Of a DNA stretch of 64,000 bases, positions 1-64,000 are shown one piece after another. The DNA is from Plicaturopsis crispa FD-325 SS-3 (taxonomy: Eukaryota; Basidiomycota; Agaricomycetes; Amylocorticiales; Amylocorticiaceae), in NCBI GenBank assembly GCA_000827205.1, contig KN832558.1, positions 1,346,972-1,410,971 of the forward strand. The letters run 5' to 3'. The notes under the pieces are model-generated. The model made no database searches and had not been told where the DNA came from. It saw nothing but the letters and a program-made list of their open reading frames with translations. The translations under genes were made by a program, and so were the position numbers. Position 1 is the stretch's first letter. Each line of letters begins with the position of its first letter.

Positions 1-108
1 CGACCCCCGGTATCAACATACCCAAACACCCACCTCTTCCCTCTTCTCTCTAACCCTCTTTCTTCTTCCATCCTTTGCACTTTGCACTTTGCACTTTCCA
101 CCACGCAC

Positions 109-1665
109 ATGGCGTCCCACCCGCTCAAACGCCTCAAGCCCGGCGCGACCTACCTCTCCACATCCCCCTTCCCCGACTTCGATCACCCCTCCCACGCTGA
201 GTGCCGGGCCGTCCACGCCCTCCTCTGCCCCGACCGGCCTTCAACTAACAAGAACTCGGCGGTGACCTCGGGGAACTCGGGAAAGTCGGTGAAGAAGAAC
301 TCGGCGGAGACGTGCGGCGCGTCGCCAGACGTTCTCGACTCCCTCATCGGCACCATCCTCTCACAGAACACATCCTCTGCGAACTCGACTGCTGCCAAGC
401 GTTCGCTCGATGCCGCATTCCCCTTTACCCCCAATCCTAATGACCCATCCGCTACCAATACTACTGACGGAACGAGCGACGACACCGGCACGTCAATCGA
501 CTACGCGTCCCTCGCACACGCCCCGCGTTCCGCCGTCGTCGAAGCCATCCGGCACGGCGGGCTCGCGGTGAAGAAGGCAAAGGTGATACAGGAGCTCCTC
601 GCGGACGTGTATAGCCGCCATGGGTGTTATTCGCTTCAGCATCTCGTCGCTCAGCCCTCCATCTCCACTACTTCCCATGCCGCCACTTCCACCGCCGCCT
701 CGTCCGCCGCCCGAGATGCAGGTGTAGACGCAGTTGTAGAGACGGGTAGGGAGGCAGACACGGACGAACTTGCAATGCGCGAACTCACCTCCTACCCCGG
801 CGTCGGCCCCAAGACCGCAGCCTGCGTACTCATGTTCGCACTCGGCCGCCAAGTCTTTGCCGTCGATACGCATGTGTTTCGGATTTCTAAAATGCTCGGT
901 TGGTTACCCGACGATAAGGGTGCGACGAGCAGAAAGGGTGCGACGAGCAGAAAGGGTGGGACGAGCAGAAAGGGTGCGACGAGCAGAAAGGGTGGGACGA
1001 GCAGAAAGGGTGGGACGCGCAGAAAGGGTGGGACGAGCAGAAAGGGTGGGACGAATAGCGACGGTGGGGGGAAAAAGGCCAGAAGTGGGGCACCAGTGAA
1101 CCGAATAACAGCCCAAGCGCACCTCGAGACGCGCGTCCCGCCCGAGCTTAAACACGCCCTGCATGTCGCGTTTGTGAGGCATGGAAGGGCGTGTAGGGGG
1201 TGTAGGGGTGATAACGCTGCCAATATCAATAAGGGGAAGGGTAAGGAAGGGGAGGGCAAGGGCAAGGAGGAGTGCGTGCTGCTGAGGTGGGTGCGCGCGG
1301 GGAGGCCGGTTGGTGTGGGGGTGGGGGTTAAGGGGGAGGACGAGCAGGAGGAGGATGGGGTTAAGGACGAGCAGGAGGGGGATGGGGGTATGGTGCTCGT
1401 GAAGGACGAGGAGTCTGTGGACGGCAAGCCCACGCTCACCGACAACGCGAAGCCAGTGCGCATCGACGACGCGAAGCCCGCACCCACCTTCCTTTCCGGC
1501 GCGAAGCCCGCGCCCGCGCCCACAGCCGACATCGACGTCAAGCCGACGCGGACATCCACCCGCAAACGCGCCGCCCCAGACTACGCTGAAGCCGACACGG
1601 ACTACGCCGACGCCGACGCAGACGAGGAGGAAGAACCGCTGGTGGTGAAGCGCGCGCGGCGGTGA
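109..1665 (+). CDS. HhH-GPD base-excision DNA glycosylase (endonuclease III-like)
   Basis: This single-exon gene of about 518 codons encodes a helix-hairpin-helix DNA glycosylase, which removes damaged bases in the nucleus. The first ATG is at 109; a longer frame from 82 has no ATG. The HhH-GPD fold begins near residue 75 (DSLIGTILSQNTSSANS). The hairpin YPGVGPKTAACVL carries the lysine typical of bifunctional EndoIII enzymes, and the catalytic aspartate follows in FAVDTHVFRISK. The domain ends with HGRACRGCRG, a CxxC that resembles part of an iron-sulfur loop. The four-cysteine pattern is incomplete, since only one further cysteine follows after a Lys/Gly-rich spacer. Two things are odd. A KGxTSR repeat interrupts the domain just after the catalytic Asp, and the last 150 residues are low-complexity and acidic. 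Family assignment is firm; substrate is not. Confidence 0.85.
   Translation: MASHPLKRLKPGATYLSTSPFPDFDHPSHAECRAVHALLCPDRPSTNKNSAVTSGNSGKSVKKNSAETCGASPDVLDSLIGTILSQNTSSANSTAAKRSLDAAFPFTPNPNDPSATNTTDGTSDDTGTSIDYASLAHAPRSAVVEAIRHGGLAVKKAKVIQELLADVYSRHGCYSLQHLVAQPSISTTSHAATSTAASSAARDAGVDAVVETGREADTDELAMRELTSYPGVGPKTAACVLMFALGRQVFAVDTHVFRISKMLGWLPDDKGATSRKGATSRKGGTSRKGATSRKGGTSRKGGTRRKGGTSRKGGTNSDGGGKKARSGAPVNRITAQAHLETRVPPELKHALHVAFVRHGRACRGCRGDNAANINKGKGKEGEGKGKEECVLLRWVRAGRPVGVGVGVKGEDEQEEDGVKDEQEGDGGMVLVKDEESVDGKPTLTDNAKPVRIDDAKPAPTFLSGAKPAPAPTADIDVKPTRTSTRKRAAPDYAEADTDYADADADEEEEPLVVKRARR
916..1059 (+). repeat. 18-base coding minisatellite inside the glycosylase
   Basis: Eight tandem 18-base units encode KGATSR or KGGTSR (the last two are KGGTRR-KGGTSR then the diverged KGGTNS). 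The unit length is a multiple of three, so copy-number change keeps the frame. The array sits between the catalytic VDTH helix and the C-terminal part of the HhH-GPD domain. Confidence 0.95.
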
Positions 1666-2708
1666 CTGTGGCGGTTGGGTACGCACGCCGTCATGCACGG
1701 CACGGCGGTTCTCTGGGAGCTCGGGCGGCGTTGCTGCGGTGTACACGACGTTCCTCGGACAACACGACGTTCCTTGGACAACACGACGCGCCACACACAA
1801 CGCTCCGTCGGGATACACGAAGCCCAGGTGTACATGACGCGCCGGACAGTGCGCGACGTCAGGCTATACACGCTCCCCGCCATAGACGACGCCTGTATAT
1901 GCACGCCTCTCCTTGTACACGCCTCTCTGCTCATACACGTCTCGGTCCCTAGCCGCACATCTCCGTCCCTGGTCGTACAGCCGCTTATCCCTCGCCGCAC
2001 ACGACACGCCACAAACACGCGCCGCCCACCGGTGATCCCCTCTACCGTCTCTTGGGCTTGTTCCTCCCAGATGCGTTAATCTTTTCTTGTTCCGGACCGT
2101 ACCCCACACCGCATACATATGCATATGGCTCACTCGTATATTTGTACACTCGTATAATTGCACTACTACTTGTATAATTCCACTACTACTTGTATAATTC
2201 CACTACTACTTGTATAATTCCACTACTACTTGTATACTTCCACTACTACTTGTATACTTCGACTACTCCGACTCGTATACATCTACTCCACGTACTTGTC
2301 CTACCCGCACACTCGTATACAATCATATCTGCATTTTAGTGCAAGTACTAGCAATTGAATGGACCGCAAGTGGGTGGATGGCCCGGAATCACTTGGCGTA
2401 CGTTTCGGTGCGGATAGTCGTGCACTGGCTGGACATCTGGAAAGACATTTCCCTTGAAGATTATCGCGATAGGTGTGATTGTGAACAGGCGTGGGATTTC
2501 AGGTTGCGGTTGAGTGCACATAAACTTGTTCATGCGCGAACAGGTAACGCGGTGTCCTGTGGCGTCCAACAACGTTCTTCATGGGTGAACTCCACGGCCT
2601 GCAGACGACAAGCCCGCGGAGCATAACTCTGGGCTGCTCGACCTGTCCACCAGACGATCACCGTGTGAAAAAAAAAAGGTACGCACACGAAACAAACGTC
2701 GGCAGAAA
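1666..2708. other. Intergenic, repeat-rich, no gene seen
   Basis: This stretch lies between the convergent 3' ends of the glycosylase and the dehydrogenase. It contains loose repeats of ACACGACGTTCCT and GTATACA-type motifs around 1740-1950 and a perfect 20-base array at 2161-2260. The open frames here are made of repeat translations and show no recognisable domain. Confidence 0.6.
2161..2260. repeat. 20-base tandem array
   Basis: Five head-to-tail copies of CACTACTACTTGTATAATTC are visible. The first three are identical, and the last two have TATACTTC in place of TATAATTC. Degenerate copies extend a little to both sides. A related CTACTACT/TTGTA motif recurs near 12720-12780. Confidence 0.95.
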
Positions 2709-4512
2709 TCAACGCGAAGATCCAGATAGGTATTCGCTGACGACGCTACCCAGCTTCGGCGTCGTCTTCGACAATATCTCGATAGTCTCGTCCTATCAAG
2801 CAGTCAGTATCAAGTTCAATCATGCCCGCATAGCGACGTAAAAAAATACGCACCCAAACGCGGTTCTGCGACTCGACCCCCTCCGGACTGAGCGCAAAGT
2901 CGCTGACCTCCTGGATTTTCGAGAGGGCGATGTACGCGCCGCGCATCGCCGCATCCTCCCCGCCGATGGCGCCGTACACGAGCTGCCGGCTGCCCTCCTC
3001 CGCCGAGTGTGCAAAGAGCCACTCCATGATCGTGTTGAAGAGCGACGTGGAGAATTCCCTCCGAAGCTCCGAGTAGACAAAGCCGGGGTCCACGGCATCG
3101 ACGACGACGGGAGACGAGGCGCCGAGGCGCTCATTCAGAGCACGGACGAAGAAGACGTCGAGCACTGTCATACAGGGCGTCAACGCTATTTCCCGCAGGA
3201 CCGAGAGGAAAAGACATGGGGCTCACGTTTTGTCACCATGTAACGATCTTTCAAGGGGCTGCGTGAAATGTACCTGGTCAGCGCTTTACTTACAAGCACT
3301 GATGGAATATCGAGTTACCTCGTGTGACAGTAGTCCTTGTCACTGAGCTTTTCCAGGATCTTGGGGGATCGCATCACGTCGTCCTGGATGCGCGTCCAGT
3401 AGTGCGTCCCGCTAGCCACGACGGTCAGTCGAGGCGTCGTAGAGTGCTCCTTGGCGGTCCGCTCAAGAATGGGCAGGAGCAATAGAGAGAGTAAGGCGAT
3501 AGAGAGGTGGTTTACTTGAAGCCTGTACTCATAGTTTTAGGGCCTGTACGGCAACCGGGCTTGGCTAGGTTTGGGCGGGTTAGGTTTGCGGAACACCGGC
3601 GCGCCAACCGTAAAACGTCGCTTTGTCATCCAGTCACAGAGGTGTCACTGCTCAGCCACAGCTCATCCGAAATGTCCGGACGGTCAAAATTCTTTGATCA
3701 GAATCTCTTTGCACCAAATTTAGATGGATATGAAGCAAATAGCGATATTCCGTCTTATCTAAACCTAATCTGTCTCGGTCTGGTGAAGAATCCGCTTTGC
3801 CGTTTTGTTGCCGTTCGTCGTCCAATCCACCCGTCGTTAAGTCCGAAAGCCTCGGAGTTCTGGCGTGACGCTGAGGCGCGGGAATTTTGACACCTTTTCT
3901 TGGTGGTTTAACCCCTAAATGAGGGCAAACCCGCCTCTAACCTATTCCCACGACTTTTTGGCGGGGCGCAAACCTAACCCAGCCAAACCTAGCCCGGTTG
4001 CCGTACAGGCCCTTAGCGATTGTAGTACGGTCGGGGCTTGCAGGAAACTTACATGTTCTCCCAACCGTCCGAAGAGACTCCATACTTCTCAGTGTATAGA
4101 GCAGCATTGGCGACGACGATATCCAGTCGTCCACCGTCCTCTTCGAAGGCTGTCACGAACTTGACGACCGACGAGGACTTGTCGAGGTCGACGAGGCGGA
4201 CTTGCGCGTTCTTGTACCCAGTCGCCGCTTGTACCTCTGCAAAGCGAACGGTATCAGTAATTAATGAGTACCGAAGATTTTGTCAAGGCAGACATACTAG
4301 CAATAGCGGCCTCCCCCTTTTCTTGACTCCGGCACGCCATGATGATTCTCGCGGGGTTCATCTTCGCGAAATGGATAGTCGCTTCGAGGCCAATCCCAGT
4401 GTTCGCACCGATGAGCATGACAGTCTTGCCAGTCAGATCAGCTTGAACAACTTCGGGCCATTTGCTGAGCCCATCGCCCAAGATTCAAGAACGCGGTGAA
4501 CGGGTATTTCAT
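2709..4512 (-). CDS. Short-chain dehydrogenase/reductase (retinol dehydrogenase-like), possibly frameshifted at the N-terminus
   Basis: This NAD(P)-dependent SDR oxidoreductase has several exons. The readable junctions are 4512-4298, 4236-4053, 3522-3319 and 3258-3227, and the last exons end at 2709. The Rossmann motif GANTGIG lies in exon 1. The usual NNAG is replaced by ANAA (exon 2). The catalytic serine is in VVASGTHYW, and the YxxxK pair (RYMVTK) sits in an exon of only 32 bases. The protein ends LGSVVSEYLSGSSR. The third intron (3523-4052) holds a MITE, yet the flanking exons join in frame as WENM-LQVNHL. One oddity: the ATG at 4512 opens MKYPFTAFLN, but the Rossmann frame is one base out of register from there, with no splice site to fix it. 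This points to a frameshift, a sequence error or an unrecognised start. Substrate is unknown. Confidence 0.8.
3540..4012. mobile_element. PIF/Harbinger-like MITE inside an SDR intron
   Basis: The element is 473 bases long. It starts GGGCCTGTACGGCAACCGGG and ends with the reverse complement of that sequence. Similarity of the two ends continues, with small gaps, to about 48 bases. Both sides are flanked by TTA (3537-3539 and 4013-4015), the 3-base target duplication typical of PIF/Harbinger elements. GGGCCTGT ends also fit that superfamily. No transposase is encoded. Removing it leaves an intron of about 55 bases, the normal size here. Confidence 0.9.
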
Positions 4513-4701
4513 GGCAGGGGGCGAGAGTACTTGGGATGGTGGGAATTGGTAGGGTTGACTGCAAGACTATCCTGCAGGACCTTTATAGGGTCCAGGAGGC
4601 TGACGAATACTCATAGGTGATTTCCTCGTCTCTGCGTCGGCTTAAGGCTTGCGTATGCGCGATACGACCCGACCCGGGCTTCACGCGACGCTCCTTGGGC
4701 A

Positions 4702-5817
4702 CAAGAGGCGAACGAAAGTGAAAGTTCCGACCCTAGGCCTCCTGATTTGTAAGCTTGAAGCACTGCTTCATGGTATTGGGTATCCGGGGTCCTGTATCGG
4801 CGAGTTTCGTTGGCCCTTGCGTCGAGTTTTGCACGGCGACATTTTGACCATATTACCTACTCAAAGTAAATTCACTCGTGCTTGCAGTGGTCCAAACTGC
4901 ATAAGTCCAGATAAAATTTGAGACCAAAAAGACACAGTATAGTATAGATAATCCTCAAACTGTTTATCGAGAAAAACGCTCGAGAGAGCTCGAGAGAGTC
5001 TCGAGAGTAACCGTGAGAATCTTTTTCGTTCACGCGTCAAAGACGCGTCGCGTTATTTTCTGCGGTGGCGCGAAACCTTGCTTGCTCGTACTGCTAAGAA
5101 TACATAGTCTAGCTCGTTTTTGCTGCTGCTCTCCTGGGGCTTCGACAGTACTAGCATGCCTATACTGCTCTGAGACACGGGGGCTCATTTTCTAAGGATC
5201 AGCTCAAGTGAATACTTAATCTGCTGCTGCTAAGCAGTCATTTCTGCAAGTTTGGCATGTGTTCTCGTGATATTGTAACGGTTTGAGCAGATTCAAGTTA
5301 GAGTACTCATAGAAATCACTCCTTTAGTACCTCATCTACCTTCAGAGTGGTCTATTGTACAAAATATCACATATCTGGATTGTAGTTGACATAGACAAGG
5401 CTGCAGGAAAGGCCAGATCTCAAGCCCTGACACCTCATTCTCCTGGTGATTCGAGGGGTGTCTGACATCCAAATCTCTCTATCCATATACCGAACAAAGT
5501 TACAGATGCGCAGAATGGCGTTTGCAATTGAAATCGTGGAGAACGAACATCCACGATAACCGCTGTCTGTAGCTCATCATGTAATCCTATTTATCTTATC
5601 TACTACGGCACTCGGGGCTTCCTTATTTTCGGGACCTCTTCACATGAACCTACCCATGCCAGCAAAAATCAATTTACAGAGAAAGAGCAAGAAATGAGGG
5701 AGTAACAGCCTAAACTGTTTATAAATCTTCGAAACAGTGCGGAAAATCATGAAGAAAGTGCTTCATTCGGGGTCCCGGAGGCCTAGGGTCGGAACTTTCA
5801 CTTTCGTTCGCCTCTTG
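4702..5817. mobile_element. Non-autonomous hAT-like DNA transposon (1.1 kb)
   Basis: The two ends are perfect 41-base inverted repeats (4702-4742 and 5777-5817), starting CAAGAGGCGAACGAAAGTGA. Weaker inverted similarity runs about 25 bases further inward (GAAGCACT, CTTCATG). The element is bracketed by the identical 8-mer CTTGGGCA at 4694-4701 and 5818-5825, an 8-base target duplication characteristic of hAT transposons. The interior has no credible open frame, only short palindromic CTCGAGAGAG motifs near 4980. Confidence 0.88.
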
Positions 5818-7020
5818 CTTGGGCATACACGATCGCGCCCTCATCACGCAAGGCACCTGTGTACATAGAGTATACCTGGGGGCACCGTCCCGCCCTGGTG
5901 ACCTCGCTGGTGACCGCCGCGTAAGCATAGAAGCGTCACCATCCAAATACAGCCATTTTGCAAGGACCTGGGCGGCCGAAGGGGCGGCATTGCCCAAAGC
6001 GGCCATAGCGTGCCTCGAGGTTCGGAGCCGGTGAAATCCCGCGCAAGATTCTATTCCTTCTCTTTGCAATGTCCGTCGCCTGTCGTTGAACGTCGTCTGC
6101 GTCGCCGTGCTCCGTCTGTACCCTCTTCCCTAAGCTCTCTTTCTTGAAACTGCCCCAAGCCAAGGAAATGCGAATCTGAAGGCAGCCAACTGCTGCTGTC
6201 TATACTGTACAAAGCTCAATAATCCAACCCTGTTGCTGCGCCCCGCCCGCACTCCTTAGTCCCCGCGCTCTTTTTCATTTTTGTCACCTTCTTTCACACT
6301 CCCGAACCATTCGTTTTGAGCATTTGCTAATTGCTGGTACGCTCACCATTGGCATTTCGACGCCGCGCGCCACCTCCTTCACGTTCCGCCGCTCACGAGG
6401 CCACGCGTTTCGTGCATCGGTCCCCGATCGCAGTGTTTCAAGACGCGCTATCCTGTTCTATCCGAGACGATAAAAGGATCTGCGTGCTCTGCGGGATATC
6501 CTGCACCTTGCTAGGTATGTATCTCTACCCGTGGAATTGACAGTGCAACTAACACAGCACCTTTCGCCCAACAGCTGCACCGTCCCTTCTCGCCCGTGGG
6601 CTCGCCTGTTTCCCATTTCGTTTGAGCCATAACGTACGTGCCAGATGTCCTTTGTCTTCGCTATGTGTCTCACCAGCTGCCCGTCTTCCAGGTGCCCTAC
6701 AAACCGCGCTGTAGCTCGCGTGCTCGCACACCGCGCTCCCTCAATTTGGTCTTGAACTAGCGGTTCAAAAAATCCAGGTGAGTTGCCAGTGTTAGTGCTC
6801 AAGTCTCGGGTGCTGAACCTCCGCCTTTGCAGCCGTACTGCCCGCCCCATTTATCTTTATCGTAACATATTATCCCGACGCGTGAAATATACTAAATCTA
6901 ACTCTACATTCTTACTCTACAGTAAGTTTCTGGGCTCTCGCTGTGCAGCCTTGCCAGGAACTCATAGACTGTGCACCCTCTACAGATCTCGTTTATAACT
7001 TTTATCCTATCCCCCAAACC
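5818..7020. other. Non-coding stretch upstream of the recombinase gene
   Basis: I see no gene on either strand. The last few hundred bases are probably the 5' region of the tyrosine recombinase gene and may include the left end of the Crypton. Cryptons have no inverted ends, so I cannot place the border. Confidence 0.45.
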
Positions 7021-10000
7021 ATGTCGCTTCGCGGAACAGGACCAGCATCCCCGTTGACTCATAAGCGTCGGCGGCTCGCCTCTAACGGTAGCGCCGGTCC
7101 TTTTCTCTCCCAGGACACTCTGGATGCCCTGGACACCATGGACTTCAGCATGGAACTCGATTCTGTCGACCTTGGCGGCGCGTTCAGCAACTTCGGCGAT
7201 CCCCTCTCCCTTCCCTCCCTCACATCCTCCTTCGATGTTCCACAGACCGAGTCTACCTTGCAACAACAGCCAGGTTCAGGCCCGTTTGCAGGTGCTGATC
7301 CCTCGCACGGCCTGCAGCTCGCCCTGTCCAACCTCGAGACTGCATCGCAGGCAGTCCGAGCCCAAGTGATCGCAAAGGAGCAAGGGGACAAGGAGACCGC
7401 TGGCAGCTACCAGCGCCATCACAAGCACTATTTTGCTTGGTGGGACGCTGCTCAGATTGCCGCACAGAAGAAAAACCCAAACATGACCATCATCCCGGCC
7501 GTACCTATTACGCCGGCCAAGGTGGCCATGTTTCTACAGTACGAGACTACTCGCGGAAAGGTACACATCCTGCCTGCACCTTAACGATCTCACTTACTAA
7601 CAACTGGTGGCAGCGCAAGCACGGTAGCTCATCGGAACATGTCGCGGGTACGTCACTTGGCAGATCCCATGTCTCGCAAGTGATCTCCGCACTCGAGTGG
7701 TGGCGCTGCAACCATCAGCACGACTACAAGCATGATCGCGACGCTCAGACGACGCTACGTTCTGATAATCGCATTACTGCATTCGAGTCGGCGGCCAAGC
7801 ACGACGAACCGAATCGAATCAAGAAATCGCAGGCGCTGAAAGCAGCGGGAGCGACATCAGGTATGTTTCATGCTCTCTCTGCTGCTTTCGCAATGAAGAC
7901 TAATCCATGCCTTCCAGATACTTACACTGTCCTAGAGCTCACGCGCTCTGCGCGTTGGTTCATGAGTGCCGACTTCGCAGGCCCGTACCATACTTTTATT
8001 GGTGTCCGTGATAGGGCGATGCTGCTGCTTGGCTCCGCAACAGCATTCCGCGGCGGTAGCAGTCGCACCCTCCTGTGGTCTGATATCTTCATAGGTCGTG
8101 TCCCGCTCAACGGCTTAGGTCTAGGCGCCACTACTCCAGTATGCTCTTGCCAGTAAATCTGGTCTGTGATGTATCTTGCTAACTTTGTGATGCAGGTGCT
8201 CGGTCTGCTGGCCGATAATGCGAAACATAACCAGAACGGGCGTGTTGACGAGCATGGGGCATTGCGACACCGGCTCCCCGAGCTTTGCCCCATCGGTAGT
8301 CTTGCAATGCTGTTCTTTGCGTACTTCCACGTTTTACAGCGCCCCATACCTGCCTTTGCCCCCGACTTCTCTAGGCCTGAGGACGGGGAATGGGGCCGAC
8401 GCGACTGGTACAACTGGTTCGTCTTCTGGGGCACGAAGAGCAAGAAGAAGGGCCCCGAGGAGCCCATGACTTATGATAGTACGTCGCGTCAAGCTTGTCT
8501 CGCACTGCCCAACTCAGCTCACCCTTCGCAGATCACCGTGAACGTGTGCGCATGATGCACAAGGCAAATAATATTGACATCACAAAGGTGACACATGCGA
8601 CGCGGTTCATGGCTGCGGTCGTTGCACGCGGTCACGGCGCAGATGCAGATGCAGTGAAGAGGCTTGGGGGATGGTCCTCCACTTCGGGCTCGTTTAGCTC
8701 AGTGTACGACCGTGCATTTCCGGTGAACGCTTTGCTTGGTGCAGCAATGTTCAACGCTGCTAAGCCGGAGACATACCTTCTACCTCGTGACTGTCTCGGT
8801 ACGATATTTAATATACTTTGTACAGGACACTTAACTGATTGATCGTGTGTGTATAGACCCCCCGCAAGAGCTGCTTTCGCAGATCTTTCCTTGGGTCGAA
8901 GAGCAAGATGCAGCACGTGTCGCGCGGCTGGCGGAAAACCCGAAGAACAAGGACATCGCCCTTAGCCAGTTCCTCGCCACGCTCGTCTGGTTCCGCCGTG
9001 TTCTCCTTCAGGACGGAGCTGTTCTGTACACACAAGACCCTCACGCGACTCTCTTCAAGTATCCACCATTCAATAATGACACATTTCGGTCGTACGCAGC
9101 CTCATCTACTTCAGCAATTGCGCGCACTGAGGAAGAGGCACGTCTTGCCTTTCAACACCTGCCGGACAACCTCGTCTCGAGTTTGCGAGGTGTTGTCACC
9201 GGGGTCAGCCTCGAGCAGGAGAGGCTTCAACAGGCCCATGCCGGGCAACTCGACAAGATGTACGCGGAGATTGGCCGTCTTTCGGGCCTTGTAGAGCTTA
9301 TGGCGGGGGCGAAAGCATCAAGTCGTTGTCGTGCTGTACCATGTAAGCTAACTTGTATACCGTACATTTCTATGTTCTTATCACCTTCGCTGTCTTTTCT
9401 CAGGTGCTGCTCCACCTCCGCTCACAAATTCGATGTTGCCGCCGCCGACTACCTCACAGCCTTCCGTGGCAGTCCTAGCCTCGCGCGCTTGTGTTGCACC
9501 CCCGCTGCCTGAGTTGCCTACTGCGGTCCTTTCACCGCATACACCGCAGATGCCCAGCATAACGATTAGCTTCTCTGCCTCTCCAGGTAGCCCCACCATC
9601 ACCGCACATCTCTCCCCGCCGTCCATGCCCTCTTTGCCCATTGCCCCTACTGTCGCGACCGTAAGCCACCAGCCGCTGCCCACGTATTTAGCATCTTCGT
9701 CGGGTGACAACTCTGCTCGCGATCAGCAGCAGCAGAAATGGGCCATGCTCGTCGCACGATTGAACGAAGCACGGCTTCGCCGACACGAATGGGACATTGT
9801 GGCTCATGATTGGCTACCGCGCTACTTGTACCAAGGCCTTGACCAAATCACCGACATCTGGACTGAATGGACCGTTGGGCTGAACGGCTATCTATCGGTC
9901 CGTGATCTCATCGAGGTATGGGGTGCAAAATGGAGAAGGAATGTTCACGCGCAGAAAACGGAGGGTGGTCGACGAAAGCGAGTCGTCGATCTTATCATTG

Positions 10001-10161
10001 CTCTCTCCGCCCAGCCTCACTGGAGTGTCCAGCGTGCACTGCGGTTTTTGCGAGAGCGCTACGAGCCCGACTACAAGCCTCGTCGGTTCATGGACTTGCT
10101 TTTGCCCAAGAACAACGGCATGGCCACAGTGATGAGAGCATCGGAGACATACTATAGTTAG
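7021..10161 (+). CDS. Crypton-type tyrosine recombinase with GCR1_C-like DNA-binding tail
   Basis: The gene has seven exons: 7021-7560, 7614-7860, 7918-8138, 8196-8478, 8532-8798, 8857-9342 and 9414-10161. All junctions are GT-AG and keep the frame. The N-terminus is Lys/Arg-rich, followed by a helical core-binding region (QRHHKHYFAWWDAAQ). The catalytic domain shows the tyrosine-recombinase set: first Arg in TAFRGGSSRTLLWSDI, HxxR in THATRFMAA, then GGW and the nucleophile Tyr in SSVYDRAFPV. A Pro/Ser linker leads to a C-terminal domain (WTEWTVGLNG, VWGAKWRR) resembling GCR1_C, which is found in Crypton proteins. The enzyme would excise and insert a circular DNA intermediate by recombination. 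The catalytic residues are all present, so it may be active. A domesticated copy is also possible. Confidence 0.85.
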
Positions 10162-10433
10162 TTTACCTACACACCCCTTACCCAGAGTTTTGCATGGTCA
10201 GTACGTGTTGCGCTTTATGTACAGCAGGTCAATGAGTGCGCTACATAGTATCCAAAAAATCTATCTACGGTTGTGTGTGTATAAGAGTCTTGTGTGCATG
10301 TTGGCTAACGCTCATTCATCTCCCCGGAGAACTTGCGACTGCATCAGTAACACCTTAGTGTAGAGCAGCTAGTCGGGATGGGTTCAGAAATATAATAGAT
10401 AGCTATAATGATAATACGAAACGGGATAGTACT

Positions 10434-12065
10434 TCATGAAGATACAACGGGGTGCTCATTCTGATAAGTCTGTAGATAGTCAAGAAGTGCGACAGCACCG
10501 AGAGGCTTGTCCGTGTCGAGCTCTAGCTGCTCTATAAAGTCCTGAGAAGGATGGCTTCCTCCTGCGCCATAGATGCGGATGATACGCATTGCCTTCTCTG
10601 CTCCAAACATCCATGTGCTTTTCACGTTTAGTGCGGCCTCGATTGTCCCTTTCTTGATTGACTTGCGCCCGCCGCGAGCCTATTGAACCGATGAGCAACG
10701 TGAATACAACGTGTGAGAGAAGAACATACCGAGACACGCGAGGGACTGGGGCAACCAACATAATCGTGCACAAAAGTTACAGCAAATTCCCAAGACTGTA
10801 CGATCTCCGGATTACGCTGAACGTGCCCCCGACGAGCCTTAAATTCTGCATAAAATGGACGGTGAGATACCTCTTCTACAAGCCACTGAAGCTCTGCGGC
10901 CTCTGAATCACCCGTTACCAATCGCTTGGCAACAAGCTCATCAGGTGAAACCTTCCGACGCTTTTTAGTCGGTGCATCTGAAGTGTTCAGCAGCGGCTGC
11001 TGATGCGCAAGTTCTCCCGAGGACAGTACACTTGTCGTTGCACTGGCCGCATTTGTGGTCGTCTGAAAACAAATGAGTGAAGTGAATGCACGGACAGAAG
11101 ACTGGAACACACCGAGTCGACGAAGATTTTGAGGATGTTTGACGGCGGAATGACCAGTTCTGATGGGCTAGTCGGTGCCTCATGAAGCAGCTCCCCTTTT
11201 TCCATCCTTACGAAGGGGTGATCATAGCCGATTGCAATCGGGTCTGGAAAGGATAGCTTGACGTCGCCTAGATGGAAATCAGCCGTCAGCTGATATGATT
11301 CTCGGCGAATTGCTACTTGAAGCTCACCATTGATAGCCGCACACGAGTGCTGCAATTCACGCAACATATCGTTTGCATTCACACGCCATTCCTCATATTC
11401 AGCGGCACCCAATACAATGCTACCGATCGGGGCGACGCTGATGAGACATACGGTCTTCACAGGCTCCCCAGGGCTCCGTCGATCTTCGATGCACAAGCGC
11501 ACCTGTCATTACCGTGAGAACAAGTGAGTATAGGCGAATGTTCTGCAGCACAGTGCTTTACCTCCCGGCGTGTTGGTAGTCTCACTGCGGCACCCTGCCT
11601 CGTCGGAGCTGCATTAATGTCTACTTAGTTGTGATCTAATAAAAATCCTGCCCAGCTCTTCCATAGACACTCACAGTCGAACAGGTCCTCAGCCGGGATT
11701 GGTTGCTCCCTGGTAGGCTCGAGTGTTCTGGGATTGGATAAACTCGGAGGCCCGGGTGAAGCGGTAGCTACGACTCGGAGTTTGGTGAATCCATAGTCGG
11801 CTTTCAGCAAGACAGATTTCATGCTTGCGATGTTGGTCTTTGATCTGCTGAATTTTCGCTTGCCATCGTTGAAGGGCCATCGTCCGGGCTGACGAAGGAC
11901 GAACTGGATTAGCTCGTCCCTCGATTTCCCCTTTCTGTACCGGTGTCGTTAGAACAGAGGCCTCGTTGACTTGTAGATTAGTTGCATAGCATCCAGGACT
12001 CACAGATCTTCTGCATTATACACCACCTCCTCGGTCTGTGGACCGAGTTCGAGTTCTTGTTCCAT
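10434..12065 (-). CDS. Unrecognised protein convergent with the Crypton recombinase
   Basis: This multi-exon gene starts MEQELELGPQTEEVV at 12065. It splices at a GTGAGT donor near 12000 into KGKSRDELIQFVLRQPGRW. Later exons give the stretches LCIEDRRSPGEPVKTVCLIS, AAEYEEWRVNANDMLRELQ and a basic TKKRRKVSPDELVAKRL, which looks like a nuclear localisation signal. The end is YLQTYQNEHPVVSS at 10434. I recognise no domain. The middle looks like an alpha/beta fold and the C-terminus is helical. It ends 272 bases from the end of the recombinase gene, facing it. Whether the two belong to one mobile unit or this is a host gene beside the insertion cannot be decided from one copy. Confidence 0.65.
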
Positions 12066-13231
12066 GGTCGGTAAGCTACTCGTTCTGTGTTGGGTTCAAG
12101 AGCAAAGAAAGTGGCGCGCCGCTGCATCTCAAACGGCTGCAATCCCCGTTCTTTCTTTCCTTTGCTCTTGCATTCTGTTCATTCTGTTCATTCCGTTCGT
12201 TCTGCTCTTTAGTTTCGTTCGCAGCAGCATTTTTTGTGTCTTTCTTTGATTTGTTCTTTCTGTTCTTTCCTTTTTTTTCGCAAACTCGGGGCTGGGGCTG
12301 GCTGGGACGGTGTCGTACCATAGGTACCCTCCTGAGATCCCAACTACTCATTTTTGCTCTTTTTGTTCTATCTGTTTTTTTGTAACGAACGAAAGTAAAC
12401 GGGAATCGGTGTATACGATATATTCCGTAGTAATGCAAGGGGTCACCGCGAGCGGTATACCGCGGTGCCGCAAGCGCTAGAAATGTGGCGTGGGAACGAA
12501 ATAGGGGTCGGTGACCGAGCACCACGGTGGCCACCGTGCCCCAGGTATATATTATTATATTATATTATATTATATTATATATGCCTCTCTGCTCCCTCTC
12601 GGCACCGACACGCCAAAACACCCGCCGCCGCACCCCATCCGATCCTCATATCGTGGCGGCGCCTTGTTCCTTCCTACATCCCTCCTAGCTGATTCTGGTG
12701 TTGGACAACTACGCTACTGTCGCTCGTATTGTATACTTCTGCCACTTATTACTACTTGTAAATCCCTACTACTCGACCTGTATTCTCGTAGATAATCATC
12801 CTTATAGCTAGCCAGCCATGGACTATACTGGAGTCTGGCGAGATGGGGTGCAGCGCGTTGTATTCGGAAGTCTCCTCCGTTATAGTACATGTGCGACGCT
12901 AGCTATCCTCGACGCCGTACATTGCCATGCCTGACTGCATCCGGGAGGAACCCGCTATCAGTGAGCTTCGCACCGTTTGATATAGCCCTCCCCGGCGCAC
13001 CCACTCGCGCGATACATATGTAGCCTCCTTCGGAACGAAGCTGCCACTGTCGTGCTGTCGCCACTAGTGTCGTGATGCTAGAATCACCGTAACAGCGCGC
13101 ATGATCCAACTGTGCGGCCAGCATGCTTCAAGCCCCCCGTCAGCACGACATTCCCGCACTCACATAACATGCCACTACCCACTCAGATAGTTCACTCACA
13201 GAACAAACGCCCAACACCCAACGCGTGCACA
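12066..13231. other. Intergenic, promoter side of the unknown gene plus repeats
   Basis: Directly upstream of the 12065 start lies a pyrimidine-rich tract with imperfect CTGTTCATT/TTCTTTC repeats (about 12150-12290), likely the promoter and 5' leader. An AT microsatellite follows at 12546. From 12600 to 13231 I see only the untranslated 3' side of the palmitoyltransferase gene. Confidence 0.5.
12546..12582. repeat. TATTA/TATAT microsatellite
   Basis: This is a 37-base pure A/T tract made of TATAT and TATTATAT units in an otherwise GC-balanced intergenic region. Confidence 0.95.
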
Positions 13232-15379
13232 TCACCGCAGCCCCTCCGGCCACTCGCTTCGCCTCCTCCACCGCCCATCCGCGTCGAACCGCGGGTTCGT
13301 GGGGTACTGCAAGCCCGCGGTTGGGTTGCCGCCGATCGGCACTGCACTCGAGCAGTCAGTATAAACGTCTTGACGCGTACACCCAGGACCTCGACGCTCA
13401 TGGGCGCGGATGCATAGAGATAGAAGAGCGAGAAACACGCACATATCCACCCACCCCACCCCTCGCCCATCACCTCCTCCCAATGCGCCCTTGCGCCGCT
13501 CCCAGCCCACCACAAGTTCCCCTCTCGGCCTATGCTGCCCCACTCCGCCTCCCATGCGCGGCGCGTTGCGGTTTTCGCGCTGTGCGCAGAAGAGGTTGTT
13601 CAGTCAGCTAAATGCGCAGAGAGATGCGGGCGGCATGTAGCAGAGATGCGGGCGGCATGTAGCAGAGATGCGGGCGGCATGTAGCAGAGATGCGGGCGGC
13701 ATGTAGCAGAGATGCAGGGGGCATGCGCAGAGGTTTGTCAGCGGGTATGCGCAGTGACACGGTATGCGCAGTGACACGTGCAAAGAGCTTGTAGAGTAAG
13801 GAAACGCGAGCGGGCGACGTACCGTAACCTCCAAAACCGCTGCCCCCGCCCAAGCGCGGCGTAGACCGCCTGGTTCCCCTTCTTCTCCACCGTCGTGATG
13901 TTCCGGAATATGAGCGAGAGGTGGATGGTGTAGAGCAGGACGGTGAAGAGGGTGAATAGGCCGGCGCTGGGTTCGGTGTGTTGGGTTAGTTCGTGTGTGA
14001 AGTGAATTAGTTCGTGCGGGAGGTGTGGGGCAGATGGGGAGGAGACGGGGAGGGAGAAGGGGGAGGGGGGACGGAACGAGGAGAGGGAGAGGGGGGGGGG
14101 AGAACGTACACGACGATGACGACTCCCTGCTGCGGGTCGATGCTACGTACGGGCGACGACGCATTCGCGCCGACGAGCGTGGCGAACGTCCAGAGCCAGT
14201 ATAGATAGCTCCACTGGCAGAAGATCACGAAGAACTGGTTCAATTCACGATTATCAGCAACCCGCACCCACATATATCAGCTCACCAGCCCTCACCTTAT
14301 GGTTCCGCGCGCCGACGCATTGCCCGATCCCTACAGGCACGCGTCAGCACACCACTACACACCACAGATTGCCCCGGGAACAAGGGATGGGGGACTGACA
14401 TGGACAGTGGTGGTCGTACTTGAGGACGCACTGCTCCAACACACGTCAGCCGCACACCCGTTAACTAAGCACATAGAGAAAGAAGGAGGGGGAAGAACTC
14501 ACAGTCCCGCAAGCACGGCAGTGGTGCGCGCGGTACGGCTTCACGATCTCGCAGTGCGCGCAGTAGCGGTGCGAGGGGAGGAGGGTGGGGGCCGTGGGCG
14601 GGGGCGGCGCGGTAGAGGGCGGGCTTAGGGTCGGGGCTATCGTGGGCTCGGGAGTAGGCGCGGACTCGGGAGTAGACGTAGCTGGAACGTCATTGTCGTC
14701 GGCGTCCGATGGAGGGGGCGCGTCTTTCTGCTCGGGGAGTGGTGATGGGGACTGCGAGGCGGTTTCGGCTGCGTCGCCGCCGACGTGCGTGGAAGTAGAA
14801 GCGGTGTCGCTGGATACGCGCGGGGAAGGGGCGTCGGACTCTTGGGGCGCAGGATGCGCAGACTTGGGCACGTGCTACATACGCAAGGCAAACGTCCATC
14901 AGCGAGCGGCAGAGTCTGCAATTGGGAGCACCAACCTCAATCGCGTGTCCCGGACCCGTCATAAGTATCTGGGTAAAGGTCAGAAGAAGGCTTTGGGAGA
15001 TGCGAACGCCGTGTGCACGCACCACGCTGTACGACCACGCCGCCAGGAGTAGCACGACGCAGAATACACTTAGAAAAGCGACTGCCAATGACCGTATCAT
15101 CAGTATAAGAGGCAATCAGCAGTCGCTCCCGGACTCACCGCCCATTTCCCGACTGCCCCGCGCGCCCCTCTCTCCCCGTATCATGGGCACGCACAAGCGC
15201 CCGATGTACACATACGCGGCGTATATGGCAAAGCCCGACGCGGCGCCGACGGCGGCTTTGCGCACGAGCCACGGCTGTTTCTTCCGGCGGGCGGCCCTCT
15301 TCGCGCGCACTTCGCGGATGAGGCCGCAGCAGCCTGAGGCGCGCTCTGTCGTTTTCGCCTGTGGGTCGCTGGCTGCCAT
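13232..15379 (-). CDS. DHHC-type protein S-palmitoyltransferase
   Basis: This enzyme transfers palmitate to cysteines of membrane-associated proteins at Golgi, vacuole or plasma membrane. The start MAASDPQAKTTERAS is at 15379. Two membrane spans (AAVGAASGFAIYAAYVYIG and VAFLSVFCVVLLLAAW) precede a Ser/Pro-rich cytosolic insert of about 100 residues. The zinc-binding cysteine-rich domain follows: CAHCEIVKPYRAHHCRACGT, CVLKYDHHCPW and IGQCVGARNHKFF, with the catalytic DHHC. Two more membrane spans come next, then the TTxE motif as TTVE. The C-terminus (EAEWGSIGREGNLWW, RWRRRSEWPEGLR) is reached through the intron 13580-13822, which carries a tandem array. The last exon follows a short intron near 13330. 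All catalytic elements are present. Substrate and yeast counterpart (Pfa3-like is my guess) are unresolved. Confidence 0.85.
13621..13730. repeat. 22-base tandem array within a palmitoyltransferase intron
   Basis: Four perfect copies of a 22-base unit starting GAGATGCGGGCGGCATG (13621-13708) are followed by one degenerate copy. The array lies inside the intron 13580-13822 of the DHHC gene, making that intron 243 bases instead of the usual 50-60. Confidence 0.92.
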
Positions 15380-15786
15380 GGAGGTTGCGCGCAGGAGGCA
15401 GGGCGGTAGGGAGGTTTATAAATAGCCTGCAGCAATCAGCGCGCGTTTGAATCAATTATGCACAGGATGTCCCTGGATCTGTCCTGGGTCACGCTGGTAA
15501 GCTATATCTGTTGTCGCTGCTACGAGAGGAGGCCTACATGGGACATTTGTGGGACATAGCGATATGTTGTGGTCATTTCGGTGTGCGGACATTGGAGGAT
15601 TCCGAGGAAGCTTCGAAGTGCAATTGAGTGTAAATCAGCTCGAGTTAAGCTCGAGTACTCTATTTTACCTCCGAGTCAGGATTTCCAAATCAAAGCACAA
15701 AGTCCCAGTGCTCCAGAAGGTTCTCACACGATCGGCTATCCAATTAATGTACATAGGTCTACGGGTATACACAATCACAGCAAGAA
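15380..15786. other. Intergenic between palmitoyltransferase and transcription factor
   Basis: This holds the upstream region of the DHHC gene and the 3' side of the transcription factor, both on the minus strand. A TTTATAAATA element at 15414-15423 lies about 40 bases upstream of the DHHC start and could act as its TATA box. I see no other feature. Confidence 0.5.
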
Positions 15787-18700
15787 CTACAACAGACTAC
15801 CAAAATCCCCAAACGAAGGATCGCCAAGCGCCTCCTTCGAAAACATCTCCCAATCTAGAGAAAAGGGCATATTTAGCATCCAGCCACAAGGAGGTACACA
15901 CATGAACGCACCCGTCTGCTGCAACAGCTCGCCAGGGGGCTCCACCGACGAACTAGTCGTCGTCGGCGTCTCCGACGACACCCCCAGCGAGAGCAAAAAA
16001 TCATCCCACGCCTGCACCTGCACCTCCTCCGCCACCGGCGCCTGCGCATCCCAGCTCGCCACCGGCGGCGGCGGCACGCGCACATCGCTCACCGCCGTCG
16101 CCACGCGCTTGAACACCGCCCGCAGCGACTCCGCGTCCGCCTCCAGCTGCCCCGGGCTGCGCGGGCCGCCTTTGGGCCGGCACGCGTGCGCGCTGCGCCG
16201 TAGGGCGGCCTCTTTTTGTAGGCTGTCGACGATCTGCCGTCCGCGGTGCGCGATCTCTGCGATGGCGGCGTTCCCGTCTTGGCAGAGCCGCTCGAAGAGG
16301 AAGCGCGCGGACTGGATCTGCGCTGCGCGGCCCTCGGCGTCGGGCTGGCCCGTGTCGATCCTGTTGAATGTGTCGACTGTGGGCAGCTGGTTAGTATGGA
16401 GGTAGGAGATACGGATGCGGGGATGACTCACGGAACATGACGATGATGCCCCCGAGGGCATGAGCTGTGCTGTACCAGCTTCTCTCGATAGTGGACCCGT
16501 GGAGGAACTGCTGGGAGTCGAGAATGATCTCTGCACTTTCGAGACATGCCGCGTGTGATCGTTGATATACCGGGTTGCGGAAGCCGCGCACCCTAGAAAG
16601 GAGTCAGCGACGGATCACTTTGTCAATAGAGCCAGCGGTGTGCCTACATGAACGGTCGATGTAGGCGAAGAAGCTGGTGGCAAAAAATAAGTCACAGACA
16701 CGTCGAGCAACGCTACTCAAAGGCTTACGCGATTATGCAGGGCTGCTCTTAACGCAGCCCGCCGTTCTATCCAACCTGTCAGAGGGATGAAGTAGTAGTG
16801 GCCAACTGAGGGGTTATAGCTCACGTTGCTTATCTCTGTTTTCCGGGAGCATGAGTCCCTCCCCGAGCAAAGGGCTGACTTTGGCTCTGAACTGCGCGTC
16901 GAAGGCGAGAATGGAGTCGTAGCTGATACCTTCGGGGAAACGGAGGAGCTCGGCTACCCGCAGACAATGGTCGACGAGTGCCCGCGCATACTAAATAGAG
17001 AAGCCGTCGTCATTAGGGCGGACAACAATGAGCTGGGGGCGTACAATTAAGTGCATCACATCCGTCAAACGGTGGGCGGGTTTTGGATGTACGACAATGT
17101 CCAATGTAAGGTCTTCGTCGTCGCAGTTGATGGGCAAGACTGTGGTAACTGCAAAACGAATCCATTCAAGGTCATCAGTTGATTCAAGGTCACAAGCCAA
17201 GGACAGGGAGGTACTCACACGAGGACGGGGTGATGAGGTAGTCTCCACTCTTTACCGACGTTTTCCAATCGAGGATGACCAGGAAGTTCCATACGCGCAC
17301 TCCCATCTCACGCCGCAAGCCGGATGGCCCAAGCGGGAATGCAGCATCGTCCGGGGGCATCACGGTGATGTCGTTGCCAAGTTTGTGTAGTCCCATCATA
17401 TGTGCAAGACGTATCGCAGCGGCTAATATGACATGGAATAGATCAGAATACGCGCAGAGGCACGTTGTATCATCCAGATTCACCTAACCAGACGCTAAAA
17501 TGCGAATTCATGCCCACCGAGAATCGTTTACTGGCGATAAACGGCGAGCCAACATGGCGTATAAGGGCTCCATACAGAATCAAGGTCTGCACATATGACT
17601 TCAGGGCTACGCAGAACATATCCACGAATTCACTCACTTGTATGACGCGGAACTGCGGTTTGACGGCCCAGTTCGCGAGACCCAAAGCCATTTTGCTCGC
17701 CTCAAACCATATGATGGGCGCCTGCCCGGACGCGACCAGAGGGTACGTAGCACACTGCGGGCCTACGCGCCCCGAGCTCGCGTTCGCCCCCAGCGCCAGC
17801 GTCTGCGCGTACATCGCCAGCCACGCGGGGTCGATGCGCATGCATTCCTCCGCACCGAGCCGCCAAAATTGCACGCACTCGGACATGAACGACGGGCGAT
17901 GGTGCACGTGCCACATCCAGTCGACGTGGTCAAAGTGCACGCTGATGAGGTAGCGCGCGACAGGCACGGGCGGGAGGACGTTGTAGATGCGCTGTAACAC
18001 TTGCTCGTCCGTGCCCGAAAGCGACGCTAGGGCATAGTCGAGAGACGCCGACGCTTCGTCGTCAGGTTTTTCGGACGCCTCGAGTCTGAGTATACTCGAG
18101 GTTGCGCGATTTCCGCCGGAATACGACAACGTCCGTGAGTCCGGAGTGGTCTTGTATGGAATGCGATCTCAGCAGGACTTAGTGAATTGTGCGTTCGAGT
18201 GTTCTACTCACCTGTAGAGGAGCTTCGGGGCCTTCTTTGAGTGCAGTTACACCAAGCGTACCGTAGCTACTGGCTACGCCCTGACCCCTCGCCAAATCTT
18301 CCAGCGCGAGCACGGCATCCTCTGTGTCCGAGTCGAGGCCGCTGCGCGGTGCAGACAGACTCGGCGAGGCAACTCCGCGCGGTGGTGTATGCAGATGCGG
18401 GAACGCCGTGGTGAACATTTGCTCCAAATGCGACAGGCGAGACGCTAGAGCCTGCATCGTATACGGCGGCGGGTACGCAGAAGTCTCTCTCGGAGGGGGA
18501 GCGCGGCGAGTGATGGAAGGGACAACTTCAAATTCGCACAGCTCGATCTCACCCCGCGTCGTGCACTGGTCGCAGGGCATTTGGCGGTCGCACTGGGGGC
18601 ACGGTTTCAGCGTTGACCGTACATGCCCGTTCCATTCTGCTCACCTTGATCTTCCGCCGTCTGCCCGGTGACGATGAATGAGCTACCGGCGCGTAGAATG

Positions 18701-18874
18701 CGCATATCCCAAAGGACTCACTCACTTGCATTCTCCACACGAAAACGTCGCCCGCTTCTTTCTCTTACGGTTGGGACCACCATTGGTATGTGAGGCAGAC
18801 CCGTTTCCCTCGTGGTCGGAATCGTCGGTGACCTGTGGACTACTTGCCCGCTTCTTGGGCCGCTCTGAGGACAT
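15787..18874 (-). CDS. Zn(II)2Cys6 fungal-specific transcription factor
   Basis: This nuclear DNA-binding regulator starts MSSERPKKRASSP at 18874. The binuclear zinc cluster is assembled from three exons: SCGEC, KRRKIK, then CDRQMPCDQCTTRGEIELC. That is the canonical CX2CX6CX5CX2CX8C spacing. A dimerisation-like helix (LASRLSHLEQMFTTAF) follows. The middle holds the fungal-specific transcription-factor domain (ISVHFDHVDWMWHVHHRPSF, AAIRLAHMMGLHKLG, GVRVWNFLVILDWKTS), cut by several short introns. The C-terminal exon (to 15787) has a Pro-rich segment and an acidic-aromatic WDDFLLSLG, which may be an activation segment. Target genes cannot be told from sequence. The divergent ABC transporter gene shares its upstream region, which makes it a reasonable but unproven candidate target. 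Confidence 0.85.
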
Positions 18875-19311
18875 GATAGTAATAGTGGGTGTCTAAGCTC
18901 GAAAGCGAGATATAGCAAGCTGGTATGTCGTCGACAGCTTGACTCGAGTCTCACTCAACGAGATCTTGACAATTTGAATGAGACAAGCAAATGCATTCGG
19001 CCCCCGGAGATATATGTAGCCCCTGAATGATTCGTCCGTACAGAACGCGGAAACGGAGACGTGGCTAGACGTGGTGCACTGTGAGAGTAAAGAACTCATG
19101 CTGTGCGTGCACGGTCCCGCTTCCACCCCACCGAGTCAATACTAATGCTACTTAATACATAGTGAGGCGTCGCCGTAGGAGAAAAGCGATATCAACCGAT
19201 TCCTTAGGTGCCGCTCTGCAAGGTCACGGTGTCTCACACCCCGACGCGTTTGTTCGGCAGATTCAACCATCGCGACTACATATGACAACTTAATCGGAAC
19301 TGGTATAATCA
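18875..19311. promoter_or_regulatory. Shared divergent upstream region of transcription factor and ABC transporter
   Basis: This 437-base interval separates the divergent starts at 18874 and 19312, so it must hold both promoters. ATATATG (19012-19018) and ACATATGAC near 19278 are the only TATA-like stretches. I see no clear repeated CGG-type Zn2Cys6 site pair. Confidence 0.5.
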
Positions 19312-25707
<6,396 letters not shown>

Positions 25708-26118
25708 TGGCTGCATTCACCAATTGACGCTCGCTCATACACTCCCCCATTCTAACGTATACCTACTTACACCCCTTTAAAGATTACCCACCACTCATTT
25801 GAATCAGCACTATCAAAACACCCTCATCGACATCACGCATTCCGCATGGTCCATCGCTATCACGGTTAACTTATATATCTCGCTGCATACCACTCCTATA
25901 CCCCCGCTCACTCATTATACTTATCAATATGATCACCACTCACTAGTTCACTCAGCTCCCATGCATAGGCTACATATCCGAAGATATCTTCTACTTGAAC
26001 GTATGCGACTGATTTCCATTCCTGAGTTCACTGTGTGCTTTGGGAGGTGCCGGGAAGTTCCCATATTCAAAGATGCCACCTAGAGAAAACAACTCAGTCA
26101 GTCGTGCATTACTGCGAG
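25708..26118. other. Convergent intergenic region
   Basis: This region lies between the 3' ends of the ABC transporter and RRP6 genes. It is AT-rich with TATA-like and CACTC motifs and no coding signal, so it probably holds both 3' untranslated regions. Confidence 0.5.
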
Positions 26119-29021
26119 CTAAAATATGGCAAACAAACCCTTATTTTGCTTTTGTTTCTTCTTCTTGCGCTGTGCAGCCTCTGGCGGAGGTGCATCATCG
26201 AGAATATTGGGAACCGCGGAGTAGTCGAACACTTCCTCAGCCTCTGCGTCCTCAGTGGGGGTCTTCTCATCCTGAACTCGTGATTTTGTCCGTTTGCGCT
26301 TTGCCGCACGCGCTTGCCCGACGACAACGATGGAATCGTCAATAACCTCGGCCTTTTTCCGCTGTGTTGCCGGAACGAATGGCATCTCTACATGACCACT
26401 AGATGCATCTTCCATCGTCGTATCATCTGGAGAGGGGGCTTCCGCAGCCTCTGCGCCAATCTGATGGACGCTTGAGCGACAAAATGGATCCAAGACGGCT
26501 GAGTGTCTCACCTTCGGTACGGAGGGGGCAATCACTAGGGTGCTGTGTATCCTGGATACAAGCTGACGGAATTGAGTGCTGTCCCGAGTCTGTTGGGATG
26601 CAAACCCGGCCATTGAGGAATTGGAACGAGCATTGGTGAAAAACTACGCACTGTGGTGGACGGCGATATACCCCCAAACAAGGAGCTCTTGGGCGCCGCA
26701 TACGATACTTGCTTTGACGCTGCTGTTCGACTTGGTAGTACGACACCAAATAGCGAAGAGGACGACGCTACTGCCAGACCCTTCCGGGACACTGCAAGAA
26801 AACTCGTCTGAATGACCGGCACACGACTCCAGCGTGCAATTGCTTACCATGTGACCATAGCTGAGACGTTGCGGCCTCCTTGGGAGCAGAAGGCACAACG
26901 CTGTCCGCTACGACATCCATCTGGGAACTTGTTTTCTCGTTCGTCTCTACTACCGCATGCATAGGCTCCGACGATTTTGTGCCCGCACGTTGCTGTACTG
27001 TTGCCTTGATAGCATCCAGTAGCTCCCGGGCCCGGCGTCTCAGCACGGGCGGCACAGACTGGAATATTGACATCAAGGCTGCCATATCTGCCGGCGGAGT
27101 TTCTGCTAGTTGGAAGAGGAAGTGGTTGGGGAGAACGTATCTGGCCACAACAAACCGTCGATCAGTATTGAGCACGAGCCTAAATATGAGTATGCCTTAT
27201 TACCGTGTACTCTCGTCCTCTTCTCGAGCTATCTGGTCCCTCCAACCATGCACACAACGATACACATCCCGGTTGATGTTATCCATCGCAGTCCGGGCCA
27301 GCGAGCTTTTGTTCCATTTACGCGCAAGCGTGTCCCATCCCCCGGGACCTGCCCCGCCTTCGAGATCGTACATCTCCTTCTCATATGTGCGCAATGCGGT
27401 CTCTTCTGAGCGGCTCAGCGCCTCACGTAAGTAGACATGTGCGGGATCTGCCGACGTAGAGGAGCCCGCTATGGTGGGAGATTGCGAACGCGACCGAGAC
27501 CGCGACTGCGCGAGGTCGAGCAGGGCGTTCCGAAGGTTGTCATAGATGTAGAGCAGGAAGTGAGTGTCCGAACGTGCGTAGAGAAGCATTTCCTCCGGAA
27601 GCGGTCTATGGGGAAACTGTGAGATATTTATCCAGCTAAGGAGGGTGTCATCCCGACCTTATACGCCAATCGGCGAGTTGGTAGCGCTTGTCGGGTGTGA
27701 AATCGCAATACATTTCCAGCAGATTTGCGAGTCCGTGTCTAGGGAATTCTGTTCCAAGTGGCGTCAATGCATGTCGAACGAACGAGACAGAAAGCCCGCA
27801 CCTAGGATTTTGGACGCGTGAAATGTGTCGAAGAGGTTCACAATAAACAAGTTAAAGTTTTGCTGCAGCCACACGATGTCACTTTCTGCTCCGTGGAAGA
27901 CCTACGATACAGGTCAGGCGCATGTTTCTCGGTGTCAATAAAGGGCACACACTTTGACTATTTCTGGATTTGTGAAGATCTCGTTAAGCTCTACTAGCTC
28001 ATCTCTCAAGACGAGGCAGTCAACGATATAGTCCTCCTCCCGCGTACTGATTTGCATCAGACATAAGAACCCACTGAAGCTACGATAGCTATGGTGCTCC
28101 AAGTCCACCGCAATGTCCTTTGCTAAGCGAAGTTTCTCTAGCATCAGATTGAACAATGCAGGCGTATCGACCCATGTGAACGGCGTTTCCTCGAAGGATC
28201 TAGGGGGCGTTGGGGGTGCCGGTTGGAACATGCGTGAGGGATACGTTATGTGTTTAATTTCGTAGCGGTAAGGGTGCAGAGTTTCGATTTTCGGCTCATC
28301 GTTAATGTCGTGATCTTGTTGGTAGATATATCCCAAAGGCACTTGCGCATTATACTTATGGTCCAAGCGTGGATACCACGGTGACGCGCTGTTGTCCGCC
28401 TTGGTCTTGAACTTCGCCTGAGGTTTAGGGATGTGGGAAGCGTGTTGTATGACAGGATCCAGTCGCCCCCGAGACGCGTGGGGATTCTGGAAGATAGTCA
28501 GCGCGTCGTCATACTGAGCAGTATATCGCACGTACCTTCGAAGCGGCCGGCTTGGGGGGATTGATTGCAATGGCGGGTGCTTTAGTCTTACCGAGGTATT
28601 CATCTAGAGACATGTCCTGCGCGCAATATTTCAGTTGAGTGACCACATACGTGTTGATAGAGGGGCCCACCGCTCGCTCCAGTAGTTGATCCATCGACTC
28701 GACGATTAACGATTCAAACCGGTCTACAACATCGTCCTGACTCTGAAGCTTCTGCTTTCCCTTTCCGCGGCCGGCTTGAGATGCGTCGACCGTGGATACC
28801 AGAGCAAGGAGGTCATTTGTGACAGATAGAACACGCGAAGAAAATGCGTCGAGTTCTTTGGCGAGTTCCGAGTCGATAGAACGGTGAAAAGCAAGATCGG
28901 ACGGCAGAGAGACAGAGTTCTTGATTGCTTTGAGCGCGGCTCCTTGCAGTTGCGCGTTAAACTCGTCAAAAGACGAAGACGAGACCAAACCAGTTACAAC
29001 GTTCGAGTCCTCAGAAGACAT
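26119..29021 (-). CDS. RRP6: Nuclear exosome 3'-5' exoribonuclease Rrp6 (EXOSC10)
   Basis: This catalytic subunit of the nuclear RNA exosome trims rRNA and snoRNA precursors and degrades aberrant transcripts. The start is [11 protein letters not shown] at 29021; the upstream in-frame TTG is not a start. The PMC2NT cofactor-binding domain fills the first 170 residues ([20 protein letters not shown]). The DEDDy nuclease follows: [15 protein letters not shown] (DxE), [12 protein letters not shown] (second Asp), then [10 protein letters not shown] with the tyrosine of the DEDDy class. An HRDC domain ([20 protein letters not shown]) comes next. The C-terminal tail is Lys/Arg-rich with [10 protein letters not shown] and [10 protein letters not shown] as nuclear and RNA-contact signals. 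The exons join in frame through short introns. All active-site residues are present. Confidence 0.93.
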
Positions 29022-29634
29022 GGAAGATCTAGCCAAAGTGTTACCGACGCTGCTCGCCGTCGACGTCGGCGACGCGAAAAGAAAGATCGGTAAAATGCTT
29101 GACTGGGATTACGTAACTGTGGTTGTGCATATGATGCGCTTCGTGGTTTGTCTCGCAAGTTCTTACTCTGAGTAGTAGCTGCTTGTTGACTTACAGACTG
29201 TGTATGTAGCGCTCGATACTATTGCTTGCCTCCGCCATCCATCGTGGATTTTCCAATGAACCCGGTGACTTGGGTGTTCCCTAAAGGATAACTCTGGTAC
29301 GACTTCAGTCAAGCACTCACTTGGCCTTCCTTTGAGGCGGTCTTGAGGTCTCTAAAACCAACCGTCCGTACGTATTTCTCTTGGACTCTAATGGACAGGA
29401 ACAGGCTTACCGCTCTGTATAGGGCTTGGGCTGCACAGCTCCTGAGCTTGGCCCCTTGCACTGCAGGCCTTTGGCGCCGCAATTGCAATCGGATGTAAAC
29501 TGGCTAAAGAACCGGTGCCGACCGGATGTAAATTGGACGGGTACCTGCTATAGGGGCCCTCACCAAAATCGCTTTATATACCTGCGTCGTGCATATAGCA
29601 CGCTATCACAGTACCAGTGCATTACCTCCACATC
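29022..29634. promoter_or_regulatory. Divergent upstream region with TATA box
   Basis: This region lies between the RRP6 start and the pseudokinase start. A TTTATATA box at 29573-29580 is 55 bases upstream of the pseudokinase ATG. An imperfect direct repeat, CGGATGTAAACTGG near 29490 and CGGATGTAAATTGG near 29523, sits just upstream of it and might be a paired regulator site. Confidence 0.55.
29573..29580 (+). promoter_or_regulatory. TATA box of the pseudokinase gene
   Basis: TTTATATA lies 55 bases upstream of the ATG at 29635, the expected spacing for a fungal core promoter with a short leader. Confidence 0.6.
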
Positions 29635-30885
29635 ATGCAAGACTCCACTAACACTAAAGAGCTCTTGGGCTCTATATCCCCTACCCGATCCGATGGGAGC
29701 GTCTCGACGATAAATGACCTCGACGACTTTGGCGACTTTGGCGGACCTCTGCAAAGGATGGCTGGACCTCGTGACATCGTAGAGATTGCCACTCCCCCGA
29801 GTCCCTCGTCGTCGGCTTCGTCGATGACCCCCGACATGTATGTGTTTCTTCTTGAATCATTCTTTCAGTAGTACTCACATGCGACGCCTAGTGATTACGA
29901 GGAACTCATTGACGAGCTTCTCAGCCAGAGGTGCTCTGACGACGAACTCCCTGAAATAGTGAGCACTAGACATCTCATGTATTGTTTCTCGCCGTTTAAT
30001 CCCTTCTTCCAGATAGTTGTCGAGGCATCCTCAGAATACAGTAACGACACGCTTATGATCAAGCCATTACACCAAAAATCCGAAGAACTGAGCATTCTCC
30101 TATATCTCAATCACGAAGATTTCCGCGAAGACCCGTGGAATCCGTCTCCTCGAATTCTAGCCACCGTAAAGAGAGGCGAAGTAGTCTTCGTGTGCATAGT
30201 GAGTATTTTAGCAATGCAGCTCATACGACATCTAACCGCGAATGTTTTACAGGAACGACTCCACGAGTACAATCGCCCGCTGTTCAGAACGATTGCCAAC
30301 TACACAGATTTCTTCAGGCAGTGCTTAGAGGTAAATCTCTCATCCCCGGTCCTCCTACTACCGGCCTCTCAACTTACAACCGAATCCAGGGCCTTACGTT
30401 CCTGCACGAATTGAAAGTGACACAGCTAGGATACCGCAATCCCTACTCCCTTATGATGGCCATCGGCACCCACACAGTCGAGGATTTCGACCGAACCTTA
30501 TACCCGGTCCGGTACTGTCAGGTCGACTACAGCCATTCATTTAGGCTCAGCCCGGGCTCGCCATCGCTCCCGCAGGATCGCCAAGCGAAAGCCTTCCGAC
30601 GCGACATACAGGATTGCGGACTCATGATGGACAGTCTGCTGGAGGACGTATGTTTACCCACTCGTCCTGTTGCCATGTATGCTCATGGTATGCCATTCGT
30701 CTACGCAGGTTCACATCATAGCGCCTAAATTCAAGTCGCTCATGAAGGCAATGGCTAGTGGCGAGTTCAGCGCGGATGCCTCGCGCAAGCTGTTCGAGGC
30801 ACTCTGTAACTCGGTCGAAAGCTCTGTGTACGCGACGCCTATCAACACGCCGGCTGTTCAGGCCCTCATCGGGCTGCTGCAATAG
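29635..30885 (+). CDS. Degenerate protein kinase-like protein (probable pseudokinase)
   Basis: The start MQDSTNTKELLGSIS is at 29635. Short introns separate exons giving an acidic linker (EELIDELLSQRCSDDELPE) and a kinase-like small lobe. A recognisable kinase helix follows (YNRPLFRTIANYTDFFRQCL, then EGLTFLHELKV). After FLHE, where active kinases have HRD-x4-N, this protein reads KVTQLGYRNPYSLMM, so the catalytic Asp is missing. Where DFG is expected it reads VRYCQVDYSHSFRL, that is DYS. The C-terminal helices end at ALIGLLQ. This architecture resembles a family of kinase-like proteins expanded in Agaricomycetes. I infer it is catalytically dead. Its partner is unknown. Confidence 0.7.
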
Positions 30886-31191
30886 CGGCCATGCATACGG
30901 ACTATATGGACTACTTATAATGGACATGATATTCTATGTAACCTCTGTACTACTACTAATGGTCCACACGAATGTCACGATAATCAAACATGACAATCTG
31001 CTGTCCAGTTATCTGTCCCACGCCGTCATGAGTCGGATGAATAGCATATACCAGGGTCCCTCGCCCAGCGGCCAAGTCCGTGTTGTATAACATTCGATGA
31101 TGATAGTTTCCCGCACACGTCACCAGTGAGCCTGCCAGTGGCTCCTGGACTTCCATAAGCGTCCCCTTGGAATAGCGAAGGAGGTCGTTTA

Positions 31192-32961
31192 CTATACTGC
31201 AGTTGCCCCTGCGGTCAAGTCTGACGCGCGGTGTGCTCCGGATGTTCGTCCCCGTATGTCGAAAATCGCGCCTCCTTACCTGCGGGCAATAACAGCCTAG
31301 CGCTGGCATACACCGGAACGTATGGCACGGCGTCACTACCCGCGTAGTGCCCATCAAAGCGGGGACCTGTGCGTAGTTCGTGCGGCGACTGAGATGCGGA
31401 GTGACGCTGCGACTGCGGCTGCGGAGGGACAGGGTACAAGGGATTGTCGGCGAATGGATTGCTTCCCGCGTGTATGGACACGGGGGCCAAGAGTGGAGGC
31501 AGGCTGTGGTATGCGGTGTGGCGGTATGGTGCTGAACCTGATGAGTGCGGCGGTAATTGGCGGCGGTCGGCGTGTAGCGCTGGTGCCGGAAAAGATGCAG
31601 AGGACGCCGAGGCGACGAGAACTGCAGGGTCAATCACCATAACGGGCCCACGTACATCAGACCACGACGGCAGTAGATTTCCGCTGCTGCCACCGCCTGC
31701 TAGGCGGCCGTCGTCGAGTGTCGAGCCCATAGCGTGGGGCGGAGGCAAAGTATAGGAATCCACACGCACGCGCCGCCGCTTTGCCTCTCGCTGTCGGTCG
31801 TTGTAGGTCGTGGTCCAGTCATCGCCGCCGCCTTTGTGATTGTTATAGCCATTTTGCGTTCGGCTCGTACTACCACTACTCATGAGATTGTCATTGTAGT
31901 CGGAGGAGGAATTACTCGAGTCAGGAATAGCTCGCTTCTGAGGGCGAGCGTCTTTTCTGATACGTATCTTGATGCCCTGGTCCGCGAGGCAACAGGACAA
32001 CGCGGTAGATTCTGTGCACGTATGCATATACCACTTAGTCAGCTCATAGATACAACAGCTAGGGATAAAGGAAACTCGGAGCAGACATTGTTTTCAAAAC
32101 GCACCTTCCATGCCGGGATATCTCTTTGCGGGATATACAGAGAACGGCGCAGTGTATACACTATCATGGTTCCGCACACTCTCCCTATAAATCAATGGAT
32201 ATTCGAGGGTTAGCAAAGAAGCACAGCTAGGGCCGTTTTCGAATACAATGAAAGACAACGTAGACAATGTATAGTACTGACCCGTCGAGCTCGTACAAGC
32301 ATAACTTCAGTCTGAAACTACCCTCAATCCGCACCGAAAGGTCCGGGAATACAAAGAAATCCGCATTTTCGTTGTTGTCTACGTCCTATGTGAGGATGCG
32401 TCAATAGAGTTCACTGTGACGCGAGCATAAGATGAAGACACGAACGCAAGAACGTAGCGAAAGAGAAAGCATGAAAAAAGACGCGCTCACTGTCAGATGA
32501 TAAAGACTGCTGACTAAACTCCCTGAGGTACTCGGAGTCTTCCCATCTTTGAGGTAGAGCAGCTCGGTGCTGGTCTCCGCTTTGACAAGAGAAGCGAACA
32601 TGAAATAGTATTGGCTTTGTGGGCAAGCTGAGTTGTTAGAAACCGGATAGGGCTCGTTCAGCTCGGAGCAGAATGGGTCCAATATGGTATCGAAAGAAGG
32701 TAATGAGGGTGATGGAGAGCATACGCGGGGCCGTTCTTGTGCAGAGTGTAGCTGCTGTGAATTCGCTCCGGGGTTGAGGACCTGGAGCTGGATGATGGGT
32801 GGAGGGTCAACCGGTCGGCAGTCACCTGTATTATCACTGTATGAGAATACTACAGTTGCGACCTCAAGGCTGGCGAACTTACCACTTATCGCACACACAC
32901 GCGCGTGCTTTGGCTGCTGGCGCACTATCAGTTTGTGTTCGTATTTTTGTCCTGCAGGCAT
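31192..32961 (-). CDS. Velvet-domain regulator (VosA/VelB-like)
   Basis: This nuclear fungal regulator of development and secondary metabolism has an NF-kB-like DNA-binding velvet fold. The likely start is MPAGQKYEHKLIVRQQP at 32961. The domain is spread over several exons: ARVCAISG-DCRPVDPPPIIQL across an intron, YYFMFASLV, then NADFFVFPDLSVRIEGSFRL and KLCLYELDG. PFSVYPAKRYPGMEG and CLADQGIKIRIRKDARPQKR close the domain. About 60 residues rich in Ser/Pro and Cys lie inside the domain between PPPIIQLQV and FASLV; such insertions are known from VelB. The C-terminal 250 residues are low-complexity with His/Pro/Ser runs and a KRRRVRVD nuclear signal. The last splice gives LLLPAGATAV and a stop at 31192; without it the frame ends at 31215. 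Which velvet subfamily is not certain. Confidence 0.85.
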
Positions 32962-33084
32962 GTTGGCAGAGGGAAAGACAGTGGGGCGACAATTTGTGAT
33001 GTGAACTGGAGTCGTGACGTCACCGAGGTGTGGAGTAGGAACTTGGGGCAACAGAAGACCAAGAACCTGGTCTCCGGAGGAATA

Positions 33085-33349
33085 CTGTACTATACCGACC
33101 AAGTCTTCGGGTCACGGGTCACAGCGCCTTTCGAAGTGAAGAGATTTTCAAAATGTCACGGTCACATTAGCGTACAAAGAGTACAGATTTTCTTAATGTC
33201 ACAAATTCGCTCCAAAATAGGCTCGAAATAGCAATTTTGTTTCGAGATTTTGGACAAGTCACAGCAAAATTTCGCCCCCGAAGAGATGCCCAACTCTTCG
33301 GCCGTTGTCACAGGTCACAATGGCCGAAGACTTGGTCGGTATAGTACAG
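33085..33349. mobile_element. Tc1/mariner-like MITE (265 bases)
   Basis: The ends are perfect 26-base inverted repeats (33085-33110 and 33324-33349), starting CTGTACTATACCGACCAAG. A TA dinucleotide lies immediately outside both ends (33083-33084 and 33350-33351), the duplication of Tc1/mariner elements. Imperfect GTCAC-type inverted similarity continues inside. No coding capacity. It sits just upstream of the velvet gene. Confidence 0.85.
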
Positions 33350-33396
33350 TAGTAAAACCCGGGGTGGCTTCCGACGCATATGACTCCGGGGGTGAG

Positions 33397-33618
33397 CTTA
33401 GACCTGTAACCGGTCTGTCTATGAGAAAGGCAAGCTTGTCGATAGACAGACCTGTCGATCTGGGCTTGAATTTGGCAGGAGACGACAATTTCCGCATACG
33501 GCTTAAGTTTTTCGACCTGCCCTGCAGCAGGAACCACGTGCGCATTCCACCGATAGCATTCTGCGTCGTCGATGTGAGTTTCAAGATTGCGCTCATGCAA
33601 TATGTCTCGTCCGAGTAA
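33397..33618 (+). pseudogene. Inverted fragment of the RecQ helicase 5' region
   Basis: Read on the plus strand this stretch encodes DLGLNLAGDDNFRIRLKFF. The N-terminal exon of the helicase, read on the minus strand near 40040-39980, encodes ELGLNLAGDDKYHIRLKYI. The DNA is also alignable over about 130 bases with small indels, and weaker protein similarity (FKIALMQ against FMLIFAIQ) reaches the point where the helicase exon ends. No start or downstream helicase sequence accompanies it, so it is a relic or a repeat arm, not a gene. Confidence 0.7.
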
Positions 33619-33721
33619 CCCTCTGCTTCATATTTAATCGTCCTTGGTCTCTCGTTCTGTCTAGCCAAATGGCATCTCGTTAGCCTAGTAATCTCATTTT
33701 TTTTAACTTATTCCTCGTACT

Positions 33722-36700
33722 ATGCTATCTTCACAAGATATTTTATTGAGAGACGGCGCGCCGCCGCCTCCTACGCCTCGAGCATCCACCCCACCCGCGA
33801 AGCGTAGACGGAAATCCAGAAACCTAGCCTACAATGGTCCAGGAGCATCTGGCATGCACTCTTGGGCAGCCGATCCCATCCCAAACACGCCCTTCTCCCC
33901 GCCGACAAATTCATCTGCCATCCAAGTCCCGGGCCCCAGCAGTGCCCAGCATCAGCTCCCACCACATGACCAAATGCCATGGGGAGCTGAGGCATCGTTC
34001 TCGCCCCGTTCACCTTCCGGAACACCCCAATCCACCCGCGTGAGAGACCATGCTGCGAGCCAAAGCCGGACATTCCGCGAGCGCTCGCAAACCCAGACGC
34101 CGACAGATTTCCATCGGTTCTCTGAGCGCAGTGATCGCATGGGACGTTCGGAGAGGATCGCGGCGGCGTTGGAGATACTGCGCGGCGGTAGAATCACGCC
34201 GTGCGATCTACTCGTCGAGATATTGGACGCGTCAAACGCGGACATGTCGTATTTTCGGCGCGGGCTGTTTGAGAACGACAAGTTCACGACGGTTCTTGAT
34301 GCCGCGATGGATCTTCCGGAGGGGAAAGCACTCCTGGAGAAGTGGATGAGTGTGCATTCACTTCCTGTCATCTTGGGCACCGTCGCTCGGGAAATGGACT
34401 GTGTTACAAAGGCCCTTCGACTGACGGTCAACGACGTCACGCCAGCATTTCTCGACTCGTGGAGTTTGGAATCGACGGTGGGGAAAATAGGACGCGAGAA
34501 GGCGCCCGTCACGTTGCAAATTCTGCGGAGCGCGTCGCAGACGAAGTATGCACAGGAGAATAACAAGATAAAAAAAGACCCTACCACCGTGAGTGTATAT
34601 ACGGTCTCAAAGGTAGTAATACGAGCTAACAAATTGTATTAGTTCTGCTACGAGATGCTGAGTAACATCGGAAACCATCGTTCCCAAGTCAGCATGAATG
34701 TCCAGGCCGTCCAAGGTCTTTTCGTGTGGGCGACGGGCTGCTCGCGGCAGATGATTGATGTCCTACAAAAGACCGGGTTCTGCATCTCCTACGACTCCGT
34801 CCTGAAACTCGTCAACAACCTCGCTTCATGCTCCATTGAAGAGGCTCGTGCAGTCGCGTTTGGACCGCACGCGCTCTGCTGGGACAACATCAACATATCA
34901 ACATCTATTTTTACGGAGCAGCGGGCCAACGGGCCTACCAAGGTTCGCTCGGGAACTGTCGCTGTGCTGTACAAGCTCCCGAACGCGAAGCTTTCAGATA
35001 TGCTCCTTGCCCCCATGCTCGAACGTGCCAAAAAGGCGCCGGGCCTCTCGTTTAATGCAGACATCCGTCCTACTTTTGAGCAATCCACCGCGTTCAACTT
35101 CCAGCTCCTGATACACATCATACGCATTCTAATGCAGTTTACGAGTGGCTGGGAGTCGTACGAGGGAATACCCGAGCTCGAACACATGGTGCGACGCCTG
35201 CTCCCTCTCGGGTACTGCACCGAGCAGTTTCCTGTCCGTGCCTCGACGATCGAGGAGGCGTCAGTGGAAGGGAATATTGCTGTTCCCGAAGACGTTTACA
35301 TAGCCCAACTACGGATGATTTATTCGAACCTGGGCCTCTACGGAATACCTACCGCCCCAGACCAAAGTACGAACGCTCGGATCCGAGGTGCAAAATTGCT
35401 GCGTCGCAAGGACGTCAACCCGTTTACGCGCATGGAAGTATTTCAGCAGGCGTTCGGGCTCTTTCACTTGTGCCTCAACCTAATATGGGCGCTGCTTCAC
35501 ATGCACCGTGGTTCGATCAAACAGCTCGGTAGCCTCACCTATTTTTTTGCGCTGCTCGATAAGGCTCGACTTGGATGCGAGCACCCCGACTACCACACGC
35601 TTCTCGCTGCACTCATGCAGATTCTGAACGGCCTTATTCTCAGCGCCTGGAAGGAGGAATGCGGGCATGCGTCGTTTGCCTCATTTTCCGCATCGAAGCC
35701 TACCCCCGAGCAACTTTTAGAAAAGGCGCAGAATATTCTGAACCGATTCGGAACTCCTATGAACGAACCTCAGCCGCCTTTAACGAAGCCAAAGGCTGCG
35801 GATGCGATGGACGAGGATTCAGATGAGCCGGATTCAGGTTTGGATGCAGGCGCAGATGATTTGCCCCAAGCAGAACCGGGCGTGGCTCCAGGACCACAGT
35901 CGGAAGGTCCAGTTCCCCAGGATGATAACTCCCATCGAAATCTTCGCATACTCACGCGGGACTTACTCTATGTTGCTGAGCTCATACGTGCCATTTCTGA
36001 CGGTGATATCGGACGGATCGAAGATATTCTGGGGAGCTTAGCCATGATGTTTCGTGGCGCCGGCTCGAATAACTACTGTAGCGAGATTCTCCATTTTCTT
36101 CACAACCTCAAACACGTATGGACGCCGGAGTTTGCGTGTGTCATCTTTATCTTATGCTGTATGAAACCCCTCGCTGATTTCTATTCCAGAAATATAATGC
36201 GGGATATAATGCTCGTCAACACAACAGGCCTCGCCGGTCATTTCTTGCCTATAGATCTCAATATCGAGCACATCATTGGCTTTCTGAAGGTGATAGCAGC
36301 TTCTCTGTGTCGTGTATGATCGTCTCCTTACTATCTTCTCGTGTGCCGCAATGCAGATTCTATTCCTCGCAAAGGGGATGTACGGCTCTTGGGAGCGTCT
36401 CGGCGACATCTCTGCCGCAATTAATCATATACAGAAGGTCAAGAGACAGGTAGGATCATCGCTAGGTGCAAAATACCATGGACGGACCCACACGACACCT
36501 GACACCTCCGCCTCCGTATGGAAAGTTTATAACAAGGTGCAAGAGCTTGAACTACATACTTTCACTCCCCACCGCGACGGGAACGATTCAACCAAGCCCA
36601 CCGTCGACATCCTACTAGCCGGAGAGAAGAAACTCAAGAGCTCGACTCTCAGCACAATCAACAAGAAAATACGGTCGCTTGTGTCTGGGGTTAGTGTTGA

Positions 36701-36770
36701 AGATGAAGAGGATGATATCCCCGCTATGGGTATCAATGTGGCAAGCAACGAAACTGTAATCTCTGAGTAG
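33722..36770 (+). CDS. DUF6589-domain protein, probable mobile-element protein
   Basis: The gene has three exons. The first ends at the GTGAGT donor near 34589, the second runs from 34643 to about 36291 and joins as GFLK-ILFLAKGMYGSWERL, and the third ends at 36770. It encodes about 975 residues. The first 130 are Pro/Ser-rich with an AKRRRKSRN nuclear signal. The large middle part (GFCISYDSVLKLV, CWDNINISTSIF, FNADIRPTFEQSTAFNFQLL, GSLTYFFALLDKARLGCEHP) matches what I know as DUF6589. The WDN and later DL/GH residues would suit an RNase H-like fold, but this is inference. An acidic linker near residue 680 separates a C-terminal part with NIEHIIGFLK. The family is multi-copy in Agaricomycete genomes and usually unannotated. 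The stop lies 45 bases from the helicase stop. Confidence 0.8.
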
Positions 36771-36815
36771 ATTTCATTAATTCATTAATAGAAAGACAAT
36801 TAATATGCAGTTGTT

Positions 36816-39800
36816 TTACGGAGGTGCACTCATCAACGGGAGCACAAGATGTACCCGTTTGACTCTCTTCACGGCTGGTTCCGATGTGCCATCGCCTGGC
36901 TCGGATACACTGGCATTAACAGGCGATGTGTTCTCCTTTCCATCGGGGGCCTTCCGTTTCATTCGCGGGGTTGGTCTTGGGCGAACCACAGCCGGCGTAC
37001 TGCTCTCTGCAACTGTCAAAGTGATTGGGTCAGCAGTGGGCGCTTTTCCTTTACCTTTTCTTGCTCTCGCCGCTGCCGCTGCCGCCGCTATCTCCCCACG
37101 TTTTCTCTCTCCCTTGGCCTTCTTCTCAGCCCTCTCTCTCTCCAGCGTGGCCTTCCTCTCCACGCGCTTGCTCTCCAAAGCCGCCTTCTTCTCCGCTCTA
37201 TCTCTCTCCAGCGCCGCCTTCTTTTCTGCGCGGACCCTATCCGCCTCCTCCTTCTCTACCAGTTTCCGCAGCCTTTCGCGCTCTTTGATTATCGTCTTTT
37301 CCACCTCGATGTTGTGCAGCACCAGCGCCTTCGCATCCTCCAGGCCTTGGCTATACTCGGAGATGACCGTGAAAATTGACGCGCCCCATTTAGCTTTCCA
37401 AGCTTCGGTCTCGTCCAAGGCAGATATAACATCTGGAACTGCTTGGATCGAGGTATGGGTCATCCTCGACAGCAGTTTGATGGATACGTTGTCGATGATG
37501 TATGAGGCAGGACGGACAGCGCGGAGGACATCGGAGGAATGGACTCTTGCCCGCCAGTCGACGAGAAGGTTCTCGAGTGGTGCGCGCTCGGGGACTGGTC
37601 GGTATTTTGCTGCTGGTTTACGGGTCGCCAGGAGCGACTCGCAAACTTCCGAATGCACACTACCAGTGGGTGCCGGTGCTGCTAGGAAAAAACTGCCGAG
37701 ATCGAAGCCATTCCCGGTATGTTGGTCACAGCACCATTCGTTCGTGTATTTGAGGGCTAAGAATTACTATCAGCATTCATTCATTCGATACTACTGTACC
37801 TACACGGAATACGCGCACCTGTATCACTGTGGTCACTTAGATAGGTGGCCCAGAACTGCCGAAGACAGCCTTTTGTCTGTGCATATGCCAGAGATGTACG
37901 GCCTATGCGATCCTGTTTGCTGCGATTCCCATCCTTTGGCTTTGGCATATGTGGCTTATCCGGATCCAAATCACCTTCGTCTACTTCAATTTCGACATCG
38001 TATGCCCAAGGTTCTGCCATGAGAAGGAAAAGAGCACAAGTTGTCGCGTCGCGGCCTCCGCGACCGGCGCGCTGAACAGAATCAGTGCCGTTGGTTGGTA
38101 CGCCATATTGAATGATCCTCTCGATACCAGGGATGTCGAGACCCTGAAAACGTTACGAGAACCATTAGAATGATGTCCAAGTGAGCATCGTACTAAGTTA
38201 TAACACTAACCGTCGAGGCGCCAGAAGTGGCACATAGGATCCGGCATCGTCCTGTGGGTGAAGCGAAGTCCGCAAAGAGCTTATTCAGGTACGTGGGCGA
38301 CATTCCCGAGTGATAGTGCATGACAATCCCTGAGTCGCGAAGCTCCTTTGAGAGGCGGGCGTCGAGATATGATGATACGTCACTTGATTGCGGCCTGGAG
38401 TCGTGGAAGACGACGGTCTTCTTGATCTGTCCCATCGACTCGGTATAGTTTTCCGGGACGAGGAAGTCAAGGTTCGAGAGATTACTTGCACCCCCTACCA
38501 GTGGAACCGTCGCATATGTGATGTTCGGACGGTTAGTTGACGTCCGAACAGTAAAGCATTGCTGATGCATTAGTGTCTTCTCCTTCACGATACGGAGTGT
38601 ATGGTCGGTCAAGGATGCAGAGAGGAGCTGGAAAGGGGTTCCCTTCTGTAGAAGGACGCGCAAATTACCGATTTGGCCCCATGCAGGGCGGTACGCGGGC
38701 TCGCCATGTTTTGAGATGCCCGCCGTGTAAATCGTGTGAGCTTCGTCCACATGCACGCGCTTCACAAGACTGACGAAGCGCTGATCCGAGAGAAGGTGGG
38801 CCATTCTCGGGAGGTGTCCGTCATGCATAAAAAGCTGCTCGGGTGAGATGATGAGCAAAGAGTACATCCCTTCACGAATATTCTGTGAAATGCGACGGTC
38901 GGTATTCAGCAAAGGAACAGGTGGAAGAGGCGGAATTTCATGTCTACCTTCCAGAGCGCATCATCACGAGGTGTATCCCCATTTATTGCTATTGCTCGCA
39001 CTCCGAGTCTAGCATAATCATTGACCTGTAATTATAGCCATGTGTATTGAGCTGCCGCGCCACACTGTAAGGATATGCTAGTACTCACCTGTGCTGACTG
39101 CAGGCGTTTTAACGGTGAAACAATAAACGAGATTGCCTCCGGATGTAGAAGGCATGGTATGGCAGCGATAAGTGTCTTGCCTGAGCCAGTACCGGCAATG
39201 ACAACGCTGTCCTCGTTACGAAGAGTCGGCATAGCCGCCTCGAGTTGAAATGTGCGCGGGACCAGTTTTCGATCGGTTACTGCATGGACCAGAAGGCAAG
39301 CTCTCCAACAGTCGTTCTGCTGCTGCGGAGAAAGCGTCTTGAGTAGTTCCTCGTCCGGCTCGTGCTCGAAAGGAAGCTCGGCTAGAGCTTCGAGCATCAT
39401 GTCCGTGTCCGAGAGGTCTCGGATGGCCTTCAGAGTGCGATCCAAAACCATAAGTCGGCCAGATTCCTGCATGTCCTGGGAAGCTGCAACTTCGTCATCT
39501 CCTGTGATTTCCTCTGTGCGTATTAGGAGGCCGTCCGGAAGATGAATAAAGTTTTCGGGAGCCGGGAAAAAGCCATTGGGTGGGTTAGGGATGAAGTCCC
39601 AGCATTCAAATAGTACATATGTCTCATAAGATAGGCTGCTGTCCATTATAGGATCATTCATTAGTGGTATAGAACCCACATAAATACCATGGAGAGGGAA
39701 CAAATAGCAATATGTATCTTCGAGCGCAATTTGCACGGCGCGTCGGCAGGTTCCGATCTCCGACACATAGCGCGTCGAGCAACGTCTGAAAGTTGTCAGT

Positions 39801-40324
39801 AACTTCCGGGGGCCCATTTTCTAAGGTTCAATCTTAACTGAATAGCGAATATAAGCATGAAACGAACATCCATGGCAAATTTTGCATGCCAATTCGGTGA
39901 TATGACACTTGTAGCAGCATGAACTTTGCTACCGCCCGTGCTACTTGGTGACGCGTCAAGATCACGCACGATTAAGGGTAGGCAAATATACTTAAGCCGA
40001 ATGTGGTATTTGTCGTCTCCCGCCAAATTCAAACCCAGTTCGGCCAGTCTGGATATCGACGCTTGCTCATTATCCAGAGTGGTCACCAGTCTAGGGTGAG
40101 CTTGGTAAGGAAGTGCGACTTCAGGCCCTGGTCCGGCTTTTCATCTCGTATTCTCTCCGCCTCTTCGTAGGCACCGCATGGGAACGGAGGTTCTATTGAA
40201 GTCAGAGACAGGCAAGATCTTCGAGCGTTTGTCGAGACTTGAAATGCACATCCCTCTACATGGTAGGACGCGACATGTCGGATCGCAACACGTCTAAATC
40301 CGAAGCTGGTAATGATCTCTGTAG
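36816..40324 (-). CDS. RecQ-type DNA helicase with coiled-coil tail; 5' part possibly broken
   Basis: This is an ATP-dependent superfamily 2 helicase. Conserved motifs are Walker A VIAGTGSGKTLIAAIP, Ia FIVSPLKRLQ, motif II VHVDEAHTIYTAG with the RecQ-like AYRPAWGQI, motif III LLSASLTDH, and motif VI QRAGRGGRD. A zinc-knuckle-like KGCLRQFWATYL continues across an intron as NEWCCDQHTGNG. The last 280 residues form a long charged coiled coil (repeats of AEKKAALERDR) ending VHLVLPLMSAPP. Exons join in frame; for example, an intron at 38144-38210 gives TSGAST-GLDIPGIE. The 5' end is unclear. An open exon near 40324-40110 (CGAYEEAERIRDEKPDQGL) is one base out of frame with the next exon, with no usable splice pair. 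The helicase may therefore be a decayed copy or have an undetected upstream structure. Confidence 0.75.
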
Positions 40325-41050
40325 GGCGTCAAATGAGAGATCAGCGCCGGATAGCATAGTTTTCGCATTTTTGGAGGGGCGGTTGTTGTCAAGTTGCGAG
40401 ATATAGAATTGAACGATGGAGCTTGCTGCTGGAGGTTGCAAACGCGCCACCGTCGAGGAAGGGGTGGCTGGCGGCGAGCGGTTGTTTGCGCATGTTGTGG
40501 TTGGAGGGCAACACCTTGTCCCCCGAAAATGTACCGAGTTTCGTGGTTCGTTTGATCATCCATCTGCATCAATTGTCATCCGAGTCAGCGATGTTCTGTA
40601 ACGGCGTGTATACAGTTTGCATGGCGCGTGAGAGCGGTTTCATATTGGACCATTCCACCTCGAACCCCCGAACAAGGCGAATTACAAACGGTAACGAAGC
40701 CATCATGATGTTGTGGCTCGGTCTCGGGCTGACAAACGTTTTCTACGGCAGTTTTCGCCTCGCTCTGGACCTCACATGCATCAGGCACAGCCATTTGTGT
40801 TGCAACGCACAAGCGATGCAGGGACAAAACTCAAAAATTCTGGTTCGGTCTTGCGTTCCCGCTGTACCAATAGCCGTCCCGTTCCAGTGTCCTTTGCTAA
40901 TAGTAATCTTTCTACTTGGCCTCAGTGCTCACCGTTCACTGTCTTTCACTGTCTTTACTCTTCGTGTCTACTCCGAAAGTACATCTCTTCACCGCCCCGA
41001 GGCCCTGGTAATCCGGGGTAAAGAGCTGTATACCAAGCACTCTGTTCCTC
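40325..41050. other. Intergenic between helicase and KRE6-like gene
   Basis: No gene is supported. The minus-strand frames around 40256-40572 may hold decayed N-terminal helicase sequence. The last 300 bases are the likely promoter of the KRE6-like gene. Confidence 0.4.
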
Positions 41051-43626
41051 ATGGATTCCCGTCATATTCGGCGCCGCTCTGCTGCCCAGAGCCAACATCT
41101 CAAAGGTCAACCAATACAGGCGCATCCCCTCGCGGCGGATAGCCCAGCCGAGCAGCCGAATCCATTCGAAGAGAATGAGCACAATACCGTATTCGTGCCC
41201 TTGCACATAAGGCGACAGAGGGTGAGTTCCGGACAGGCCGCGTATTTCTTTCTTGTCCTGATTTTAATTTATCTCCAGGATGCCGAAAACGCAGGCGCGA
41301 CATCCACCACAAATTTGGTACAGCCTCAGTCTGGCACTGCAAGTGTTGCAGCCAAAGTATGCGTAATTGATTTTCGGACGGACGCGCTTAGTTAACCACC
41401 CGTCCGCGCCTAGTACTCACTTTCAGCCGATCCCCGCTCATGGGGTATCAATCTTTCGCCCAACCAGGCCGACCCGGATGATATCCTGCATAATCCGGAC
41501 CCACGACGCGACAGTATGTACGATGGTGGAGGCAGCCTCTTCACGAAACGAGCCCTCGCGAATGTTGGATGCTTGGTCATTCTGGGCGTTGGGCTCGTGG
41601 CACTATTGTACGGCTCTCTTTTTGCAACGGCCGTGCCTCCTGAGTACTGAATTTCAACGTAATTTATTGTAGCGCGGGCTATCCGCTGACAGTCTATTTA
41701 AAGAACCATAAATTATCTACTCTCGGTGGTTTCAATACTGGCGGTATTAACGGCAGTGGGCAGGTGCGTCGCGCAACCGTTCGCCGCATCTTTTTTCTGC
41801 TGACGGTATGCGTCAGATCCCGAGTATGCATGGCAATTGGGGCTTGATCGATGTTGAGACCCCAAACGAGGCCAAAACGATTCAATCCAAACATGACGGG
41901 GCGGATCTACAGCTGGTCTTCAGTGACGAATTCAACACGGACGGACGGACGTTCTATCCGGGTGACGACCCGTACTGGGAAGCTGTGGATCTACACTACT
42001 GGTCGGTGGGTGCCGCCGCTCGAGATAATCTGCGTCAAAAGTTGATGTCCTCACGCATAAAATTGTGCGGTATTAGACCGGGAACTACGAGTGGTACGAT
42101 CCTGCAGCAATCACGACGTCAAACGGGTCCCTCAAGATCACGTTGGAGAAAAAGGAGACTCATAATTTGCACTACCAGGGCGGTATGATGAGCACTTGGA
42201 ACAAATTCTGCTTCACCGGAGGGTACGTTGAAACGAGCGTGGTTCTTCCCGGTGTAAACAACATCGTTGGGCTCTGGCCCGCCGTGTGGACCATGGGCAA
42301 CCTCGGGCGCGCAGGATACGGCGCAAGCCTCGATGGCATGGTCAGTAACCCATCAAGTCCCAATCTCACCCGCACGATGGCTTACTACAAGCCATATGCC
42401 AGTGGCCGTATACTTATGACGCTTGCGACGTCGGGACTGTGAAGAATCAAACGAAGGACGGACTGCCGGCTGCTGCGACGGTCAATGGGGACGCAGGGTA
42501 CGGGGGTGTGCTCTCCTACCTCCCAGGACAACGGCTCTCCCGCTGCACCTGCCCGGGCGAAGACCACCCAGGCCCAAAGCACTCCGACGGCACGTATGTC
42601 GGACGGAGCGCGCCTGAAATTGACATGTTTGAAGCACAGGTACGTGTGCCAGGCTTTGCGGAGATCCCCTGTAGCCTCACCATGCGGGTCTCTATCTTGT
42701 AGATTTCAGGGGGCTCGGGGCAGGTTTCGCAGTCCGGGCAGTGGGCACCATTTAATGCCGGCTATACGTGGTTCAACACATCGGACAACGAAGTCATCGC
42801 CGACCCATCCATCTCTGTTCAGAACACATATATTGGGGGTATATACCAGCAGGCTACATCTGTTGTCACAAATACTGGTGAGCTTTCCGGACGTGCGCAT
42901 TGCGACAGCGACGATACTGAACTTTTTTCCAGATCAAGAATGCTACGAGGGAAACGGAGGTTGCTTCTCTGTATATGGGGTTGAATACAAACCCGGTTTC
43001 GATAACGCGGTAAGTTTGTATTCGAATAGACGCCCGGCATATTCTGCGACTTACTCTCCGCTCGCGAACAGTACATTAGCTGGGTCGCAAACAACAAGAT
43101 CAGCTGGACTTTGAACTATGGGGGCGTAGCAGCCGACCCACGAGTAGAGATTTCCGCAAGGCCTGTCCCGCAAGAGCCCATGGTATGTCTCAGTTGACAT
43201 GCCAGTGTGTCGAGTCCATATTCTCATGTTGCCTGTCTTCCTAGTACCTCCTCGCCAATCTCGGAATGTCCAAAAATTTCGGAGCCGTCGACTTGGATCA
43301 CTTGCCTTTCCCTGTAAGCTGGCCATTTCATGTCCTGTCGTCTCGTCAGCACAGCGCTAAACGCCTGCATGCAAAGGTCACAATGTCGGTGGACTACATC
43401 AGAGTCTACCAGCACAAAGACGCAATCAACGTCGGCTGCGATCCTCCCGATTTCCCAACAGAGGCGTATATAAACAAGTGCGTGAGGATTCATCAGCTTG
43501 ACAGCGATATGGCTCACGACGTGTCGGATCAGATATATCGAGGCGTATACGAACCCGAATCTGACTACTTGGGTGGACGATTACAAACAGACGGTACCCA
43601 AGAACAGCTTCCTCGGTGAATGTTAA
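41051..43626 (+). CDS. KRE6: Kre6/Skn1-type beta-glucan synthesis-associated GH16-like membrane protein
   Basis: This type II membrane protein of the secretory pathway is required for cell-wall beta-1,6-glucan. The start [15 protein letters not shown] opens a basic and polar cytosolic region of about 150 residues. A single membrane span follows ([16 protein letters not shown]). The lumenal SKN1 domain begins [20 protein letters not shown] and contains [34 protein letters not shown] and [12 protein letters not shown]. The GH16-type catalytic signature is EIDMFEAQ. The end is [10 protein letters not shown] at 43626, reached after several short introns. The sequence appears intact, and the two acidic catalytic positions of the ExDxxE motif are retained. 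Confidence 0.92.
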
Positions 43627-44137
43627 ACAGGACAATGTGCGCTGTAACGGTTGTGAACATGGACTACTACTTATACCCAGTTTGGTATACCCGGCCGCTC
43701 TTGGCTTTTGCTTCCTGTGGGGATTTATGACAGACATCCTGCGAATATCTTTGTACGGGTACTTCCAATAGTAAGTAACTTATGCGTGGGCTATTAAGCA
43801 GACACCATTTGAGTGTCGACGTTGTGTACTAAGCGATATAAGGTCAAACGGCGACGCGCCAATTTCCGATGCCACAGGTACAGGATATAGTTAAGTAGAT
43901 ACAAGAGTCACTGAAATCTAAGTGCCGGCCAATAAATCTACACAGACAATGCGTAAGGAGGGAGAGATATATGTGAGCGTAGTGAGAGCTAATAGATATA
44001 TAGATAGATGCGGGAAGGCTATCCTGATAAATGGGATCCGCCGCGGTCGTAAAGTCGTAAAGGCAAAAACATGCCTGGCCGGAGCTAGCACAAGTCCAGG
44101 AATCCGAATGTGTGTCCGTGTCGGCAACCAGTGAGGA
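43627..44137. other. Convergent intergenic region
   Basis: This region separates the 3' ends of the KRE6-like gene and the secreted-protein gene. It is AT-rich with a short ATAGATATATAGATAGATG run near 43990. I see no gene. Confidence 0.5.
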
Positions 44138-45208
44138 TTATCGTCGAATTACGGTGAGCACGGCGACGCGACCGTCTTGCTCTATTCCGTGATTGATACC
44201 TGTCGGGAGAGATCAGCTACCTGGGCAGAGAGAAAACACTGGTTGACAATGAAGACGTGCCTTCCTTGCCAGGCTTAAGTAGCCCTTCGTACCACTCGAC
44301 CTCTGCTTTCCACCACATGCCCTTCCATCGACTTCCTTGGACTGCACGGTCGACGAGCCAGTCACGACCGAGATTGTAGCCATCATCGACAATCATATGG
44401 TTTTGCCGAGAGTCCTAAGACATTAAGCGGGCGTTTAAAGATTTTACTAAAAGATACACAATGACAAGCGTGCTGACCTCCTCCTTGGAAACTCTGAGAA
44501 CACATATTAATTCTTCACTGAACGTAAGACAACAAAGGCATCGCTCACCCTAAAAACCACGCGCCAGAATTTGCGGCGGTCCCATTCTGTTTCCAAGCTC
44601 GGAAATGGTTCCCTCCTGTGCTAGTGTCAACAATGAATTATGGAACTTGATCGCATTGAGCTGACCGGCAACCGATTCCCAGCAGGTCCCCCACACAGGA
44701 AAATAATATTGGCGTGCAAGGAACTGTTCAGGTTTCCTCCCGTCTCCATCACCTAGGTCGGCATCATGAATATGGCCGTAATGGAGGCCTAGACATTCTT
44801 CGGAGAACCCGATAGACCTATAACGCGCTTCAGCAACAACACCTTGCATGCACGAACGACCAACTACTCACTTGGCGTAGTAATGCAACCCGTAATCGGT
44901 GAGGACAAATGGGTCCGAAAGAGCAGATATGATAACGTTCAAAGGTTCGCCCTTGCGCTGTGTTGTGAACTGCAACGACAGGAGCGACGGCCAGCGTCAG
45001 AGTCGAGCACTCGTCACGATAAGCTGGCTTGCCGTGTTTCACTCACATCAATGAGCCGACCACCGTTTAACCGGGGGTCCACAAATGGCACCAGCGTTTC
45101 AGGCTCGTCGTCGTGCTGAGACAGGATGACCTGGCCAGAGTCCCTACGGCGTGCCTGCACTGCTGCGGAAACGAAAGGCACAAGCAAGAGAAAGAGTGCG
45201 TATCTCAT
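44138..45208 (-). CDS. Small secreted protein of unknown function
   Basis: The start MRYALFLLLVPFVSAAVQA at 45208 is a clear signal peptide, probably cleaved after VSA. Later exons give LNVIISALSDPFVLTDYGLH, SIGFSEECLGLHYGHIHDAD, ARQYYFPVWGTCWESVAGG and FRAWKQNGTAANSGAWFLA. They continue MIVDDGYNLGRDWLVDRAV, GMWWKAEVEWYEGLL and INHGIEQDGRVAVLTVIRR. About six introns are needed, all with acceptable sites. Two cysteines (EECLG, GTCWE) may pair. I know similar sequences as conserved secreted proteins of wood- and litter-dwelling basidiomycetes, but not their function. Tryptophan-rich, extracellular localisation is the only firm inference. Confidence 0.75.
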
Positions 45209-45437
45209 TGTGAAGACGTGGAGGAGAAGAGGAACGAGCGCATTCAGGCAGATGAGGGTAATAAGGAGAGCGATAAAGCGGTGATGGTAGGCCCGGAGGA
45301 GGCGATCGGAGGAGGCCCAAATCAGGGCGCCGTAACTTGTATGGACCTGAGTTGTAACGCGATACAGTGCTTCACTTTTGCTTTACACTTCCCATCTGCT
45401 GGCTTCACTTCACTGACTGCTTTAACTGCTGTTGGCC
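45209..45437. promoter_or_regulatory. Divergent promoter between secreted-protein gene and AVL9
   Basis: Only 229 bases separate the two divergent starts, so the promoters must overlap. No TATA box is evident. Confidence 0.45.
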
Positions 45438-48400
45438 ATGGAGTCCCCGTCACCGCGTAATTCTCATTTCATTGTCGACCGTGACGACGATGGCGACGAC
45501 GCCGATACCGCTTCGCAGCGGTCTATTTCGCTATCCTCGCCAGCGGACTCGCCCAGACATTCAGCCGCCATCCACCACGACGATACGGTACACACAGGAA
45601 GTATCCTGTCAGCGTTGCCAAAGTCACCACCTGCTCAGGACCCACCGTTGAAGCGAGAGTCTCATCCCTATACTTTGGACACGGATTTCAGCTCGGACGC
45701 CGACGACGGGAGCTTGTACACACATGATATCAGGCGCGAGAGCTCTGTTACCTCAGCTACGACATCGGATTATGAAGAGCCCAAGACTGCTGCGTTACCT
45801 CCGACCTACCCTCCAGTTCCGTCGCGAGGTCCTCCAGGCGACACCGGCTCCGTTACTTCGTTGGCCTCAGGTGCATCGAAAGCGCGGCCGGAATCAATGC
45901 TCCTTGAACCGCCGAAAGGCCCTTTAGTGCTAGGCATCGCTCTTGTAGACTTCAATCACGTTGTGCGTCTCTTTTCATCGAGCCTGACTCCCTGAAACTG
46001 ATGTCGTAATCTAGGTTGGTCCCAAGATCGAATTTTCGAAAGGCGACATTTTTGAGGACGAAGAGCTCGTCAAGATACTCCCGTTTCTGGCCTTGCCAGA
46101 CGGTGCCCACCTAGTGCGTTTGACAATTGCTGACGATGGAAGTTCACTCAAAGGCCTTTACAGAGCACAGAAGATTATTCCTATTTCCACCTAGTGCCAT
46201 CGTCTCCTAACCCAAGCACTATTTTCGGAATATCGTGCGTTCTCTCTCCTTATGCAATAGTCTACATTCAAACGCCTATCCCCGTCCTCATAGATGTAAT
46301 CGCCAAATAGCGTCGTCGGAACTGTTAGTCAAAGACGTCGACGTTACGCGCTCAACCGTACAGAAGGCTGTAGTTATCCTCGCGTCTAAGCCCGTTTTCG
46401 GCCCAATACGGTCAATACCATCTTCCATGATACAAACGACGCGCAATTGACGCGCCGAGCCAATATTATAGGGATAAACTGGGCGTTGTGACCCGAGCAT
46501 TGTTTAATCAAAAGTACGCATTGATAAATCGGTACACCAGTGTGTGTTTACCGAGTATATTATAGGGACTTCCGAGAGACCGATATACTAGTGGACTTTA
46601 TGGCTTCATTGGAGATATCGTTACGGAGTCAGCTTACCGAAAGCGGGCTATATATGGGTGCGTCCCAGTTCTCCCGTTACTGTCTGGGTGATACTCATAT
46701 GTCCTTTAGGTACTAGCCTGTACGTGAATGCCAGTTCTACACAGTGTTCCGAGCTAACTTTTTTGGCAGTCGCGAGCTTATTCACACATTCCGTCAAAGA
46801 ACATTGGTCCTTGTCAAAGCATTAATGCTGCAGAAAAGAGTTTGTGACTGGGCACTGCTTTGTGTGCCAGTGCTGACTGTGGTGAACGTTCGTAGATCAT
46901 GTTCTACGGGCATCCTGTGGAGCGATTGTGCACGTACCAATATTCTCTCATCTCTCTATTGCCTGGTATGTGCATATGAAGATGGATATATCGAGACCCT
47001 ACTAACGAGATCGCACTAATGTATATGGCAGGTCTTTTGCAAACTCTGGATGACTGTGGTTCGCCTCCCCTCGCTGCCCGCGCACCAACACTGTCGAAGC
47101 CCTCCTCCCTGCGTACGTCGGATCACAAGAGCATGATGGCATACATGGGTCTCCCGTTGGATATCTTCGGCAAGGTATCTAGACTATCTCAACTTGCTAG
47201 TAGATATGTGCTGAATGTGATGCGTAGGATGCCTTTTTCCAGCCTTACTTGCCGCTTCAACAGCTGGACATGATCAAGGAGACAAAAAGCTGGCTTTGCG
47301 GAAGCACAAACTCCATTGTGACGCAGCAAAAGGAGATCGACCTTCTTGTCAATGTGAGCATTGCGTGTATGCATTAGTTTTCACTCCCTAAATGATGTGT
47401 AGACGGAGACTGGTACCTTCGAATTCCGCGATCCTCAGGTGGAACGTTCCTCTGCGTTGACGGCGGCAGACAGAAAATGGATGGACGACATCGTAAAGGA
47501 CGTCAATGATGGATGGAATGAAGAGGACCCTACACGACCCCTTGGAATGTTGTGTGTCACGAGTTTAATTCCTTGACCTCGTTGCTGACTACAGGACTAT
47601 CTAGATTCAAGGGGAGCGACGACTATCTCCGTAGTAAAGTCAGCCCTCTCCTTGGTTAATTTCCAATGCCGTATACTGATTTTTATAACTCAGTTTGAGG
47701 AGTATGTCTCAGCAGCACTTGCCTCTGTCAAATACCGTGATTTCGTCTCCAAAGGCGAGGGGGCCGGTGTTATGATTACTGGCGGATCAGGTTTGCCTTC
47801 AGACATACTCCCGTCGATAAATCAGGCTAACATGTTTCGCCACCGCAGGCGGCGATGCGAATTCGACCGAGGACTTCAACCCCCTTTGGATATCAGAGTT
47901 CAAGCAAACGAACGCCTACGAGGTTTGGAACAGGATCACTGACCCTCTGCTATTCGACATCGTCGAGCCTCGGTTTGTGGTTTTCTCGTCATTCCACCAA
48001 ACGTTGGCTTACATTGACTTCTAGGCATCCCTGTAACGAGAAGCCGTCCGTCGTTGCAGACATCGGCCTGCGTCTGCAAGAGGGCATCCAGGAGCTCAAA
48101 CTTGAGCAGCAGCTTGCCCCCACCCGCGAAGCTATCAACCGGACGATCACAGCTGGTCAAGCGAATTTCTTCAGCGCCCTACAGGGCGTACGGGGGCGCT
48201 GGACACAACGGAGCTCCCCTTCCACGACCGATGTGACCAGTGCATCGACTTCCTCGAGCACAATTGTCGATGTTTCGAAAAGCGACGGGGAGTCTTCATC
48301 GGAAGAGCCACCCGTCCCCGCTAAAGACAAAGACGCCCCGCCGCCCGCACCGCCGGCGAAGGACTCTCCCGCAAGGCCGTTGAGTGTGGCGGCAGCGGAA

Positions 48401-48763
48401 ACGAAGGCAGCAGTGGGGGCTTGGGGAGCTGGAATTGGCTCGTTCTGGAGCACGAGGGCGGCGCGATTCTCGCTGCCTCGGGCCAGCCGGGGAAGTACCG
48501 AATCGTCGCAACCATCTCGGGACGCGTCGCCTGCACCCGCACCACCTGTGCCTGCATCGCCAGACCCTGCACCGGCACAAACACTGTCCCCAACTTTGTC
48601 TCCTCCGCCCGCAGCGACTCCGCTCCTTGCCGCCATCTCGCATTCGGAGACCGAGGTACCGGCTGTCCCTGCCGCAGATGCTCACGAAGAATTAGAGGTG
48701 AAAGACCTGGACAGCGTGCATCATCGTGATAGCATCGAAGAGCCTGCTGGTATGGCTCTATGA
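45438..48763 (+). CDS. AVL9: Avl9-type secretory pathway protein (DENN-like)
   Basis: Avl9 acts in late exocytic transport from the Golgi. The ATG is at 45438. An acidic Ser-rich N-terminal region of about 160 residues precedes the conserved longin/DENN-like start LVLGIALVDFNHVVGPKIEF and FEDEELVKILPFLALPDGAH. Next come FHLVPSSPNPSTIFGISC and STVQKAVVILASKPVFGP, then RELVHTFRQRTLVLVKALML and the later exons with HKSMMAYMGLPLDIFGKDAF, WLCGSTNSIVTQQ and TEDFNPLWISEFKQ. The C-terminal 250 residues are Ser/Pro/Ala-rich and end EEPAGMAL. About ten introns are short and in frame. Order and length fit the family. The disordered ends are the variable parts. Confidence 0.9.
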
Positions 48764-49074
48764 TACCCCGTTTGCGATATCTCTCAGATCTTGGGGTTTT
48801 CTGTTCGCTCATTCTTTCACGATGGTACCGCTCTCTTTTATCGACCTCAGCTATTATTTATCCGCGTGCTTCTCGCCATGACTTTCTCTACTTTTTATCC
48901 ATGACCATGATGTTTTGCTACGTAGATCTCCTAGTCAATACGATGTTACAAATATCGATGACTGCAATGGTCGAAACGGTGACCAACGGGCACTTGCCAA
49001 CAAGACATACTTTGTACCCATACATTCATCCGTGACTGGTCGACGTTCGCGTATGCCGCTGAATATCATCTGTA
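48764..49074. other. Convergent intergenic region
   Basis: This region lies between the 3' ends of AVL9 and ORC6. No coding signal or repeat is seen. Confidence 0.5.
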
Positions 49075-50446
49075 TTAGTCCATAGCATTCTCATTCCGTC
49101 TATGTGCTGCCCATATCTCCCAACTCTTCTCTATGCGTGGATCACGCTCGAGCCATTGCTTTCTGTCCCGATACACAGGTCGATACCGCTTTGGAGGCTG
49201 GCGCTCCTCCTCCTGCTCTGACCCGGCATCGACGTCCATCGCCGCACCGCTCGCGTCTTCGGCTGCAAACGCCACAGGTGAACTGCGGCTGGAGGTGGAA
49301 AGCCCAGCGTCGGGCGCGACATCGTACGAAGCGGCGGCATCGAAAGCGGCGGCCGACGACGAGGCAGCCGAAGACAGACTACGGCCTCGCGATAGGAATT
49401 GGGGAGTGGAAGGCTGCCCCTTGGTCGCCAGTCTGGCACGCGCGCGAGTCACCGGAAACGCGCCGTCGTCATCATCGCTGCCGGAGGATGCAACGGAGTG
49501 ATGCGGAAGGACTTTGGACGATGAGGCTTTCGACGGAGACGCGAGTTTGCGCTTCTTGGAGGGGGTCTCCGGTCCCTCGTCGGTGCTGGCAGCCTGGGAG
49601 AATTCAACCTTCCGTTTGGAAGGAGACGCACTCAGACGCTTATTTCGCAGAGCAGACTTTGAGGGCGATTTCGAGGGCGACATATCTGAATTCTTCATGT
49701 GTTCCCGGAGCTCCTTGATGGAGTGTTGCACACGCTTGACGAGTTCGTCGCATACAAGGTCTAATGCTTTGCATATAGACGTGAATGTTTTCGATGCGAT
49801 GCCGTACTCGTCCAGCAGTTGTTCGCGGTGCGTTCGTTGGATCTGAAGATGGTTGGATGTTAACGTTGCTAGCCCAATAACGCGTTGATCACTACTAACC
49901 TTGAGGATACCACACATCCAGTAGAGCACGGCGCATCTGACGGCCTCGACGTTTCTGTTCCAACGGCTGTCACCCGCTAGCAATGTCTTCTCGGCCTCCT
50001 CCATCCAGCGAGCGACGAGGTCAGCATTGCCGATTTTATACTTGCGAACGAGCCGCGTATATGTCATTCCACTTTGCTCCCGAGGAGCGGCCGTCGTTTT
50101 GGATGATCGAACGGACGGTAGGATAGATCGGACCATATTGAAAGTGTTGGCAAAGACTTTCGGGTTCAGACAAGACGATTTCTGCGCGACGACTTCGGTG
50201 ACGTCCCCGTTTCCTAGCCTGCACGGTGTAAGAGTTATAGATATGTTATATAGAAGAAATCGCGACGCACTCGAGGGAAGCGATATAAGCGCATATGCTG
50301 GGCAGCCCCACAGATCCCGTACCCAAGTCATAACCCGAACCTGGACGCGTTTTAGCAGCGGCGATGCGAAAGAGGCGTATCGCTTCTTCGTATGTCTCGT
50401 CCCTTTGGCACACTTTTCTGATTCGATGGTCATGGCTAGTGTCCAT
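49075..50446 (-). CDS. ORC6: Origin recognition complex subunit 6
   Basis: Orc6 is part of the complex that marks replication origins and loads MCM helicase. The start MDTSHDHRIRKVCQRDE at 50446 leads into GSVGLPSICAYIASLE. This joins across an intron to LGNGDVTEVVAQKSSCLNPK, the first TFIIB-like helical domain. SGMTYTRLVRKYKIGNADLV and AVLYWMCGILK follow, then across an intron YGIASKTFTSICKALDLVCD, the second helical domain. The next 190 residues are disordered, with SP sites (SPSKSPSK, SPSKRK) that could be CDK targets. The C-terminal motif RPVYRDRKQWLERDPRIEK matches the conserved Orc6 tail, which contacts the rest of ORC. The upstream boundary is moderately certain. Confidence 0.85.
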
Positions 50447-51078
50447 AACTAATTCGCCCTCTTGGAGTCCTGTAGTATCGAAACAGATATAGCGTAAAGA
50501 GCAGAATTATTGATAAGTACAATGTAGAGGTTGAGCGACAGACTTAGAATTGCAGCGGCTGTCCGAGCGTACTAGTTCAGGGCCGGCACCAGCGCGTCGC
50601 AGTGCCGCGCAGTTCGGAATCTCTATCTCACGACGATGCTTCTCATCTACCCGATCTTGTTTGACTCAAGCTTTTTATCTTACTTACAAAACGTCTAATG
50701 TTCCTGCCCATATTGACATGAGCGGGAGCTGGTGAATTTGTTGCAGTGCCGACGAGCTATATATGCAGGTCATATGCTGTACCATGCATGAGCACCTGTC
50801 TTGTCGCACTCATCGAGGCCTGCATTCGACGGACTCCGGACATCCGTGAAATCAGAGACTCTGGAAGTACAACCGTTTACATATCGAAACAGGTTGGATA
50901 CAGGTGTATCATCAGCATCGGCCGACGGATACATTCCTATACGTCCATGTCATTGTGAGTCACCCAGACACTGCGTAGATCGAAAATCAGAGGGATACCA
51001 AAATGAGACCGGGAAGAGATGCAGACCTATAAAGCCTTGGTGGGGCCTTGCGTTGCGCATCGGCCATTAACTACCACC
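50447..51078. other. Divergent upstream region of ORC6 and the acetyltransferase
   Basis: No gene is supported. A GCTATATATGC element near 50756 is TATA-like but about 320 bases from the acetyltransferase ATG. Confidence 0.45.
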
Positions 51079-51846
51079 ATGTCCTACGTGAACCTGTACA
51101 AACCAGCGTCAGCATCCCCACCCCCAGACGCACCCTATTACGGCCCCGACCCGTACGACATCAACTGGGCATTCCCGCTGCCAGTCCTCGAGACCGAGCG
51201 CATCTACCTGACGCCCTTCATCCCCGCACTGCATGCCGACGCATACATAGACGCCGTTCGCGGGTACGAGGAGGATCTGTACCGCTACATCCCGTTCGAT
51301 ATGATCGGCCTGACCAAGTTTACGCACTGGGTCGAGAATATGATGCGGCGGGATCCGACTTACATCCTCTTCGCTGTAATCGATAAGCGAAAGCCGGATG
51401 CAAGCCATCCGGAATTTGGCGGCAGCATAGCGGGGATATTTGGCCTCATTCAGACATCGCCGCAGCACCTCACGTCAGAGATAGGGCCTGCATTGGTGCT
51501 GCCCGAGTTCCGCGGCAGTGGCGTGTCTGTTGACGCGACGCGGCTTCTGCTGAAGTACTGCCTCGACCTGCCGAGCGCATCGGGGCTTGGACTGAGGCGC
51601 GTGCAGTGGACGGCAAATCCGATGAACGTCCCGTCGGTCAAGTTGGCGCAGAAGGTTGGATTGCGGCTGGAGGGCACGATTAGGTGGCGCTGGGTGCTGC
51701 TCGAGGGCAAAGACGGGAAGGAGACGAGGAAGGAAGACCCGGTCCAGGCCAAGGGTCGCGACAGCGCCACGCTGTCTGCATGCTGGGACGATTGGGAAGG
51801 GGGACTGAGGGAGAGCACGTATGCCGCTTTATCTGCTACGAAGTGA
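51079..51846 (+). CDS. GNAT-family N-acetyltransferase (RimJ/RimL-like)
   Basis: This single-exon gene of 255 codons starts MSYVNLYKPASASP. The fold begins with the substrate-side strand VLETERIYLTPFIPALHADA, typical of the Acetyltransf_3 group. The strand IAGIFGLIQTS and the acetyl-CoA segment ALVLPEFRGSGVSVDATRLL follow. This segment corresponds to the Q/RxxGxG/A pyrophosphate loop, here RGSGV. The later strand RRVQWTANPMNVPSVKLAQK and VGLRLEGTIRWRWVL complete the domain. The protein would acetylate an amine on a protein N-terminus or small molecule in the cytosol. Substrate is unknown. The strong GC bias of the third codon position supports it as a real gene. Confidence 0.9.
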   Translation: MSYVNLYKPASASPPPDAPYYGPDPYDINWAFPLPVLETERIYLTPFIPALHADAYIDAVRGYEEDLYRYIPFDMIGLTKFTHWVENMMRRDPTYILFAVIDKRKPDASHPEFGGSIAGIFGLIQTSPQHLTSEIGPALVLPEFRGSGVSVDATRLLLKYCLDLPSASGLGLRRVQWTANPMNVPSVKLAQKVGLRLEGTIRWRWVLLEGKDGKETRKEDPVQAKGRDSATLSACWDDWEGGLRESTYAALSATK

Positions 51847-52325
51847 AATTCGGAAAGTGATTTGGGTTCGTTAATAATTGATTCTGGATATGCACAGTTA
51901 CTCACTACTGTATTCGCGCGGCAGGTACGTGCTGCGCCGTTCGACGGTGACTACCATGAGAGCAAGGGCACCATGAAGGGTTTCAAGATGACCTGATCTA
52001 AAGATCTTGAGCAGAATTTGTAGTTAGAATGAGCAACAAAACGTTCGCATGTAAAGTAGCAGCAAGGAAGAAGGGATAACAACACGATATTGCGGCGCTG
52101 TTTTGTTTAGGGCAGGCGAGGACGCGTTCACCGATCACGACCGCATCCGAGTCTGTGTTTTGAACACCCACCTGCAGGCCTGCAGGCTTGAGTTCCCTAA
52201 ACATTAATGCGCAGTTTTCCCCAGTCAAATCATCGCTCAACGAACTAGGACATATCGGTATCAAGAATCCTGGCATTTGAAAACTCTTCTAGCTGGTCTC
52301 CTGGTCCCTCAACCATAGACTCGCC
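51847..52325. other. Intergenic, promoter side of APC2
   Basis: I see no gene. An ACCTGCAGGCCTGCAGG palindromic motif near 52172-52188 is notable but short. Confidence 0.45.
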
Positions 52326-55300
52326 ATGGCCACCGATGCACTACGAGCACAAGTCGCGTCCAAGTGGCAGGACGCCTTCACCAAGCTCAATCGCGATCAG
52401 CCAGGCATCTCCGGACTCATGACATTCAGCCAGGCAAGACACTCATAGTCGGAACCGACACGGCACTCATAGAGATGATTGTTCGCAGGCTTGGTCACTT
52501 GGTTCCGAGTTTCTTCGCCCGAGAGATTTGACGGATGCCAGTCCGCGCAAGGAGTTTGGCAAGTCGCCTACCACCATGCCAGTGTACTACCCTCTCATCA
52601 GTCCTATGTAGATATGGATAATGTGAAGGCTGCGTTCGCAATCGTGAATAAGTGCAGACGGCTCCCCGTTTTGTTGGAAGGGTTTTTAGGTGAGCGCATG
52701 AACACTCTGCTAAATGGCTCACTGATATATATCTCGTCAGACCAGATACGACAACACCACTACCTGATTACCCGCGAAGTCCTACAACATATGACTGAGT
52801 ACGAGGTATGTGCAGACGCATTGCCGTTCTAACCAGACACTGAGCTATGAAGCAGACGACGTCTGATCCCGAAGTGATATCTAGGTTAGTGTTCCGCGTG
52901 GTAGAATGGTATGACGCCTGGTGTCCTCTTCCCGAGTGAGTGACTTTGTGTGCCGATAAATCCCAAGTGTTTATACAGTGCTACAGATTGGGCCACACCA
53001 TCCTTTCCGCATACACTCTCACCTTCCAGACCCATCTCTTCTCCATTCTCCCCCCATCATTCTCCCGCGGCTTCAAAGCGCTGTGCGCATCGACTCTCAC
53101 ATCCGACTCGACGGTGCCCAAGCCAGACCATGGCATCTGGGCTGCGTTTGAGCGGCTTGGGCTTGTCGACCGGTACGAGTCTCTTATTGCAAGTGTCGGC
53201 TACGAACACATTGAAGGCCATGTGTTGGAAGCTTGTGCAGGGAAATGGGATGTTCCCATGCTACCTGCCTTGCGAGAGTGGATGGCCAACCATATCGTGC
53301 CCTGGATGGTCATGCCCTACGCGCGAGGCGCGACTACCAGTACGAGACCGATCGAACTGTCTCTTGGTCCTCCGCTTGCTCACTACTGTCCGATAATGCA
53401 GCTGAGGAAGCACGGACAATGCTGCAGGGCGTTGGCTCGCGTTTCGACTTCCACATGAGCAAGACCCTCTGTGACCTGCGGTATGTGAGCCTGTTACTGG
53501 CCGACGCATTCCCGCAATCAACTCGCATTCACTCAGCACGCGAGAGATATTTGATATAATCATCGACTACCCGGATTGTGCAGGTGCTTTGGATGATATC
53601 AAAGTATGAAGTTACCGCCGGCTGTATCTCCATGATCTGCTCATTAGCGCTTTAGGAATGCCTGCAGCGAGTCGACCAACGTGCCTCATTAGTACAGGCT
53701 TTGCGGAAAGCGTGAGTCCGTGCATCTCCGAACGTTCATCTGACGATCTAATATCTTCACCTGTCGCAGGAACAAGAAACGGCTCCTCCACCCTGGCGCA
53801 GACACCAAAGATATCCTCACTCAGTATGTGTCGACTATTCGCTGTCTACGCATCATCGACCCGCCGGGTGTGCTGTTGTACAAGGTGGCGGACCCCATCC
53901 GGCGCTATTTACGGTAAGTGCCTTAATGAACTGCGCATCACCCAACCCTAATAACGCGGCACGGTAGGGACCGACCCGATACTATCCGTAGCATTGTCGC
54001 GAGTCTGGTCGGCGACGGTGAAAGCGGAGATTCTTTGGTAGACGAGAATGAACCGATCGTTCCCCTGCAGCAGGCCGAGATTGAGGATTATACTGATCCT
54101 AATTGGGAACCTGAGCCAGTGGACGCTGGCCCCGGTATGCCGATTTCTCTTGAAAATGTCCCAATATCACTCACTTTGTGTACCGTATAGACTTCCGGGC
54201 GAACAAGCCTAGCGATGTCGTCAGCACGTTGGTCAGCATCTACGACTCAAAGGACCTCTTCGTCAAGGAACTCCAGGTCCTGCTCGCCCAACGGCTGCTG
54301 GCGATCACAGACGGTAATTTCGAGAAGGAGGTGGGTCAGATCATTTATCCCGGAGTGCCTGCTCGTGATACCGCATTCTCAGCGCCGCAATATCGAGCTC
54401 TTGAAGATTCGCTTCGGCGAAGCCGCCCTGCAAGTGTGCGAGGTGATGCTGAAGGACATGACCGATTCCAGACGGATCGATCAACATGTCCAGTCCCAAA
54501 CTGCCGTACGTTTCTCGTACCGAATTAACGCCCGACCTGCATTGACGATGGTACGACGTTGCAGTCTATCCTCCATCCTACTATCATTTCGCGACACTTT
54601 TGGCCGACGCTCCAGTCTGGCGACATCATTATGCCCGGACAATTCCAAAAGTACCGTCTCGTCTCTCTTTCGCCCTGCAAGTGAACTAACAGCCTTTGCG
54701 GCTCAGACTGCAGGAAGAGTACGCGAAGGAGTTTTCCAAATTCAAACCAGACAAACGACTCCGGTGGCTGCCTCATCTGGGTACTGTCAAGCTCGAGCTC
54801 GAGCTGCAGGATCGCACAGTGTCTGCCGACGTCCCGCCTTTGGAAGCGGCCTTCATCGAGTCTTTCTCAGAGAAGAGTGCGTGCATTTTATTCCCTCTGA
54901 GGCAATGAGTTGACGCGGTTGTGTCGTGTAGGTGTGTGGACAGTAAGCGAGTTGGTCTCGCGAGTTGGCTCCGTAGACAACATAGCAGCTCTCAAGGCTC
55001 TCTCTACATGGGTAGACCTTGGCGTGCTCAAGGAAGATAGCGAGGACACTTTCCGACTTTTGGAGGTAGCTGAAGAAGCGACTCCGGGTGTCAAGGTGCC
55101 GCGGCCAGGTATGATGGTTCATTGTATTTACTATGCTAGCCCTCTCATCCAATCTACTGGCAGCCGTGGAAGAACCGCTTCCTGTTTCCGCGGCTCAGCA
55201 GCAGCAAGCCGAGCAGATGCGAGTATACTGGAAGGTCTGCCATTCCTATTGTCGCCCCATAGTGCGCATCGCTCATGCGTTTTTCATAGTTCATCGAAGG

Positions 55301-55466
55301 CATGCTCACGAACTTGGGCTCCCTTGGCCTCGACCGCATACAGACGATGTTGAAATTCGCGCCTGGATATGACCGCACGATCGACCAGCTTGGTGCTTTC
55401 ATGGAGGCTGCACGACGGGAGGGCCTCGTCGCGGCAAAGGACGGTATGTGGAGACTGAATCGATGA
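52326..55466 (+). CDS. APC2: Anaphase-promoting complex subunit 2 (cullin-like)
   Basis: Apc2 is the cullin scaffold of the APC/C ubiquitin ligase, which triggers mitotic exit. The start MATDALRAQVASKWQDAF is at 52326. Many short exons give the helical repeats (VKAAFAIVNKCRRLPVLLEG, REIFDIIIDYPDCAGALDDI) and RCLRIIDPPGVLLYKVADPI. The cullin-homology part is SDVVSTLVSIYDSKDLFVKE, LLAQRLLAI, RNIELLKIRFGEAALQVCEV and MLKDMTDSRRIDQ. The C-terminal winged-helix region for Apc11 binding is TVKLELELQDRTVSADVPPL, SVWTVSELVSRVGS, and the end DQLGAFMEAARREGLVAAKD with GMWRLNR. The first intron (52434-52488) has a GC donor. Between about 52550 and 52600 the frame changes with no ordinary intron, as noted in the findings. 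Confidence 0.88.
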
Positions 55467-56449
55467 TCTCCGCTCGCTTCGGATATGCCCCGCACGGTAA
55501 AACCCATCTGCGTCCGGTCTGATGCGAGGCTCGGATTGGCTCAGGAGTGAAAAGGCGAGCACCTGCTGTTTATTGACGATCAAGACTACCCTGATTCTGG
55601 GGTCCTGATGTATACATGAGGCGTTAAGCCAGTCAACGTTAAATTCAGGCAGGCAGGGTTGCGCTCCCCCATATGTACATACGGAAAGTCCTTGGCAGGC
55701 CGCAGCAGAAGCCTGTCTCAATTTTACGCTGCCAGATACCCTACATGCTGTACCTGTGGGCGGTGAAGTCCCTGCAGTCGTAAATGAAATGTTTGTTGCA
55801 ATCGGTCATAAGAGCTTGGATCCCGCTGTACGTGAACAAACTGGTGGTTTTCGAGGAGGAGTACAAAGTCCCTGAAAAGCGAGTGCATCTGCAACAATCT
55901 TATCTTACCCTGAGTACTTATGTGTCGTGTCCTCCGGGGTCCGCGCTTCTGCTTCCCGTCGGTCTTAGCAGACTATAATGTATCTATACGCATATGGTAG
56001 GCAGGTAAGATACCACGCCGAAGTCTGACGATGCCCAGGGGAACGCTTGAGCGTACATAGTCCCAGCTTCAAGACAGCTTTATATTTAGGCTGTGACTTT
56101 CGACTCACCGGTGAGGCATTCAATGCCAGTGCTTACATGCTTATACAATGCATCAGGAGCACTGAGCTCAGGCGGCGGCAGTTGCTAATCAATCGTACCC
56201 AGTAAAGCTTGTGGAATTAAAATTGAGGTACGTGATGCTCATTTCTGCTCCTCAAGTTCGATCATTTAGCATACAGTTCCCACCAGCCAGCGCGATGGTC
56301 GTCGCGTGCGTGTGCACATTGCAACAAATCCTGAAAAGAGGACGTTTTCTGTTCTCTCTACCATCTTTATCTCGGGCTGTCGTTTTTTCTTCTAGTCAGA
56401 GACGCATCCATGCGGTTGAGGGCTAGTTGAGGTGGTCAAAATCACACGA
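55467..56449. other. Intergenic, no gene seen
   Basis: This nearly 1 kb stretch lies between APC2 and the 7TM gene, both on the plus strand. The open frames are short and show no recognisable motif or conserved intron signals. The last 200 bases are presumably the promoter of the 7TM gene. Confidence 0.5.
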
Positions 56450-57866
56450 ATGGCTATATCTCTGCACAAAGCGGAGTCCGTAGGCCTAATTTTGGAGACA
56501 CTGGCATACGGCAATTCTGGTTCTATATACTCCAGAGTGCGCAAGGTAGCTGATGTCAATCTGTGCAGGGGCATATGCCATTGTCTTTTCTCAATGTGTC
56601 TCGGTCCTGGCTACTAGGAGGGACGCCAAGTGGCATCCCCGTGCATACTTGATGTGGACCACGATCGTACTGTTTGTTCTGGCAACACTGGTGAGTGTCA
56701 TCGACAATGTGCACGCCAGGACTGACGTTTTTCTAGCACCTCGGAGTCGACATCGACCGCAACCTTGACGCGCAAACTTCCGATGTGTGGACACCGGAGG
56801 GCGCGGAGAAATACTACCAAAATCTGGGGACCTGGAAAAATGTGCTGAAAAGCGTGTGCTACGTCACAACTACAGTAATATCCGACGCGTTTATAGTGAG
56901 TGTTCGTTCTGCATCACCTTCAGATGAGTAACTCATCACTGGCACGACAGGTTTACCGCTGTTACATTGTGTGGCAGATGAATCATGCTGTTGTCTATGT
57001 CCCGGCAGCATTGTTCCTTGCAGACATAGGTGCGCCGTCCTCCGGCGCTTTCTGGGTCTAGATATACTCACGACCTCGGTAGCCGTTGGCATATGGTGGT
57101 GTTACACGCTTAGCACTGTTGGACCTGGTCAGGATTTCCATACGGCACATTTATCCCGCCTGGTCACCTCGTTTTACGCCATCACCCTAGGCCTAACTTC
57201 AATTTGCACCGGTACGTCCATGCAAGCCCCCTTTTTAAAGCCGATGCTGACGGCGACATGCAATGCAGCTCTTATCGCATATAGAATACGGAAGATCCAG
57301 ATGTGTGTGGCATCGTATTGCCCGACAGATAGTCGGCTCACGCAGGTCGTCGCGCTGGTTGTCGAGTCTGGTGCCATCTATTCGGCGTGCCTAGTCGTGA
57401 TGATTGTGACCTACTCGAGTGAATCTCCTGCCATGTTCATTTTTCTGAATCTGGTGCGCAGTCGAGGCCCTTTCTTTCTATACCCATGGAGCTGACCTTC
57501 GGAAAATCTAGTTAACACCCGTCATTGTGAGGAGAAAATTCATCGTAAAAAATCCAGATTAATCTTAACTAATCGATGCAACAATCTATGCAGGGGATCG
57601 TGGTGCGTTGTACAGTTCCCCTCCGATTGCTCTGAAAATGCTGACCTTGGGTTTCTCGTCAGTTCTCTGCAGTCATCGTGCGCGTAGGCCGTGGCGTGAG
57701 CCACGGTGATCGCTTCTCTGACACGAGCAGCCCACGCGGCGCTCCTGAGGATGGTGTGCAGATCAGTCTCGAGCAAACTATACGTCGTGACTATGATCAC
57801 AGCGACTTCGAGCCACCAAGCCGCCCAGAGTATCTTGGAGATGCCAAGATATCGGCGGATGTCTGA
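56450..57866 (+). CDS. Seven-transmembrane protein of an Agaricomycete-expanded family
   Basis: The start MAISLHKAESVGLILETLA is at 56450. Successive exons give hydrophobic spans: YAIVFSQCVSVLA, LMWTTIVLFVLATLH, then LGVDIDRNLDAQTSDVWTP. After that come VCYVTTTVISDAFIVYRCYI, HAVVYVPAALFLAD, TSFYAITLGLTSICT, ALIAYRIRKIQM, VVALVVESGAIYSACLVVMI and LTPVIGIVFSAVIVRVGRG. The cytosolic tail ends EYLGDAKISADV. I count about seven spans, with the W/YRCYIVWQ motif after span three typical of this family. It resembles uncharacterised receptor-like membrane proteins that are numerous in mushroom-forming fungi, not Ste3 pheromone receptors. The donor of intron 1 is either a weak GC at 56507 or a weak GT ten bases later; both keep the frame. 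Function is unknown. Confidence 0.75.
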
Positions 57867-58134
57867 CTCGTGCGACGGCGTACATGGATTAATGTGTACT
57901 TATATTCTCTGCTACTTATTCTTATTTGGGGTGATTTCACGATGACTTCGACGTCAACCCGCCGACTATGCTATGCTGGATATAACATTCTACAATATGT
58001 GCGCATCTATGTGTGTCTCCTACAGTACCGTACTCAATGACTCTATTCTCATCTATGTAAGTTGCCCGTTCCCGTCGAGGCCATTGTATCTAGTCACTAT
58101 ATGGAGGAGTGGGCGCACATACTTGGCAAGGATC

Positions 58135-60114
58135 TTAGAGCCCAGCGGTCGAATGCGAATGAGGCCGGTGCTTTTCCGTCCCTAAGCCAACGCTGGCAAT
58201 TATGGCGGCGGCGGCGAAGCAAGTCCCGGCGTAGATGATCATGTTCTCGAATCGGCCACCCCCGACGGCGTACCCGAGCCCCAGGGCTTGCCATACTTTG
58301 AGACGCGAAAGCGACGTCGAAATGGGAGTGGAGAGGATATTGCCGAGACCGCGCGACAGCATGAGGTATCCGAAGAGGGTCGTCGAGAGTCGGGGGTCGT
58401 CCACTTTTAATGAGAATTAATTGATGTTCGAACATCAATGAGCAAGGAGACGATACGTACTAGCAATAGGCCGGACAAATCCTGCCCAAAGGCTCGCCCA
58501 GCCTCCTGCAAGAGCGCCGTAGACGATGCTAAACAAGAGGAGACCGGCGAATGAATGTGATAAGACGCCCCACAGGACGAAAGTTATAAGCGATGTCTGG
58601 AGAGGGAAAGCCCAGTCGTCAGTGATCAATGCAGGAACCATGTCTGTGGAGAATTACCGCAAGAACCGTAGAGAGAGCTAGGAGCCATGCGCTGAATTTG
58701 TCCGACAGTAAGCCCATTGACAAGCCACCTAGCACAGACATCCCTATTGGAAACAGTGGAATCATTTCAGCAGAAGACACATGAGATCGAGACGGAGGTC
58801 CTGACCGTTAAGTAGAGACAGCGTCAGGGAGGACTTCGCCTTGCTCGCATGCAAGTCGCCCGCAAAAGCTGTCAGCCAACATGAGTTCATGGTTCGCAAA
58901 GCATTGCGGTACACGAACTAGGCAGCCAATTCATGGGGACGAAATGACCTGAAAAACGAGGCTCAGAACGCGAAATGGGAGACGAACATGAAGGGCGCAT
59001 ACCAAAGCTCTGAAGCGTGTTTGTCGCGATCAACAGCCAGAATGACTGGCTCCTTAACCATGTCCGGTCTGAGGCCCTAGCAGCAGGCCCATGAATGCGA
59101 GACGCGGGAAGTCGGCCCTTGACGAAGGGCAGGAGGGGGGCCAGAAGTCCCAGCACGACAAACGATATGATGCGTAACGTTTTGGCGACACCAACTGTTG
59201 TGATTAAGTGGGGAAGAATGAGTGGGAGTATGAATCCACCCGAAGCTGAGCCGGCGAATAGGACACCGCTCGCGAGGCCGCGTCGTTCGACAAACCATTC
59301 CGACAAGTACGAGATGCAAGGAGCGTAGAGTAGAGCTGGATGAGCCCGGTGAGTCATCGCTTTGTCGTAAGAGTGGAAGATTCTGCTCACATCCTCCAAC
59401 AGCGTACAGCACTCCTTGAAGGATGACGAGATCTAGAACCTATGTTTGCACTCAACTTTAGCGACTGATACATGTCAGAGACGTAGATTATCCACCTTTG
59501 TGCTGTAGCTCGCTCCAAATAAGCTGCCCCAGCAACACAAGGCGCCTATCCACATGGAAATTTGTCTGTATTGGGGCCAACGCGCAACGGTTGGATAAAT
59601 AACGGGACCTGTGCGAGTGTCAGTGCGGAGTCAAGAGAGTAGGGAGAAGTAGCATACTTGAGCAATACATGATACCGGACGAAAGTGGACCGATGAGGGG
59701 GAGGAGCGACGAAGCACTCTTTTGGGAAGCATAAAACGGATCGTCTAGGTACGAATCAAGGAATACACCGAAAGCGTTTGGGAATCCCCAAACGATGACT
59801 TCGACAAAGAATGCGGCGGCAAGCTGCGAGATAATGGGATGAGTGTTGCAAGTAGGTTGCGAAACACCATAACAGCTCACAAATGATAGCGCGCCGAACC
59901 CTCTGTCCACTGGAGCCAGAGACGATTCGTTTTTGCTTGTGTCAGGATCAGTCGACGCCGGAAAAGCGGCTTCGAGCTCCAGGGTCGGTGTTCCCGGAAC
60001 CAATGTAGGGGAAGTAGAGGGCGGCTGCTCTGCGGTGAGCTCGATCATCTCGACGGATTGGATCGTGTACATCGAAGGCGTAGCACTTCCAATGTCGGAT
60101 TTTGTGAGCGACAT
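58135..60114 (-). CDS. MFS transporter, monocarboxylate-type (MCT-like)
   Basis: The start MSLTKSDIGSATPSM at 60114 opens a 90-residue polar cytosolic tail. The first membrane span region is PIISQLAAAFFVEVIVWGFP followed by NAFGVFLDSYLDDPF. Later exons give RQISMWIGALCCWGSLFGAS, VILQGVLYAVGG, ALLYAPCISYLSEWFVERRG, LASGVLFAGSASGGFILPLI and RTWLRSQSFWLLIATNTLQS. The second half is MSVLGGLSMGLLSDKFSAWL, LITFVLWGVLSHSFAGLLLF, GALAGGWASLWAGFVRPIAS and TLFGYLMLSRGLGNILSTPI. It ends HSHSTAGL. Twelve spans and the RRGLASG loop between spans 4 and 5 fit fungal MCT-like porters, which move carboxylates or related organic acids across the plasma membrane. Substrate cannot be inferred. Several short introns are spliced in frame. 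Confidence 0.87.
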
Positions 60115-61751
60115 GATAACGATCGTCGAGTAGCGATATTCGAGAGGTTGGAAAAAGGACAAAGCCAACACGATTCGAGTGGATGTCGATCTTCACGATT
60201 CCATTGAAACAAACTTTTAAGGACGAACATTTTGCGGGGTAGCCCTTTTCGTACGTACTCGGGAAAGGAGGAATGACTACGAGAAGCAGATAAACATGAG
60301 AAACACTTTTGTCAAATATCGCAGCGCGAAGCCTTAAGATGACTCACATATCAGTTTCCGTCCAGTCTGGCCAACCCGAGCTCGTCAAACAGCAGCAGGT
60401 AAACGACCGAGGTGATTGCGTGACCAGACCCAAACAACCATACATCTTGCAATAGCCAGTAGACGGCTTGCTGTACTCTTAAAGAGGAACTCATCTCCGT
60501 GGTGAGCAGCACTCGTGTGATTGCCGTTTAGAAAGCCCAAGGCCTGCAGGTCCAGGCGCATACGCTGCCCACTCACTTGACCAGATACGCGCGAGGACCG
60601 GCAGGTTACCCCGCTTACGACATAAGAGGTGAATGTCAATTTGTAGTGGCAGAAAGCCGTCGCCAACGCCTGGTGAAAAGCACGAGTACGGCAAGACATG
60701 AGTACAGAGTACTTATGCAGACCCAGAGACCCGTTTGACCCCAGCGTCCGATCGGCATTGACCATATACCCGGGGGGCCTCATAGCGTCTGCGAGACACC
60801 TCCGGTGGGAACAGAAAGCTCACAGGGTGCGAGGTTTTGAGGATAGAGCAGACATAACTATACGCAATCGAGGACACGGAAGGAAGTGTCAGTGCTGAAC
60901 GGAGATCGGAATGAGAAGAGGAAACCCACGAATTTGCCTCTCCGATTGACACATTCGCCCGGGACCGGCAGTGCATGGGTCATTGGTCCCAAATGTACTT
61001 CCTGTCAAGATTGGGGCAAGCCGGCTGGGTGTTTTAGGATGAAGGTGGGCCAAACTCGAAAAAAAATTGGTCCAAGCAGGAGCGACGCTGGCATGCGACA
61101 TTGCGCTCATCCTTGTAGGACGGGGATCACCCGTTGGTCTGCCACGACGCCAGCGCATTTGAAACGTGTATGCAGGGACATTGCGTACACCGAAATGTTT
61201 CCGTACTCCAGGGTGGTCGCCGTGCAAGCCAACGGCAGGTATCTCGAGATGAGACCTCAGGCCTCTGCCCCACATTTGATGTACGAGGTAGAGACAACGG
61301 GGGCTTGAGTTTGATCGTCTCCACTGATTGAGCAGAGTCCCACAGACTACGCGGTCTATAAGAAATACTGTGACCGTCAGTGGTCGCGAATGTGCATGCA
61401 AGCTTGCAGATGATTCGGTATACCCACCGCACGCTCGGGGTCCTCGGGGAGCTCGTCCAGAGTCATGAGGGCAAGCAGAGCAATCTGATGAAATGCAGAG
61501 AAAGACAAGAGAGCTGCATTTGTCGTTCTTATTCGTAGAGCTGCAGCAAAGTCAAACAGCAACGAAAATAAGGACGTCCGATCGGGCTAAGCGAAACATA
61601 GCGCCGGCTACTTACCGGAGGATCCGACTTCCGATCGGTACACTTCTATCCTTCTTGACCTTGTTGCATCGCATCGCATACCTTTCCTTTCCTCCGCCCA
61701 TCTCACCACTTCCAAGCTTGCCAGTAGAGCACGTCGCGTTTTACTCTATCT
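60115..61751. other. Long divergent intergenic region
   Basis: This 1.6 kb lies between the divergent starts of the MFS transporter and the MAPKK. No domain-bearing frame is seen on either strand, and the longer open frames have poor codon bias. A TGAAACA motif, the pheromone-response element of Ste12-type factors, occurs once near 60204 on the transporter side. The 150 bases before the MAPKK ATG are pyrimidine-rich. Confidence 0.5.
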
Positions 61752-63335
61752 ATGGCTACCCCCATCCGAAGGAAACGAAATTACAAGGCTCTCCAGCTTG
61801 ATGTATCTCAACCTGCAGCGCCGCCGCCGCAAGCGGACCCGGTGCCAACGAGGTTAGCACCGGCACCTGCTGCAGGCGGCGGTGGGAAGAAACGACCGGC
61901 TCCCATCACTCTCAAGGCTCCCAAAATCCCGCCATCCAACGTCACTGCCAGCTCAGAAGCTCAAACAGCTGAAAATGGTCTGCTTACTGCAGGCGGCCCC
62001 AGCTCTGCACCGCCGACCGCGTCTGCGTCGTCGCGTCGTTTGACCTACCACACCACCATATCAAATACGATCGCGAATTTTGAAGGGGGAGAGACGAAAT
62101 TCGACTTGCGAGGCGAGGATCTGAAAGATCTCCAGGAACTCGGTGCCGGTAACGGAGGGAGCGTCAAGAAAGTCGAGCATATTCCCACTGGCATGATCAT
62201 GGCGAAGAAAGTGAGTACTATGGCTCGTTCCGCCTCCTTTCTGTCCCTCATCAATATCATGTGTAGATTGTCCTCATTGACGCGAAACCCGCCGTACGAA
62301 AACAAATCCTTCGCGAACTGAAGATGATGCACGACTGTCACTCCAAGTACATCATTTCGTTTCACGGCGCGTACCTCGCCGATCCGAACATATGCATGTG
62401 CATCGAATTTATGGATAAAGGCTCGCTCGACGGTATCTACAAGAAGATAGGCCCCATTGACACCGAGGTCGTCGCCAACGTTGCGCTCGCTGTCCTCGAA
62501 GGCCTAACATATCTATACGACGTGCATCGTATAATTCACCGCGGTAAGTCTTTGGCTGCAGAACATTCGCTGTGATCACGTGCAACCGTAAACTGAATGT
62601 GGCGTACGCAGATATCAAACCATCCAACATCCTGTGCAACTCGCGCGGAGAAATCAAGATCTGTGATTTTGGTGTCTCGGGCGAGCTCATCAACTCCATT
62701 GCGGATACATTTGTGGGAACATCAACGTACATGAGCGTAAGCGAACTCGATTTCTCATGGGTGCATGCTCTTATTTCATGATCACTAGCCCGAGCGTATA
62801 CAAGGCGCGCAGTACACAGTCAAATCGGACGTGTGGTCGCTTGGTATATCCTTAATCGAGCTTGCCCTTGGCCGGTTCCCTTTCTCCGAGTCTTCGTCAG
62901 ACGACTCCGACCTATCCGACTTCGAGAGTACACTCTCGCCCAGTCGACCCCGACCAGGATCTATTGGCCTTCCCCCTCCACGCCCGAAAGGAGAGAAGAG
63001 CAAGAAGGACAAGCGGAAGAGTAAGGGCGTGAGCTTGCAGGGCGGGGGTATGACAATGAGCATCTTGGAGCTCCTCCAGCACATCGTCAACGAGCCCGCC
63101 CCGCGGTTAACACCCGAGGGCCGCTTCCCCAAGGAGGCGGACGACTTCGTCGACAGCTGTCTATTGAAAGACCCGGACGCGAGGAAAACACCGAAGGACC
63201 TTTTGGTAAGTGTGCATGTTCTAGCGTTGAGCAGCCCGTCGCTGATTGCCATCGTCATACGCCTAGCTTCATCCGTGGATAGATCACGCGAGGCAATCCC
63301 ACTTCGACCTGGAGGCATGGGCGAACACATTCTGA
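61752..63335 (+). CDS. STE7: MAP kinase kinase, Ste7/Fuz7 type
   Basis: This dual-specificity kinase of the pheromone/filamentation MAPK cascade acts in the cytosol. The start [17 protein letters not shown] begins a Pro/Ala-rich N-terminal region with basic residues that could dock a MAPK. The kinase domain starts [18 protein letters not shown], then MIMAKKIVLIDAK with the ATP-binding lysine. It continues [20 protein letters not shown] and has the catalytic loop [14 protein letters not shown], split by an intron after [22 protein letters not shown] carries the SxxxT phospho-acceptor pair of MAPKKs, followed by STYMSPERIQG. A 70-residue Ser/Asp/Lys-rich insert ([20 protein letters not shown] onward) follows subdomain IX. 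The last exon gives [20 protein letters not shown]. All catalytic residues are intact. Ste7 rather than Mkk1 or Pbs2 is chosen because of the SIADT loop. Confidence 0.9.
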
Positions 63336-64000
63336 ACACGTACCATTTGGCCCACTCCATCGCATCTCCGCTCGCTACACATTGTGCAGACCATGGTGCT
63401 TGTTTTCTGTCATACCTTTCCTGTTCCAGCAGCTATCGCTCTACTGTAATTTTGATGTCGATCTAAGTAGCCGGTTTACGTTCAGTGAGGCTTGTATGTT
63501 GCGGTTCTTTGTTCTGCGCCTGCTTAATTTATTTATTGACCCGAGGCTCACGCTCAAATTTCATGCTCAAGCTTCAAGACCTGCACCTTCATTCCAGTGT
63601 TCCAGGACGTGGGGTGTTAATGGCGTGGATAGTTTCATGATATAAACGTTGAACAATCGTGACTGGGTACAAGGTATAATGGGCGGGTATAAACAACAGA
63701 CAAGATACGTGGTTGCTGAACACTGACAATCACCGGGTGCATACACCGATAATTCCCTGAGAAAAATTGGGGAAGATAGTGCAGAAAGACACAAGGTGTT
63801 TCCATCTGTTTTCTGCCGGAAAAATCCGAGCAGCAGGATTTAAAACTGTCTCTCGTGAATCTGCCGGAAATAGTGTGACATGTTGTTTGTCACTTTGGCT
63901 GCATATCTCTTTGATGTTTCTGTGGGAAATATCCTATGATCTGGCAAGATTTTTCTGCTGGAAACAAGAGGGATAAGCTGAAGCATAATGTCCATGATAT
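63336..64000. other. 3' flank of the MAPKK gene
   Basis: No gene is visible up to the window end. The sequence is AT-rich from about 63640 and contains AAAATCCTATGATC-like stretches but no repeat I can define. Confidence 0.45.

Follow-up and report, generated by a model that had tools for sequence, protein, structure and literature searches.

Analysis of a 64,000-nt stretch of the Plicaturopsis crispa FD-325 SS-3 genome (hereafter the window) revealed that the block between positions 33399 and 40093 is a genuine, complete transposon carrying a DUF6589 gene and a RecQ-type helicase gene. With high confidence, we interpret it as a DNA transposon that is intact, probably autonomous, and of the AcademH kind. 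Its borders were defined by inverted ends and a flanking 9-bp target duplication:

33399..40093, no strand assigned: whole element, 6695 bp, TAGAC...GTCTA
33390..33398, no strand assigned: left target duplication GGGTGAGCT, same sequence as the right one
40094..40102, no strand assigned: right target duplication GGGTGAGCT, same sequence as the left one
33399..33522, plus strand: left terminal inverted repeat, alignable part, inner edge approximate
39970..40093, minus strand: right terminal inverted repeat, inner edge approximate

The element opens with TAGAC (33399) and closes with GTCTA (40093), each tip directly abutting a copy of GGGTGAGCT. Taken alone, the window duplication can be read as 9 or 10 bp, since a T follows on either side; it was taken as 9 bp because the tips are then symmetric and the other copies fit this length. 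The inverted repeats match at 79% over 86 nt and are alignable for approximately 120 bp inward from the tips. The original prediction, a roughly 7-kb transposon in which a DUF6589 gene and a helicase gene converge, is borne out. The inverted copies of one sequence that were said to bracket the genes are also real and correspond to the terminal inverted repeats, but the exact 9-bp duplication places the borders at 33399 and 40093 instead of 33397 and 40324.

In the 33.2-Mb genome searched (49 contigs), the left and right repeats yielded 14 and 9 DNA matches, respectively, self-matches included. An empty site was found for none of ten insertion sites joined as one query against the same genome, nor for the C29 site queried alone; these queries matched only their own loci, one flank, or the duplicate C7 locus of C29.

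The genes and candidate residues of the element are positioned as follows:

33722..36770, plus strand: DUF6589 gene, likely transposase (exons 33722-34588, 34643-36289, 36357-36770; 975 aa, no internal stop)
34883-34885, 35360-35362 and 36083-36085 (or 36005-36007), plus strand: candidate catalytic acids D, D and E (or D), from the alignment
36816..39817, minus strand: RecQ-type helicase gene (exons 39089-39817, 38948-39025, 38211-38882, 37819-38143, 36816-37756; 914 aa, no internal stop, predicted model)

Both gene models are predicted and spliced at GT..AG introns, the DUF6589 model starting from the ATG at 33722. Together with Pfam and profile matches, they confirm the predicted tail-to-tail arrangement, with 45 bases between the two stops. 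The DUF6589 domain was matched by PF20231 (E 1.4e-85), and the helicase domains PF00270 and PF00271 were matched in a Pfam scan of eight window pieces. The spliced RecQ model contains the helicase motifs GTGSGKT, DEAH and QRAGRGGRD, a six-sequence helicase profile matches RecQ structures (best 4.7e-19), and one exon matched recQ_fam at 9.7e-11, which is below the curated whole-protein cut-off of that model.

The inverted sequence had been proposed to be the 5' coding region of the helicase, a view that the gene model does not support: the predicted RecQ start (39817) lies deeper inside the element than the inverted repeat. The stretch GLNLAGDD, which is located in these repeats, was rejected as a shared protein, since it lies outside both predicted coding regions and its reading frame is interrupted or changed in two other copies, C23 and C5:939k. 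Judged from these sequences, the GLNLAGDD match is conserved end DNA and not protein.

The expectation that DUF6589 genes elsewhere would have a RecQ gene nearby held within this genome, where a RecQ locus was found within 6 kb at 19 of 28 DUF6589 loci, compared to an expectation of about 1.3% for random sites. Sixteen of these paired loci are arranged tail to tail and three head to head; the remaining nine DUF6589 loci have no RecQ inside 6 kb. The 28 loci derive from 56 matches to the DUF6589 profile and include one weak locus (C7:1702324, under the curated cut-off). The RecQ loci, 33 after clustering, were obtained with two window exons and the recQ_fam profile (34 of 75 candidates scored), and the pairing count left out 7 of 38 recQ_fam rows, all of which overlap or adjoin listed loci. 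Host RecQ genes would be expected among the 14 RecQ loci without a nearby DUF6589. The recurrence of the pair at 19 of 28 loci indicates that RecQ is not chance cargo. For annotators, the finding means that DUF6589 and RecQ genes occurring as a pair in such genomes probably belong to mobile elements, not to the repair machinery of the host.

Related ends were gathered by a DNA search of the genome, and both ends were found for 16 copies; this set is part of the family, as many further DUF6589 loci lack located ends. A search of the genome for the 13-base tip pattern gave 33 occurrences, versus 7 for a reversed control. A 9-bp duplication flanks 11 of the 16 two-ended copies (10 exact, one with a single mismatch), and no clean duplication was seen in the other five. 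Besides the window element, these copies are:

C5:939k copy: exact 9-bp duplication GGCCTCTAT
C28 copy: exact 9-bp duplication GACTCCGAG
C1:3104217-3111682 copy: exact 9-bp duplication GTCGTAGTC
C21 copy: exact 9-bp duplication GATTCAAGC
C17 copy: exact 9-bp duplication AATTGTGGT
C6:321k copy: exact 9-bp duplication GGAAAGAGC
C29 copy: exact 9-bp duplication GCCGCTCGA
C10 copy: exact 9-bp duplication GGCTGCGGG
C14 copy: exact 9-bp duplication TGTGTAGAT
C8 copy: duplication with one mismatch, CTAGCACAG/CGAGCACAG
C7:102822 copy: 7 of 9 duplication positions match; duplicate of the C29 locus
C16:349334 copy: same 9 bp, with 4 extra bases
C13:213425 and C1:930951 copies: no target duplication seen
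C6:1.24 Mb copy: inverted orientation, next to a withheld stretch of sequence, no clean duplication

Nine single ends (C23, C3, C12, C9, C7:1703k, C16:700k, C5:331k, C15:512k and C5:312k) stand outside the 16-copy count.

Seven shortened copies (five of 81-113 bp, one of 659 bp and one of 768 bp) retain both tips and the 9-bp duplication. As these are too small to hold the genes, they either became shorter at their present sites or were mobilised by something that acts in trans on the tips. The inner junctions of the C8 and C6:321k copies are one base apart and their duplications differ, a combination that favours movement as a short unit. In addition, near identity was seen among certain other ends (99% over 454 and 625 bp, 97% over 475 bp), an indication that part of the family moved fairly recently.

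Comparison of the window with C23 gave a dN of 0.105, a dS of 2.57 and a ratio of 0.04 for DUF6589 exon 2, and a dN of 0.17 and a dS of 2.03 for the RecQ exon, both dS values being near saturation and the ratios accordingly rough; further comparisons, with C5:939k (DUF6589) and C3 (RecQ), were saturated. Both proteins seem to be maintained, bearing the mark of purifying selection.

Within exon 2 of DUF6589, residues D81, D240 and D455 are invariant in 11 aligned copies, the alignment at D81 being doubtful in three of the 11 rows (L004-L006), whose open stretch begins right there. In a 12-row alignment, E481 of the same exon is covered by 11 rows, nine of which keep it and two of which have H or Q instead. 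These acids may constitute a DDE triad. A single-sequence structure model of exon 2 was poor (pLDDT 39), a search of solved structures (PDB) with the DUF6589 profile returned nothing convincing (best E 0.11), and no relatives were found in viral contigs. DUF6589 is named nowhere in the literature searched, where papers retrieved with PF20231, IPR046496 or 'DUF6589 domain-containing' were unrelated by title. As the best candidate that the element encodes, the DUF6589 protein is likely its transposase, and a domain of unknown function would thereby gain a likely role. In the mechanism that we propose, it would act as a DDE-type transposase, with cleavage at TAGAC/GTCTA and a 9-bp stagger on insertion. 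During transposition, RecQ would unwind the ends or aid repair of the donor gap.

Mutator-like elements (MULEs) usually show 9-bp duplications and long inverted repeats, and the window element, with a duplication of about 9 bp and long inverted repeats, might accordingly be regarded as a MULE that acquired a RecQ gene. However, a MULE domain was matched neither in the eight window pieces at E values up to 0.1 nor, up to E 10, in 11 homologues of DUF6589, and RecQ accompanies DUF6589 at 19 of 28 loci. Given the lack of such a match in these two sets and the recurrent association, a Mutator-like identity is highly improbable and was rejected.

Terminal inverted repeats, as present here, are a defining trait of AcademH, a lineage of Academ DNA transposons reportedly defined by Kojima in 2020. 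One citing paper attributes to AcademH duplications of 9 or 10 bp and an encoded helicase (PMC10045372), in agreement with the 9-bp duplication in 11 of 16 two-ended copies. Another describes DEAD and Helicase_C domains and a low copy number in Basidiomycota (PMC10799480); the former correspond to the SF2 helicase found here (PF00270, PF00271, RecQ-type), and the latter was counted as a likeness. Moreover, fungal Academ copies were described in 2019 as encoding DEAD/DEAH and recQ_fam domains and as often being annotated as host genes (PMC6416283); the window element has these domains in common with them, as far as a comparison by description goes. Putative non-autonomous Academ copies are also mentioned for Marasmius oreades (PMC8290104). 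The window element is therefore probably a new AcademH member. By the same descriptions, the combination of DUF6589 and RecQ is probably not new, fungal Academ elements with DEAD/recQ_fam domains and AcademH elements with a helicase having already been published, and the statement that no described element has this pair probably does not stand (PMC6416283, PMC10045372).

The AcademH assignment presupposes that DUF6589 is homologous to the Academ transposase, and the literature searched does not mention DUF6589. The two genes could instead define a superfamily distinct from Academ, sharing only the helicase and the 9-bp duplication with AcademH, which we consider unlikely in view of the agreement in both DEAD/recQ_fam domains (PMC6416283) and duplications of 9-10 bp (PMC10045372). 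A further fungal group with a RecQ helicase is KolobokH, which is described only from fungi in PMC9587614, and the same source reports one red-alga Kolobok with RecQ on the opposite strand. The RecQ helicase is thus common to KolobokH and the window element, but the Kolobok target duplication is described there as TTAA (4 bp), in contrast to the 9-bp, non-TTAA duplications observed here, and the KolobokH helicase is located downstream of the transposase domain, whereas the window element carries it as a separate convergent gene. The contradiction in target duplication leaves a KolobokH identity with a practically negligible chance, and it was rejected in favour of the AcademH assignment.

Examination of the ends of the element revealed palindromes close to both tips, together with a second copy of the terminal 8-mer:

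33412..33452, plus strand: left-end palindrome, arms GGTCTGTCTAT (33412-33422) and ATAGACAGACC (33442-33452); 0 of 200 shuffles as long; z -4.53
40048..40078, minus strand: right-end palindrome, arms TCTGGATA (40071-40078) and TATCCAGA (40048-40055); 3 of 200 shuffles as long; z -1.28
33400..33455, plus strand: left terminal 8-mer AGACCTGT (33400-33407) and direct copy behind the palindrome (33448-33455); 8 of 8 match
40043..40092, minus strand: right terminal 8-mer AGACTGGT (40085-40092) and copy AGACTGGC (40043-40050); 7 of 8 match

Each of the 17 ends that were tested first has a palindrome, whose arms measure 7-11 bp and start 14-17 bp from the tip. Because similarity to the window ends was the basis on which the ends had been gathered, this sharing partly reflects common descent and is not independent evidence; more telling is whether the two arms vary together. 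Per end, between 0 and 16 of 200 dinucleotide shuffles matched the palindrome length. Twenty-one ends were reduced to 15 that are distinct over 58 bp. After two rows had been re-gapped by hand, 145 of 158 cells in these 15 ends were standard pairs, a value equalled in none of 5000 re-pairings of the arms, and two-sided changes were found in four palindrome pairs. The alignment that was not re-gapped gave weaker support overall: 89.2% of cells were paired, compared to 23-40% with a slid partner, and none of 500 shuffles reached the observed pairing percentage, covariation score or number of cells with two-sided changes, kinship among the ends meaning that such shuffle fractions are not probabilities. 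The number of two-sided pairs was 3 versus 1.8 in shuffles (71 of 500 reaching 3), that of further pair types was 3 versus 3.8 (473 of 500 reaching 3), and three two-sided pairs persisted when the partner was slid by one column, with a score of 0.095 versus 0.118 unslid. DNA folding of ten ends gave z values from -7.30 to -0.44, four of the ten being weaker than -1.3, and the best fold of the C28 left end is a structure other than the palindrome.

In the lineage of the window element, all 15 distinct ends carry a copy of the terminal 8-mer behind the palindrome, identical to it at 7 or 8 of the 8 positions, as determined with a widened search rule, the first rule having missed two of them. Five 8-mer variants are each matched by their own copy, at 110 of 120 positions versus a mean of 91.6 when shuffled (0 of 20000 shuffles), the rule demanding AG[AC]C so that the free comparison covers the last letters only. 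Since this copy overlaps the second arm on its outer side, palindrome and 8-mer are not independent features.

The bacterial IS200/IS605 elements carry a hairpin near each end and short sequences tied to each terminus, and transpose as single strands by an HUH mechanism without target duplication. The window element resembles them in its end hairpins and terminus-linked sequences, by analogy only, and no HUH domain was found in the Pfam scan of the eight window pieces. The ends might, as a speculation that we consider improbable, be recognised partly through DNA structure, with RecQ unwinding extruding the palindrome and the 8-mer copy locally directing the enzyme to the site of cleavage. Such a reading would account for the concerted variation of the 8-mer and its copy within an end, despite the differences between the two ends of a given element, and, if true, would imply helicase-assisted, structure-guided end recognition in a eukaryotic DNA transposon. 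Alternatively, the palindromes may be paired protein sites. By visual inspection, the smallest derivatives retain at both ends the tip, the loop and the first arm, whereas in at least one end the second arm, wholly or in part, and the 8-mer copy have been lost; provided that they moved in their present form, the lost parts are dispensable in a strict sense. Together, the intact copy and the derivatives of 81-113 bp point to minimal ends with which to ask why these transposons keep a helicase, a question into which the palindromes, if they matter, would offer a direct way.

Palindromic ends of this kind may not have been described before, and they extend to distant relatives in the same genome. 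In a head-to-head lineage with 23-24% protein identity, three related ends, unlike those of the window in sequence, have a palindrome 15 bp in (CCAGCCGCTACG/CGTAGCGGCTGG); an A-to-T change in one copy is matched by its other arm, and one end of this lineage folded with a z of -7.30. The distant C6:1.24 Mb copy has arms CCAGTCTCTATAC/GTATAGAGACTGG separated by a loop of about 100 bases. The 8-mer repeat was not seen in either the head-to-head ends or the C6:1.24 Mb copy.

As a minor observation, two features that point to a fungal genome are a SKN1/KRE6 gene neighbouring the window element and the short introns of both element genes.

Related copies with other arrangements were encountered elsewhere in the same genome. 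At the distant copy near 1.24 Mb on contig C6 (stretch L053, 300-520 and 7270-7400), the 9-bp flank recurs, within the readable part of the region, in inverted orientation, where it adjoins another element end, a pattern as after an inversion. In a further copy (stretch L049, 574-6886), the end type that borders the DUF6589 gene in the window was found to border the RecQ gene, not DUF6589, and the interior seems to be flipped relative to the ends. At three pairs (C1:2474k, C14:636k and C15:211k; stretches L004-L006) the DUF6589 and RecQ genes lie head to head, not tail to tail; the end sequence of these pairs differs from that of the window's element, and a palindrome is again present.

The full-length element on contig C1 is adjoined, beside C1:3111682, by a 46-bp piece composed of both tips (stretch L036, 1596-1659). 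This piece, which is accompanied by a third copy of the 9-bp duplication of the element, has the appearance of a tandem copy that has shrunk.

Within the window, a separate 269-bp inverted-repeat element (33083-33351) lies immediately left of the transposon. Its ends are perfect over 28 bp (TACTGTACTATACC...), one of them has matches on contigs C13, C21, C15 and C1, and the element is probably a MITE with a TA target. To the right of the transposon, the next gene found encodes a SKN1/KRE6-family beta-glucan synthesis protein (41751-42439).
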